A DNA stretch of 64,000 bases from Viridothelium virens (taxonomy: Eukaryota > Ascomycota > Dothideomycetes > Trypetheliales > Trypetheliaceae), in the NCBI GenBank assembly GCA_010094025.1, contig ML991793.1, forward strand, positions 308,614-372,613, in the 5' to 3' direction. The notes below the pieces were generated by a model. The model did not search any database and was not told where the DNA came from. It saw nothing but the letters and a program-made list of their open reading frames with translations. The translations under genes and the position numbers were made by a program. Each line of letters starts with the position of its first letter. Position 1 is the first letter of the stretch. Positions 1 through 64,000 of the stretch are shown piece after piece.

Positions 1-1250
1 CTGGACTATCTTCATCTCTGATATTCCTGTGCGTTACCGAGTGCTCAAATGTTGATCCACCTATTATTGTGCGAGTGCGATCAGTCAATCCCATAGAGTA
101 CGGTACCGGGCCGCCATATTCACCTTCGGACAGCACTTTAGAGAGACCACGTACGTTACATCAATTCTTACCTTTGCATGATATCCAGGCTCGTTATCTC
201 TCAGCTCTGGCGAGTCGCACTGCTTATCTGTCGGTTGCATCTCAAGCTTGCATAGCAAATGCGGAAGGCTTCTTCGATTTGATACTTCACTGGGCGTTGA
301 GCATATCACGGTCAGAAGTTTGGAGTACCCCTCAGCGAAGCTCCGAATCAATCGAGATAGCTCGGATGGCTTTGGGGAAAATGGTCTCGACACACCTTGG
401 GGCTGGCTGAGGAAAAGACTCAGCTAGACGTAATGGGTTAGCTAATATTTTGTCCTTTGGACTGCATTCGTCGTTACCGGGTCCCCTCACAAATTACGCT
501 AAGCTTATTCGCTGTACGAGTCCATGCCTTACACTCAACTAGTTTACGTCTGGTCACTCTGATGCTTCGGCTGCTTGTAAGTTCAGCTCAGTCGCGGATG
601 CTAGCTGGGCGGGTTAAAGTGCCATATTGCTCTGGCGTTTTGATGCCTTTGTATACGATGTTTTGCAAGACTTACCCCTTCTCCAAACAGACCTGTAGCT
701 GAGCATGACACGCCATGCACGCTGCTAAAAGTTTAGGCTTCGTACTTGGTGCTGAGGCTTGCCTAGACCATACGAACAGACATGACTCTATGCGCTTTAG
801 ATGCGTACGACGCCTTTAAACCCTCAAATCCGTGAAAATTAACAGTCTGGACCTCGATATCGCCCAGAACAGGATGTTTCTTGTTCGCTCGAAGTTCATC
901 AATCGGCTCATGGCGTCGATTGAATGGTAGGTGGGGTCTGCCTTTCTCTGTTGCAGCCAATTGACTCTTTCTTCAGAGCCAAGTCTCTGACGCCAGCAGA
1001 CCTTCTGGACCGCTCTTGGCAAGTGCTGTACCAAGCATGGTCAGCACTGAACAAGTCAATTGGCTGCAGCTTATTAACCGAATGCGGACTCTTGTATACC
1101 TTGGGAGTCTAATATGGAGCTTTGGCACTTGTTCAGATCCGTGGACAGCGTCTATAAAGGAGCTGACTGCTCCATTACACTCTTCTTTTCCATGTAGAAC
1201 GTCAAACCTACGAGCAAGCAAACATCTCGCTTCGTATATACTTCTTCAAT
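1..1250. other. Upstream region without a clear gene
   Basis: No complete gene is recognised here. On the minus strand about 763-960 there is a coding-like stretch (reading DELRANKKHPVLGDIEV and then NFHGFEGLKASYASKA), but it has no clear start, no domain I recognise and no convincing neighbouring exon. It may be a relic or the end of an unrecognised gene. The last 200 bases are the promoter and leader of the tyrosinase gene. Confidence 0.5.
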
Positions 1251-3515
1251 ATGGAAAGCCTTCTTCAAGCTCAACAAAGAGGGGTGGTCGTCGGACTGAA
1301 AGGCGTCGCAAACGGCAGCCCTGTTTCTCGCTTGGATATTGACGAGCTTTTGGTCAAAAAGCCTGACGCATTCAATCTTTTCTTGCTAGCCTTGGACGAT
1401 CTGCAGAATGAGAAAAACACGAAGGAAAAGATGGGCTACTACCAAGTGGCTGGTATTGCGCATCCCCTCTCTGCTTGAATTGGAACTAAGACGTGTTCGT
1501 TGCAGGTATTCATGGTCTCCCTAGATCATTCTGGGATGGCATCAAAAATGCGAACAAGACAGTTGATCCAAGGGGATGGGCAGGTCAGGGCTACTGTACT
1601 CACTCGCGACCTACCTTTCCAACTTGGCACCGCCCGTATCTAGCGATGTTTGAGGTGTGTCGCATTACTCCGAACCTGTACCGTGATCAGCGCTCAGACG
1701 ATGTAGCAAACTTTATACGCAAAGATGGCTGAAATAGCGGAGCTATTCCCAGAGAATGCCAAAAAAAAGTATCGGGATTCCCTGAAAGATTTCCGACTTC
1801 CATATTGGGACTACTACAAGCCGCGGAATCAGACAAAGACAAAGATGCCTGGTATCACCCAACCGGGGGGAGCGACAAGCTTTGAATATGACTTCGGAAT
1901 TCCTCAGGTGTTTACTGTCGAGTCTGTGATGGTTCGAAGGACCTCGGACGACCAGCTCGAGCCTCTTGAAAATCCATTGAATCGCTTCATCTTCCCTTCG
2001 TCTGGGGGCTTTGCGGATGCCGACTGGACCTTAGTGTCTAATTTCTCCAAGAAACAGACGGTCAGGTACCCTTCTAGCATCAGTGACACGAAGGGCAGCT
2101 CCACTTTGTTAAATGCGACTCTCAACAGAGAACGCGAAAACAATACAACTATCATTCTCGATATGATCAAAGACTACAACAGCTTTGCATCATTTTCTAG
2201 TGATTCGCTGTCACCTGGATTGTCGGGCAGTCTCGAAGACATTCATGGCAACTACCATGGCCTCATTGGAGGTCCTCGCGGACGTCAAGGACACATGAGC
2301 CAGGTGCCGATCGCAGCGTTCGACCCCATCTTTTGGATCCATCACTGGTAGGAGAGCCCCCTCTCACAGAACAGGTTCTTGTTGTGCTGATACCAATACA
2401 GTCAAATTGACCGCTGGCTGGCTATATGGCAAGCAGCCCATCCAGACAAGTGGTTCGACGGGCAGTATCAGGAACTGGTGAACCGCAGGTGGACGCCGAC
2501 CGACATTGCGCCCTTGGCTGAAGAAGTCGCCGTTCCATTCCGTCATCCGCAAGGTTCATTCTGGACTGCTAATCTCGCCAGAAAGACCGATGACTTTGGT
2601 TACGTTTATAAAGATGCCATCGGCTCGCCACAGGAAGTCAGGGCCAAGTTTGCAAGCCTATACTCGTGGGCTGTGCGGTCACGTACCGGAACCGGAAAGT
2701 ATGGTCCGCCGCCTCCAGATATGGTTCCCAATGCGAACGCCGTCAACTCTGCTCAAGTCTTCCAGTACACAGCGGTGAACAAGGTAACCAACTTCGCCAG
2801 CTCAGCTGCTTTTGAAGCTCCTCAGACCGTCATGAACTTCCTACAAACCACCACGTCTGCCGCGAGCGAGAAAGCAGGAATCTCGTCATCCGAGAAGGCA
2901 GAAGAAACCAATGGCGATGCCGCTGCCAGCACGAATCCGGTAGCCCCTGAGGCTAACAATTCTGATATTTCCTTCACAAATCTTCTGCAGAATCAAGTTG
3001 CCGCGGCTCCGAACACTGTCGATGAATCCAGATACAGTCGAGATTGGTACGTTGACAACGTTGTCGAGAGACTTGCTCTCAACGGCTCCTTCACGATTTT
3101 CTACTTCGTCGGCAATTTCAATAGTGTCGACGTTGAAAATTACGAGCTTCAACCCACCATGGCTGGTCTCAACCACGTCTTCACGTCAAGCCGAGAAGCT
3201 TGCGACAACTGTGGCGTTCAGGCTGAAGAGGGTCACCTGATCTCTGGTACTAAGCCAATCACTCCCATGCTCCTCGATTACGTCAAGATTGGCGAGCTGC
3301 CAGATATTACACCGGCTAATGTTGTGCCGTTCTTGACGAAGAATCTGAAGTGGAGAATCGTAGGCGCGAGTGGTGAGCCTGCAAACCCGAGGACAGTTGC
3401 TGGCTTCAAAGTTGGTGTATCTTCGAAGCTCAGCCCATTGACCGGTACAGACGGAGGGCCAATCTATGAAGAATACCCACAGATCGTGGAGCAGATTATT
3501 GAAAATGCATCCTAA
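1251..3515 (+). CDS. Tyrosinase (polyphenol oxidase), type-3 copper, 701 aa
   Basis: Oxidises monophenols and o-diphenols to quinones, the first step towards melanin-like pigment. Exons 1251-1452, 1506-1654, 1707-2347 and 2402-3515 join in frame. The CuA site shows His70 (IHGLP), Cys98-Thr-His100 (GYCTHS, the thioether Cys-His pair) and His109 (PTWHRPY). CuB shows His297 and His301 (DIHGNYH) and the FWIHHCQIDR motif around residues 326-335, which is rebuilt across the third intron. After residue about 420 comes a Ser/Ala/Glu-rich linker, then a C-terminal domain containing TIFYFVG, typical of the fungal C-terminal lid that is clipped on activation. There is no signal peptide, so the enzyme is probably intracellular. 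The third exon start (CAAACT at 1707) restores FEQTLY, the usual family sequence. The family call is secure; exon ends are inferred. Confidence 0.95.
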
Positions 3516-3849
3516 GAAAGTAAGGCTTCCGGCAACAGTTGCGAACGTGGAGGGGAGATGGAAGCCATGAACGCTGTGGATGCGATTACAATGAGCCTTT
3601 AGCATCACGTATACGATTAGCTCCGTAAATGCATATCCTACAGTTATAGTTTGATAGTGCGACAGTGATGTTTGAAATGAAGCTCACGCATCTTGTCTCG
3701 CTGTACGGAGTAATAACTTACCTATTGTGCCGCAACTCAGACTTGAGAATTTCAAGCCCATCGAGTTGCGATGCTTGAAGGCAAAGATCTACTATGTATT
3801 CGTACGTGCTCGGTGACTGGTAGAGTATTGGCTGAGCTTCACAGCGCAA

Positions 3850-3942
3850 TACTAAGCTCCAGCGGGTCACGGTAACAAAAGGTGCTCAACGCATAGAGCC
3901 GGCAAGAGATAAGGACCGAAGCTTTCCTTGAGAGGAGAGTTG
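3850..3942. repeat. Composite short repeat (copy A)
   Basis: The first 20 bases (3850-3869) match 5603-5622 at 19 of 20 positions. Further on, CGGTAAC (3870-3876), a 21-base block at 3884-3904 and GAGAGGAGAGTTG (3930-3942) recur in the same order and similar spacing at 7511-7517, 7520-7540 and 7563-7575. The copy therefore looks like a remnant of a dispersed element that is also found next to the foldback element. Confidence 0.6.
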
Positions 3943-5602
3943 CAGGCTCGCCATATGAACTGAACGTTTCAAAATCGCATGCAAAGAGAGCGTAATTGCA
4001 CTCCCCACAGCTCCCCACGCTCCGTGGCTCCCTCCTGTTATTTTGGGTTCCGTGGAGAGATTATCGTAAATCGTACTAACCAAAAAAATTTAAATCTTTG
4101 GCGAGACCCTGGTCTTACCTAATCCAACACGTGCCAACCCACAGACGACAATTCAACTTTATCTCCACATGCTATCATCTCTTTAAAGGAGTCTCTAATG
4201 ATCGCGAGACGGGATCTTCTCACAGATCATGCACGCTGACAACCTCGAATACGTTGCGTATCTATACCCACTTGATACTACATACAGCTTACGAATTCAG
4301 CATATTTACCAAAAAATGAAGAAGTTGCATTGAGAGAAGACTTAATACGGCAGCACTATAATGAGTAAGAAAGCAACTCAAAGCTTGAAGCTCAGCATCT
4401 ATCGGCCTGGTCGAGGATTCTGTCTGCAGTAAGAGATTACGCGGAATCTAATCCCCGCCGATCCAAATGTATGGCACTGGCATTGGAAAACCCGTAAACT
4501 CATACATTACAGGCCCGATTCCATCAAAATGTATCCTTGAGCACCGTATGTATGCAATAAGGATAGCGTCGATGTCTTCCCCTAATATAGTCACTGTGGT
4601 GGTGCAATCAGCTACTTTAGATCTGTACGTAGGCGTCGAGATTTTCAAAACCTACCAGCGAGATCTGCCGAACTGGAAGGCACCCCGAGGTTCCAGTCTA
4701 TGGCGAATCCAAAAGCTAGAGGCAAGTATTTCTCTATTGGCGGCACCAACTTGAGACTTCCAAACTCTGCGCTCAATTCGGGACTGTGATTATCCCAGAA
4801 GGTTCTTTTGAAGCCTTCCCAGAAGAGGGTATCCAGCAGCTCGGCAGCCTCACTCATCATCATGATCACCTCCACATCAAATGCAGTAGGCGAACACTGT
4901 TCTGCTATCATGTTCTGTCGAATGGTGCCACCATACCTACACCCTCTCATGAAATCGGGAAGAGAAGACTGCAGTACAAGCTAAGTCGCTCTATGTTAGC
5001 TCTCGCGTGCGACAAACGACAAACATTTGGAGTTTTTCAACCAAAGCATTCTCTTTGTACAAAGCTAAGGAAGCATGCTTACCGTTCTGAATTCTTGGTC
5101 GCTGTGGCAATCCACAAAAAGAAGATACCGCATCGTGAAGCTTTGGACCTTTGGGCCAAGTAAGCTACAGAGATAACGCGTTGAGGTAGCGAATAGCTCA
5201 CAGGTCGTGCAAAAAGTTGAGCAATAGCGGCTGTTGAGTCGAGTCTGTCAGCTACGAATGCCTTGGTCTCAGACCGGAGCAATAGCTTCACAATATGATG
5301 CGGAATGTTGGAATGAGACTTACATATAGCTGTACGTTGCTTCGAAGGCGAACAAGATGTGGACAGGTTGTGGGTTTGTGAGTCAAGGGCTGCAGAGGGT
5401 CGAGCTCAGAGCAAACTTTCCGTGTACCCACATAGCTTAGCTAATTCCTAGACGTTCTCGACGTATCCCACAGCCTCTTAGGCTCTATGTGTGTGAGAGA
5501 GGGACTTTGCCGTTGCTTATAGAGGTCTAGGCCAAGACAGGGATGGGGTTCACTGGGTAGCAATGTCAAACACTATTCGTGTGTCCTTCCCGCTTTGCCC
5601 TG

Positions 5603-5622
5603 TACTAAGCTCCAGCGGATCA
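5603..5622. repeat. Short repeat matching 3850-3869
   Basis: Twenty bases beginning TACTAAGCTCCAGCGG match 3850-3869 with one difference. The similarity does not extend clearly on either side. Confidence 0.5.
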
Positions 5623-7339
5623 GGAATTATCACCAGATCGACTATCTCCAAAGCTATTGGGAAATTAGTGCTGTGTTTGCCCTGAGTCCCAACATGAATC
5701 TACAGCAAGGATCACCGACACAAAGACCTCGGTGACTTCTCGATCATCACTGGAAAAAAATGGAGATCAAGGTACCCTGGTTCCCCGACTACTTGTGTCA
5801 ACATAAGGGGCAGAAGATGCCAAATCTGGCGCTAGCGCCTGTGTCTAGAGAAGCAAAAGGGTCCGTAACTATCTCTGAGGCCATGCCCTGAGTCTGTGCA
5901 ACTATTGTACTGGACGGATCATATGAGAGGTCCCAGCCTGATCTCGCAGATGTTTGAGCCAGGAACCAGTTAGGAGCAGAGTGTAAGCCTATTTTCAACG
6001 AAGGCAAGAGCAATCTTCTCACGGGAAAACTGCAGCCAATACTGTACAGAATAGGTCTACCTTGAATACGACTAATCTTGCAATCTAGTCTCACCGCGTA
6101 TGCACCGTCTTCTCGGTATCGAGTGATGGAGGCCCTTGCCGCTTACGTCTGACTTTACGAGCCCATAATCAAAATTGATTAGTTCGAGGATATTGCGAAT
6201 GACTACTTTGAATGACACGTCTGCCCAACTATGAATCTAGTGACATTCAGCAACTTTTCATGCTACCAAGAGACCTAACTTACTGAAAGACGGAGACGGC
6301 ACCTGAGCTGGCGGTGCAAAAGCTAGGGAAAGAAAGCGAAAAGTCAGAAATTGTGGAATCAAGCGTCCCTAAAGAGCAACATCCATTGACTAGGCGGAGT
6401 TTGAATATGCACCACCTGATGGCAAACAAATCGACGTCGGATTGCTCTACTGACGCCATTGAATCGCTTGGGAATTGTGCACCCCATTGGGCCTGTGGAG
6501 TTATATACCTAACCGAATAAATCTGGGCAAGGCCAACAGAAGCCACAGAGCAACCAACGCAATCGATGGCAAGATCAAAACACGATTGAGGATCCCCTCC
6601 TCTCAACAAATCAAGAATGACAAGAGGCCATCGACTACAATGAGGTGGGCTTAAAAGGGGCTCGTCGAGATGCAGATAATTGGAGCTGGGACATGAAGGT
6701 CCAGTATGATGCATTGTCTTTGGGACTTTCCGGAATTGCTAGCAGAGAAGGGAAGTGTGTCGATATATCAGCCAATGCTATGGTGTATGTCAATCCGTTA
6801 ATCCCAAGCATCACTCTGAAAGTAGTTTGCGAGATCTTCTGGACTAGTGAAGGAAGAGCCTGAAAGCCAGAAGAGGGAACAGGCGAGGAAGAAACCTGCG
6901 AGAGTCTCGACAGGCACGATTACTTTACAGCTAAATGTTCAGTGATACTCGAAGAAGTGAGTGGGCTAAGATCCAAATCGAAGAAGTGACGACGTGAATT
7001 GACATTTTCGCAAGAGACAGAACTGTACCTCTAGAGTACGCGGTTACCACCACAGCCATCATTTCCTGACCACCGCAAGAAAAGAACAACTGAGAACCTG
7101 CAGCCTTCACTGCTTTGACGATACTGAATTTCTAAGAGCACGCTTCATCGCATGCACGCTGCCTCAGTCTCCTGGTAAAACAGCCTATGCTACTGAGGAA
7201 TCAAACAGTATGTCATCCAGCAGTGGAAGACAGCAAACTCTACAACATAGCAAAGAAGTGGAATGGAATCAGACGTGGTATAGTGGGCGGTTTGCTCACG
7301 GACCTTGCAGAGTTTGCCATGAACCGACAAAAAGGCATC

Positions 7340-7516
7340 TTACCGCGGTTGGGGGGTTCCTCAACTGGTAGTTGATACAATGCTACCCCAGTTTAACTGT
7401 CATAACCATGTTGGCCCATGTCAAGGCGGCGTTAACGTGGGCCAACAGGGTTATAACAGTAAAGTCGAAACAGCATTGTATTGATTACCAGTTGAGGAGT
7501 CCCCGGTTAGCGGTAA
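7340..7516. mobile_element. MITE-like foldback element, copy 1
   Basis: Nearly the whole 177 bp is an inverted repeat. The left arm starts TTACCGCGGTTGGGGGG and runs into TCCTCAACTGGTA and ATACAATGCT. The right arm, read in reverse complement, starts TTACCGCTAACCGGGGA and runs into the same TCCTCAACTGGTA and ATACAATGCT. The centre has TTGGCCCATG facing its complement around GGCGGC. A related copy lies at 57835-58043. It has no coding capacity, so if mobile it would depend on a transposase elsewhere. No clear target-site duplication is visible. Confidence 0.8.
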
Positions 7517-7575
7517 CGTACTCAACGCATCGAGCCGGCATGTGACTGTGTTTTTCTTTTCTGAGAGGAGAGTTG
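7511..7575. repeat. Composite short repeat (copy B), overlapping the foldback right end
   Basis: Shares CGGTAAC, a 21-base block (ACTCAACGCATCGAGCCGGCA at most one to two bases different) and GAGAGGAGAGTTG with 3870-3942, in the same order. This copy abuts and partly overlaps the right end of the foldback element. Confidence 0.55.
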
Positions 7576-7814
7576 AGTTATTATTATGCTACAATACAAG
7601 ACCAGGCCATTTCTAGGCCAGCGTCTGCAGGTCTATATCTACATGTAGTCTATCGTCTATTGTCTATAAGTCTATAATCCATAAGAGACGCAATGCTTGC
7701 CAATGCAGTAGTAATACAGACACCATTCCACCCCTTCCCCCCCACCCTTTCCTATCACCTCAATGCCACATCCCCCCCCTATCCACTTACGACCACCCCT
7801 CTCCTTCCCTCTCT

Positions 7815-8484
7815 TTAAATGAACTTAGCCATCATGCTAACCATCAACGTAAACAGCCCGATCGCCTCACAGAACGCGAAACCCAAGATCGCATACTGGA
7901 ACAGCTGGCCGCGCACGCTCGGGTTCCGCGCCGTGCCTTGGATCAGCGCGGCGAACACAAGCCCGATGCCGACACCTGCGCCGGAGAGGCCGATGGCGGC
8001 GCCGCCCATGCCGAGATTGCGCGAGACTTCGACGAGCGCGGTCGCCATTTCGGAGGAGTAGGGCCGGCGCGCGAGCTGGCGCCCGGCTTGGGGGAGAGCG
8101 TTGCGCAGGAGCGAGGAGGGTTGGGCGCGTTTGACGGATTGGAACGGGGTGCTGGGTTTGGTGGAGAGGGATTGCGCGAGGCCTGCGGGAGGAGGTTAGA
8201 GATTTGCGGAGGAGGATGGAGGGGGGAGTGTTGAGCAAGTGGAATAGATTTGGAGGAATAGAGCAGTGGGTGGATTTGGGAATATGAGTCGATGACTCAT
8301 TGCCAATCGATGACAGGCCTGTGCTGAAGGACTGAGGGTTGGATGAGTACGTACCTGAGAAGCCACGCTGTGTCGTAGCACCCTGAAGCTTGGAGCCTGT
8401 CTGAAGCATGGGGCGAGCAGCTCTCATTGAGGTAGAGGTGACCGTTGAGGCCATTCTGGGAGCAAAGACACGGGCTGCGGCCAT
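7815..8484 (-). CDS. atp9: ATP synthase subunit 9 (proteolipid, subunit c), nuclear copy
   Basis: Subunit c of the mitochondrial F1Fo ATP synthase; oligomers form the proton-driven rotor ring in the inner membrane. Exons 8484-8355 and 8182-7815 give 165 aa. The N-terminal part of about 85 residues is Arg/Ser-rich without acidic stretches, as expected for the long cleaved mitochondrial presequence of fungal nuclear ATP9. The mature part begins near RRPYSSEM and forms a two-helix hairpin: glycine-rich helix 1 (GAAIGLSGAGVGIGLVFAAL), polar loop ARNPS, and helix 2 with the proton-carrying Glu in GFAFCEAIGLF. It ends MMAKFI. Phase is kept across the intron (Gly codon split). The leader upstream to about 8785 may hold a 5'-UTR intron. 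Confidence 0.96.
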
Positions 8485-10402
8485 TGTGATGAAAAATCAG
8501 GTGAAGTAGCTGACGAACGAAATGGAACGAATCCTAAATTAAACGAGGATACGTAGACAAGTACGAACTGAAGGAAGTCGCAATGCACAAGATGACTGTG
8601 AGTTCAGGTGACTGGACTGGTAAGGAAGAATGTGGGAGCTTGGGGAGCTTGGGGAGTAGTGGTGTCTAGAGAGTAAAGGTGCTGAAGGAAAGGGGGTGTG
8701 GGTCTCGTTGAATAAACCTACCGCCATCGTGAAGCTGAGCACGTCCATGGTGCTGGATTTCTGATAGGCGAGAAAGGCAGGCATGATGCCTTTTCACGTC
8801 AAATTTGGGATGGGAGGCTCACCGGGTGAAGCCGGATTGGTGGCAGAAAAGAAGCATTGGCCGCCTGAAGCAGTAAACTTGTCTCTTGTGTGCAGAACCT
8901 GGGCTGCTAGCCTTGTGGGACATGGAGAAGAAATTTTTTTCTCATGGAGCCTGATCTCATTACCGTACCGAACTTGGATCTACGGTTCCAACCTAATTTG
9001 AACGACACCCCGCTTCCTTTTCTCCATGATCCTCTGCTCTTGTCTCCCTTTGAGTGTGGTGAAATGAACCGGCATTTCAGAGTTCCCTCTCAGCTTCTGA
9101 CCTACACATCCAGCTGCAGATGAAGCTGGCCTTAAGAGTAGACCAAAGACAAATACGGTTGGATGAAATTCCATACTCTGAGTCATTTTCCGAAGATGGT
9201 CTATGCTGAGCGCCTGTGTTACACAAGCGGTAAGGGAATGGTGGTAATATCGGTGGAAATCGGAGCTGAGCAAGCCTCACAAAAGTCTCAGGTGGTGTTG
9301 GGTCTTGGTTCGCTTGGGATGACGGAAGAAAAGGAGTCGGTGGAAGAGTTTGGGAAGATCGAACAGCAGGGTTCATACGGGAACTAGGTAAACAAGCTAA
9401 ATTAGAGGGCACTAATGCAGCCCTGCCGCGTGCCGAAAACCAAAACTCAATCATCCAATGAAGGGTGGAAGGGTGGAAGCAGCAGAAGTTTTCTTCGGCC
9501 TTCATTACCGTATCGGACGTCATAGTGGTCATAGCTCCCAATCCTTTTTTTTTTTCTTTTTTTTTTTTTTTTTGAGAGGGAGCGACAACACGTCAAGCAA
9601 TGTCTGGCATCCGTCCAGAATCCACCTCCTTGGACACCAAAATTGACATAGGCACGCATGTTCTGATCCCACACGTGAGAAACGTAAATAGCTCTTTGTG
9701 ATTTGAATGAGAGTGAGGGAGAGGCACTGGGGCAACAATACTTCACCCTAGCTGAACCTCAAGCCATCAAATCTAGAAGGGGAAAAAGTACCGCGCGCTA
9801 TCTATCTTGGCGCCCGCCATCCCAGAGTATCTACATTTTCCTGGAATCTTCTTCCTTTGGTCCTTCGCAAAAGCCCCATACTCGGACTTGCAGAACGAGA
9901 CGCTTTCAAAAGCTTCGAGCTTCCCCTAAGATACGCTTCATCGGACGATGTCCTTCGATCGGTTGAATTTGGGTGATAGCGAAGTCCATATCTCAGCACG
10001 ATTGAAGACTTCAGGATACCTCGCACTTGTAAAACCAAGCGTGCGGTCTAAGAGTACGTAACCCGCAATCTATTCGCCGGTATCAGAGCAAAGCTCAAGA
10101 TTTGGCTGGGGGCCTCCCAGGTCGTAGGAAGGCACTATAAGACTAAGGGACCATGGAGATCGTCCACTTGTTCTACAATATTTCACAAATACACTTGTGT
10201 GCGATCCTCAAGTACAGATTGTTGAGGGACCCCTCGAATCTATGCAGGCTAATGTATCACACTTGTCCTTGAATCTGTTGCATTGCTCTGGAGTCTAGTC
10301 TAAAGGAATGTCGGTGGGTTAGGTTAAGCCCGAATCCCAAAGCTAGGTACATTTACCAGAAAATCTTTCTGGCACCCCCCATACCTGATTCCACTCTACG
10401 CT
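8485..10402. other. Intergenic, no gene recognised
   Basis: About 1.9 kb between the atp9 start and the helicase 3' end. The first 300 bases are probably the atp9 promoter and leader. A T-rich tract (nearly pure T) runs from 9545 to 9574. No coding region, RNA gene or repeat with a second copy was recognised. Confidence 0.6.
9545..9574. repeat. Poly-T tract
   Basis: About 30 bases of T interrupted by a single C. It may be a simple-sequence tract or a remnant poly-A tail on the other strand. No retroelement body is seen beside it. Confidence 0.7.
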
Positions 10403-13400
10403 CTACCATGTCGATTCGCTGTAGTTTGGTGGAAGATACTTGGCTTTATTGCCCTCGTCCTTGTCCGTCCAATGATACATCATACGGTTCTTCTTGTGCT
10501 CAGTGATGAAATCTTGCAACTTAGAACCCTTGAGCCGCCCAATGGTTTCAATACGTGACAGTTTGCCAATGTTTAGTTCAAGTTGTTTGGCTCGGGAGGC
10601 TGCCAGCAAAGGTCGCGAAGCGTCAGTCATGAAACCGGCGGTGTCAACAATAGTGAAGTCGTTGATGAGAATATCCACTTGTCCGCCTTGGATATCGTCA
10701 GATTTCTCAATCACCAACTCGCTCATGTCAAGCTCTGGATACAGTGTTTGCAGCCAAGCCTGAGCTCGGCGGTATCGTTGGTACTGGGCATGGTATGGAG
10801 TTAAGATACCAATGTCCCGAGGCTTGAGGTCGAGATTCTTCTCCTCTAAGAGACGGCGAACCATGTATATAGCAATACCGACGTTGTACGAGTTGGATTG
10901 ACTCTTGGCTGCGCTCATACGGGTTTCTCCACCTTTGACGTTCAACCAAAGACAGTTTGTATCTTTACCAAACCAGCCTTTCATGAGTTTGGTGAGTTGC
11001 TTGCTGCGTTCCTGCCTCAAAGGATGTGGACCGGTTACGAGTTTACCATCGTACCAAATCGGTGAGATAACATCACAGATGTTAGGATGGAAGCGATTCT
11101 GAACAAACAACTCGATCATAGCGGCTCCGTTTACGATGCAACGTCCCATGAAGGATACCTTAGCGTAGCTGACGAATTGATTCCCGCTGTGCGGAGTCTT
11201 GGTGATGGGGGTGCCTTGTGTCGAATCTCCGCAAAGCAGAATGATTTTGGCATTGACTTGTCCCAGTCCAGAGCACATTCTGACGTCTGTGATGCGACTA
11301 GCTTCATCATAGGCGAGTAGGCGGGTATCTTCGATCGGAAGACGGATTTTGTCTTCCGCCAGGGATGATGGAGTAAGGATGACAGCGTCGGCTCGTCGCA
11401 GGACGTATGCTACAGCCTTTCCTATCTCTTGACTGAGACTAGCCGAATCTTCTTCATCCCAGTCGGGGTCAAGGGCGTAGCGATCATAGAGTTCGCGCAG
11501 GAGTTCGAAGAGTTTTGGTCGAGCGAGGGGGTGGTTGCGGTAGTCTTTCCATCCTGCGACTTTCAAGATCCATGTGCCAATCGCGTGTTCGAGGCTTATC
11601 ACAAGCTTGTCATTGATGCCGAAAAGCTTTCGAGTGCCTCTTTGATATTCATGCAAGATCTGCTGCCCCGCTCGCATTTCCGTGATTGTGCCGACAAGTG
11701 GAATGTGGATATCCGGCTTGTGTTTCGGGCGAAGACGATTGGCCTCTCTCTTCACAATGTCATCCTCAGTCTTGTACGGATAGACTCGTACGATCATCAC
11801 TTCTCGGTGCTTGACGTGCGACTTGACGAAAGCGCTCATCGAGTCCGCGAGGTCGTTAGCCGTTCTATCCATGGGCACGACAATGATAGAGAGCCAGGGA
11901 TTAACAATATCCTTGAGTGCTAAGAAGGCTTTGTTCGTCAACTGCTCGTTTATCCCTCCAGGTGCCGAGGGTCCCAGTGCGCCTTTTTCTTCGACCTTGG
12001 TTGGCCCGGGGATTTCTTTACGTTGTAGTGCCATCAAGGTGACAACAACCTTGAGCACTTCAGACTTCCCAGTACCTGCAAACCCCTTGATAAAGACCCA
12101 GCCGTCGGGAGCTTGGCTGAATTGAATCATAGCATGGTTTTGCTCTTTGTGGAGATGTCCGCCCACTCGGCGGATATCCTCTTTGAGTTGGGACATGTCG
12201 GCAGCAGGCAACTTGTCAGTTGCTGCCCAGAGATTGACGTACGTATTTGGCGTAAGATCATTCCCAAGGATATATTTGTGAATGTGAGGGTAATGCTTCG
12301 TCTTGATCTTATCGTATACGGCTGCAATCGTGTTAATCGTCTGCTTGAATGTCTTCTCCTCGTTCTCGTTCCATGGTCGCAGCCACACCAACTTCGGTCG
12401 AGTTGTCTGGATGGCTCTAAATGCATCCCGGGGTTTCTCGATCTGATCTAAGATTGGCATGTCATCATCTTTGAGATTTGTCCGGTCCCATCCTGCCTCT
12501 CCAAATGGACGGTCGACTTGCAAAACTATATCGTTGGGTCCCGAATATGGAATTGACTCGAGAACCTTGCACTTGTATTTTTGTGCTTCACTTAGATCCC
12601 CATCAAAGAACAGGTCGCACATATCTTCAGGTTTGAGAGTGGTGCGCTGAGATCCGCTCTTGACGATTACGAGGTAGCGTGAGTCTCCAATACTCTTCTT
12701 GGAGGACTGAGAAACTGGTTGAGATTTTTCGTCCGCTGGAATTTCTGTTCCCGGCAAACGAGTCCAAATTGACTTCATTGGTACAGGTTCTCGCAACATG
12801 TTCCGATACTCATGCGCCTCTAACTCGCTATAGACAACGTGGATCAACCATTCCGGTACGTCAGCAAAGAAGGATGGAGCTGGAAATTGCCTCCCATCAG
12901 CACGGTCTTCCTTTTTGGCAAAGTTTCCCTTCTGCACGACAATGATGTTGTCGCCTCCGGTCGGAAAGAACTGCTTGTAAAGTGGCTGCTTGCGTTTCTG
13001 TTGTTCGGCGATTTTGTATTGAAAAGTCTCTACTCTGGATGGAATAGAGCCTCCTCGCGTTAAGAAGATGACCTTGATAGGTCGTCGAACGATAGCGCGG
13101 AGATGTTCAAGCGCTTTATCATGGCAGCCGAAATTGGGATCAGTAGGGAAAACATTGCTCGCATGGATTGAACCATGGGCCTCAAAGCTGATCTCGAAAG
13201 AACCATCGTCAAGATCGTCCTGCAATTCCTGTTCCGAATGACCAGTGTATACAGATTGGTCAAGGTCTTGCATGTCCTCTACTCGACGATACTGAAGCGC
13301 ATCAATATTGCGCGCGGTGAAAGCTAGTATGGCCGTGGACCTGTATTGATCCACCTTTTTATTTGATCCTTGGGGGAGGGAAAATTGGATGTCGATGTTA

Positions 13401-13828
13401 ATGAAGATCTTGGGAATCCAATGGTCATCGAGTTTGATGCAACAAGCAATTTTCTCTTCGAAATTTTGACCTCTGTCGACTTTCGTATTTTCCTTGAGTT
13501 CCTTTTTGGTCTTGAAAACATTGGGTGGTGGAGCACTACCAAGTACCAAGGTAGGGAGCTTCTGTGCGGCTACTATATCGGGGTCTCGAGGCAATTCTAG
13601 AAGGTCAAGGGCCTTAAGCTTGTTCACCATCTCATATTCACGTTCAAAGGTTGTTGTTGCCCATTCGTCTTTCTTGTCAATCTCTTGGATGGACAACAAT
13701 CTCGGAAAGCGAAGCTCTATGTTGTTGGTGGCATTGTAATCGATATTTGCGTTGCCATCGAAGAGTTGCTGACGAACACTATAGGAAGCTGGTGGCGCCT
13801 TCTTGGTTGCGGATGATGATGATGCCAT
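10403..13828 (-). CDS. SF1 helicase-like P-loop NTPase (DNA2/NAM7/Upf1-like), 1141 aa
   Basis: An intronless single open frame. The N-terminal half (about 1-570) matches no domain I can name. The C-terminal half is a superfamily-1 helicase core: Walker A GFAGTGKS near residue 585, Walker B LLAYDEAS near 840 (DEAS in place of the usual DEA[S/A]Q), an RFHPNI block near 910, GILTPYHAQ near 1020, an IQGGQVDILI block near 1047, and a final SRAK block near 1077 that resembles the Upf1-type R-finger motif. Such proteins unwind nucleic acids or remodel RNA-protein complexes, but the substrate cannot be told. The insert between Walker A and B (about 250 residues) is long. The start at 13828 is the first ATG of the frame. 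Confidence 0.85.
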   Translation of the reverse strand: MASSSSATKKAPPASYSVRQQLFDGNANIDYNATNNIELRFPRLLSIQEIDKKDEWATTTFEREYEMVNKLKALDLLELPRDPDIVAAQKLPTLVLGSAPPPNVFKTKKELKENTKVDRGQNFEEKIACCIKLDDHWIPKIFINIDIQFSLPQGSNKKVDQYRSTAILAFTARNIDALQYRRVEDMQDLDQSVYTGHSEQELQDDLDDGSFEISFEAHGSIHASNVFPTDPNFGCHDKALEHLRAIVRRPIKVIFLTRGGSIPSRVETFQYKIAEQQKRKQPLYKQFFPTGGDNIIVVQKGNFAKKEDRADGRQFPAPSFFADVPEWLIHVVYSELEAHEYRNMLREPVPMKSIWTRLPGTEIPADEKSQPVSQSSKKSIGDSRYLVIVKSGSQRTTLKPEDMCDLFFDGDLSEAQKYKCKVLESIPYSGPNDIVLQVDRPFGEAGWDRTNLKDDDMPILDQIEKPRDAFRAIQTTRPKLVWLRPWNENEEKTFKQTINTIAAVYDKIKTKHYPHIHKYILGNDLTPNTYVNLWAATDKLPAADMSQLKEDIRRVGGHLHKEQNHAMIQFSQAPDGWVFIKGFAGTGKSEVLKVVVTLMALQRKEIPGPTKVEEKGALGPSAPGGINEQLTNKAFLALKDIVNPWLSIIVVPMDRTANDLADSMSAFVKSHVKHREVMIVRVYPYKTEDDIVKREANRLRPKHKPDIHIPLVGTITEMRAGQQILHEYQRGTRKLFGINDKLVISLEHAIGTWILKVAGWKDYRNHPLARPKLFELLRELYDRYALDPDWDEEDSASLSQEIGKAVAYVLRRADAVILTPSSLAEDKIRLPIEDTRLLAYDEASRITDVRMCSGLGQVNAKIILLCGDSTQGTPITKTPHSGNQFVSYAKVSFMGRCIVNGAAMIELFVQNRFHPNICDVISPIWYDGKLVTGPHPLRQERSKQLTKLMKGWFGKDTNCLWLNVKGGETRMSAAKSQSNSYNVGIAIYMVRRLLEEKNLDLKPRDIGILTPYHAQYQRYRRAQAWLQTLYPELDMSELVIEKSDDIQGGQVDILINDFTIVDTAGFMTDASRPLLAASRAKQLELNIGKLSRIETIGRLKGSKLQDFITEHKKNRMMYHWTDKDEGNKAKYLPPNYSESTW

Positions 13829-15173
13829 ATTGACTGATCAGAGTTGAAGGTAACAAGAGAGCATTCGAATGTGCTATTGCTTTGCGAAGGTATCTAGAAA
13901 CTTTGCAGGAGTACTGAGAGCCAAAAAGCTGTAGAGCAGGCAAAGCTGAATGGGAAGGTTGAGGAAGAAAGAAGAATGGCAGGTGCGTGGGCGGAGGACT
14001 GTATATATGCTAGCTGCTAGCCGAGAATTGAAAGAGTGGGTCGGATCAAGTGACAAACCCCCGGACGCAAGTGAGTGAGTCAAAGTGGTTGTGAGTGAGA
14101 AGTGAATGAGCCGATATATGAGCACGTGGGGGTGAGATGTATAAGGTAAGTGAGGCAGAAAAATAAGTGGGAAAATAATAAGTATCTCTTCGTCGCAAGA
14201 ACCAAGTCGCGGTCGACTTCACGTGGCTCCAATCTACAATGAAATTTTCATCGCCATGAAGATGGACCTTGGCTTCGATGCCGCCAAGTAGCAATGGTGG
14301 TACGGACATTCGCCTCTCCGGATAGGTTTTGATGCGAGGCGGGAGTTCGAGTTTGAAGACAGCAGACCGACTTTGGCTTTGGCATTGAAAGGATCACTGT
14401 AGTAGCTCCAAGCCGGTCGTACTCTGCAAACGGTAGCCATGCTGAAAGCCTGTTTTCACCGTAGATTAGGCGTCGGACCATGATCTCTACAATTTGGGAG
14501 AGGACTATACGGTCGAGAGCTTGCTGATAGAGTTTATGAAAGACTTTCGGTCGGCCGAACAAAGGGCCGCTGTGCTTCTGGCCGAGGTTGTAGAGAGCTC
14601 GAGGTGCAGAGCTACAGGCAACATTTACGGAGTTGCCCCCGGAGGCAGATTTGCCTGTCTAAAAGCAGTAGGAGGCATGCGGTTGTTCAAAAAGCTAAAG
14701 TACCTAATAGAGCACGTCAAATTTGGCGGAGTGTTAGGTAATCACATCAAAGGAGCCAATGACGCAGTTCAACTGCTGACCTCTTAGAGGTTTTCCCCAT
14801 AACCTGCACAGCCTCCCTACTTGTGAAGTTACGTTTCACAGCCAAGCTATCAAATTGCGGTAATATTCACTGACAGTGTTTGCTACCAGGCATCGGCCGC
14901 AAGTGGTGATGAGGTCACAAGCGTAACCATTGTCCTCTCGATATTCCGTGCACCCCCCCATCGTGATCTCGAGGCGGTGCCATGATATGCAACCAAGTTT
15001 CTTGAATTGATTTCTTGGAATGCACTCCGCAGACCTTGATGACAGCAGATGCTTGTCTCTTTGATTGGGGCCTTCCCAGATCAGAATGCGGCATTTGAGA
15101 TGTAGTCGCATTGGTTTGATATCTTAGCCAGCAGCACTTTTGGTGCCTCTTCAAGTTTCCGAAATACCGGAGT
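13829..15173. other. Intergenic, possible relic only
   Basis: Promoter side of the helicase gene plus about 1 kb of unassigned sequence. Minus-strand frames about 14235-14562 look partly coding (for example FKLELPPRIKTYPERR in one frame), but stops break them and no domain is recognisable. The plus frame 14494-14787 lacks an ATG start. I call no gene here. Confidence 0.45.
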
Positions 15174-16978
15174 TCAGAGGCTCTGCTTTCCTCTGGATTC
15201 AATTGGCAAGGCCGCCATCGCAATGCTGGAAACTACGAAAAGAGCTGCTGCTACCAATATCGGAGCCGAGATGTGAACTTTGCCTATCTGAACGGCGAGA
15301 ACAGGTGCAAGGACACCTGCGATACGATTCAGAAATGAAGCGACACCTGTCCCCGTGCCACGATAGGGTGCTGGAAGCACTTCAGGAGTGTATGCATAGA
15401 GTACGCCGTACATAATATTCTGTGCAGGGTCATATATGTCAGCCGATTATGTCTGCTGACATATATCAAAAGGTATTGACTCACTTGGGTAAAGGACTCA
15501 AGTGAAGACATTGCCGTTTGGAAATTTGAGTTGGACGAAAGCGTGAACAGGTAGAGCAAAATGCCACTGATCAGAGTCGACACAGCCATGGTCCCTTTGC
15601 GACCGAGATACTTCAGATCTACCGTATAGCATGCAAGAATGGCACCAGGGAAGCCAACAATTGCTGTGATTAGTATGTCTCGGTAAGCCACATCAGTGGA
15701 GGTTGGGCCTTCTTCCGGTCCAGCATCGGCATTGGAAAGATATTGGGGGAGGAAGGCATTAAAAAGAGGGAAACCAAGTCCAATTGCAGTCCAGATGAAC
15801 CAAATCAGAGTCACAGTTATCCCTAATTTCCAAGTTCCAAAAAGTGGCGCTAGCCGTTGAGTCGAGAATTTGCTCAGATTCCGCCTGGCTATATCTAGAA
15901 AGCCCGGCCTCTTGATACCGACGGCATTCAAGTCCTTCTTATGATCTCTGACGCTCAGAAGGCGTTCTTCCGTTAATGAGGTTTCAGTGCCGTTGTAGGC
16001 AGCTATTCCGCGGACGACATCGACTGCCTCACGCAATCGGCCGTGTGAAACTAAGAATTTGGGGGACTCGTAAAGTTTGAAGAGGAAGAAGCGGCAGATA
16101 AACATGGTGAACGTAATGGCGCCAAGAGTTATGATCGTGTATCGCCACCCCATGTTATTAGCTCTTGAGCAACATGGTTCTTCTCCTCCAGTGGCCGCAC
16201 AAGTTTTCAGATCGGTGGCGCACGAATAATTTGGAATCAATGCCCAGCCCACCAGAGACGACAGAAGTTGGCCAAGCGGCCACCAAACAGAGAGAAGAGT
16301 CAACAAGTTCCCAGATGAAGAGGGCAAAAATTCCAGAAACAAGGCTCCGTCAACCGGTAGATTGCCACCAACACCAAATCCCATTAATGCGTATCCCAAG
16401 TTTACTGTGGTCCAATTGGGGGCAAACCCTGATATGAACCCGAAGATACCGGCAATCATAAGCGTGAAATTAAATGCCCTTTTTCTTCCAATCACGTCGG
16501 ATGCAACGCCCCAAAAGCTCGCCCCGAAAGATAGACCAATATACGTAGCCATAGTCGTGTAACGAATCGTGTTAGTGTCTATTCCGAACTCTACCGAAAG
16601 CTGCGGAAGAGTAAGAGCAACGCCCTGCATCCAAATATTGTCGGCAAGCCATCCGAAACCGCAAAGTATGAAAAGACGCCATTGATATTTGCCCATACCA
16701 ATATCTTGAATGGCTTTGTTGATGATCTTCGATCTCCGGTCGTAAGTGGACTCTCCGGAAGAGACTGCCTCCTCGTCGCCCGTCTGTAACTTTGCATCCT
16801 CTGAAGACCGGTCGTCGTCCTCAAGACCATCAAGACTATCTGTGTCGTTCTGATGCTGACTTCGGGATCCTTCCTCCTCTACAGAGAACCACGTTTCGCT
16901 TTCTTGCAAGGGCACGGCCTCCTCCGGACCAGATCCCGATCGTTCGTGCCTTTTGAAAGGCCTGAGGAGGAACGACAT
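15174..16978 (-). CDS. MFS transporter, SVOP/sugar-porter type, 579 aa
   Basis: Proton-coupled or facilitative membrane transporter. Exons 16978-15485 and 15419-15174 join in phase 0. The N-terminal 100 residues are cytosolic, acidic and Ser-rich. The twelve-helix body follows, with the MFS signature between TM2 and TM3 (GVASDVIGRKRAF) and an early FILCGFGWLADNIWMQ helix, as in synaptic-vesicle-2-like fungal carriers. The second exon carries TEVLP-type TPEVLPAPYRGTG and the last two helices. The substrate is unknown; homologues move organic acids, sugars or aromatic compounds. Its start is divergent from slx9 (442 bp apart). It lies about 2 kb from the hydrolase-fusion gene, so a supply role is possible but not shown. 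Confidence 0.9.
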
Positions 16979-17420
16979 ATTATCTCCACATCCAGCAATT
17001 AAGACGATATCGCACTGGAAGATTGGTTGGGTGGCGGACGATGACTGATGTGAATTGGCAAAGCTGAGACGTGCTCGGTCACAAAACGAACGTCCGTCAT
17101 TGGTGAGACTTCAAGATAACTTTGCAACTGAATTAAGTCAAACCTCACGTGACAGGGGATGCATGCGATGCCAATGCGATTCTTTCCAATGATTAGAGAA
17201 TAAGAGCGCGCTTGCATACCTGAGGTACCTAGTATGTAGGTAGCTAGCTATGCAAACTGCAGGGACTGGGAGGGGTGCTTCGCTTCAGAAAGAGTCGGAT
17301 CGGTTCCATGTCTCGATGTTGCTGACAAAGGACATCTCTCGCTTAACCTTCCTCACGAACAGGATTGGTTGTTATTTCCTGCCGTACTCTCTGATAATTT
17401 GGCCTCAGTAATTTTCGATC

Positions 17421-18003
17421 ATGGTATGTTTGAAAGTCGGAGCGACCATTTTTTTCAGTTGCTAAAGTTGCAAAGGCCCCAATTCGTCCTCAATCTCAAC
17501 GACGTACATTGAAGACCAGTAGTCAACGTGAACACGTTCATCGACCCACCAAATCTGACGATTCAGCCTTCGCCTCGTCTAAGAAGGACAAACGGCTCAT
17601 TAAACACTCGGCCCTAGTCAATAGGATCCAGAAACAGAGCTTCAGAGCTCAAAGAAAACGAAGGAGACCAAACAAGAAGCTTGTTACCACACTAGAGTCA
17701 CTAGCAGACGCTTTACCAGACGTAGACCAGGAGGCTGCTACAGAGGCTGCCAGGATTTCATCCGAGCAGGCGAACGTTAGACGCAAGGCCTTGCTGAGCC
17801 GACCTGGGCTGCAAAAGTGCAAGGAGAAAACCAATAAAGAGGAACGGGAGCGGTTCAGTCAGAACCTCGCGCAGATGATTGGCAGCAAAGCTACAACTCC
17901 AGGTACAGAGATCGGCTCGACGCCCAATTTGGTAACTAAGCCAGTTGATCGATGGGCTCTGCTGCGAGAGCACATAATGCAGAACGTTGAGAAGATCCCT
18001 TGA
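17421..18003 (+). CDS. slx9: SLX9-like ribosome biogenesis protein, 176 aa
   Basis: Small basic nucleolar protein associated with 40S pre-ribosome maturation and export in yeast. The best model has a 3-nt first exon (17421-17423, just ATG), a 52-nt intron starting GTATGT and ending CAAAG, and exon 2 at 17476-18003. This gives an N-terminus MAPIRPQSQRRTLK that continues the open frame without a stop. Using the nearer CAG (17456-17458) instead puts exon 2 out of frame. The body has Lys/Arg-rich blocks (KKDKRLIKHSALVNRI, RAQRKRRRPNKK), a helical middle with LADALPD, and a C-terminal FSQNLAQM segment, all features of the SLX9 family. The family call rests on this pattern and length. Confidence 0.8.
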
Positions 18004-18975
18004 GTGGCAAAGGACTTCGTCTTCCCCATTCGCCAGCTATCTCAAGACGCTGGAAGCACAGAAAGATTGCGCATAACGACTGAAGAACTCCCCTGACCCA
18101 ATTTTGAGGCAGGCAGCAACCACATCGTATCGAGTTTCCACACTAAGATATGATAAGAAGCACGAAAATATTGTTCTCTGGTTCAGGTAGAGCTTACTTT
18201 CGAAATAGTTGAAAGACCTTCTCCCTGAATAGACGGGATCTCTTAAGACGTCGGAAAAGTCAATTGTCCGGGGCAAAAAGCTTCTCGACTTGTCTAAGTC
18301 AAAGATTGTGTACGTCTGTATTGAAGGAAAGCTAGTAGGTTGAAAGTACGCTGGTGGAGCACCATTAAGCCATTCATAATTTCCTTCATTCTTTCATAAA
18401 CTCACGTCATCGACGAGCTTGAGCTATTCCGCAAAAGTTAGAACTAAATGCTGGAAGAATTCCCCCGTATCGTGCCGTTTCGCAGGTCGGAGGCAGCGCG
18501 GCCGTAACCCCAAACTATTCCTGTACCACAGCTTTACCTAGCTGAGGTACCCCACACTTTCCGTTCCCCGCAATATGAAGCTAGGTACTTAGGTACTTAC
18601 AGGGAGGCGACATAGATCGATGACAATTATTGACCTCTTCCCCTTGAAGCGACTACTGCTCATGGCTTGCAATGCGGCCGGCTTGCTCCATTGACTATGT
18701 GGCCGTAGGGAAGCCTCTTGCTAATTGAACTCGAGGTGTGAATGCATCAGATTATTCTCCGCTTCCCAGCCAGTTTGGCAGAGACGGATGCGTATTCCGG
18801 GACATCGGAAGGTGCCCTTTACTTTCGAGCAGGGAGATGGTAGAAGGATGCAGATCATCTCTCCCCGCTCTGCGGAATTGAACCGGCATTGAGAGCTCAA
18901 AGATGAGGGCCTCCTCAGAACTTTCCTATCTTTCCTATCTCGCAAGCTACAGCTCCTACTTTCAGTACGATAGCT
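18004..18975. other. Intergenic, promoter of the hydrolase fusion
   Basis: No gene recognised. Around 18538-18605 there are several AGGTAC/GTACCT-type short palindromes. The stretch serves as 3' flank of slx9 and promoter of the gene at 18976. Confidence 0.5.
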
Positions 18976-21900
18976 ATGGCGCCTGGATTGTTGCAGACAA
19001 TCGGCACTGATAATCTGATCAATGGCACGAATGGCGCCGTAAAGGCAAACGGCCTCACGAACTCACGCAAAAGATTTCCGCATGAAGACGTGCATTTTGA
19101 TTCCTCCCTGAAACCCAAGAACTACCAAATCAAGGGCACATCTCCAGACTCCAAGATACTCTTCAAAGATGTCAACATTCTAGACAGCACGGGCAAGGAG
19201 CCATATCGAGGTGACGTCTTCATTCAAGGTAGCTCCCTGCAATCCAAAATCCGATGCACAGACTAAGAATCTCCAGGCGAACGCATCCGCTACGTCGGCC
19301 ATGTCCCCGATATTAACTCCCTCACAAACGATGTCACTGTCCGCATCATTCAAGGCCGTGGCCGCACACTCATGTCTGGTCTTGGCGACGCCCACACGCA
19401 CTTCAGCTGGAACGAAGGAGACCTGGGCCACCTCGGCGAGCTTGGCGTCGAAGAGCACACGCTCCTCACCGCACGCAGTGCCCAAACCTACCTCGACAGC
19501 GGCTACACCATGTGCTACGGCGCCGCGTCTGCGAAAAGCCGGCTCGACTGCGTGATCCGCGACGCGATCAACGAGGGCCAGCTGCCGGGACCGCGATATC
19601 TGGCCAATGGCAAGGAGATGGCCGTTCCTGATGGGGAGCTCGTGGCTGGGATCACGGCATTTGCGAAGGGTCCGTTGGAGATGCGGGAGACGATCAGACA
19701 CCATATCGATATCGGAGTGGATCAGATCAAGTTGAGTATGAGTGGGGAGGAGATCACAGAGGTGCGCAGCGCGCAGGATTGTTACTTCAGTGATGAAGAG
19801 ACGGCGGCGTGTGTGGATGAGGCGCACCGAAGAGGGGTGCGGCTATGTGCACATGCGAGGGCAAGGGATAGCGTCAAGATGTGCATTAACCATGGCGTGG
19901 ACGTAATCTATCATGCGAGTTGGATTGATGAGGAGGGGATGGAGATGTTGGAGAAGAACAAGCACAAGCATATAGTGGCCCCCGGCATCAATTGGCTCAT
20001 CGCGACGTTGTATGAGGCGGGATCCTTCGGTTATTCGTTCTCGAAGGCGGAGCAGGTGGGATATAAAAAGGAGTTGGACGCTGCGATCAAGGGTCTGACC
20101 GAGATGCATAGAAGAGGTATTTGCGTTCTTCCAGGGGGAGACTACGGATTTAAATGGACAAAACACGGGACGTATGCGCGGGACTTAGAGCATTTCGTCA
20201 AACTTCTGGAATTCAGCCCTCTCGAAAGCGTGGTTGCTGCCACCGCCGGGGTCGCAAAATTGTTTATGCGAGAGGATGAGCTAGGCAAGATCTTACCTGG
20301 TTATTTTGCTGACTGTATCCTGGTGGATGGGAATCCCCTGGAAGATATTTCTATATTGCAAGATCACGATAAGTTGAACGCAATCATCATCAACGGACGG
20401 ATCCATAAACTTTCTCACAAAGAACTTCTACGAGACCAACCTCAGCTAGTTATGGCAGAGAAAGAGCCAGGTCTCACAAATTTTGTGGCCTACAAACTTC
20501 CTGATGGTACTAAACGGACACGAATCGGACATCTGGACCATGCCTCAAACAAAATCACCCCTCTAGCCTTTTCGTCTGGCACTCCCATATCAAGCATGCA
20601 CGAAGTCTTTGCTGTGGACTATAGTTCTCTCCGTCCAGCAGGGGATGCCCTCAACAAAGATGCAATCAAACTACTTGCCCCAATTACCGGTCGTGATGTC
20701 CTGGCAGTTGGCAAGAACTATTCCGAGCATGCCAAAGAGTTCAACAAGTCCGGATACGACGCTTCGGATAACGTCGACATGCCATCTCATCCCGTCATCT
20801 TCACAAAACGAAGTACCTCTATAATTGCCCATGAGGACGAGATCCTGGCGCATCCCGAGTTCACCTCTACGCTGGATTACGAGGGCGAAATTGGGGTCAT
20901 CATTGGGAAGTCAGGATTCCGGATTGGAGAAGCTGAAGCTGATGATTACGTGTGGGGGTACACGATTGTTAATGATTTGACTGCCCGCGAGCGGCAAAAA
21001 GAACACAAGCAGTTCTACATAGGGAAGAGCGCTGATACTTTCTGCCCGATGGGACCGATCGCGGTGCCGAGACAGGCATTGCCGAAGGTTTTAGAAGTGC
21101 AGACCCGAGTGAATGGGGAGTTGAGACAAAAAGGCACAACCGAGGACTTGATTTTCTCAGTGCCAAAACTAATTCAAACACTTTCAGAAAGTCAGACCTT
21201 AAGGCCGGGAGATGTGATAGCCACTGGTACACCAGCTGGGGTGGGCTTCGGGCTTGACCCACCGAAGTTCTTAAGACCCGGGGATATCGTTGAGATTTCA
21301 GTCTCTGGATTGGGGACCCTTCGTAACAGAATTGCGTATCCATCCTCGGAGAACCAAGTCACAAAGCAATTGGCTGAAACGTCACCAATTCCTATCAATA
21401 ATCTATCCATTACAAACGGTGGGCTGGGGCTGACGCAAGTTGGCGACAAGAAGCTCAATGTGCGGACAATGGGCTCTGGCGATCCCATTTTTTTCGTGCA
21501 TGGTCTTGGTGGTACGACAACGTATTACGAGCCGCTGATCACCGCTGCGGAATTGGCTACAAAAAAGAAGTGTATCTTGTATGACCTTGAGGGACATGGC
21601 CTATCTCCGACGAAGGCAACGTCAGTGATCACCATTCAGTCATTGGCAGATGATCTTCTCAACCTCTTCAACCACGCCGACTTTAAAGCCCAATCCGCAG
21701 TCATAATTGCTCATTCTATGGGCTGTCTAGTTGCCGAGACATTTGCTATCCAGAACCCCCATCTTGTTCGGCAGCTCATACTAATCGGCCCACCTCCTTC
21801 GCCTTTACCTGCGGCCGCAGGTGAAGGTTGCATCAAGCGAGCAGCTGCAGTCCGTGCAGGCGGTATGTCCGCAGTGGCATCGACCGTCGTTGCCGGGGGC

Positions 21901-22221
21901 ACCTCAGAGAAAACCAAATCTAGCAATCCACTTGCTGTTGCGGCAGTGCACCAAAGCTTATTAGCGCAAGATCCAGAGGGATATGCAAAGGGGTGCACAG
22001 CGCTTGCCAGCTCTGCGCAGAGCGTCATTGACGCCGAGAAGATTGAATGCCCGACCTTGGTTGTAACAGGCGACGAAGACAAGATTTCGCCAAAAACTCA
22101 TGTCGAGGCTATGACTGGTAAATTCCGCGATGGTAAATCTGTCATCCTACATGGTGTAGGCCACTGGCATGCCTTTGAAGAAGTAAATGGGTTAAGCACC
22201 GCCATTCAGAACTTCTTGTAA
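18976..22221 (+). CDS. Trifunctional fusion: amidohydrolase + fumarylacetoacetate-hydrolase domain + alpha/beta hydrolase, 1065 aa
   Basis: Exons 18976-19228 and 19277-22221 join in frame (split Gly codon). Residues about 50-455 form a metal-dependent amidohydrolase: HTH at 124-126 (GDAHTHFSW), a candidate Lys in DQIKLSMSG, His in CAHARA and YHASW, Asp in LPGGDYG. Residues about 475-790 form a FAH-family domain: GKNYSEHAKE near 562, the metal-binding acidic motif DYEGEIGVI near 617, and CPMGP and GTPAGVG further on. Residues about 800-1065 form an alpha/beta hydrolase: oxyanion motif FVHGLGG near 823, nucleophile in AHSMGCL near 896, Asp in GDEDK near 1016, His in GVGHWHAF near 1045. All three catalytic sets look complete. 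No signal peptide is present, so it is probably cytosolic. A chain of ring-opening or amide, C-C bond and ester/lactone hydrolysis is inferred; the substrate is unknown. Confidence 0.93.
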
Positions 22222-22225
22222 TGTC

Positions 22226-23630
22226 TTATCCGCTATATAGTGTACGCTGGTTTTGAGTTAGTATTCTTGTAAGTTCTGGTACGCCTTCGCCTTTTGGACG
22301 ACTATCAATCGTCGCAGAAGTCGGGCAAATAACTCTTTTGTCGCAGGTGACAACTCCCAAACTTTGCTTCGTAGTAGACTCGTAGACCCAGCAAGGGGTG
22401 CCAGGAGATAAGTCGGCTATATTATCCAATCCTATTCTTGGCTCTTCGAGTTGAGCTAGGTTGCGATCCGCATGAGTAGGAGAAGCCCGCAGCTTTTGTA
22501 CCTGTGCGAAGGAGTTCGGAAGACGCCATTCATGGTAAGTGACCCTCTTGCATTCTTTGGACAATTGTGATGGAGAGCAATGTCGGTGCAATTCGTCGTC
22601 CCAGAGTTTTTGAAAGATTCTTTGCCGAAGAATGATGTCCTCCGCACTCCAAGCCTGCCAGTCGATGTACATATCATTTGGCGTTACTTTGTGAGCATGA
22701 CGTAGCTCAGAAGACAGAGCCAGGCCAGTGAAAGGCTGAATCTCCTTTATAGGAGGCACGAATAATCCCGCCTCTAGGGCTTCAACGAGCATTTTCCCTC
22801 CGATCGGTGCCAAAACTTCGAGAAGTTGGTTGGGGGTACAAGTTTCAGGATCAGGAATTGGAATCCCAGGAGACGGCGTTTGGGCAATAATAGCGCCCTG
22901 GTCGAAGTCCTTGGGATGTAGGGTTTGGACCGTTACGCCAGTATTTTTACGTTTTTGTAGAAGAGTATGATGTAGAGGAGCAGGACCTCGTAAGCTTCCA
23001 GAGTCAACGACCGGATCCCAGAATGGATTGGAGACCCCTTACTCTGGCAACAAAGATGGATGGACATTTAGACCACCGTATTTCGCATTGTTGAGGATAC
23101 GAGGCGGTACAAGAAGACCGAAGGATACTGCAATGACCAGGTTGATAGGTACACCATTAGGTTTTGGAGGCTACATATCTGGTCGGCACTCTGAACGAAA
23201 TGAGAAGAACAAAAAAAGAAAAAAAAAGTACCTGCCAGCCAGTGAATGTATCAATTTCATGCACTTGAAGCCCAAAATGCTGCGCGGCCTTTTTGATAGG
23301 AACTGGAGAGACCATACTTAGCCACCCATCACCATATAATCGCGTTCAAATCATTAAATTACCTTCTCTCAAAGCTTTCAAGCCTCGGCCGACTCTTTTT
23401 GCAGGCCGACAGACAACATCTAGAGATTCGATTACAGTTGGTTGGGTCGCGGCATAAAACTTGTGTAAAGCCTCGAGAGACGCGACGCTGAACGCGTCTG
23501 ACCCGCAAAAAAGGATACGGAGCGGCTCGTGAGCTTTAGTTGCATAGGAAAGCTTTCCCAGAAATTCTGATGGCGCTACGCGGCGGAGATGAGGCTGCCA
23601 GTATGATCTTGCCTTCCACAGGGACTGCAT
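22226..23630 (-). CDS. fmt1: Mitochondrial methionyl-tRNA formyltransferase, 411 aa
   Basis: Transfers a formyl group from 10-formyl-tetrahydrofolate to initiator Met-tRNA for mitochondrial translation. Exons 23630-23363, 23302-23232, 23170-23043 and 22994-22226 join in frame. The N-terminus is basic (MQSLWKARSYWQPHLRR), as for a mitochondrial import signal. The Rossmann start is ILFCGSDAFSVASLEAL. The catalytic formyltransferase motif reads NVHPSLLPDLRGPAPLHH, rebuilt across the third intron, with the later NTGVTVQTLHPKDFDQGAI block. The C-terminal domain (about 260-411) is the tRNA-binding extension. The 3' end lies 4 bp from the convergent stop of the fusion gene at 22221. The promoter is shared with ccz1. 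Confidence 0.94.
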
Positions 23631-23788
23631 AAGGAGTGCATAGAACGAAAGCTGGGAGAAGGCGTGGTGGTTGGTGGTTGGTGTTTGCTCTTTCCCGCGC
23701 CAACGCTATCCAATGACTTCACTTCCGTCGAATGACTTCATTTCGATGGAATGATTTCATTTCGCCGCCCCTTTCAATATGATGAACC
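23631..23788. promoter_or_regulatory. Bidirectional fmt1/ccz1 promoter
   Basis: Only 158 bp separate the two divergent start codons, so the control elements of both housekeeping genes must lie here or in the first exons. The interval contains a three-copy 19-bp tandem repeat (23712-23768). Confidence 0.7.
23712..23768. repeat. Three tandem 19-bp repeats (AATGAYTTCA core)
   Basis: Units start at 23712, 23731 and 23750 and read AATGACTTCACTTCCGTCG, AATGACTTCATTTCGATGG and AATGATTTCATTTCGCCGC. The core resembles a TGACTTCA-type bZIP half-site arrangement, but factor binding is an inference. Confidence 0.75.
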
Positions 23789-26474
23789 ATGCCAGACGGA
23801 AGTTCACAATGGAACGGCAAGATCCAGCCCGCCCAGCTTGCATTTCTCGCCATCTACTGTCCAGAACTTGGTCTCACGGACGAGACTTTCCGCGATCAGA
23901 TCGTCTTCTACTATTCACGGGCTGCGCAGCAGAGTCGCAGATCAAAGACGCGATCAACCGGTGAAGATCATGAACTGCATGAGCAAGAAAATGAGAAGCT
24001 TCGCCAGATTGGATTGGCGCAGGGGATGGTTAATTTTGCGAGGTAAAGATATCACAGATGGAGCCATTAACGCGTGCAACTGATTACGACTTAGAGCATT
24101 CTCCAATGACGAGCCTGTCGAGTCTATCGAGACTGAAAAGTCAAGGATAGCCCTTCACGAGCTGGAGAAGGGTTGGTGGATTCTAGCAGTACGGCCTCGC
24201 ACATATAGACATTACCGCCTCTGCTAACTGCAAACCCAGTCAATTGACCTCACGCGCATTCCCACAAGCCCTTCAAAACAACCGCCCGCTGGACTTACGG
24301 AGCATACTGACGGGGCATCGAATGTCGAGTATTCATCTCGAGAAGTTGCCTCGTCCCAATTGCTGATACAGGACCTCATTCGCGCCCACTCTGTTTTCCT
24401 CCTCCATCATGGACCGTCTCTCAGCTCGCTTTACGGGAGGCTGACACGTCAAAAATTTTGCAATGTCTTGAGCAGATTTTGGACGCATTTTGCCCAGCAG
24501 TGGGACGTTCTCCTTCATGGCAATCCTGCCGCAGACGTATTTGGAGGGATAAAATTAGCTGCTGGAGGAGAACTCGGTTTTGGAGTAGGCGAAGAAGAGT
24601 GGGGCAGTGGCGAACGTGAGGTGCTGGAGGACTTGGTCGGCAGAACAGAAGGCCTTGTGGACGTTATCGTCTCGCGATTTGGAGAACCAGCTCCCGGCGA
24701 AGATGTTGATTCACAGACATCAAAGAAGCACCATTCGCGCTCAAACGCCTGGCTTGGATACGGCGGCGATCCTGATGCTGCAGATGGTGTTATATTTGGA
24801 GGTCTTGGCAATTTGAACAGATCATCCCTTTGTGATGTTTCACATTGGATAGCGACAATTTATCGACATGGAGAGTGCGCGTACGGCGTAGGTCAAAACC
24901 CTCATTCCGACAGGCGAAGACGCCGTAGGCGCAACATGGAAAATCCCTCAAATGGGAATATCAAAATAGCGAAGACAAGGAATTCACAAACTCATGCGCA
25001 ACGTGGCGAGGCGGCTGAAGATGCAGCCTCTTCCAAAACGGCCGCCAAGACCCAACAACCTGCACCTCCAGGCATTCCTCGTCCAATTGTTTCTGCTGCA
25101 GAATCAGCTCTGAATAATGCGCTATCGTCTGCAGATGCGCACCGTTCAGGCGAGGCAGAAAAGGAGAACAAAGGAAGCGTCCACAAACGGCCAGCGGTTT
25201 TTTCATCAGGCTCATGGATGAGGGTATTGACCCTCGGCTATGTGGGCTCGCCAACATCAGCAAAGACAGAGAGGTCTGATGAGAGATCTGGACCAGCTGA
25301 GGCCCCTTTCGAGCAGCACTCAGGGGAGGGACCTTTAACACAGCTAGACCCAGCTCCAGATGGCGCCAGTGAGGAGCACCAGCGCCTTCTGCAGGAGCAA
25401 CAAGAATCTTCCGGATACTTCCTCATTGGCCTAAAGGGCGATTTGACAAATACCGAGAGAGGACATGATGATGAAAGTGAGGCCGAGGAATCAGGGAACA
25501 GACTATTTCTTCGTACGCTCTATGTCAAACTAGCCAAGAGTACTTACGCCGCCGAAGTGGAAAGATCACTCTCCCGGAATACCAGCTACGACCGCAACAC
25601 TGAAGCCTCCGCAAGCACAACTGACACTGTGGGAGAGGAAAGGAAGCGGCTTCAAGTCATTATTTACGTCCACCGCCCATTCATCTACGCCTTCCTCTTC
25701 GATCCCCACACAGACTCTCTTTCCATCCCCTCATTTTATCGCTCTCTCGCCGCCCATCTCCGGCCCCTCCACAAACCCCTCTGTCGCAACACCTCCCCCG
25801 CCACCGTTCGCACCCGCGTCGAATCCGCCCAATCATCCGCCGCAAAGACCACCAGCTCCTCCCCAAATCCAGCCAACCACACAAACCACCAGCGCATCTA
25901 CGACCTCATCTACGACCCCGTCACCTTAACCACCCACACCAGCCTCCCCAACATCCCCTCTCCAGGCGCTACTGCCTCCACCGCAACTGCGCTCACCTCA
26001 ACCTCCGCAGAAGACGAGCTCGCACGTCTCGACCATTCCTGGACCCGCGTCGAGGCGCTCAACGTCCACACGCAGATCCTGCACATCTTGGAGTCAACGC
26101 GCCGGGCGCCGCGCGAGATCGAGCGCACGTGCAAGACGAGTCGCGGGTGGTGGGTCGTCTGGATGCGTATGGCGCCTAAAAAGGAGGAGGGAGGGAGAGG
26201 GGAGGAGGGTCCAGCGGGAGATCAGGAGGATGTGGCAGGGGGAGAGTATCGCCAGGCGATTCTGGTGAGGAAGGCGAGTGATTGGCAGGGTGGTGGGGAG
26301 GGGAGGGTGAGCAGTGTAGGAACTTCAGCAGGGGGGATGTTCAATTTGAGGGGGGTGGGTTGGGGGGGTGGAGGGGGAAGTGCTGGTGCTGGGTGGGGTC
26401 CTGGGCGGTTGGCGGAGGGGATTGGGATTGATGCGAGGAGGTATGTGGAAGGGTTGTTGAGCCTGAATCGGTAG
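23789..26474 (+). CDS. ccz1: CCZ1-like subunit of the Mon1-Ccz1 vacuolar fusion GEF, 860 aa
   Basis: With Mon1, Ccz1 activates Rab7/Ypt7 on late endosomes and autophagosomes for fusion with the vacuole. Exons 23789-24042, 24095-24188 and 24240-26474 join in frame. Residues about 10-130 carry the first longin (INTU/CCZ1) domain: FLAIYCPELGLTDETF, IVFYYSRAAQQSRR, then LRQIGLAQGMVNFAR and ALHELEKGWWILASI. The rest has acidic and Ser-rich linkers, conserved islands such as VIIYVHRPFIYAFLFDP, and a low-complexity Gly tail near 26330-26400. The length is in the usual range for filamentous fungi. Identification rests mainly on the N-terminal longin pattern. Confidence 0.85.
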
Positions 26475-26587
26475 AGGCGGTATCGCTTCTGCTTTGGGGG
26501 GATGAAGGAGAGGAGATGCAGAGTTGCATGTTCCTCTGTACAGCATGGACAAACTACCTAGTCACAGCGACGCTCTATTTCCCAGCC

Positions 26588-27797
26588 TCACTCCTCCCAG
26601 GGTTTCTTCGTCACTCCCGGAATATAGACCCCTTCCTTCGGCCTCCACATCGGCACAAGCGCTATTGGTAAGATTCTCTCCTCTGCTGCCTTCCACTGCG
26701 CGCGATATTCCTCATCTACCACTCTCCCTTCCCGATCTTTCCCTTGCTCATCCTCCCATAACGACGCGCGTCGCTCTCCAAATGTCACGACCCGAAACCC
26801 GTACTTTTCGTACAGCGGGATTGCGACGGGTGTCGCGGTCAGCCAGCAATACAGACCGCGCGAGTCAGCCTCAGCGACAATGCGTTGCATGAAGAGAGCC
26901 GCGACACCACGGCGCCGGTGGGCTGGATGGGTCCATGCGGTTTGCACGACTGAAGGGACGCGAAGAGGTCAGTGCAAGTGACATGGGGGAGTGAGAGAGA
27001 GCGGGGAAGAGAGTAAGAGGCTAGAAATGGACCCTGAGTAAAAGGCCATGATAGTTATTAAAATGCAATAACAGAAAAATGCAGTTGGTGAGGGAATAAC
27101 ATTTTGGGCGTGACTTGAGTGGAGATGTTACGTGTACAAGCTTCGGCAGATGGAAAGCCAATGTTGATCGTGCAGGGACCGACCACGTGCTTCCTAATGC
27201 TTGAGACTATAGGCGAATAAAGGTGAGACGTGGTTTACGAAATGGACTAAAGTTTGGGATTGAAGGTTGCTACGGCAGGCTCAGAGAATGTCTCTGATAC
27301 AATCCTCCACCGTCACATTCATATGTGCAAGACCAGGTCGAACACCAGCATACCGTTCGCGCAACTGTTGTGAAAAAGGAAGCAAACGTACAGATGTGCG
27401 GTCTTGCCATTTTCTGGCGTCTGGGAATTGCACCGCTCTCAATCAGCTGGGTCACCAATTCTCTTTCAGCTCCGTCTGGATAATGCCATGCGATTGGTCT
27501 CTTGCCATCTTCATTTTCGAATGGGTTCGTCTCATGCAATTCGTACATTGCACCGCCTACAATTTTATTTGGCTGAGAATCGTCTGTATCGACGACCTTG
27601 ACCCAGTTCTCTGATGGGGACCCCCACATGTGTTTCTCACAGAACTCTTGCGTTTCTGCAATTGAAGCATCGCGATTATTAAGGTCGCGGCAAGCTAGAT
27701 ACATCACAGGTTTCCGGGGGACCAACGACGCTTCGTAGAGCGATGTAGCTATCTGGTGGAAGTCGGCGAATTCCACGTCTGAGAGGCTGATAGGCAT
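26588..27797 (-). CDS. GNAT-family N-acetyltransferase, 255 aa
   Basis: Exon 1 (27797-27392) encodes the N-terminal half beginning MPISLSDVEFADFHQIA and ending KMARPHI. Exon 2 (26949-26588) supplies VQTAWTHPAHRRRGVAALF, the acetyl-CoA-binding motif A (R-x-x-G-V/A), and LYEKYGFRVV, motif B. Joining T to TC gives RPHIFVQTAWTHP and keeps the frame. The 442-nt intron is long for this genome. The start was set at the internal ATG because the longer frame begins with TTG. The acetyl acceptor (small amine, antibiotic or protein) is unknown. The protein resembles the common fungal cytosolic GNATs of about 220-260 aa. Confidence 0.8.
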
Positions 27798-30366
27798 GAT
27801 TTTATCGTGCTTCGTCAATAGTTCTCTGCAATGTTGAGGATTAGGGGGTAAGACGACCGGAATAATCGTGTTTCGACATTCGATATGAACCTACTGAGCG
27901 GAGCGCGAAGGTAATACCGCGGAGTGCTGTGGGGAAGAGGAATGGATGCTGGTTGAACTAGACGAAAGAAGCTAGCCCAAGTCCTTGTAAACAAGCCCCT
28001 GTTGTCGCGGGCTATTGCGCGCAGAGATTTTGTGTCTTGGGTGGGAATCCGACTGCTCGAAGTAGAGTATGGCGGGTGCTTCTCCATTGAACGAGCCTTA
28101 GCGCGCTCTATAGCGTTGTTTCATGCCCGTAAAGGATATGTGACATTCGTGCGCTATGATCTAACGGAAGAGGACCACGAGGGCCACTGCGGACTGTAAT
28201 GGAATGTTTACTAGAGTATCAGAAAAGGAAAAAGTTTGTAGATGCGATTAAGTTCCCAATCCATTTTCATCTCACACCAACTTCCGTGAAGAACAGCAAA
28301 TACACAATCCATTCAAACATTTTTGAAGAGGAATGTCCGTTCAAGGCAAACGGCAATGCCTGCTATGCACTTGAAAGCGGCTGTTTCGGCTGTCTAATAC
28401 GACTAACAAAAAAGTGTCTAATCCATGAGCAAGGTACCCAGGCTGACTCATGGCGAAAGCTTCATACATAGTTGCCGACAGGAGCAGTATGCAAAGAATC
28501 AATGGACCTACAACTGAACCCGGTCAATCCATCCCGGATGACCTCGTAAAAATTGGTTCGGTACGGCTCGCAAGTGCGGCGGGGCACTCCCTTTACTGGG
28601 AATGATCCGGTCAGAGTATGATGTTGGAGGCTTCAAGAATTATCGTCTGGAAGGGATGGATGGCGTTGGAGAGCTCCAATGTGCTGCCTCCAAGCATTGG
28701 AGGTTCTTTCGTAGAGGTTGTTGGTTTTTCCCTGGGGTTGTTTGCGCTTTTGCCAGCCAAAGTTCATATCGTACACATGCCAATTTAACGACAGGATGGT
28801 CTTCTTTGCGTCTTTATTGAGAGGTGCCGAGGTCCTCGCCGTTGATGGACTATCTGTTATAACGTCCTCCAAGCAATGATCGAAGAAGACCCTGTTTGAT
28901 ACGGCGAGCGTGGTAATCGATCGTTGCCACCGTTGCGATACAGCAGACTGGCTGCAGACAACGAGCGCGGCGGGAATGACTAGGTAGGTAGCCTAAGGTA
29001 TGCAGGTGGCATAGTGACCGGCATCGTGCCGTGAGCTGAAGTAGCTTCACGCAAGGCTAGCACCGCCAGGGTCCGGAAAAAAGAGGAGAAGATCATTCAT
29101 TTCGGCGGAGAACGATGCGCCAGTCAGACTAGAGAAAGTGCCCGCTGCAGCATCATTGCACCATTGCACCATTGTGTCATGAGGCACGTCGGTGGCCCTC
29201 GAACGTCAGGCTCGCGCTAGTCTGACTAGTAGGCGAAGGAAGCAATGAACCGCTCACTAGGAAGAACCCAGTCAGACTACGGAGTACGGAGTACTCTACC
29301 ATGCCCGAAGATAACTTTCTCGCGATTACTCCCGTTCATCCAGTTGGACTAAGCAACTCCTAATCAGTGACTCCATCTATCAAGGAGGAAATAAGGTTTA
29401 GCCGACAAGCGCTCGCTACATTGCCCGACATAAAGTTGTGATGATTCTTCACTAGATCAGGCACAATGTGACTTTAATCTAGAAAAGTTGATCCAACTGC
29501 GAGCCAGTCACGCGTGTGATGCCCGCTGAAACCCGCTGCGAAAAGCAACAGTGTCGTAAATAACTGGCATTCATTGGACGGAAGGATGTCAAATCCCCTG
29601 CCGTCTGGCTCGTTATTTTTGCTTTTTGGCTGCATCGAGCATTGTGGGATGGTCGTCATCCGCCGGCCATCCTCAGGTTTCGTTCGCGAGGCTCAAACAC
29701 CGAGTACTCTGGGGTGGAGAACATCGAGCTTGCGCGACCCGTCATCTTGGCCTGTCATCTTTGCCTATCCAAGATTGCCATTGCCATACGCGGCCCTCGC
29801 CCAGACCTTTTCAATATCCACGTTTGAAGAGCGTTGCAAGCGAGCCGGGAAGCAACGTGCTTCGCTTCCCCTAGTGCGTGTTGGCAAGCTGGTGAGTTCA
29901 CAGAAAGAAAGCATTAGTAGATTCGTTCTATTACGTTAATCCAGGCTTGGGCTCACTGAATGGCTCTGGGTTGGACCTTTCCGCAACTGCACGGTGTTGG
30001 TGGCTCCCCTGTCCTGTCCTACGGTGCTACAATACCTGTTCTCACCTAGGGGCTTTCCTAAGTGATCAGCGACCGCTATGGGTCAACCTGGTAAAAGAGC
30101 TGCGTTGTGTGCTTGCCTCCTCTGCTGCAGCTCGAACTCTTCGACAGCGGCGCGACTTCCATGTGGGAGGATTAATTATCCACATGGGTCCGACCTCAGC
30201 ATCCGCTTCAAGTAGGCGCTCCTTATACCATACGACAAACTACAATTTCCAAAACACCAAGCTCCTGGGCAGGTGCATGTGCTTGATCTCTCTTGCGCTC
30301 TACTGAAATTATGGTAGTGTGTTCTTCTTACTGATCTGCTTCCTAATAGCTTCAATTATATTCAAC
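27798..30366. other. Gene-poor 2.6 kb region
   Basis: No intact gene. On the minus strand about 28700-28830 one frame reads LSLNWHVYDMNFGWQKRK, which resembles the DFGWG-type C-terminal motif of BAHD/trichothecene-type acyltransferases, but stops and missing flanks make it at best a relic. Two overlapping TACGGAGTA motifs lie at 29278-29293. TAGGTAGGTA-like sequence occurs near 28982. The last few hundred bases are the GPCR promoter. Confidence 0.45.
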
Positions 30367-31845
30367 ATGTCGTTAGCTGAGTCTGAGACGCTAAATGATA
30401 GTCAGAGAAAGGCATTGATTGTGACAGAGAGAGTCACCTCATGTCTATCAATCCTGAGCATTCTCTTCATTCTCGCTACCTTCTGGTTCTCTCCATACTT
30501 CAACAAACCTATCAATCGACTTTTTTTCTTCGCCTCATGGGGAAACTTGGGATCATGTATCGCTGCTCTGATATCAGAAAATGGTCCTGCGTCCGGTGCA
30601 ACCTCATCACTTTGCCAATTCCAGGCGTTTCTCGTTCAGATGTATGTCTCTTGCAGTCGCGCGGAATAGATACAGACTAACGGCTAATAGGTTCCTCGGG
30701 GTTGATGTGCTGTGGGCCTTCTGCATGGCCATCAATGTTTACCTTGCCTTTTTTCGGGGCTACTCTGTCAAGCAGCTCCGTGGGCTAGATGTGAGATATC
30801 TGCTCTTCTGCTACGGCGCCTCCTTCGTCCCAGCCTTCATCTTCATCTTCATCTCGACGCATTCTCGAGGCCACCTCTATGGGCCTGCAATCATCTGGTG
30901 TTGGATCAGTCTGGAGTGGGATCCCATGCGTATCATTTTTCTCTATGGCCCAATCTGGTACGTATCTGACTCACAATTCTCGATCTTTTAAACTGACTCC
31001 CTCCAGGCTAGCGATCGTATTTGCATTCGCAGTCTACGTCAGAGCTGGTCTCGTTATCTGGCGAAAGCGTCGCCACCTCAATGGCTTCCTTAATCCTCTA
31101 AATGAAAATCCTTTTACTGGCATTATCACGACTGATATCACCGTCACCACCTCTGAAATGCAGCCTCAGACAACACACGAGCCGGTAGGAATGCCAGAGG
31201 AACCCCCGCTAGCAAGACCTTCTTCCACGCAGCCGATCACGGGAGATGGGATTCATCCTTACTCGGTAACTGTTGATGTGGACCCTCAAAAAAGGTCTCC
31301 ACAACCAGCAATTCTTCGCGTGCGGAGCTTGACCAGGGAAGCCGCCATCGACGAAATAAATGCCGAGGCCTGGCTCTACGCTCGCGTAGCCATTCTTTTC
31401 TTCATCGCACTTCTAATTACTTGGGTAGGTCTCTCCAACTTCATCCTCGATCTCTACTCCTCTTGGTCCGAAACGGGGAAACCAAAGCTAACATATCGTC
31501 GCATTCTAGGTACCGTCCAGCGTGAATCGAGTGTATGCTTTGGTCGCACCACACAGCTTCAATTTTGCCCTCAACTACGTTGCCTCCCTCGTCTTTCCAC
31601 TACAGGCCTTCTGGAACGTCATTGTCTACATCATCACCTCGCAGACTGCATGCCGGAAAACTTGGGAAGATGTTTGGAGATCGCGCCTACGGACGACTGG
31701 AAACATTGTTCACCTCGGAAGTCGTACCAATTACGGAGTGGGAGGAATTCGCGCTGGCAGTGAAAGCGCAAGAGGATTAACTCGGCCACGGTTGAGTAGC
31801 GACGGGAGTTTGAGGGAGCTCTATAAGGGTGGAATGCCGGTCTGA
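30367..31845 (+). CDS. cAMP-receptor-like G-protein-coupled receptor, 431 aa
   Basis: Seven-helix plasma-membrane receptor expected to signal through heterotrimeric G proteins. Exons 30367-30641, 30691-30957, 31007-31424 and 31510-31845 join in frame. TM1 and TM2 (SCLSILSILFILATFWF, RLFFFASWGNLGSCIAAL), TM3 (FLGVDVLWAFCMAINVYL) and TM4 (FCYGASFVPAFIFIFI) are typical of the Dictyostelium cAR/fungal CRL class. TM5 (IIFLYGPIWLAIVFAF) is rebuilt across the second intron. A long cytosolic loop 3 (about residues 205-300) is Pro/Thr-rich. TM6 (ARVAILFFIALLITW) and TM7 (FALNYVASLVFPLQAFWN) follow, then a Ser/Arg-rich tail. The ligand is unknown. Confidence 0.9.
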
Positions 31846-32145
31846 GATGCGGATGTATATGGTGACAGGAGTTTGAGGGCGTTGTGCCAGGAGGTTGGGC
31901 CACCGGTGTGATGAATTGGCTTATGATTGATCAGAGCTCGATGACGACCCACGGTGGTTATGATGACTAGGGAGAGAATGAAAGGTGGGCAGGATCTTTT
32001 CTTACAGGACATGAAAAGTAGAATATACCCCGTGCAATCTTGCTGGCTTTACTCAAATTTAACATCAAATGTTGACAATTATATTGTTCTATGCTCTTTG
32101 TTCCGTGACGTGACGACATTTTACGCACAATCCCAAACTGCTCGC
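31846..32145. other. Convergent intergenic spacer
   Basis: Three hundred bases between the stop codons of the GPCR (plus) and the SDR (minus). It holds the two 3' UTRs; nothing else is seen. Confidence 0.6.
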
Positions 32146-33207
32146 CTACAGTACTCTGGATAAAGTGTTCGGGGCAACCCCCACCAATTTTCCCGCACCA
32201 AATGTCTCTTCCTTTTTTGCCCTCCCTCCCTTCCACCCCTTCACACGTCCAATGCTCCCACCACCATCCACCACGATGTCCCTGCCATTCACATGTGCTC
32301 CAGCGCTGCTCGCCAAGTACACCACCGTCCCGGCAAAGTCCTCCGCCCGACCCAGCCTGCCATTAGGATATGTACGTGCAAGCATCTCTTCCCCACCAAA
32401 CGCCTCTACAATGGGCCTGCTCATCTCCGTCGGGAAGATGCCCGGAGAAATACAATTTGTCAGGATATTACGTGGGCCGAGTTCGACTGCGAGCTGACGC
32501 GCAAGGTGAATCACCCCGGCTTTTGCTGCTGCGTAGGAGAAGGTGCCCTTGGGGCCGAGGATGGTTAGCCCGCTCCCGCTGACGGAGCCGGTGATGATAA
32601 CGCGAGAGGGGGAGGAGAGGGTGGCGCGGGCAGTGAGGAGGGGCGTGAATCTGCAACGGAGTCAGGTTCGGGCGGACCTCCTCACTGGGGAAGAGAAGGA
32701 GGAGTTGGCACGGGGGAAACGGACTTCTGGATGGAGTAGAAGGCGCCTTTGAGATTTAGGTCAAGGACTTGAGAGAACTTGTTGGGGTCATGCGTATCGA
32801 AAGCCTCAGCATGGTTCGTGCCTGAATTATAAAGGAGGATATCGACGTGAGATGTTGTCTGGCTAACACCCTCGACCAACTGTTTGATACCTTCGAGTGT
32901 AGAGCAATCAGCAGGCACGGCAATGGCTTGCGCATCAGGATGCTTGTTGGGGAGAGCATTGAGGGCGGCGCAGGCCTCGTCACAGGCACTGGCTGTACGG
33001 GAACTGATGTAGACTTTGGATGCGCCAGCTTGAAGAATCCTGAATCGTTGTACTAAGTGAGCTGTTGGACAAAGTTTGTCGAGAGAGGAAAAATGGCTAC
33101 CCTGATGCTGCGGATAGTCCATGACCGCTGCTTCCACCTGTCACAACTGCGACTTTGCCCCGAAGTGAGAAGATGTTTGAGAAATCATCAAGCTGAACAC
33201 CTGCCAT
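32146..33207 (-). CDS. Short-chain dehydrogenase/reductase, 308 aa
   Basis: NAD(P)-dependent oxidoreductase. Exons 33207-33101, 33039-32725 and 32650-32146 join in frame. The cofactor motif is VVTGGSSGHG near residue 22-31, the NAG-equivalent reads LLYNSGTNHAE, the catalytic Ser lies in ITGSVSGSG, and the active-site YAAAK lies in TFSYAAAKAGVIHLA. NCISPG and VVDGGG are the usual C-terminal SDR blocks. A C-terminal tail of about 30 residues follows the fold. The donor for intron 2 was chosen at GTCCGT because it alone keeps the frame into FTPLLTARATL. First member of a run of five oxidative genes up to 41 kb; its start is divergent from the EthD gene. Confidence 0.88.
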
Positions 33208-34160
33208 GGTGCCAATCTCGCGCTGGACAAGATATATTCTTTGAAGTCAGATGAGTTGGTACCATGGCCTTCTACAGGCTGCTCTTTTTATATCTGCCGT
33301 CGCGACTGTCCAAATCAAACAGATCGGACTTTACATAACACCGTAATCGCCGTGCAAAGCCCTCGAGCACGTTGGACTCTCAGGCCCATTGCACAAAATT
33401 ATGGTGGTTGAAGACCGAAATTGCCGTGGATGCCGACACAAACATCAATACGGAGTACTATCTTACGGTAGGCGCGGCAAAAGCTCGGCAACCTGTGTAG
33501 AGTACTCTACTAAGAACTCCGACCGGCTCACTACTACCTTACCTAGCTGTCATGGCCATTAATAGACTGGCTCACGACCTTTGGGCTCCTTTGCTTCACA
33601 AGCTGAGGAACCCTCGATTTTTTGGCAGTCTGGAGCGCTACTAGCGATATCATGACCTAGCGAAAGCTGCTTCCGTTGCTGATCCCTCGACCTGCTTGAT
33701 TTGAGGGCCTGTCCATCTTGATAGAAGCTCATTGTCTCTGTAACGTCATGCTGAATAAAGTCTGGAAGAATAGCTGCATGTAAGTACCTCATGGAGGCGA
33801 TGATGAATCATCCTTTCGCAAAGTATTCCTCTTTTGGGAAATCGAAAAAGCCCTCCTTTGCTTCCGTTGCGATTGGATGCTTTGACAGAATCGATTGCTT
33901 TCGATAGGTCAATTGACGTCAATTTGTCTTGACACAACGCACTAAACTGCTCTGACAGCCAACTGTGCCTCTTACGATCTTGCGGGGCTTTTTGGCTACC
34001 CGAAGCGAGCTCTACGCCGCATTAGACTCCCAATGACTAATCATTCCTTTGCGGCCACCCATATCGGAGCATTTCCTACGAAAGCTGCAGATCGAAAATT
34101 CTCAGTTGTCTCTCGGATTTCTCGTTACATGAAACGTAGCTTGGTCTTATCATCGTAGAA
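33208..34160. other. Divergent promoter region, SDR/EthD
   Basis: About 950 bp between divergent starts. A TACGGAGTA motif lies at 33449-33457 and the palindrome AGAGTACTCT near 33502. No coding region recognised; the minus frame 33559-33792 has no supporting features. Confidence 0.5.
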
Positions 34161-34916
34161 ATGCCTTCTCCTTACCTCTTTTTCGTCCAATCGAACCCCA
34201 CCTTCGTCGACGACGATTTATGGACCAAGTGGTACACTGTCGAACACCTCCCAGACCTCGTTAATTCCAAACTCTACGACCGTGCTGCACTATATAAGGA
34301 GGTTGAGGTCCCCCTTGATCTCGTAGCCGGTGTTCCTCCTTACCCTCGCAAATTTCTCGCAGTCTATCAGACGGCTCAGGAGGAGGCTTCCGGAACGCAA
34401 GCACATCAAGAACTCAGGACTACGAGTGAAATGTTTGCCGAGCAAGGAGGACCGAAAGAGATTGAAAGGAATGGCGATATTGATGCAAGGAATTACAAGC
34501 TCATCCAAGATTACGACCCTGATATAGTGGGAGATGGTACATACGAGAAGCTACTAAACTTTAACGGATAGGACTGATGTGAGATTAAAGTTCCTAGCCC
34601 TCATATTCTTACAGTCGAGTTGCAGCCAAACGATGAGGAGGACTATGACAGGTTTTACCGCGAAGAGCATTTAGATCTACTTCACAAAGTTCCCGGATTC
34701 AGACGCTCTCAGCGGTATGTGTTAGGTCCAAAAACAAGGCTCACTCAGGGTGATCCGCCGAAGTATTTGGCTGTGCATGAGTTCAATGACTTGAGTGTGC
34801 TTGCAGGACCAGAGATGACGGACACGAATTCGAGACCCTGGACCCAAAAGATATTGAAAGAGAATACCGCATTCATCTTACGTGGATGGCAATTGATCAA
34901 GCCGGAGGGCTATTAA
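34161..34916 (+). CDS. EthD-domain protein (dimeric alpha/beta barrel), 233 aa
   Basis: Exons 34161-34536 and 34591-34916 join in frame across a 54-nt intron ending TTAAAG. This acceptor adds VPSPHILTVELQPN, which fits the family better than the later ACAG. The protein has two ferredoxin-like halves: an N-terminal one with WTKWYTVEHLPDLVNSKLYDRA and a C-terminal one with YDRFYREEHLDLLHKVPGFRRSQRY. Both carry the EEH/xEHLP signature of EthD/dimeric-barrel proteins, which act as small enzymes or accessory proteins in ether, polyketide and aromatic metabolism. No targeting signal. It lies between an SDR and an aldehyde dehydrogenase, which supports a catabolic role. Confidence 0.87.
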
Positions 34917-35147
34917 TGAGCGCGAGTCCAGCGACAGATCATGAGCTTGCAGTCGTCTTCCACGCCTTGTGCCTGTTCATTGAGCCTTATACGCCACGAA
35001 ATCCTGCCTCACAACGCTCATTAGAAACAAGATTTTGAAGCTTTGAACACATATTGTACATTAAGCTCAGTTTAATGGGGATACTAACTCAAGCCAAAAA
35101 CTCGTCGTTGGACCTGTTATTCACTAATGTTCCAACGTCCTCTTTTA

Positions 35148-36765
35148 TCAGACGCCAAAAGTGATAGACTTGATCTCCGTATACTCTTCTAACGGAGTTG
35201 AACCACCTTCACGCCCGATTCCGGACTGTTTGATGCCACCAAAGGGTTGCTCACAAGCGCTAACTAATCCGACCTGCACACCCACCATACCCGATTCTAA
35301 TGCCTCCGCAACACGCCATTGTCTGCTGGCATCCTTGGTGTAGAAGTATGACGCTAGGCCGGCGTTGGTTTCGTTTGCATACCTTATTGCTTCTTCCTCT
35401 GTTTTGAATGGAATGAGCGCGACCATGGGTCCAAATGTCTCCTCACTAGAGAATGCCAGATCACTCGTCTTAGAGGTTAGGTTAGCGCTGACCCTCAATG
35501 CAGTCGGAGGTATAAAATTGGGTCCTCTTCCTTTTTCATCCTCCAACCCGCCAGTCAACAACGTGGCGCCCTGTTTCAATGCATCTTCGAAGTGCCTCTT
35601 CACCTTTGCTACTCCCTTCGAGGAATATAAAGGGCCAAAACTTGTCTTCTTGTCCCAGACAGACCCAGCTACCAGCGTCTCCGGTATGCGTTTCAGTAAC
35701 TGCTTACTAAAAGCCTCAATCACGCTCTCATGGACAAGAACCCGATTTGCACATACACATGTCTGCCCCGACGACCGAAACTTACTCGTGATAAGACCCT
35801 CGACCGCCTTCTCCACATCCGCATCCTCAAACACAATGAAGGGAGCATTCCCCCCCAACTCCATTGACGTTCTCTTCAGCGTCTTCGCGCACTCGGAATG
35901 GAGCCACATGCCCACCGCCGTACTGCCCGTAAAGCTCAGATGCCTCACCAATCGATTCTCACACATCTCCGCCCCGCACTCCGCCGTCGTCTCCGCCGAG
36001 CACGTCACCACATTCAGCACTCCCGACGGAAAGCCACACCGCTCGAACAACTTCGCAAGCGCAATCGCACACAGCGGGGTCTCAGGCGCCGGCTTCACGA
36101 CCACCGTATTCCCCGCCGCGATCGCCGCCCCAACCTTCCTCGTAATCATCGCGACCGGACTATTCCAGGGCGTGACGGCAGCGACGACGCCCTGCGGCTC
36201 TCGCACGGTGACGATGCGGTTGTCGGCGCGGTTCGCGACGATGCTCTCGCCGCGGACGTGCTCTGTCAGCGTCTCGAACCAGTCGAGGAAGGAGACCGCG
36301 TACGCGACGGTCCCGAGCGATTCGGTGAAGGGTTTGCCCAACTCGAGCGTGCAGATGGCGGCGAGGTCGGAGGCGTGCGCCTTGATGGCGTCGGACCAGG
36401 CGCGGAGCATGAAGCGGCGCTGGCGGGGGGGCACGTGTCGGTAGGTCTGGAAGGCGGTGTGCGCGGTGGAGATGGCGTTGTGGATTTCGGGGCGGGTGAG
36501 GTCGGTGATTTCGGCTGCGAGGGCGTCGTCTTCAGGGTCTGGATGGGGAGTTGGCTATGAGGATTGGATGGTTGGGGTTGGGTGTCATACCATAGGCGGG
36601 GAAGGTCTTGTTGGAGCTTGAGCTGACCCATTCGCCGCCAATGAATGAACGTGTATCCAGGAGACTGGGATCTTTGAACTATATATCTGGTGAGTTCTTT
36701 TCTTGGAAGTAAAGGTATGTCGATTGCCTCACGGTGTATGGTATCTGCTTCTTGAGTACTGACAT
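35148..36765 (-). CDS. Aldehyde dehydrogenase, succinate-semialdehyde-dehydrogenase-like, 503 aa
   Basis: NAD(P)-dependent oxidation of an aldehyde to an acid. Exons 36765-36733, 36678-36591 and 36538-35148 join in frame. Start MSVLKKQIPYT continues into FKDPSLLDTRSFIGGEWV, the standard ALDH N-terminus. PWNSPVAMITRKVGAAIAAG, the FTGSTAVG turn of the cofactor site, the general base Glu in MELGGNAP near residue 264 and the catalytic Cys in SSGQTCVCAN near 299 are all present, as is ETFGPMVALIPF. The C-terminus EQPFGGIKQSGIGREGG is typical of the SSADH/GabD branch. The promoter (384 bp) is shared with the SDR at 37150. The precise substrate is not certain. Confidence 0.92.
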
Positions 36766-37149
36766 AATGAAAAGTGTTTCTGGATAGTAAGGGCAGACTT
36801 GCGCCCAATGCAGAGAAAATTCTAGAGAAGTAGGACAGACAAACGATCAAGACAGAAATATGGAATGCATACCGGGTAACCCTGAAAATCGAACGAAAGC
36901 TTGCGTAGTTGAATGACATATTACCAGATGTGGGGTTGCGGGGTGGATGTGGAGAAAAAGTCTTAAACCCGAAGGTCAGAGTCAGGGATGCTACAAATGC
37001 TTTGACTTACAAGACTTTTCGACTTGAAATATGGTATATTGTTGCCCCACTTACTTTGAACCATTCATTCAACGGGTCAGAACAGTTGTTCTGCTCGCGA
37101 GAATTCCCCAGCTAGCACTTGGCTTTACCGAAGATAATTAAGAGAAAAG
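36766..37149. promoter_or_regulatory. Divergent ALDH/SDR promoter
   Basis: A 384-bp interval between the divergent start codons of the aldehyde dehydrogenase and the second SDR. Such spacing allows shared control of the two genes. I do not recognise a specific factor site. Confidence 0.5.
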
Positions 37150-38029
37150 ATGGGACGCCTCGACGGGAAAGTTGCCCTCATAACTGGGGCGGGATCTGGA
37201 TTCGGCGAAGCCATGGCAAAAGCCTTTACACGAGAAGGAGCTTCAGTAGTTGTTGCGGACATTAATACAGAAGGTGGCAACAGAGTAGTCAAAGAAATCG
37301 AAGAAGCGAAGAACCCTGGCAAAGCCGCGTTTCTGAATATGGATTGCACGAAAGAACCAGCATGGCCAGAAGCTTTAGAGTTTGCAAAAAAGCAGATGGG
37401 TGGGTTACACATTGTCTGTAATAATGCAGGGACAACATACAAGAAAAAGTCCAGTCTCGAAGTTACTGAGCAGGAATTTGACAAGATCATCAATGTCAAT
37501 GTCAAATCGATATACCTCAGTGTTAGAGTGTTGATGCCACACTTCATTGGACAGAAATCGGGTGTCATCTTAAACACCTCCAGTGTGGCCGGCACGAGAG
37601 TTCGGCCAGGGTAAGCCAATCCAGGATCGTTCAAAGATCAACTCGTCTCACCATCCCGTGCAACTAGACAGGTTTTCTATGGAGGAACAAAGGGTTTCGT
37701 TAGTATGGCTTCTTGCTTCACGAGCAGTAATTACCGCAGGACTGATGTCTGTAGATACTATAACGCAAGGGCTTGCGGCAGAGTTTGGACCATCTGGCGT
37801 ACGAGTCAATTCCTTATGTCCGTTACGAGGAACGACTGGCTTGCTCGAACTTTTCTCCGGGGTGCCTGATACGCCTGAAGAGCGCGCGCGGTTCGCTCAG
37901 ACTGTTCCGCTTCGGCGCCAGTCAGAGCCCAGCGACGTGGCTGCGGCGGCGACATTCTTGGTGAGCGATGAGGCAGAGTTTATCACAGGGGTGAATTTGC
38001 CGGTGGACGGGGGCCGGTTGGCAGTTTGA
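37150..38029 (+). CDS. Short-chain dehydrogenase/reductase (classical, FabG-like), 256 aa
   Basis: Exons 37150-37610, 37668-37702 and 37755-38029 join in frame. Cofactor motif ITGAGSGFGEAMA (residues about 11-23), NNAG in VCNNAGTTY, catalytic Ser in LNTSSVAG, and the active-site YGGTK, which together with KGFVNTITQGLAAEFGPSG is rebuilt across two introns. The protein ends in the usual NLPVDGGRLAV. The 35-nt middle exon was found by requiring the YxxxK helix to continue; simpler read-through models hit stops. Classical NAD(P)H-dependent 3-ketoacyl or alcohol reductase type; substrate unknown. It is divergently paired with the aldehyde dehydrogenase. Confidence 0.9.
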
Positions 38030-39059
38030 TGAGTGTGAGATCTAGAAACCAACAGTATGTAGAGTGTAAGTCCATTCGGATTTTTTAACACGGAAGACCT
38101 GTCTCTGATGGATTCTCTTTCATATCCCATTCGTGGTAGAGGTCAGTGAAGCCGATTATCTGCCGCAGCCATACAGATAGCATAATCAGAGGGTGCAATG
38201 AGAAACGTTAGCAGTGCATACAAGGCTTTATATTGCTGCGAGCCTTCCCGATTGAAGAAAGCTGAAAAGGGGCATCTGCGGGATTTCCCACGGGTTCTTC
38301 CCAGTATTGTAGTGAACTCTTCTTCTTGAACTTGGGGAAGAATTCATTGAGGGGCTCACGGCGCCAATTCGCGAAAGCATAGGAAGTCAGAATATTAGCC
38401 GACTCAAACATTGTAAATAAAATGCATCGAGGCAACACCGACAGGTCGGATTTTCTTGATGCAACAGCACGTCCTTGTATGGAAAATCATCGGAGTTGGT
38501 ATATTTCCTACGGTCTCCGACTTTCTTTGAGGGAGCTCGTTGGTCAGTGTCCATTGTGACTGCATCGGTGAATTGATCCTCTTTTGGAAAGCTCGGATAG
38601 CCAAGTTCCGCATGTTGAGGCAGGAACAGAGCAAATGCTGTACCATCAGACGCGTGAATTTCTCTTAACGGCCACGACGGCATACCTGCAGTTGTCGGCT
38701 TCTTGCACCTTAGCAGGGCAAGTGAGCCGAGGCATGCCAAAAAAAGGCTGATTATTTTGTCTCCGCATTCAAGCTCCGCTGTTGTACCGAACGCGAATGC
38801 CCCAGTATACCACGATCGATACACCAATACATCATGTCTCGTAGGCCAATGCGGGGCTTAACTGGCTCCCGTGGCTGCGGTTTCGTCGGTAGACCTGCTC
38901 TACTATCTTCGGGTCATCATTGCCCCACGTCAGTGAGTCGTCTTGTCAGTCGTATCACCATCAGTCAAAATGCGGGTTCTCTCGCAAGAACTTGATATTT
39001 ATGCTCTCTGTACCTCCCTGAAACCTTGAATCCTATCGTGATGTGATTGCTAAAGCAAA
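38030..39059. other. Intergenic, no gene recognised
   Basis: About 1 kb. A minus-strand open frame at 38387-38827 has a weakly coding look but no domain, no clear start and no continuation. The right part is the promoter of the flavin monooxygenase. Confidence 0.5.
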
Positions 39060-40988
39060 ATGGCTGCCTTGCCCATAGATGACGGGCACACGGTCGTCCT
39101 TCCCTCCCTTCCGAAGTCCTTTCCAAGACCTGAGAGCAGCCCTGTCTCGATAGCGCAGTCATGGCTCGATAGACTGAGACATACCATCAATGCAGGAAGA
39201 TTTGAAGACCTGAAAGAGCTTCTTCATGTCGAGTCCTGGTGGCGTGACGCCTTAACACTCTCATGGGATCTCCGAACCCTACACGGTTTACCCAATATCA
39301 CAGGTCTTCTCCAGAAAAGAACGGCGCGACTACATTTTAACTTCCTAAGGATTCATAGAAACGGCTATTTCGACCCCAAGTGGTGTCACATCTCTCCCGA
39401 GCTTGAATGCATTGAGACAATGTTTGAGTTTGAGACGAGCCAAGTCCGCGGCAAAGGCATGCTCAGACTTGTTCAGGATTTCGACGGGTTACGAAAAGCA
39501 TACGTACTATACACCGCGGCGCAGGAATTGGTTGGCTACGAACACGCAGCCTACACGAGGCGACCTCATGGAGGCAACAATTCCCTCGGCGGTGGAGCTC
39601 TGGCCGGAAACTGGCTGGAAAGGAGGCGACGCACAGTTGATTTTCAGGAAGCAGAGCCAACGGTCCTTGTAATTGGTGCTGGTCAAGCAGGTCTCAACGT
39701 AGCTGCTCGACTACAGGCTCTGGGAGTCTCCTGCCTACTGATCGATCGCAACAAGAGGATTGGTGATAATTGGCGCAATCGTTATCGGACTCTGGTTACC
39801 CACGATCCTGTTCATACCAGCCACATGGCCTATCTTCCATTTCCGCCGACATGGCCGTTCTTCACACCCAAAGATAAACTTGGTGACTGGTTCGAGACAT
39901 ATGCAAGCGCTATGGAGCTAAATGTATGGATAAGGACAAGCGTCAAGTCCGCCTCATATGATGAGGGGACCCTCACATGGACCGTTGATCTGTTACGTGC
40001 GGATGAAAACCAGCAACGAACTCTTCACCCTCGTCATGTCATCTTCTGCACCGGGCATTCCGGGGAGCCAAGCGTACCTTCTTTCCCTGGCCAAGACACA
40101 TTTAAGGGGAGCATCTACCACGGCAGTCAACATGAAGATGCCTCCTACTGCAAGGGCGATCTTCATGGAAAAAAGGTCCTTGTCGTCGGTACCGGCAATT
40201 CGGGCCACGATGTTGCGCAGAACTATTGCGAGAACGGCGCAGATGTAACGATGATCCAACGGGGTTCTACTTATGTGTTCACTACCACCAAAGGGCTCCT
40301 CACCATCAACAAAGGTGCCTATGAGGAAGGAGGCCCACCCACAGAAGATGCAGACGTGTATTCCCAGAGTACGCCTCTACCGCTCAAGTTCCACCTGGAC
40401 GTCGAAGGAACCAAAGAAATCGCAGAGGCGGAGAAGGAAACGCTAGATGGTCTAAGAAGTGCTGGGTTCAGGTTGAATAGTGGTGTGGGAGGCGGTGGCA
40501 TCTTGAGTAATTATTTAAGGAAAGGGGGAGGATACTACATTGACGTTGGCGCAAGTAAGCTAATCGGAGAGGGGAAGATCAAGATAGTGCAGAGTCCAGA
40601 TGGTATCAAAGGATTTGGAGAGAATGCGCTCGAGCTCGCAGATGGGAGAAAGTTGGAGGCGGATATTGTTGTTCTGGCAACAGGGTACGACAATATGCGA
40701 TCGAGTGTAAGGAAAACGCTGGGCGATAAGGTTGCCGATCGGTGCCAAGACGCTTGGGGTTTGGATGAGGAGGGTGAACTAAGAGGGGTACGTGCTCTGC
40801 ATCTGAATACGTGCATACGATCGAAGCATCCTAATGGATTCCATGTATAGATGTGGAGACCGAGTGGCCACCCGGGATTGTGGTACCAAGGAGGGAACCT
40901 CCTCCTGTGCCGCATATACTCCAGATTCCTCGCATTACAGATCAAAGCCATCGAGGTAGGCCTCAACCCACGCGGTCAAAGTAAGTGA
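39060..40988 (+). CDS. Flavin-containing monooxygenase with N-terminal NTF2-like domain, 621 aa
   Basis: FAD- and NADPH-dependent monooxygenase (class B type). Exons 39060-40787 and 40851-40988 join in phase 0. Residues about 25-180 form an NTF2/SnoaL-like fold region. The FAD Rossmann motif VIGAGQAGLNVAARL starts near 204, followed by DRNKRIGDNWRNRY. The class-B fingerprint reads DTFKGSIYHGSQH. The NADPH motif VVGTGNSGHDVA lies near 376 and the LATGYD motif near 540. A C-terminal segment with PGLWYQGGNLLLCRIYSR comes from the second exon. The predicted role is hydroxylation or oxygen insertion on a carbonyl, amine or sulfide compound. The CAAAGTAAGT at 40977-40986 could also act as a splice donor to a further exon. 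Confidence 0.92.
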
Positions 40989-42907
40989 TTTCATTTCTTG
41001 AATCCTGAGGATTCCAATCCCAGTCGCTCATATTTCTTGCGCATTCATAGATGCAGCTTTTCTCAATGCCAAACTATAATTATGCAAGCTACACAGAGGG
41101 TTCAGTTGGGCTGCGCTTTGGACTGACGTGACTGCTCAAGCTCTGACTGAGCGGATCCTGAGGTAGCATCGCTTTTATGTAAAGTGATAGAAGTGCGCTT
41201 AACCAAAGACCAAGTCGCGACTATGTTTACTTAGCAATCTTCGTGACTCTCTAATGGGTTTAGGCCTGAGATTCAGGTCGGAAGCGATATGTCGTCCACA
41301 AGAGCCATAATCTCAACCTTTTTCGCGCGGTGTTAGTAAAGTCTACCTCGGTAGTAGTTGAGCCATGAAGAGGAACACCTCCAAGGCTTGTTGCTATGTC
41401 ATACTATGTGACAGCAATATCAACGGACACAATTTGATAATTCTGGTGTCTACGCTGTGCAGAAAGTGTGTGCAATCCGTAGACGTTTCGATATTATATA
41501 TAATTAGTCATCATTCTGGCCTTGCGCCGGCTTCAGGAAGAGGCTTCGCAGTTTTTGGACGGGTGCAGGAAGCTTTGTCTTAAACATTGAGACCTGCAGC
41601 TTGCGGGAGGGACGCTTCGAAGTTTAGCGAGATTGCCAAGACAAGGCTTATTTGGCTCGCTTAGAGTATGTTACTTGCGGAGCTGATGATATGAGCCTCG
41701 TACGGTCCGCGAAGGCATTTCAACTGCATGGTCGTGTAGTTTTTGGCCAAGCCTGAACAGCTCCGTTCCAAGCTTTGTATAGCTAGAGAAACGACGAGAT
41801 ATTTCCTGTAGCTTGGAAATATAGGAGCGAACGATAGTTCTACCTGATAGGTTTGAGGATTCTGTAGCGAAGTTGACAAAAGAAATAGAAAGAGTAAGAG
41901 GAAGGAAAAAAGGAAAGAAGAAATCGTCATTACAGATCGCGTATGATAGTCCCAGCAGATCACTGCAGCCACATCCCAATAGAGGACAAGGACAAGGACT
42001 GCTAGTCACCCTTGATCTCAACAACGGAACGATCCGCGCCTTCTGTCATCCAGCTGAAGCTTACCACCATACCCATGGCGGTTCACCCTGCAACAAGCCA
42101 CCAACAGCGTCCATCTTCTCGTCGAATCAGCCCCTCAAGAATTCTCTTTAATACATGAGCTGTGTCCCATCGCTCAACAGACTTAGCTCTGACACGCGAC
42201 TACCGCATGAAAATCCATACACCTGAGGCCATGGCTGTATGCACCCCGTATTTCTGCGCATAGAGCTCTCTCTGTGGCACCGGGGGTGCAGTAATCTAGG
42301 CGCCACTATGCCCTGGTTTGTAGCCGCCGGAGACAAATCCTTCCCGCACGGTTAAGGAAGAGTATCCCAGCTTCGGCTGCTCGTCAGCGGCACATACGGC
42401 TGCAAACGTTAGAGACCTTGTTATCTGGCGCAGAGAGCGATGCAGCTGGACACGTTGACTTCTGGTATTCGGTACGAGGCAAACTCCAGGTACCCCTCCA
42501 GGAGAAGTTGGAAAAGCAATTAAGACTGCGTTCGCTAAGTCGCAGCGCTGAGATCATGGAGGGGATACATTCACCGCTCGGGTTCTGTTCTGTGAATTCC
42601 CCGTATTATTATCGCCTTAATTGCCCCGTCGTTCGTTCATGTTGGAGTTTTCGCCCCTTAGTTACTCTGCGTCTTTATTACCTTCACTTTAAAGCTTACA
42701 ATTCCTGCGCCGCGTTTGCTTACTCTTGCGCCAACACTAAAGAAGTGCTGGAAGCTATCTATCTAAACGCGGAACGCCGTGTTACAATAACCTGCGGCAA
42801 AGCGACGGGTCACTTCAGTCATTGCCGTCTCTCTTGCGCCCGCCTGTCGTGCAACCTTGCACTCTCTTGCCCTGCGTCTTGCGTAACGTGGGCTTTTCCT
42901 GCAGGAG
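40989..42907. other. Intergenic, no gene recognised
   Basis: About 1.9 kb. The minus frames near 41661-42024 and plus frames at 42418-43050 have no domain or codon pattern that supports a gene. The last few hundred bases precede the PTH11-like receptor and are pyrimidine-rich. Confidence 0.5.
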
Positions 42908-44638
42908 ATGGATTCGTCAACGAACTTGGACAATTACGCAAATCCGAGTGCCAATCTCGTCGTCGCGACATTGTTACCGATCTTAGGCACCTTCGCCGTC
43001 ACTGCGAGATTCTCACTCCAAATTGCAAAGAAATTGCCCCTTCGCGCTGATGACTGGTTATGTTTGCCGGCTTTGGTAAGTGGCACCAAATTCATCACCA
43101 TTCGTAGTGCTAACGCAACGCTATAGGTGTTTGTCTGGGCTTGCGGAGGGGTTGTAATATGGGGTATGCTCTAGGATATGCAATGCTTGTTGAAAATTGA
43201 CTAACATCAGTCCCTCTCAGGTGTGGACCACCAATCCATCGGACATCATACGATCTTGAATGCTCAAGGGATGTCGGATACAAGTAACCCCGCTTATAAT
43301 ACTCAGATGTTCTTCTCCCACAAGGTAAGGTATCCCTTCAAATACCTACACTTCCCCTTCATGCAGGGCCCCAATGGCTTTCGATCAGTCCAGTGGGATC
43401 CACTGCTCACCATCTATGCGCCCTTCCTACCAAGATCTTGTCCTAACTAACATCGTGGCTAGTTGGTTTTCATATTCAATATCCTTGCGTATCCGGCGCT
43501 GTGTTTTACGAAGCTATCCATCCTATTCTTCTACCGGAGGATATTCCGTGGCAACATCTTCAACATCATTACGTGGTCCTTGATAGGGGTTGTCATCTCA
43601 TGGACGGTACTATATGAACTGATTTGGGCCTTCAGCTGTCGTACCCATTTCAGCTTTTGGTGGGGCACGATCCAGCAGGTGCACGATTTCTGCTTGAACA
43701 TCTTCAATGAGATGATTGCTGGATCTGCGATTGACTTCATACTGGACATTGGCATTCTGTTTCTTCCAGCCGTCAAGGTATGACCTGACCAATCACTTTC
43801 AGTCTGGAATTGGACTAATATTGGATTGATCCTAGATTTGGCAACTTCAGATGCCAACACGGCAGAAGATCATGGTTCTCGGTGTATTTCTCACTGGGCT
43901 TCTGTAAGTTACAGGCAATGGCCTATTGTGTTGGTTGTGTAATGACATCTTCCCAGCTCCGTCATTTCTGGCATCTTGCGTTTCGTTGCAACTCTTGCGC
44001 TCGCTGATTTTGGGTTGATGGGCTTTGAAGTTATTGAACATCAGCTAAATCCAGGTAATACTAAGTGTTCACTCATCCATTTTCCTATGTAGATTAACTA
44101 ATGAGGCTTCAAGATGCCCTGCTCAACCACGCAGGCGTGACGCTTGGAGTATCCAGTACCGATTGGATGGGTAAGATCACCTTGACGGACTATAGCATTG
44201 AAAGTAGACTGCTGACAGTGAGAAAAAGGCATGGTCACGATCCATATTTTCTGGACTATGGTAGAAGTCGGTGTTGCTCTCATCGCCATCTGTCTTCCTC
44301 TCTTCCGCCCTGGGACTCTTCTCCGGAAGAACCATTGGATCCAACGCTGGCTCGGTTCCTTCTCCACCAGGCTCTCACGTTCGCGTCGCTCCGCGCATCA
44401 CTCCCATAGACACGCTCCTCCCGGAGCTGGGCGGTCCAAGCATATTCCCCTTGTCTCATCGGAAGATGAGGCGGAAAAGAGTCTTAGCAAGTCAGCAAAT
44501 TCCAATACAGACTATCAAATGAGGATAGATCCGACGCAGGATGTGGAGTTGCAGGAGCGAGACTTCAAAGACAGGTACGAGCAGCTATTTCCAACGACTA
44601 CAGCCACGGTAGAAACGATTCCATCCCGTGTTGTTTAG
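42908..44638 (+). CDS. PTH11-like integral membrane receptor (fungal rhodopsin-like domain), 418 aa
   Basis: Eight exons: 42908-43075, 43127-43163, 43221-43324, 43463-43777, 43836-43903, 43957-44054, 44114-44170 and 44229-44638, all in frame. The seven-helix body includes LVVATLLPILGTFAVTARF (TM1), VFVWACGGVVIWG (TM2), FNILAYPALCFTKLSILFFY with the family RRIF, IITWSLIGVVISWTVLYELI, SAIDFILDIGILFLPAVK followed by IWQLQM, VFLTGLLSVISGILRFV, and IFWTMVEVGVALIAICLPLF. The charged C-tail is Ser/Glu-rich. There is no CFEM domain at the N-terminus. Relatives include the appressorium receptor Pth11 and many receptors of unknown ligand. Exon 7/8 junctions are the least certain. Confidence 0.88.
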
Positions 44639-46307
44639 TTTCTCTTTCTTTCGTGTTATGAGTAATGACTCTTTGCCCCTGTATCCAGCTCATTAACCCA
44701 ATGAGTATGATACCACTGTACTTATGTTCTTGAACTACTAATTGGAGGCTTGTCTTACGGGAATTTCCCAACAGTTGTGGATGGTGAAGGAGAAGGATCT
44801 AACCAATTATGAAGCACTGGTCCCTTGAGATGGTCAAATACAGCGCATAAATATCTAGGATCTCCACTAGATTCTCCGAAGACGCTACGCGGTTGACAGA
44901 AAAAGCCGCACACCGAAATTGGGGGTGCCATCCTAAAAAGGACGCCGCATCTATAGAGTAGACTACCTCTACAAACCAGTTCAATCGCAAAGAGATAGAG
45001 ATCTTCCCACTTCTTATTAGTGAGCGGGGGAGCTAACCCTTTTCTTTTGGAGCAAACCTCGTCGCAATGTTGATTGCTTGACTATATTGTATCGACGTCC
45101 GATCTTGCTTAGGCAACAGGGAATAGGTTGCATCCTGAATAAACAACGACCGGCCCAACGATGCTTCACCAAGCATGTTTGGACCAGAGTGCAAGATATG
45201 GTGCGGACCAAGTCCTGTGCTCGCTGACGTGTATAATTCTCTGATCGAATTTCTAGCCCGTGTGCGCCAGTGTCGAACCGTCAATATCAGTTCAAAGTTT
45301 ACAGGAATGTCTCTTCGACGTGCTGGGTTTCATGATCTGCACTCGCGTGGCACAGGCCTCCCTCCTCCAGTCGAGCGGACGACCTGCCCTTTTCATGCTA
45401 GTTATTTCGAGTTGACTAGAAGGAGCATCGAGAAGAGAAGGCTATGATTTTGTCGATCCACTAAGGCTGGAAGAGCGCTGTCATTTCATTCTGCTCCGAG
45501 TTAGTATGGCTATGGACTGTGTTCTTTGATCGCAAGGCTGGAACGAAAGAATGTGTTCTGTTTAATATTAGGACTGCGCACGGGCTCGGGCTCAGGAAGC
45601 AGGCGATTCGATTCCGGATACGAAACGATTGCCTGTTTTTCGCCTACCTGTTGGGCCAAAGTATGTAGAAAGGCCTCGGAGCGATGTTCGTTCGGTGCTA
45701 TATTAATCGTAGAGAAATGCGGCTGAGGGCGATCATGCAGATGTTATGCACTACACAGCACCACACTAGGATACTTTTGTCTAAGCGCCTCGGTGCCATA
45801 GCCTCCAACTGCCTTCACCCCCCTCTACTTCGCCTCATCCGATGTGTCCTTCTGAAACAGCCTTTGAATTCAGTTCTGACGTGCGGCTACTCACAGATCG
45901 CGAGGCATCCGCAGATGATCCGTTCAAGGAAGGTGGGCGTTTGGGGTCCATTTGAGGGGTTCTCCATTGGCTGTCTATTGAGTTCCGGATTCCTTAGCAG
46001 TCTCCACGGGAAGATGGCTGTTCAGGCTCTTATACACTCCACGCGGAGGAGGATGCTTCAACCGGCATTGGTTAATTGTTGGTGGGTATAGCTGAGCATT
46101 TAACGTGAGGCTCAAAACATAAGGATCTGTCAGATGCTATCTCACGATGTGTTCCGATTATATATAAGAGTCCGAAGGTTTGTGTGTCATCTAGAAGCGA
46201 TTCGTTCGATCAAAAAGCAACAATCGACTACTCTGATTCTTTACTTCATTTCGGCGCATACGAAAAGTTTTCCTGAATTTCTATTTGTTTGCAATTTCTC
46301 TTTCATC
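44639..46307. other. Intergenic, no gene recognised until the TATA region
   Basis: About 1.7 kb without a recognisable gene. The right end is the promoter and leader of the GPI-protein gene, with a TATATATAAG element at 46159-46168. Confidence 0.55.
46158..46168 (+). promoter_or_regulatory. TATA box of the GPI-anchored protein gene
   Basis: The sequence TTATATATAAG lies about 140 bases before the ATG at 46308, a plausible distance with a leader of roughly 100 bases. Confidence 0.6.
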
Positions 46308-47774
46308 ATGCGTTCACTGTACGGCGTTCCCTTCCTCGCGCTTATCTGCAGTCTTGGCCTTTTCACTCAAATTGCAACGTCTACTTCCTTCCCGAGAGAA
46401 ACCGTCGTTATACCCCAATTAGTTGTACGGCAAACAACTTCTTCGGGTGGCTCTCAACCTACTTCGTTCCCATCAGGCTTACCGAACACTACAATTTCCT
46501 TGACATCGACCCCAACAGCATCTTCAGTGAATGTCTCAGTCGCAACAGCGATAGTGAATCAGCCTCTGGGTACGATATCTGTTTCTGACACCAAATCCTC
46601 AGGAGGAAACTCTAATGCCGCTTCGGGTTCCATTGGTCTGGCCTGTGCCAATTGTTCGACTTTCGGGACTTTGAGCTTCTCCGAGCAAAAATTTAGCTTT
46701 GAGAATGGTACCATTACCGGAGGTATCTTCGAGATGGGAGCTAATGGCTTTGGTGGGATTTTCGAATTGAACCTTACGGCTGCGCAGCTGAAGTATGAGT
46801 TTACGCACAATATCTTGAATATACCTATCCCAGGCCTTGCCGTTAGTATCACCATGGACCCTTCTCTTACTGTTCGAGAAACTGAAATGATTAGATTGGC
46901 GCTTCAGGAGAAAACGCTGGTATAATACTTGAGATTGGGGCTGACTTCAGCATTGAACTCGATGACTCGATAGAATTTACCCTCGGAGGTACTTTCAACG
47001 TGCGTAACTAGTTGCTCCGATTGTTCTGTCTCCAGCTTTCTGATTCGTTCCTAGGTTCCAGACGGTTCAATAATCAGCTTTGACGTGACCGATCTAGGCA
47101 ACTCTACCCAGCATGGATTGTAAGTCCTCTAGGTGTTGTAGCCGCCCAGCGCTTACCAAGCTAATACCACCTTTCTCAGTACCACAGGCACAGGCCTCAA
47201 ACTTGCTCCAATCCCCTTCCAGGCCAATATCTCCTCCCCAGCTCTCACCGCCTCGATCGCCATCCAACCCAAGCTTGTCCTCGGTATTCATGCGCTCGAC
47301 AATGCCTTCTACGCTGAAGCTGGCATCGACTTTAATCTGCCCAAAATCTCTGTTCAGGTTGAACGGCTTACGAACGTCGATGCCAACTGCAATACCGTAA
47401 ACGAAACAGGCAATCCTAATGCCATTCCCGGCAATGTTACCAATGTCATCCCATCCGCCGAAATAGACATCGGTTTGCTAGCGGACGCAGGCCTAATTGC
47501 GGTTAAGGACTCCGGAAGTACGCAGTTGGCAAGCGAATCACTGCCACTGCCAACCGCATGCTTGATGTTTGATGCAGCGGCGAAGACGTTTGGTCAGGCT
47601 GCACCTCCAGCCACCTCCTCGGCTCCGGGTTCCTCTCCGTCCGGGTCTTCGAACGGTTCTGGAATCATTGGAAAGACGCCGGGAAGTGCGGCTGCAGGGT
47701 CTCCCGAGTTTCGCGTGTGGAGCATGACATGGGGGTTAGGAGTAATATTGCTTTCTGCGATGATTTTACTGTAA
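46308..47774 (+). CDS. Secreted, probably GPI-anchored cell-surface protein, 429 aa
   Basis: Exons 46308-46845, 46908-46999, 47055-47119 and 47180-47774 join in frame. The start was placed at 46308 because it opens a signal peptide (MRSLYGVPFLALICSLGLF). A Ser/Thr-rich stretch follows (residues about 45-95). The middle is a beta-rich domain with LACANCSTFGTL, then LEIGADFSIELDDSIEFTLG and LVLGIHALDNAFYAEAGI. A Ser/Gly/Pro-rich stalk (about 375-405) leads to a hydrophobic C-terminus (WGLGVILLSAMILL) with a small-residue omega-site region, as for GPI attachment. Several N-x-S/T sites are present. I know no enzymatic domain for it; it is probably a wall or surface protein of filamentous ascomycetes. 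Confidence 0.82.
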
Positions 47775-49138
47775 GGATACCATTTCCAGATTTGTATGCT
47801 TCTACGAGGACTTTCATTGTGTAGTATATTGACGGCAGCTTTCCTTGTTCCTTCTGTGTCTTAATGGATCGGCTATGCCATGACTCGGTCAAATTGACTA
47901 TCGTTGTAAAAGCATCTGACCGGCCCTTGCGACGGAAATAGCGACTGTGTGTTTCATTGCCTTCTCCAGTCTTGATGATCAGTGAGATGGGCAGGGACAA
48001 TGGTGAGCCTACGAACCACTCGAAGGAACGCAGCTTTCTCAGCTCTAAGGCTATCAGAACTCCTCTTGCAGAAATGAGTACAGTGGTCCTGACACCGCCA
48101 CGCTGTATCGGTTCTGATGGCGCGAGTCGCAAAATCAGGTAGTCTTTACATACGCCGTTCTCGGGTGTGCTTTGGCCGTTGAAATTCTCTATTATGGTTT
48201 ATTGCAGTGAATAGACTGTCTGGTGCGAAAGTGGGACGATGAGATTAATTATAGGATCTAGAAAGGCGAGACCCCATATTCACCAAGATGGTCGGGTTGT
48301 GACTGCCCAAATAGAGGGTATCGACACCAGCTTAGCCCTAGGAACCACTGCACCTCCCAATACTGTAACAAAAAGAGTCTAGATCCGTGACTCCAATGGT
48401 ACGCGACTTACACCTGCATAACTTTGCGGCCATGATCTGCGACTAGCACATCATGACGCATTTGCTTAGGAACTCATCAATCATTTTCGCGCTATATCCC
48501 GAATCTTCTATGATCAGAACGTACTTCGCTTAGCAGCATCATCCCCCTCGTCCTCAATATGATATCTTTGTTCCTCATACAAAGTTTATTGCAAGATATA
48601 CACAGGCCTCTCAGCTACACGACATCCTTACAGGCTTTCTCGAGCTCCAAAAGCAAGGCATCAATATCAATCTTGCTCCTCTAGAATGGCTAGTAAGATG
48701 AGACGGGTTGAGCTCGCCAAAATTCAGAACGATGCAGTTGCCTAAATTTCTTCAAGGATCAGTGGATACAGAACGGGCCATGCGCAAGGAAGAGCAGGCA
48801 GCACGGGAGGGGAAATACAGCGCTAGTGTGAAGGGTAGAGCCACAAGGCATGACTACACTGTTGGCGAGACAAAAAAGGCCAAGAAAGAGGCGGCAAAAG
48901 TAATGCTTAATCAACGATTTATGGGAGGTAGGTGATTTCTGACCTCTGAATATTTAGATGCTTGGACTCGGCTTGTAAGCGTCCCAGCTTCGAGATGTAC
49001 TGATGGCTCGTGTAACTTTCAACTCGTATTTCTGAAGAAAATTAAGAAGTGAATTCGCCTATGTTGGCGTCCGTGGTATCTTGTTTACAAACCAAAAAGG
49101 GAAAAAAAAAGCCATAGAGGAGAATAACCCGCCTGTGA
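47775..49138. other. Intergenic with one weak small ORF
   Basis: About 1.4 kb. The only candidate is the short lysine-rich ORF at 48732-48935. Otherwise nothing is recognised. Confidence 0.5.
48732..48935 (+). CDS. Small charged hypothetical protein, 67 aa (weak candidate)
   Basis: An open frame starting MQLPKFLQG and ending NQRFMGGR. It is rich in Lys, Arg, Glu and Ala and predicted helical. It has no domain I recognise. An upstream ATG at 48686 is in another frame and stops early, so it could be an upstream ORF. Whether this is translated is unclear. Confidence 0.3.
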   Translation: MQLPKFLQGSVDTERAMRKEEQAAREGKYSASVKGRATRHDYTVGETKKAKKEAAKVMLNQRFMGGR

Positions 49139-51370
49139 TTACTGTACCTCCGGTTTCACTGCGAGCAATGTCAACACACTCCATTTCGTGTCCCTTTCCA
49201 ATGCCTCCTTCACACACCCAGCATTCTCCCACCACCACTTCTCCTCTCCCTTCCGCTCCGTCACAAACTCCCCCCACACATCCTTCCACAGCTCCCGTCC
49301 CACCATGACAGCAACCTCCTCATCCATGTACGCCCCAATCACGCCCTGATTATCATTCGCCGCCGGCACCTGCAGTATTCTCGCCATCCCCAACGCCTCC
49401 GACATGCTCCTATTCCTCGCGCTCGCACTCGCACTCGCGCTCCCCTCCGCCCTATACCCACCCACCTTGGCTCTCCAACCCCTCTTCTCCCTCTCCCTCT
49501 CCCTCCCAGCCGTCCACGCCGCCGACGCCGACGACCTCAGCTCAAACCCCGCCGCCTGGATCCACTGCGGAATCAGCAGACTCGGCCTCGTGCAGCGAAA
49601 CGACATCTCGAGGTTCAGCAGCAGACGCACCTCGATCCAGGCGCGCAGAAACGGGCCGCTGGTCTTGCGGTCCGGCAGCGGGTCCAGCAGGCGCAGCTCG
49701 AGGGTGCCGCCGGGGGCGAGCACGCGGTGGCATTCGGTGAGGAGGGCGGGGATCTGCGCGGAGGGGAGCAGGGAGGGGAGGGTGGAGGTGCGAATGGTGT
49801 CGAGGGAGGAGGAGGGGTAGGGCAGGCGCGGCAGGTCGCTGCTGGGGATGTGGGAGCAGGAGATTTGGTTGGGGAGTTCGATGCGGGGGATTGGGGTTGG
49901 GGAGAGATGGAGGACGGAGGCGTCGGGGCAGAGGGCGGAGAGGTGGAGGACTTCGGCTGGAAGGGGGGTTTGTGTTAGCATGGGTGTGTGGAGTCTGTGA
50001 CTTTTGAAGGTTTGGAGGAAGGATTTACCGATGTTGCCGCCCAGCTCTAGGACGTTGCGCACGCCATGTCGTTTCGTTGGGACGTTGTGGTCACCAGAGA
50101 TGAGGAATTTCTCGGACATGCTTTTGAGATGGAGCGCGGTGAGCACCCAGAGATGTTTCTCAAGGGCAATCTCAAATTTGGAGCATTCGTCTACAGGCTC
50201 CTGCCATTCTTCTCGCAGGTGATCGTAGACAACACGAGGCCCAGCATGCTCCATCCGTCGAATGAAGCTCTGGAAGTATGTAAGCGGCAGAGGCGTTGGC
50301 GAGTGGTTACCAGACCACTCATGATTGGAAGATGATGTGGTCGACGGCGATTCGTCCTGGGTCTCCTTGAAAGTCCCGAAAGAATTTTCATCCGAAGAGT
50401 CTTTGCGATTGCTGGGGGTTTCTGGATTTGCTGTCAGGGTGGAACGGACTGAGCCGGATCTCTTGTGTCGAAGAGCACTTGGACGGCGGAAAGGTTTGTC
50501 ATTCTTTGCATCAGACCATATTGTTGTGGTCGTTCCTATGGAGCCTAAAGCGAGTCCACGGAACGAGTCGTCAAGTTCTCTAGGGGCTTGGGAAGCTTTG
50601 TCACCAGAGCGTTCAACATGGTCCTTCGGTGGGACTGGGGGCCGGGCGTTGGAATATGTATCTGGAGCTACGTCTGCGATTTCGTCTCCCCGAGTTGGCG
50701 CTTCAATTTCATTCACCCGTAAGGTTGGGAGGTTGAATAGATTGTCTAAACGATGATGCTGGGAAGTGCCACCGGACTTGGAAACCTCTTCAATCCTCTG
50801 CAGAGAAGTCTCGACGGTCACTTGACCCGCAAGCGAGTTTGAACGAGGTGAAGAAAGAGGTGAGAAGGATGAGGCGGAGCTGGAATGCGAATGCACATTT
50901 GCTGAAGTGCCTCTTGGGCTTGGTAGGATCTCATCGGGATCAATTGAGCCCCCGGATGGGAGAGTGGCAGGCAATTTTGTCGATATTGTCCAGCCGGATT
51001 GCAAGGATGAATCGCCGTAGAGCAGAGCGCCTTTCATCGATTGCGCTTGGGTGGCAGGGGTCTCACTTCCCTGATCATTCTGAGTCTTCCTGCTCCCCTT
51101 TGCATTGTCTCTGATGTTGTTCAAGGAAGGCCGTTTCCAGTACGATTTGAATCGGATGGTGGATGGAGAACCACTGCGGTCATCGGTTGAAGCCGCGGTT
51201 GAAGCCGAAGTCGAAGTGCTTCCCCAATGCGAGAGAGATCGCCTTCTGTCGCTGGCTGTAGCTGTACCTGCGCTCTTGACGGAGCCTTCGCGTTCTTTGG
51301 CCTTGCGCGCCTTCCGTTCGCCAACTTTCTCAGCATGTTGGTCTGTCCAGGAGAGATCCGCAGCAAACAT
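49139..51370 (-). CDS. Methyltransferase-like protein with long disordered N-terminus, 719 aa
   Basis: Exons 51370-50029 and 49956-49139 join in frame across a 72-nt intron. Residues 1-350 are Ser/Thr/Lys-rich and probably disordered. Residues about 370-650 form a class-I SAM-methyltransferase-like fold: VLELGGNIAEVLHLSALCP, whose first strand and glycine turn are rebuilt across the intron, then an LDTIRTSTLP strand, LLTECHRVLAPGGTLELRLL (the typical strand with APGG turn) and a long C-terminal extension. The canonical GxGxG loop is degenerate (ELGGNIAE), so SAM binding is likely but not certain. The start at 51370 is the first in-frame ATG; the upstream in-frame GTG was not used. Function unknown. 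Confidence 0.75.
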   Translation of the reverse strand: MFAADLSWTDQHAEKVGERKARKAKEREGSVKSAGTATASDRRRSLSHWGSTSTSASTAASTDDRSGSPSTIRFKSYWKRPSLNNIRDNAKGSRKTQNDQGSETPATQAQSMKGALLYGDSSLQSGWTISTKLPATLPSGGSIDPDEILPSPRGTSANVHSHSSSASSFSPLSSPRSNSLAGQVTVETSLQRIEEVSKSGGTSQHHRLDNLFNLPTLRVNEIEAPTRGDEIADVAPDTYSNARPPVPPKDHVERSGDKASQAPRELDDSFRGLALGSIGTTTTIWSDAKNDKPFRRPSALRHKRSGSVRSTLTANPETPSNRKDSSDENSFGTFKETQDESPSTTSSSNHEWSGNHSPTPLPLTYFQSFIRRMEHAGPRVVYDHLREEWQEPVDECSKFEIALEKHLWVLTALHLKSMSEKFLISGDHNVPTKRHGVRNVLELGGNIGKSFLQTFKSHRLHTPMLTQTPLPAEVLHLSALCPDASVLHLSPTPIPRIELPNQISCSHIPSSDLPRLPYPSSSLDTIRTSTLPSLLPSAQIPALLTECHRVLAPGGTLELRLLDPLPDRKTSGPFLRAWIEVRLLLNLEMSFRCTRPSLLIPQWIQAAGFELRSSASAAWTAGREREREKRGWRAKVGGYRAEGSASASASARNRSMSEALGMARILQVPAANDNQGVIGAYMDEEVAVMVGRELWKDVWGEFVTERKGEEKWWWENAGCVKEALERDTKWSVLTLLAVKPEVQ

Positions 51371-52911
51371 GATCACCCCAATTTTCTCCACATACTCTCG
51401 CGTGGAATCGGAGAGAGTTTTGGGGTAACCTGCTTTGTGCGGATAAATCGCATGAAATTAGAAGATGAAGCAAAGCGAGTCAGTCTGCCACCATCGAGAC
51501 GCGGTAGAGTCAAGACACTCCCGGCGTCGATCCAAAAAGCCATCTACGTTGACACCAGCTCAACACCACACTGCGGAGGACAATAAGGGACATGGAATTA
51601 GATTGATTCTCCTGTCAAGCCGGCTGGGCTGGAACAGGGCCCTGCGGGTGGACGAGCGAGATGAGCAGGGGCGCATCCCTCTCCAAGGACCGAGTCGGCC
51701 AGCTTTTGGATATCGGATGTCAGCTTTGGCGGCCTGGAGGGCCTCCACAACTCCAAGGCCACTAGCATCGAGCAGAAAATGAAAAGAGAAGCATCGGGAG
51801 ATAATCGGTAAGCCCACCTGCAGAGGCGATGGTGTGATGGGCCGGCACTGGAAGGTTGGAGCTAACGCAGCCGAAGCGACGATCTGCTCGTTTGAGGTAC
51901 GCGTACGGTAGCAGAGCCGAAAGCCTAAGCAACCCAAAAAACAACTCCAGTACGGACCATGGTCGAATTTGGGATACGGCGCGGGTCGTGGGGGTGAGCG
52001 ACTTGGGCTGGCACTAGAGGCTGAAGCGGTCGTCTCACTTTCTGCACTCCACAGGACAGCGTGCAGGTCCAGTGCTTCTGTCAAGAGGATCGACATCGAC
52101 CCACTACTGACCGACACCTGCGCAAGTGTCGAGCAAGCTCTGTCCTGGCGTTTGACAGATGCACGGAGCAGCTCTGGCCACTGCACCGTTGACCAGCCCA
52201 CTGTTTCGCAATCCTTCCTATAGACCATGGTGCCATGTTCTTCTGTTTCGAGATTTCGAAACATCTCCACCTTCCCAGCGTCTTGGATGTTCTCACCGCT
52301 TGAATACTGTATGATATGATCGGCGCCAGCATCTCGACGCGCAGACTCGCATGTGGTCTTCACACAGCATCATGACGCGGGCCGCGGGATACCATTGATC
52401 CTTCGACGCGACCTGCTCAGTATGTACTAAGGGAATAGGGGAAGATCTCATTACCGGTACCTCTTTGCCACCATTGATGAGCTAAAAAGCTAAGATGCTG
52501 GATAATGTAGGTGGCTTGCAATCTCTAGTGTGGAAGTCAGTCAACCATCGTAGCCACTTAACGTTACGGTGGTTACAGTGCTGTTGCTGACTCGTCATCC
52601 GGTAGTCCACTTCTCAAGACTATCCCGTTGCAGCCAGATTTTCTTGTTCCCCGTCTATTGACCCATGTCTTCTCCCTAGTGCGTGACAATTCCATTGAAC
52701 CTTACAGCATGTACCATTGAGCCCTGTCTGTGGTGTGGATCGAGACAGAGCCTTTTCCTTTCACATGAGTGTCTTCGAACTTTGGCAACTCATTGCGTCC
52801 TTAAAGTGTCCATTCTGCCGGATGTGATTGCGATCAGATAGGCGTTTCACTGCCGTCTCTCACGAGCCACCTTCTCTGTCCATTCTTGTCAGACAGTATT
52901 CTTACCGCATC
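51371..52911. other. Intergenic, promoter of methyltransferase and purine permease
   Basis: About 1.5 kb between two divergent starts. A minus-strand open frame of 267 codons (51560-52363) is low-complexity and shows no domain; I regard it as chance or leader sequence. Confidence 0.5.
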
Positions 52912-55085
52912 ATGGAAGCCTTCAGAGATGCCTGCGAGAACCTCAATGATCTGGTGGGCAAGAGCACCTTCGGACGGATCTTCCGCCTCGAGGGTTGCGG
53001 CCATGTATGGAAGCAATGGCTGACAATGTTGTATCATACTGACGCCTTGTCATAGGAGAAAGAAATCAAGAAAGCGAGGTTCCTGACTGAGATCCGTGCT
53101 GGTCTCACGACCTTCTTCACGATGGCCTATATCATTGCGGTAAATGTGCGTAGACGTACTCTCATTTAATAAGGCCCACCGCTGATTGGCGAAGGCGTCG
53201 GTCTTGACTGACTCTGGCGCCAATTGTGTCTGCAATGATACAAAGGATCCCACATGTGCGAACGATGCCGACTACAATCAGTGTCTACTTGGTAAGAGTA
53301 CCGCCAGGCTTGTCTTGGCGCCTGTTATTGACGATCTATCCTCAGAGATCAACCGCGATCTTGTAACAGCGACAGCTGGTATTGCAGCCATGACCTCTTG
53401 CCTATTCGGTTTCTTGACGAACCTGCCAGTCGCCTTCGCGTAAGTAAACCGAAATCTTACTCAGATAGCCTACTTACTCGCTCTCAGTCCCGGTATGGGT
53501 CTTAATGCCTACTTTGCGTACCAGGTTGTGGGCTACCATGGCACTGGTCCAGTAAGCTATGGCATGGCGCTCGCTGCTGTCTTTATTGAAGGATGGATCT
53601 TCTTGTTTCTATCCCTTATTGGCATGCGTCAATGGCTTGTCAGGCTCATCCCCACCTCAATCAAGCTCGCAAGCGGAGCCGGTATTGGTTTGTTGTTGTC
53701 ATTGATCGGCCTGTCTGGGAGTGCTGGTATTGGTGCCATCTCAGCATCATCCACCGATCCTTTAGATCTTGCTGGATGTCCTTCTGAGTACTTGGACAGT
53801 TTTGGAGAGTGTACCAGTCATAAGATGCGGAGCCCCACTGTAAGTCTCTCACGCGTCTGCCTGACGCGAGGAGCTATTGTCTAACACCTGGCAGATGTGG
53901 CTTGGAATTTTCATGGGAGGAATTCTCACTGCGTACCTCATGTCCTACCGGGTCAAGAGTGCTTTCATCATTGGTATTCTCCTTGTCTCCATTATTTCTT
54001 GGCCAAGGGATACCGCTGTCACGTATTTCCCTCATACACCAACGGGTGATTCCATGTTCGAATTCTTCAAGCATGTCGCAACCTTCCGTCCCATTCAGCA
54101 CACCCTGAATGCAATTGACTGGCAAGTTCTCCATGCTCCTGGTCAATTTGCTCTTGCACTCTTCACTTTCCTATATGTCGACATTCTCGACTGTACCGGT
54201 ACTTTGTACAGCATGGCCCGGTTCTGCGGCGTTGTTGATCCAGAGTCTGGAGACTTTCCGCGGTCTACTCTCGCCTACTGTACTGACGCAATTTCCATCT
54301 CTGTTGGTTCACTATTTGGCACATCCTCCGTCACGGCTTTTATTGAATCGGGTGCTGGTATTGCTGAAGGCGGCAAGACTGGTCTCACTGCGATCACAAC
54401 CGGACTCTGCTTCCTCATCTCAGTATTCTTTGCACCAATATTCGCATCCATCCCACCGTATGCGACGGGATGCACTCTAGTCCTTGTTGGATGCATGATG
54501 GCCAAGCAAATCGGAGCTATCAATTGGCGCTACGTTGGAGATGCAGTGCCGGCCTTTGTTACTCTTATTTTCATGCCTTTTAGCTATTCTATTGCGTACG
54601 GTCTCATCGCGTAAGTTCCTTTGGTCCTCCGATTTCGAAGTCACTTGTACTGAAAGATCACAGCGGCCTCATGACTTATATTGTACTCAACACCCTCATT
54701 TACATTACCAAGCTGGTCTCTGGAGGCCGCATTGTGCCCGAGGATGAAGACTATCGCGATTACTGGACTTGTGAGTTGACCAATTGATGTCTCAACACCA
54801 CAGTGCTAACAATAGTCAGACAAGCCTGGTGGCAACCCACCGTGGTTCATCAGAATATTCAAGAATCGATCTGGAGTAACCCACAATGAGCCTAAGGAAG
54901 CTTCTCTGCACTCGCAAATCACTGAGGAGCCAATCAAGAGCGCAGCAAGCGAGTTTAGTCGGGCAAGCCACGAGCAATGGGTGTACGATAAGGACATTGG
55001 CAGCCCCCACGTGGAAGAGAGACAGCTGTCAGAGATGCCAAGCCCGAGGAACGTCTACCTTTCGAAGCAATCATCGCGAAACTAG
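52912..55085 (+). CDS. azgA: AzgA-type purine (adenine/guanine/hypoxanthine) permease, 604 aa
   Basis: Proton-coupled uptake of purine bases at the plasma membrane. Eight exons: 52912-53004, 53056-53145, 53195-53291, 53346-53439, 53488-53839, 53895-54610, 54664-54770 and 54820-55085, in frame. Family landmarks are the N-terminal FGRIFRLEGCGH, LTEIRAGLTTFFTMAYIIAVNAS, NLPVAFAPGMGLNAYFAYQVVG (the NAT/AzgA signature between TM2 and TM3), TSIKLASGAGIG, LFTFLYVDILDCTGTLYSMA, GTSSVTAFIESGAGIAEGGKTGLTA and SYSIAYGLIAGLMTY. About 14 helices are expected. The cytosolic tail is charged, with PGGNPPWFIRIF. Length and motifs fit the fungal AzgA branch closely. Confidence 0.96.
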
Positions 55086-55879
55086 GCAAAAGATTGACTA
55101 TGTCGCATGTGCGACTCCAGTACGGGATAAGAGGAACTATTTTCGCTTTCCTAAATGTATACATAATGAAACCCCCGGTAGACATATTGATCAGACGCTT
55201 AACATGTACTGTAACGGAAGGACCTCAACAAGCTCCGAGCAACTTGGGAATGAAGGTGAACACGTGGTCCAGATTATTCCCTCGACAATAATTCCGATCA
55301 TATCGTGATATGTGATATCCTGTTGGATTTCGTGCTTTCTCGCCTCGGCTCTTCTGCATAATGTTATCCGAGATGGGGGTTCCTGCATATTGAGCCGGGG
55401 TCGCTCAGACGCATAATGCACATTGCGAGCATGTTTTGGCCCTACGAGCCGTGCCGTCATGGAGCCGGCAAACGGCTGCGGCTGTGGTGGTTGAGACCCT
55501 GGCACCCTGATTTTCCAGAAGTGGAGAAGCTTTGGCACCGTTTCTTGTTTCCTTGCCGTTCTGCATCGGCTGACCTTCTCCGGTGGACTTGAACAGACGG
55601 AAAATTTGACTTATGCTTACTCTAGTGGCACAGTGGCCCCAACTTATGCATCCGAAAGGAGCCGGTCTGTACAATAAGACTAAGATAGGCGAATGCAAGC
55701 AGTCCCCTTGGCAAAGCTCTGTCACTGCAGCTTGGTGTCTGTACCTGCACTGTGGGATTTTGGTTCGACGCGGTGATACTTGCTCCATAGCCATTAATTG
55801 TCGGATTCACAATTGTCAGCGATCAAGTTCTGGGCTTATGTCAGGGATTCCGGTGACGTTCGAAACGCTCGTCACAAAG
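55086..55879. other. Intergenic, no gene recognised
   Basis: About 800 bp between the permease stop and the esterase start. Nothing recognised besides the expected 3' UTR and promoter. Confidence 0.55.
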
Positions 55880-57156
55880 ATGCGGGTCCCGATATGTTTC
55901 ATGACGCTCGCATCTGCAGTCGCTGCTCTACCCTTGACTTCTAGCAAGCCTCCCTCAACCTTGTTTTCAAGTCTCATAGTCTTTGGCGACTCCTTCTCTG
56001 ACAATGGTATGTATCCAGTCACAATGCTATGCATCTCAATCACGACTCCAGGCTAATCGCCTATCAGGTAATGGATCTTACAGAATCACTAATGGGACCT
56101 GGCCGGCGGATCCTGCATAGTATGGCATCAAGTTAATTGACCGATAACTTTCACAATTGCGCAATTGACAGTTGTGACAGCTACCAGGGCCGATTCTCAA
56201 ATGGGCCGGTCTGGGTTGAAGATGTCGCTACCAACCTAAGCATCCCACTATACGATTACGCTGTAGGAGGAGGTATGCGACGTACTCCAACTTGGGGTCT
56301 CCCCGATTGATCATCCCAGATGTCTCATGTCTAACTCGGCTTCTGCATGATAGCGACGACAAACAACAATCTTGTTCAAGGCTATACGGGACCGAACTCT
56401 AGCGTACCCGTGCCAGCGGTGGATAATCAGATCGATGCCTTCCTTGCCGATGAGCATCACGCGGACCTTTCTTCAGCGCTTGTCGTTGTCCTTGGTGGAC
56501 TTAACGATATCTTCTTCAACGCCACACTTCAGGCTTCACAATCGGTAGAAGCTATGTTCACTAGCATCAATAAACTTCGCGCTAACGGTAAGGTTCACCT
56601 CACTTGACTACCGCTTTCCACGGTACCACTTTGATCCAGACAATGAAGATCTTTTCCTCTTTTCTTTTTCCGCCTCTAGACTCCACAGAACTCATCTCCA
56701 CACTTCAGCTAGCTCCACTACTCTAAAATTTCCCGAGAGTGTTAACTGAAGTTAGGCGCCACCTCCTTCCTTACTCTCAACTACTACAACGCCTCGCGCA
56801 TCCCGTATGATCACTATACCACGACGCTTAACCAGCAGCAACTCTCTAACTTTAGCGCATCCCTCGGTACTGCTCTGTCCACTATCAGCGCCCTCGAATC
56901 GCGGGTCGCGTACGTAGATTTGACGCCGCTCTTCGCGGAGTTCGACTACTATGGTGAGCCCGCTAAGTACGGCTTGGACGAGTACGCTGCGTATGAGAGC
57001 TGCTTGACGGGCGCGTATGGAGAGACGCCAACAAGAACTTTATGTGATGATCCAGAGAAGCAGGTGTTTTGGGACGAGTATCATCCGAGCGCGAGGGTTC
57101 ATGAGGTGGTCGCGGGCGAGGCGTTGAAGACCATCAATGCGAAATTTGCAGAGTAG
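55880..57156 (+). CDS. Secreted GDSL/SGNH esterase (CE16-like), 301 aa
   Basis: Exons 55880-56006, 56068-56119, 56181-56272, 56354-56587 and 56756-57156 join in frame. A signal peptide (MRVPICFMTLASAVAALP) precedes block I with the nucleophile Ser in VFGDSFSDNGNGSY. WPADPAYYQGRFSNGPVWVE is rebuilt across an intron and is a hallmark of the CE16 acetyl-esterase/GDSL group. Block III is LGGLNDIFF with the oxyanion Asn, and block V carries the catalytic Asp-x-x-His in FWDEYHPSARVHE. N-glycosylation sites are visible. Known relatives deacetylate plant-polymer oligosaccharides or hydrolyse small esters outside the cell. The last intron is 168 nt, longer than the others. It would fit with the nearby xylanase. 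Confidence 0.9.
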
Positions 57157-58774
57157 AAAGGCTTCAAGGGACTTGGTAGTTGCTGGGGAGGACCGATTGG
57201 TGGGATCGCCTGAGTCGTTGGACGTAGACAGCAACTTCGCTATCATGGTGGAAATGTGATGTTGTTAACAATGCTTTAATCTGTCAATAGGCTAGGTACA
57301 TACATGATAGATTGCAATCTATCAAATAGACCGCGCAAGAGACCTTACTCAAACGCATTCACCTATTACAAGAAGCCATTCACAAGAAGCGTCTCCAAGC
57401 TCTCCCCACCCACTCTCATCCCATCTCGACCCAGTCTCATGATCGTATGCCCGCTGACCATATCCTTCCTCCCACTCACCCATCAACTCCGCATTCTCCC
57501 TTCGCCTATACCTTCACCCTCCCTCTCTTCGACTCACATGAGCAGCTATCCAGACACTCAACCATTCCCTCGACGGTTCCATCCCTCCGCACGGTGAGCT
57601 CCCAGTCTTATCGAATCTCGTTGCCTGGAACCAAGTAAAAGAAAGGATGACACAGATCTCTACCTAACAATGATCTTCCAAATACTATGCCCTGCATCTC
57701 ACATGAGGGGGCTCCTACATATAATGAGAAAAATGACGGCGAATGTAGGCTGTGAATGTAGAACGATCATGGTGTCTTGGCTCTCTTAAGACTGAGAGAA
57801 GACTCGCAAGACAGGGACACGTGATTGTGGACAGCTTACCTTACGGCGTCTGGGGGGTTCCTCAATAGGTAATTAATACAATGTTATTTTGACTTTGCTG
57901 TCATGACCATGTTGGCCCATGTTGGCCCATGTTAAGGCGGCGTTAACATGGGCCAACATGGGCCAACATGGTCATAACAGTTAAACTGAGGTAACATTGT
58001 ATTAATTACCAGTTGAGGAGCCCCCCAGCCACGGTAAGGTAAGTAAATCGAGCATGGAACTCTATAGAGCCGTGAGCGAGCGAATACAAGACAGGCGAGG
58101 AAAGTGCTTTGAGAGTCAGGGAGACTTTTCGTATCCATTGCCTGTGAGTCGGACTTGATAATGGACGAGATTCCGCTGCTGTAGTATTTACTGACGTGTA
58201 TTTACCCTCCAGTGGGTTTGCTCGTAATATTTGCACGACTTCCGGTTCCTACCTCTAGTAACTGAAAAGCTAGTTTCGAATCGTAGAGGATAGGAGAGAC
58301 TGCTACATCTGCCGTTTTTCGACTACAGTTGATATCTAGCTTTCGTACGACTGCAGATAGAGTGAGCCTTTCTAGAGGGAATAAAATGGCCATACACTGA
58401 ATGGTTTAACCCTGTTGCCGCTCCCATCTCACACACCCACTATTGTCCTCCCTGCAATTTCTTCTTCGAATCAAAGTGCCTTGCCGAACATAGATGAAGT
58501 CTTTCGCGTACAGACAGGTCTATACAAATCATTCTTGTCTGCAAAGTTCTAAGCATAAGTTCTTTTTCAAACGTTAATCTCTGATATCATAACACTTTTG
58601 ATAAGGGGAAGTTGAGCTCATATGAGCCGATTTCGTGTGGATGAAGAAACCGAATCTTCGCTTTATTTCCTTGACTGGATTAGAAAAAAAGATGTGATTG
58701 GGAAAGTCTATCTACAAGAATCGAAGGGTTGGCAATATATACAAATAAGCCACCGCTACCTCAAGTATTACTTT
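57157..58774. other. Intergenic with a foldback element
   Basis: About 1.6 kb. It contains the foldback element at 57835-58043 and a pyrimidine-rich stretch at about 57380-57600. No gene recognised. Confidence 0.55.
57835..58043. mobile_element. MITE-like foldback element, copy 2
   Basis: A 209-bp inverted repeat. The left arm starts CTTACCTTACGGCGTCTGGGGGG; the right arm in reverse complement starts CTTACCTTACCGTGGCTGGGGGG. Both continue into TCCTCAA and TAATTAATACAATG. The centre has two direct copies of TTGGCCCATG facing two copies of the complement around GGCGGC, whereas copy 1 has only one on each side. A hairpin this perfect would fold strongly in RNA or single-stranded DNA. No transposase is encoded. 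Confidence 0.82.
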
Positions 58775-60224
58775 TCAGTAGCACTGCGAGTAATATGAAT
58801 TCGTAGAATGGCAACTGTATGGGCTCTCGCACACGGTCGGGCCCGTATACCCAATACCACCGCACTGTCCATACTCTGCCACCGTTCCCGAAGCAGGAGC
58901 AGAGCTAGGCGAGGACGTCGGAGAAGCAGAGACAGTGCTGAGTGTGGTGGGAGCAGAAGAGCTAGATCCAGAGCCAGCCGTAGCTGCAGCATTGAGGGCA
59001 CTGAGCACGCTCGTATAAGCAGGCTTCGGCTGAACAGCGCTGTTGTAGAGGTCCGCAGCTCCTTGACCACTGAAGGTGCTTGGCACCCAAGAGTATTTGT
59101 CGTCGAAGTCCCATACCTGAGAGACTGTCAGTGTTTTACACCCCGCAAGTACAGGTAGGAGGACTTACTGTAACACCAACACAGTTCTTGGTCTGGAGGC
59201 ACGCCTGAACGGTGCTGACATAGTCCTTAGCTTGTTGTTGATCTTGGGCACTGGTCTCGGGCAAGGTCTGGCGGACATCTAGCTCTGTCACCGCTACCTC
59301 GACACCAAGGGCGGTGAATGAAGCCATGTTGGAAGCCTGCGAAGATGCGGAAGGAGTTTCCCCAACAATAAAGTGAGACTCTAGGCCAATACCGTCGATC
59401 TTTGCGCCGTAAGCCTTGATCGTCTTGACTAGGTTCTGGGCTGCAGTCGCCTTGGCGCCCGCGGTTTCGATGTTGTAGTCATTGTAGTAAAGTTTTACAT
59501 CTGGATCGGCAGCAGCGGCGGCCTCGAAAGCAAGTGGAATGTAAGCAGGCCCAATGACATTGTAGAGTTCCCACTGACGGTATGTGCCGTCGTCGTTCAA
59601 AGCCTCGTTAACGACGTCCCAAGCATAACATTGGCCCTTGTAATGAGTAACTTCGTTGGTAATGTGGGCTTGCATAGCCGCAATTAGTGACGCGTTGGTC
59701 CAGGAACCAGAGGTTACTGCCCATTGTCAGCTGCAGAGCTTGGAGAAAATTTATTGTAGTATAGGTGCATACCCCATGACGGTGCTTCTTGGTACCAGAC
59801 GAGGTTGTGGCATCGAAGAAGTTGCCCATTAGTCTTGGCAAAATTCGCAATCTGATCGCCTTGCGTATAGCTAAAGGAATTTTGAGACGGCTCAGTGTAG
59901 ACCCACTGTTCCTTGTAAGAGCTGACACTTGATGCGAATGCAAACAGTATCTTACTTTCATTGTATTCCCTGGTGTAATCTGCCCGAACTGATTGGTATC
60001 GTCAAGCACGGCCGTGTACGCCGAATCAGTTAATTCCGAGTTGTCCGTTGCCGAGCCAAAATACTTTAGTCCGGCTGCTTTTGCTGCAGAGTTTAACCCG
60101 GTTGCAGCGGCATTGGATCTTTTCTATGATGAGTTGTTGTCTGATGGCTCTCGAAGGGAGTAACGTACAACGTGGAGAGGGCGAATACGCCCGTCAGGGC
60201 CATGACCATTCTCGATTGACTCAT
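58775..60224 (-). CDS. GH10 endo-beta-1,4-xylanase with C-terminal CBM1, 413 aa
   Basis: Secreted enzyme that cuts the xylan backbone of plant cell walls. Exons 60224-60169, 60118-59956, 59905-59773, 59716-59169 and 59116-58775 join in frame. Signal peptide [20 protein letters not shown]10 landmarks: [35 protein letters not shown], the acid/base Glu in [12 protein letters not shown] near residue 151, and the nucleophile Glu in VTELDVR near 259. The barrel ends with [16 protein letters not shown] Ser/Thr/Pro linker (about 340-378) leads to a fungal cellulose-binding domain with [20 protein letters not shown] and the final YYSQCY, carrying the four-cysteine, aromatic pattern of CBM1. Exon 3 start at the second AG (TGG) was preferred because it gives MKW. 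Confidence 0.95.
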
Positions 60225-61669
60225 TGTTGCTGTATTTCTTTCCTGGGTGAAAATTTCACGATTGCCAGGGTTTCCGTCTTCGAAATGGAGGAATTGAGGA
60301 AGAGATAGGATTAGGCTGACTTTATATTCTTTCTGCGGAAGGACTTGTCATACTTCTTTATCCGTCGAGATCTACTGTAGCCGACTATTACTACAGAAAA
60401 TTTTGTAGTCACCTACTCTCATTCATCCGGGCCAAATGCTCAAGAAATATTCTGCTGCATTGCATAAGACGTGCCGGTCCCTTCGACTAAGAACGAACAG
60501 AACCCGGATATTCAGACAGTCCGGTCCAGCGGAATGCTTGTTCCAATGAGTCCATCGGTGCCTAGAAGGAGATTACTATTGAACTGTCCATCAATGCAGG
60601 TCAAGTGTCAGTCACAAGACGTCTAGTTCGCTCCCCAAACGCGCAACAATCTTCGGCCCGCAAATTAAGGGTTAGGAGTAAGCTCCGAAGAGGGTAATGA
60701 TTCGAGGACTTTAGATGAATTGATTATGGACCCTGCATCACACCCCTGACTCCGAAAGCTTGTCAGAAGGCTTGTCAGAAGGCTTGTCAGAAAGCTTGTC
60801 AGAAAGCTTGTCCATAGGAAATGTGCTTTTGCATGGAGACCTGAAACTTTCCTCGTTAGGTACTCTAGTCGATTCCAATAGCGCTTGAGCGTGCAACAGC
60901 ATGAGCCCACATGCGTAGAGGCTGATTTTCTTTTGAAAGAAGGCCCGTAGAAAGTTCATTGAGGCTACAAGTCAAGGCTGCCTGACCATCGAACTCAGAC
61001 TCGCTCCATAGCCATCGGGTAGGCCAGCATTTATCCAAATTGAAGCGTTGTTCACCGAAGTTCCTTGCGGAAACGGGGACGGCTTTCGAGCTCCGACTGC
61101 CCACGTGTGCCATCCTGCCCCACCAGATATTTAGCCGCGAAAACACCACGACTCATTGGTTGTACGCGTATGTGAGAAAGCGATGTGCCGAAGGCTGCTT
61201 CACTTCAGAATCTGTTTCCACTGCACTTTGAGAGTCGTAGATTTCCATCGGTGGATGCGGAACTATCTGAAGAGGTACAGTATGTACTATTCCTCCTTCG
61301 GAGGGTACGATATTACCAGTAAGACAGGGGCTCTCCGTCACGTGAATTTCTCCTGCCCAAAACTGGACTCTACGCAGCGGATCAAATCAACTTAAAGGGA
61401 GACAATGAGGGCCTAGAACTTTCAGGCTTAAGATTTTTAATTCTTCAAGGTTCCAGCGATTGCAATAATGTTGGGTTGCGAGTAGCAAAACAATCTCCTT
61501 CAACTGCAATCCCTAGGCCATGAACTCACCACGCGAGCCCAGAAGGCGACCTTCAGTGCTCAAGTCCTCTACCTATTCTCAGAGAGAGAAAATGAAGGAG
61601 AGATATTCTCAATTAGGACCGGTGGCTTTCCGAAGGTGTGGCTTTAACTCAAATTGCTCAAGTGGGATC
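60225..61669. other. Intergenic with a 12-bp tandem repeat
   Basis: About 1.4 kb. The left part is the xylanase promoter. A five-unit repeat lies at 60754-60813. No gene recognised. Confidence 0.5.
60754..60813. repeat. Five tandem 12-bp repeats
   Basis: The unit GAARGCTTGTCA is repeated five times (starts 60754, 60766, 60778, 60790, 60802), with only an A/G change and a last-base change. On the minus strand the unit reads as a repeated DK-L/P-S tetrapeptide, but that frame has no gene-like support. Confidence 0.85.
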
Positions 61670-62958
61670 CTAGGCCTCTACAACTTTGCCGAACCGATAC
61701 TGTGCCCAGCTTAAACTTCCTTCGGGAAGAGTCCACAACTGCTCGCCAAGATCCGAGCCTGCAGCTCCCGTACTGACATGAATCGGAAGAAGATGCTCCA
61801 CACTCGGATGTGCCTCTCTAGCGTCACTGCGCTGCATCAAGGCCGACATCTTTGCCTGGCGTTCCTCTGGCTTCGCTGTGGCAGCCTCTCTCAGTGCTTC
61901 GTCAAAGCTAAAGGCATAACTGAACAGCATTAGTAAGAACACGATTGACCTGATAATGCTCGGCGCGCTTGCTTACGGCATGGTCTCCCCGGTTGACAAG
62001 GTCATCCGAAAATCCCGAGTATTGTGAACAGCCATTCCCGCGCCGACAATTAGAATGCCTTCGTCCCGCAGACCTTCCAGTGCCTCTCCGACGCAGTAGT
62101 GTCGGTCCGGATCTTCATTATCGTACAGCGAAACTTGTACGATTGGCACATCCAATGGGTTCTTATTCGGATCAAAAGCTATTCGGACGGTGCGTCAGCA
62201 ATGAGATGTCGACAAAAATTCTCCATAATCACGACCTACCAACGATAAATCCTGCCCAGACGCCGTGGTCAAGGCCTCATTTTAACTCTCTCCACCTCAA
62301 TACCGACATTTGCTAGCTTCTCAATGACCTTTTCAGCAACCTCGCTACTCCCTTTGTTTGGAAATTCTTTCAGGTAATAGTGCGGCGGAAAGCCGTAGAA
62401 GTCATATATTATATCCGTCTGCTCCGCGACATTAATCTTGATCACCTTCGGGCCTCCTTGCCAATGAGCAGAAAAGACGACTACCGCCTTGGGTTTGACT
62501 TTTGTGGTAATCTCCCTCCCAACTGCAGTCAGTTGGGCATAGGCAGGATGGCCCGTATTTTCCATGGAGTTGGGCCCCCCGATGCCCAGGAAGTAGACGG
62601 GTGTCCGTCCAGAAAGGTTATCGTTGGTCGCCGAAGTCGGCATGGTTCGTGTCGAGCTATCCAGGTATGGGGGACCACAGAGGATACTTGGAGCGTGCTG
62701 GATTGATTGTGTGGTGGCAGCTTTCCAAGTGCTGCTCATGTACGACTGAACAGTGCGGTAGACGAGCGGGATGCACAAGCTCACAAGGAGAGCAGCAAAG
62801 TACTTCGAGCGGCCAACTGAACAAAGTGACGACAACACCGAGGACATAAAACACTTTTCCCAAAGTTTCCTTGACATGAAAGAAAAGAGGCACCACTCTT
62901 TGTCCTGGGCTATGTTATCATTAATTTCAACATTTCGGCAGCGGGCTGACAACTTCAT
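61670..62958 (-). pseudogene. LigB-type extradiol ring-cleavage dioxygenase (4,5-DOPA-dioxygenase-like), frameshifted
   Basis: The family opens catechol-type rings with molecular oxygen using a non-haem metal. Exons 62958-62269 region, 62178-61977 and 61919-61670 carry the class-III fold: FLGIGGPNSMENTGHPAY, VVVFSAHWQGG, DFYGFPPHYY, LDHGVWAGFIV, VPIVQVSLYDN, GILIVGAGMAVHN and the C-terminal HPSVEHLLPIHVSTGAAG. The frame breaks at about 62279: the reading frame up to VERVK is followed by one extra base, so the direct frame stops at 62269 while the LDHGVW motif lies in the next frame. Both later introns have proper GT..AG ends and phase. The long N-terminal extension (about 105 residues, with a hydrophobic segment SKYFAALLVSLCIPLVY) is unusual. 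Either a recent pseudogene or an assembly error. Confidence 0.75.
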
Positions 62959-63217
62959 TGTCAGATTGTCCAAAGGATGAGACCTTAAAAAGTTGTCGGA
63001 CTAGGTATCGATACGATCTCTTTGTCGCGCGAGTTCTAAATTGGAGAGGCTACGGAACCGTTGAGTTGTAACTTGCAACGTCCTGCCGCGCCGGCTTTCC
63101 CGCGCGCGATAGAGCATCGCATTGTATCCGTCTGCCCCACCACCTGCAGCCCACCATCTCCTGCAGGCAATTTTGACGTCCACCTCCACCACTTCAACAA
63201 CCAACAACTCCACTAAT
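62959..63217. other. Spacer between the dioxygenase and the transposon
   Basis: Promoter side of the dioxygenase and left flank or terminal region of the transposon. The transposon's terminal inverted repeat cannot be verified because the right end is outside the window. Confidence 0.4.
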
Positions 63218-64000
63218 ATGGCTCCGATTGACGAGGCGCTTGCAGATTTAGAATTGCGAGGCGTGAAAGATTACGCTGCTACAGCTAGAAAGTTTGGAAT
63301 ATGTGATTTGATGTTGTTGCGCTGTTATAAAGGGTTGACTTGCGACCGGGCTGTTGCTTAAGCAGATTCAAACGCCAACCTTATTACGCAGGAGTAATAT
63401 GTTTTAATTAATTATATTAACAAGCTTATGTATTAAGGAATCCCTCTTACGCTAGGAATGGTATAAGTATTCTGTAAAAATATTACTGGAATCTACCTAA
63501 GAAAGAACTGGGTTTTTTACTTTGTATTTCTACATTCTCTTAAGCTATTTAGCAACTTTATAAGCGCAATTAATCTTAAGCAAATTTGGGCGGAGAATTT
63601 TACATAAATACAGCTTTATTTTAACCTAATAAGTATCTTATAAAGTAGTGGTTAATATACTAATTTTTAAGCAGATTTACTTAAAAATTAAGCAATATAA
63701 AATCCTCCCTTAAAATACATATAATATGGATAAAAAGGGCTTTCTTATTAATTATATATAGAAATAATATTGTATATTTAATAAAGAAGCTTTTAAAAAT
63801 AGTAAATTATTTAGTACTGCATAAAACAGCTTTAAAGATTGGATTACAGTCCTTGCTGCTATTTATATAAATAGGATTAAATTACTTCCTGCTTTAATTT
63901 ATTTAGCCAAAATACATAACCTCTAGGACTTATGGATTAAAGTTTTTAACCTAAAGGAGGATTTAATATTCTTTATAAGCTTATTAAGCAGTTAAATAAA
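63218..64000 (+). mobile_element. Degraded Fot1/pogo-type (Tc1-mariner) transposon, 5' part, RIP-like
   Basis: The frame starts MAPIDEALADLELRG, the typical beginning of Fot1/pogo transposases with an N-terminal helix-turn-helix, and stops at 63361. Beyond it, fragments in shifting frames show the family order: LRKNWV near 63507, YNMDKKGFLI near 63725, DWITVLAAI near 63840 and LPALIYL near 63893, broken by TAA and TAG codons. The first 150 bases have ordinary base composition; from about 63370 the DNA is strongly AT-rich, with C-to-T and G-to-A type loss as expected from repeat-induced point mutation. The element runs past the window end. It is certainly not functional. Confidence 0.85.

What the first reader, a model, noticed from the sequence alone, without database searches (positions are those of the whole stretch)
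18976..22221. One polypeptide with three complete hydrolase domains: amidohydrolase, FAH and alpha/beta hydrolase
A single spliced frame of 1065 codons, with only one 48-nt intron near its 5' end, joins three unrelated catalytic folds. Each keeps its recognisable catalytic residues: HTH plus later His and Asp for the amidohydrolase, DYEGEIG-type metal ligands for FAH, and Ser-Asp-His for the alpha/beta hydrolase. In bacteria such enzymes sit in separate genes of ring-degradation pathways: a cyclic amide or imine opener, a C-C bond cleaver, and an ester or enol-lactone hydrolase. A covalent assembly would channel intermediates through a ring-to-acid sequence. I do not know a described fungal enzyme with this order. 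There is no stop or intron near the domain borders, so it does not look like an annotation merge.
Basis: partly seen in the sequence, partly recalled or inferred. Interest (0 to 1): 0.8.

Follow-up and report, generated by a model that had tools for sequence, protein, structure and literature searches.

The report
Three-enzyme bacterial operon fused in fungi
A lichen fungus makes one long protein carrying three different hydrolase enzymes; in bacteria the counterparts are usually three neighbouring genes of one small, uncharacterised operon, so the fungal gene looks like a transferred bacterial pathway joined into a single protein, with a substrate still unknown.

Summary
In detail: join(18976..19228,19277..22221) encodes 1065 residues, the frame unbroken across both domain borders. 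Domains: a binuclear-metal amidohydrolase (AH), a YisK/FAHD-type FAH and a PcaD-like alpha/beta hydrolase (ABH), catalytic residues intact. It is not unique: 71 of 120 listed homologues cover all three domains, 63 of 71 with all 14 scored residues. Other fungi have a separate ~495-aa AH and ~590-aa FAH-ABH; in 11 of 19 organisms found in both listings these share a contig. In bacteria, 66 of the 80 best loci carry FAH-ABH-AH side by side on one strand, often with a GntR/FCD regulator; nine of these have FAH-ABH in one ORF. All 8 plasmid regions read (of 20 records) carry the module. Trees make the fungal rows one clade beside Actinobacteria and favour, but do not prove, a single AH fusion. Best reading: a portable three-step hydrolytic catabolic module of bacterial type, acquired by fungi and fused. 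Substrate, order of steps and channelling are untested. Ten paper searches found no description.

The parts
18976..19228 (+). exon 1 (start ATG 18976)
19229..19276 (+). 48-nt intron, GT...AG, CTAA branch-like motif
   Evidence: spliced product agrees in length with the annotated Trypethelium protein P0001
19277..22221 (+). exon 2, uninterrupted to the stop
19147..20415 (+). amidohydrolase fold, residues ~58-464 (interrupted by the intron); metal ligands H124, H126, K236, H277, H297, D373
20416..20475 (+). AH-FAH linker, residues 465-484, part of it (471-482) low-confidence in the P0001 model
20479..21333 (+). FAH region, residues 486-770: N-terminal subdomain 486-558 and catalytic core 559-770 (H569, E572, E620, E622, D651, Q658, K668)
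21424..22218 (+). alpha/beta hydrolase fold, residues 801-1065; S898, D1019, H1047

Best explanation
The gene encodes a trifunctional catabolic hydrolase. It is the fused fungal form of a bacterial three-gene module, FAH > ABH > AH, often found with a GntR/FCD regulator. Most likely the AH domain hydrolyses an amide (or lactam/lactone) of a small carboxylic acid by binuclear-metal chemistry, the ABH domain hydrolyses an ester or enol-lactone by Ser-Asp-His chemistry, and the FAH domain acts with a divalent metal on the released 2-oxo or 1,3-dicarbonyl acid (tautomerisation plus C-C hydrolysis or decarboxylation), feeding central metabolism. Shown here: the fusion in the DNA, intact active-site residues, the bacterial gene order, clustering of the split genes in a number of other fungi, and fungal AH and FAH-ABH each forming one clade next to Actinobacteria. 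Inferred: joint action on one substrate, horizontal origin, and a single fusion of AH to FAH-ABH. Not known: the substrate, the order of steps, and whether tethering channels an intermediate.
For: Architecture and frame. Conservation: 71 of 120 listed homologues cover all domains, 63 of the 71 keep 14 scored catalytic residues. 108 of 108 stand-alone AHs aligned (of 114 listed, chosen by length) keep the AH ligands. Bacterial collinear adjacency in 66 of 80 loci, FAH-ABH in one ORF in 9 of the 66. Annotated module in 8 of 8 plasmid regions read, of 20 records. In 200 genomes of the family of Pseudonocardia dioxanivorans, 13 of 14 with a close AH (81-100% identity) also have the close FAH, in all 13 it lies 808-897 nt upstream on the same strand. 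Trees. Solved relatives.
Against: No substrate or activity is known to me for any member. No NCBIfam equivalog cutoff is reached (P0001 and bacterial members). Of ten window frames scanned none but perhaps an MFS transporter next door suggests a catabolic cluster. Three metagenome proteins lack the FAH core and 13 of 118 stand-alone FAH-ABH proteins lack the ABH Ser or His, so not every lineage needs all three activities. Eight of 19 organisms show the split genes on different contigs or strains. The AH and FAH-ABH trees put different Actinobacteria next to fungi, both with modest support (84 and 87), and the chosen outgroup of the AH tree was not one side of a branch. Holding all stand-alone fungal AHs together is not rejected (p-AU 0.182). 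Bacterial order FAH-ABH-AH differs from fungal AH-FAH-ABH, so fusion was not simple read-through.
Confidence: 0.62

Rival explanations
1. Annotation-type merge: two or three neighbouring genes that only look like one.
For: Such merges seem to occur in this family: P0059 and P0072 (Fusarium decemcellulare) and P0098 (Colletotrichum) read FAH-ABH-AH, which looks like adjacent genes joined by gene prediction; split genes are neighbours in other fungi.
Against: In the window the frame is open for 984 codons through both borders, with no intron there; 103 of 120 listed homologues have the order AH-FAHn-FAH-ABH; the fused AH rows form one clade (support 98 without P0062 and P0123).
Confidence: 0.03
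2. A fusion with only one or two relevant activities: FAH works as a housekeeping oxaloacetate tautomerase/decarboxylase like YisK/FAHD, while AH and ABH do something else or serve as scaffold.
Against: FAH, ABH and AH are held together in Actinobacteria, Proteobacteria, Bacteroidota and Bacillota; the AH is patchy (1 of 246 genomes drawn from the phylum, the centre itself; 15 of 200 in the family), unlike a housekeeping repair enzyme.
Confidence: 0.2
3. Detoxification rather than carbon catabolism: the module destroys an antimicrobial or plant N-acyl/lactone compound, AH being ochratoxinase-like.
Against: Only 22-25% identity to those enzymes; FCD-GntR regulators (best LldR/NanR/UxuR models, all below cutoff, one member scanned) suggest carboxylate sensing; a toxin-resistance role would not obviously need the FAH step.
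Confidence: 0.15

Closest known systems
Bacterial FAH - ABH - amidohydrolase gene set, often with GntR/FCD (unnamed; generic product names only)
   Same: Same three families, 49-65% (AH), 49-59% (FAH) and 34-42% (ABH) identity, adjacent genes; nine Actinobacterial loci have FAH-ABH as one ORF
   Different: Separate genes, order FAH-ABH-AH, bacterial regulator; the fungal protein is one chain in the order AH-FAH-ABH
YisK / FAHD (FAH superfamily; oxaloacetate tautomerase and decarboxylase)
   Same: N-terminal subdomain plus core, 46% identity over 277 aligned residues, metal and catalytic residues kept
   Different: YisK and FAHD are stand-alone; activity of the fungal domain is untested
Prolidase / Arg carboxypeptidase / ochratoxinase amidohydrolases (3feq, 3mkv, 3be7, 4c5y)
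   Different: 22-28% identity; NCBIfam Xaa-Pro dipeptidase 164 of 500 bits
PcaD 3-oxoadipate enol-lactonase (2xua) and Thermogutta esterase (4uhc)
   Different: 24-29% identity; PcaD model 115 of 256 bits
Bacterial operons transferred to fungi (e.g. the yeast siderophore operon; recalled, no call)
   Same: Operon-like gene set of bacterial type in fungi
   Different: Here split, two-domain and three-domain forms are all present and all three genes end in one chain

Membership tests
Subtype I amidohydrolase | HxH, bridging carboxylated Lys, two His, Asp | tested here: met
   H124/H126/K236/H277/H297/D373 present; H124 in 68 of 71, H126 68, K236 70, H277 71, H297 70, D373 70; ligand set as described for ochratoxinase (PMC11342369, passages). 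Carboxylation itself not testable.
Xaa-Pro dipeptidase (NF051886) | curated score cutoff | tested here: not met
   163.6 bits against 500, P0001
Prolidase / N-acyl-amino-acid hydrolase activity | hydrolysis of an amide next to a free carboxylate | not testable with these tools
   needs enzyme assay
FAH superfamily, YisK/FAHD type | metal ligands E-x-E...D; His-Glu pair; Gln/Lys of the FAHD site; N-terminal subdomain | tested here: met
HpaG C-terminal decarboxylase (TIGR02303) / 2,4-didehydro-3-deoxyrhamnonate hydrolase (NF053535) | curated cutoffs | tested here: not met
   162.9 of 276.4 and 158.4 of 500 bits, P0001
Alpha/beta hydrolase | Ser-Asp-His triad on the fold | tested here: met
3-oxoadipate enol-lactonase PcaD (TIGR02427) | curated cutoff | tested here: not met
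   114.9 of 255.85 bits, P0001
Bacterial FAH-ABH-AH gene set | the same three enzymes, related by descent | tested here: met
   one-way tblastn of the fungal domains finds all three adjacent in 66 of 80 loci; fungal rows one clade beside Actinobacteria in both trees. Strict orthology was not tested.
Bacterial FAH-ABH-AH gene set | GntR/FCD regulator beside it | not tested
   found in bacteria (one cluster in 39 of 80 loci, one member identified by Pfam; all 8 plasmid regions read); not searched for in the fungal genome

The most novel reading that the evidence does not exclude
An undescribed, self-contained three-step hydrolytic pathway, carried as a mobile operon by soil and plant bacteria, was taken up by fungi and assembled stepwise (separate genes, then FAH-ABH, then AH-FAH-ABH) into one chain that holds a labile 1,3-dicarbonyl intermediate between active sites; some fungi later dropped one activity again.
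Probability: 0.3. Interest if true: 0.72.

Novelty: new variant of a known kind. Interest (0 to 1): 0.58.

Why it matters
It links an unnamed bacterial gene set, seen from Actinobacteria to Proteobacteria, Bacteroidota and Bacillota, with a widespread fungal protein whose database names are mostly 'hypothetical protein' or 'fumarylacetoacetate hydrolase'. Because the same three activities exist as an operon, as two genes and as one fused gene, one substrate identification in a laboratory bacterium would help to annotate hundreds of bacterial and fungal genes, and the natural series lets one test what covalent tethering buys. It is also a candidate case of a bacterial-type pathway acquired by fungi and fused there.

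Tried and rejected
Reading as a merge of neighbouring genes: rejected on the DNA frame and clade structure. Split paralogues in the host genome: by E-value the next AH match is 29% identical and the next ABH match 30%; other FAH genes exist there (12 matching stretches in all) and were not followed. Conserved further enzyme in the bacterial operons as a substrate clue: none constant in what I scanned (about 30 selected ORFs and 8 annotated plasmid regions); sporadic BCAA-type ABC transporters, aldehyde dehydrogenase, aminotransferase, YcsF, SDR, MFS, CoA ester lyase. NCBIfam for a specific name: nothing over cutoff among the six proteins given. Direction of fusion versus fission from the FAH-ABH tree: the free tree nests the two-domain fungal clade inside the three-domain rows, but a tree with the three-domain rows as one clade scored 16.45 log units higher (p-AU 0.797), so this is unsettled, with one fusion favoured; in the AH tree holding the stand-alone rows together is not rejected either (p-AU 0.182). 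Phylum-wide profile: only the centre genome of 246 had the AH, so the profile was redone in the family; some of those genomes, judged by matching coordinates, are also among the L021-L100 loci, so the two counts are not independent. Domain arrangement for channelling: not interpretable at pTM 0.48 (the model is of P0001, 2 residues different from the window's protein).

Literature: ten searches. Six of them were aimed at the fused protein or the operon and gave no description of either in the listings; the others were about YisK, the host, operon transfer and ochratoxinase. The held library is open-licence PMC only. PMC7842363 (passages) has an unrelated decarboxylase-like amidohydrolase; PMC8301969 (passages) does not mention FAH. 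The YisK paper PMC10810218 is not held.

Rows dropped: the residue count used the 71 of 120 listed hits covering each domain to 80%; the listed 120 are the best of 505, of 1127 and of 4906. The AH tree used every second of 60 fused rows, every fourth of 107 stand-alone rows plus 5 chosen ones, and 36 of 80 bacterial loci chosen by hand; P0062 and P0123 were left out. The FAH-ABH tree used every second fused row, every third two-domain row plus P0059, and 35 bacterial loci chosen by hand; P0062 was left out. P0094, P0102 and P0070 were left out of both trees, P0078 and P0081 also of the second.

Full report
OBSERVATION. The window lies in a 30.7-Mb, 175-contig genome. Frame 19267-22221 is open for 984 codons. 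Joining 18976-19228 to 19277-22221 removes a 48-nt GT-AG intron and gives 1065 residues. Pfam places Amidohydro_1 at 116-460, FAA_hydrolase at 559-770 and Abhydrolase_1 at 821-1053. The best database match, P0001, is a Trypethelium eluteriae MAG protein of the same length differing at 2 of 1065 residues, so the host is that lichen fungus (Dothideomycetes) or a very near relative.

THE FAMILY. Of 120 homologues listed (best of 505), 71 cover all three domains to at least 80%. A BLAST domain scan of the 120 gives AH-FAHn-FAH-ABH in 103, the same with AH in two pieces in 2, AH-FAH-ABH in 2, AH-FAHn-FAH in 5, AH-FAHn in 2, FAHn-FAH-ABH-AH in 3 and AH-FAHn-ABH in 3; some of the 103 have a cut AH. 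Fused members occur in Dothideomycetes, Eurotiomycetes, Lecanoromycetes and Sordariomycetes (names; class checked for one member each). Of the 71, 63 keep all of 14 scored residues: H124, H126, K236, H277, H297, D373 (AH); H569, E620, E622, D651, K668 (FAH); S898, D1019, H1047 (ABH); the ABH triad is complete in 71 of 71. E572 (71 of 71) and Q658 (69 of 71) also hold. The AH set equals the binuclear site described for A. niger ochratoxinase: two His in HxH, two further His, Asp and a carboxylated Lys (PMC11342369, passages). Q658 and K668 align, by my reading of motifs, with the FAHD1 residues Q109 and K123 discussed in PMC12176266 (one section and passages read).

SPLIT FORMS IN FUNGI. The AH domain is 69-78% identical to 30 aligned stand-alone fungal amidohydrolases, mostly about 495 aa, including Basidiomycetes and Pezizomycetes; the 108 aligned (of 114 newly listed, chosen by length) all keep the AH ligands. 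A search with the FAH-ABH part of a Fusarium protein newly lists 118 two-domain FAH-ABH proteins, mostly about 590 aa (best 120 of 1127). In the other eight the contig differs, some being other strains (for example Talaromyces rugulosus, Bipolaris maydis). In Fusarium decemcellulare the two genes look merged by annotation in the order FAH-ABH-AH.

THE BACTERIAL OPERON. In 66 of 80, FAH, ABH and AH lie in this order, adjacent and on one strand; in 9 of the 66 FAH and ABH share one open frame (Rhodococcus, Williamsia, Nocardia, Streptomyces). Of the other 14, L034 overlaps by four bases and fails only the rule, L095 has FAH-AH-ABH, L097 FAH-AH, L100 FAH-ABH divergent from AH, L054, L078, L096 and L099 are at contig ends, and L080, L082, L083, L085, L091 and L098 lack the full set nearby. 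An ORF cluster whose scanned member is a GntR/FCD regulator occurs in 39 of 80 loci; a second such cluster in 5 (my ORF calling was crude). On plasmids, 20 records hold the AH at E up to 1e-80; the 8 regions that I read all carry GntR/FCD, FAH, ABH and AH together (Corynebacterium, two Azospirillum, Pseudomonas, Paraburkholderia, Pantoea, Cupriavidus, Priestia; in Priestia FAH is divergent; in one Azospirillum a DUF1636 gene lies between ABH and AH). In 200 genomes of the family of P. dioxanivorans, 15 have an AH match, 14 of them close (81-100%), and 18 the close FAH (70-100%); 13 have both, always the FAH 808-897 nt upstream on the same strand, room for the ABH (Fisher p 1.3e-15, ignoring relatedness); 5 have the FAH alone and 1 the close AH alone. 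In 246 genomes of the phylum only the centre has the AH: the module is patchy.

EVOLUTION. In the AH tree all 66 fungal rows form one clade (100), placed among mostly Actinobacterial rows when drawn from Proteobacteria (next to Arthrobacter/Corynebacterium, 84; the outgroup was not one side of a branch, and a few Proteobacterial and Bacteroidota rows lie inside); fused rows with the FAH-less ones form one clade that also takes in the partial protein P0123 (86; 98 without P0062 and P0123). In the FAH+ABH tree the fungal rows are one clade (100), next to the nine bacterial one-ORF FAH-ABH (87; the union 94, not starred); the fungal three-domain rows as one clade are not rejected and score higher (p-AU 0.797). 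The simplest history, which is inference, is an Actinobacterial FAH-ABH joining, transfer with AH to fungi, and one later joining of AH to the front. Three metagenome proteins (P0089, P0092, P0095) lack the FAH core and sit together inside the fused clade (97), which suggests secondary loss. In 13 of 118 stand-alone FAH-ABH proteins (seven Trichoderma, four Xylaria, two others) the ABH Ser and/or His is replaced; one more has an FAH defect.

MECHANISM. Conserved co-localisation of these three enzymes over several bacterial phyla, plus fusion in fungi, argues that they act on one substrate series. By family chemistry (established knowledge, not tested here) AH cleaves an amide or lactone, ABH an ester or enol-lactone, FAH tautomerises and cleaves or decarboxylates a 2-oxo or 1,3-dicarbonyl acid. 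I put 0.62 on a joint catabolic module, with the order of steps and the substrate open. Channelling is only a possibility.

NOVELTY. The fused architecture sits in databases as 'hypothetical protein' or 'fumarylacetoacetate hydrolase' and similar, and the bacterial genes under generic names. Ten full-text searches, six of them aimed at the protein or the operon, found no description (listed under Tried and rejected). I rate it a new variant of a known kind: multienzyme fusions and operon transfer are known (recalled), this module and its fused form appear not to be described in what I could search.

Noticed in passing
P0310, P0311, P0316, P0318, P0329, P0335, P0348 (Trichoderma), P0299, P0312, P0315, P0323 (Xylaria), P0248 (Fusarium), P0288 (Stylonectria), stand-alone FAH-ABH proteins: The alpha/beta hydrolase Ser and/or His is replaced (13 of 118 proteins), so this domain may be a pseudo-enzyme there.
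   Followed up: partly
P0089, P0092, P0095 (metagenome proteins): FAH catalytic core missing between AH and ABH; they form one clade inside the fused family.
   Followed up: partly
P0081 (Aspergillus oryzae), P0102 (Talaromyces): Gene models extended into a fungal transcription-factor domain and an MFS transporter, probably merged neighbours; possible regulator and transporter of the pathway.
   Followed up: no
window 15329-17110 (-) and 17434-18003 (+): MFS transporter and ribosome-biogenesis SLX9 upstream of the fused gene.
   Followed up: partly
L102 9496-9891 and L023 11369-11812: DUF1636 protein inside or just after the FAH-ABH-AH genes in some bacteria; the ORF cluster of the L023 gene is in 12 of 80 loci.
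   Followed up: no
window 10403-13837 (-): Single open frame of 1144 codons with AAA_12/AAA_30 matches.
   Followed up: no
window 62269-63000 (-), 35148-36554 (-), 39054-40850 (+), 2391-3515 (+): LigB-type ring-opening dioxygenase piece, aldehyde dehydrogenase, FMO-like monooxygenase and tyrosinase C-terminal domain in the same window, not next to the fused gene.
   Followed up: no
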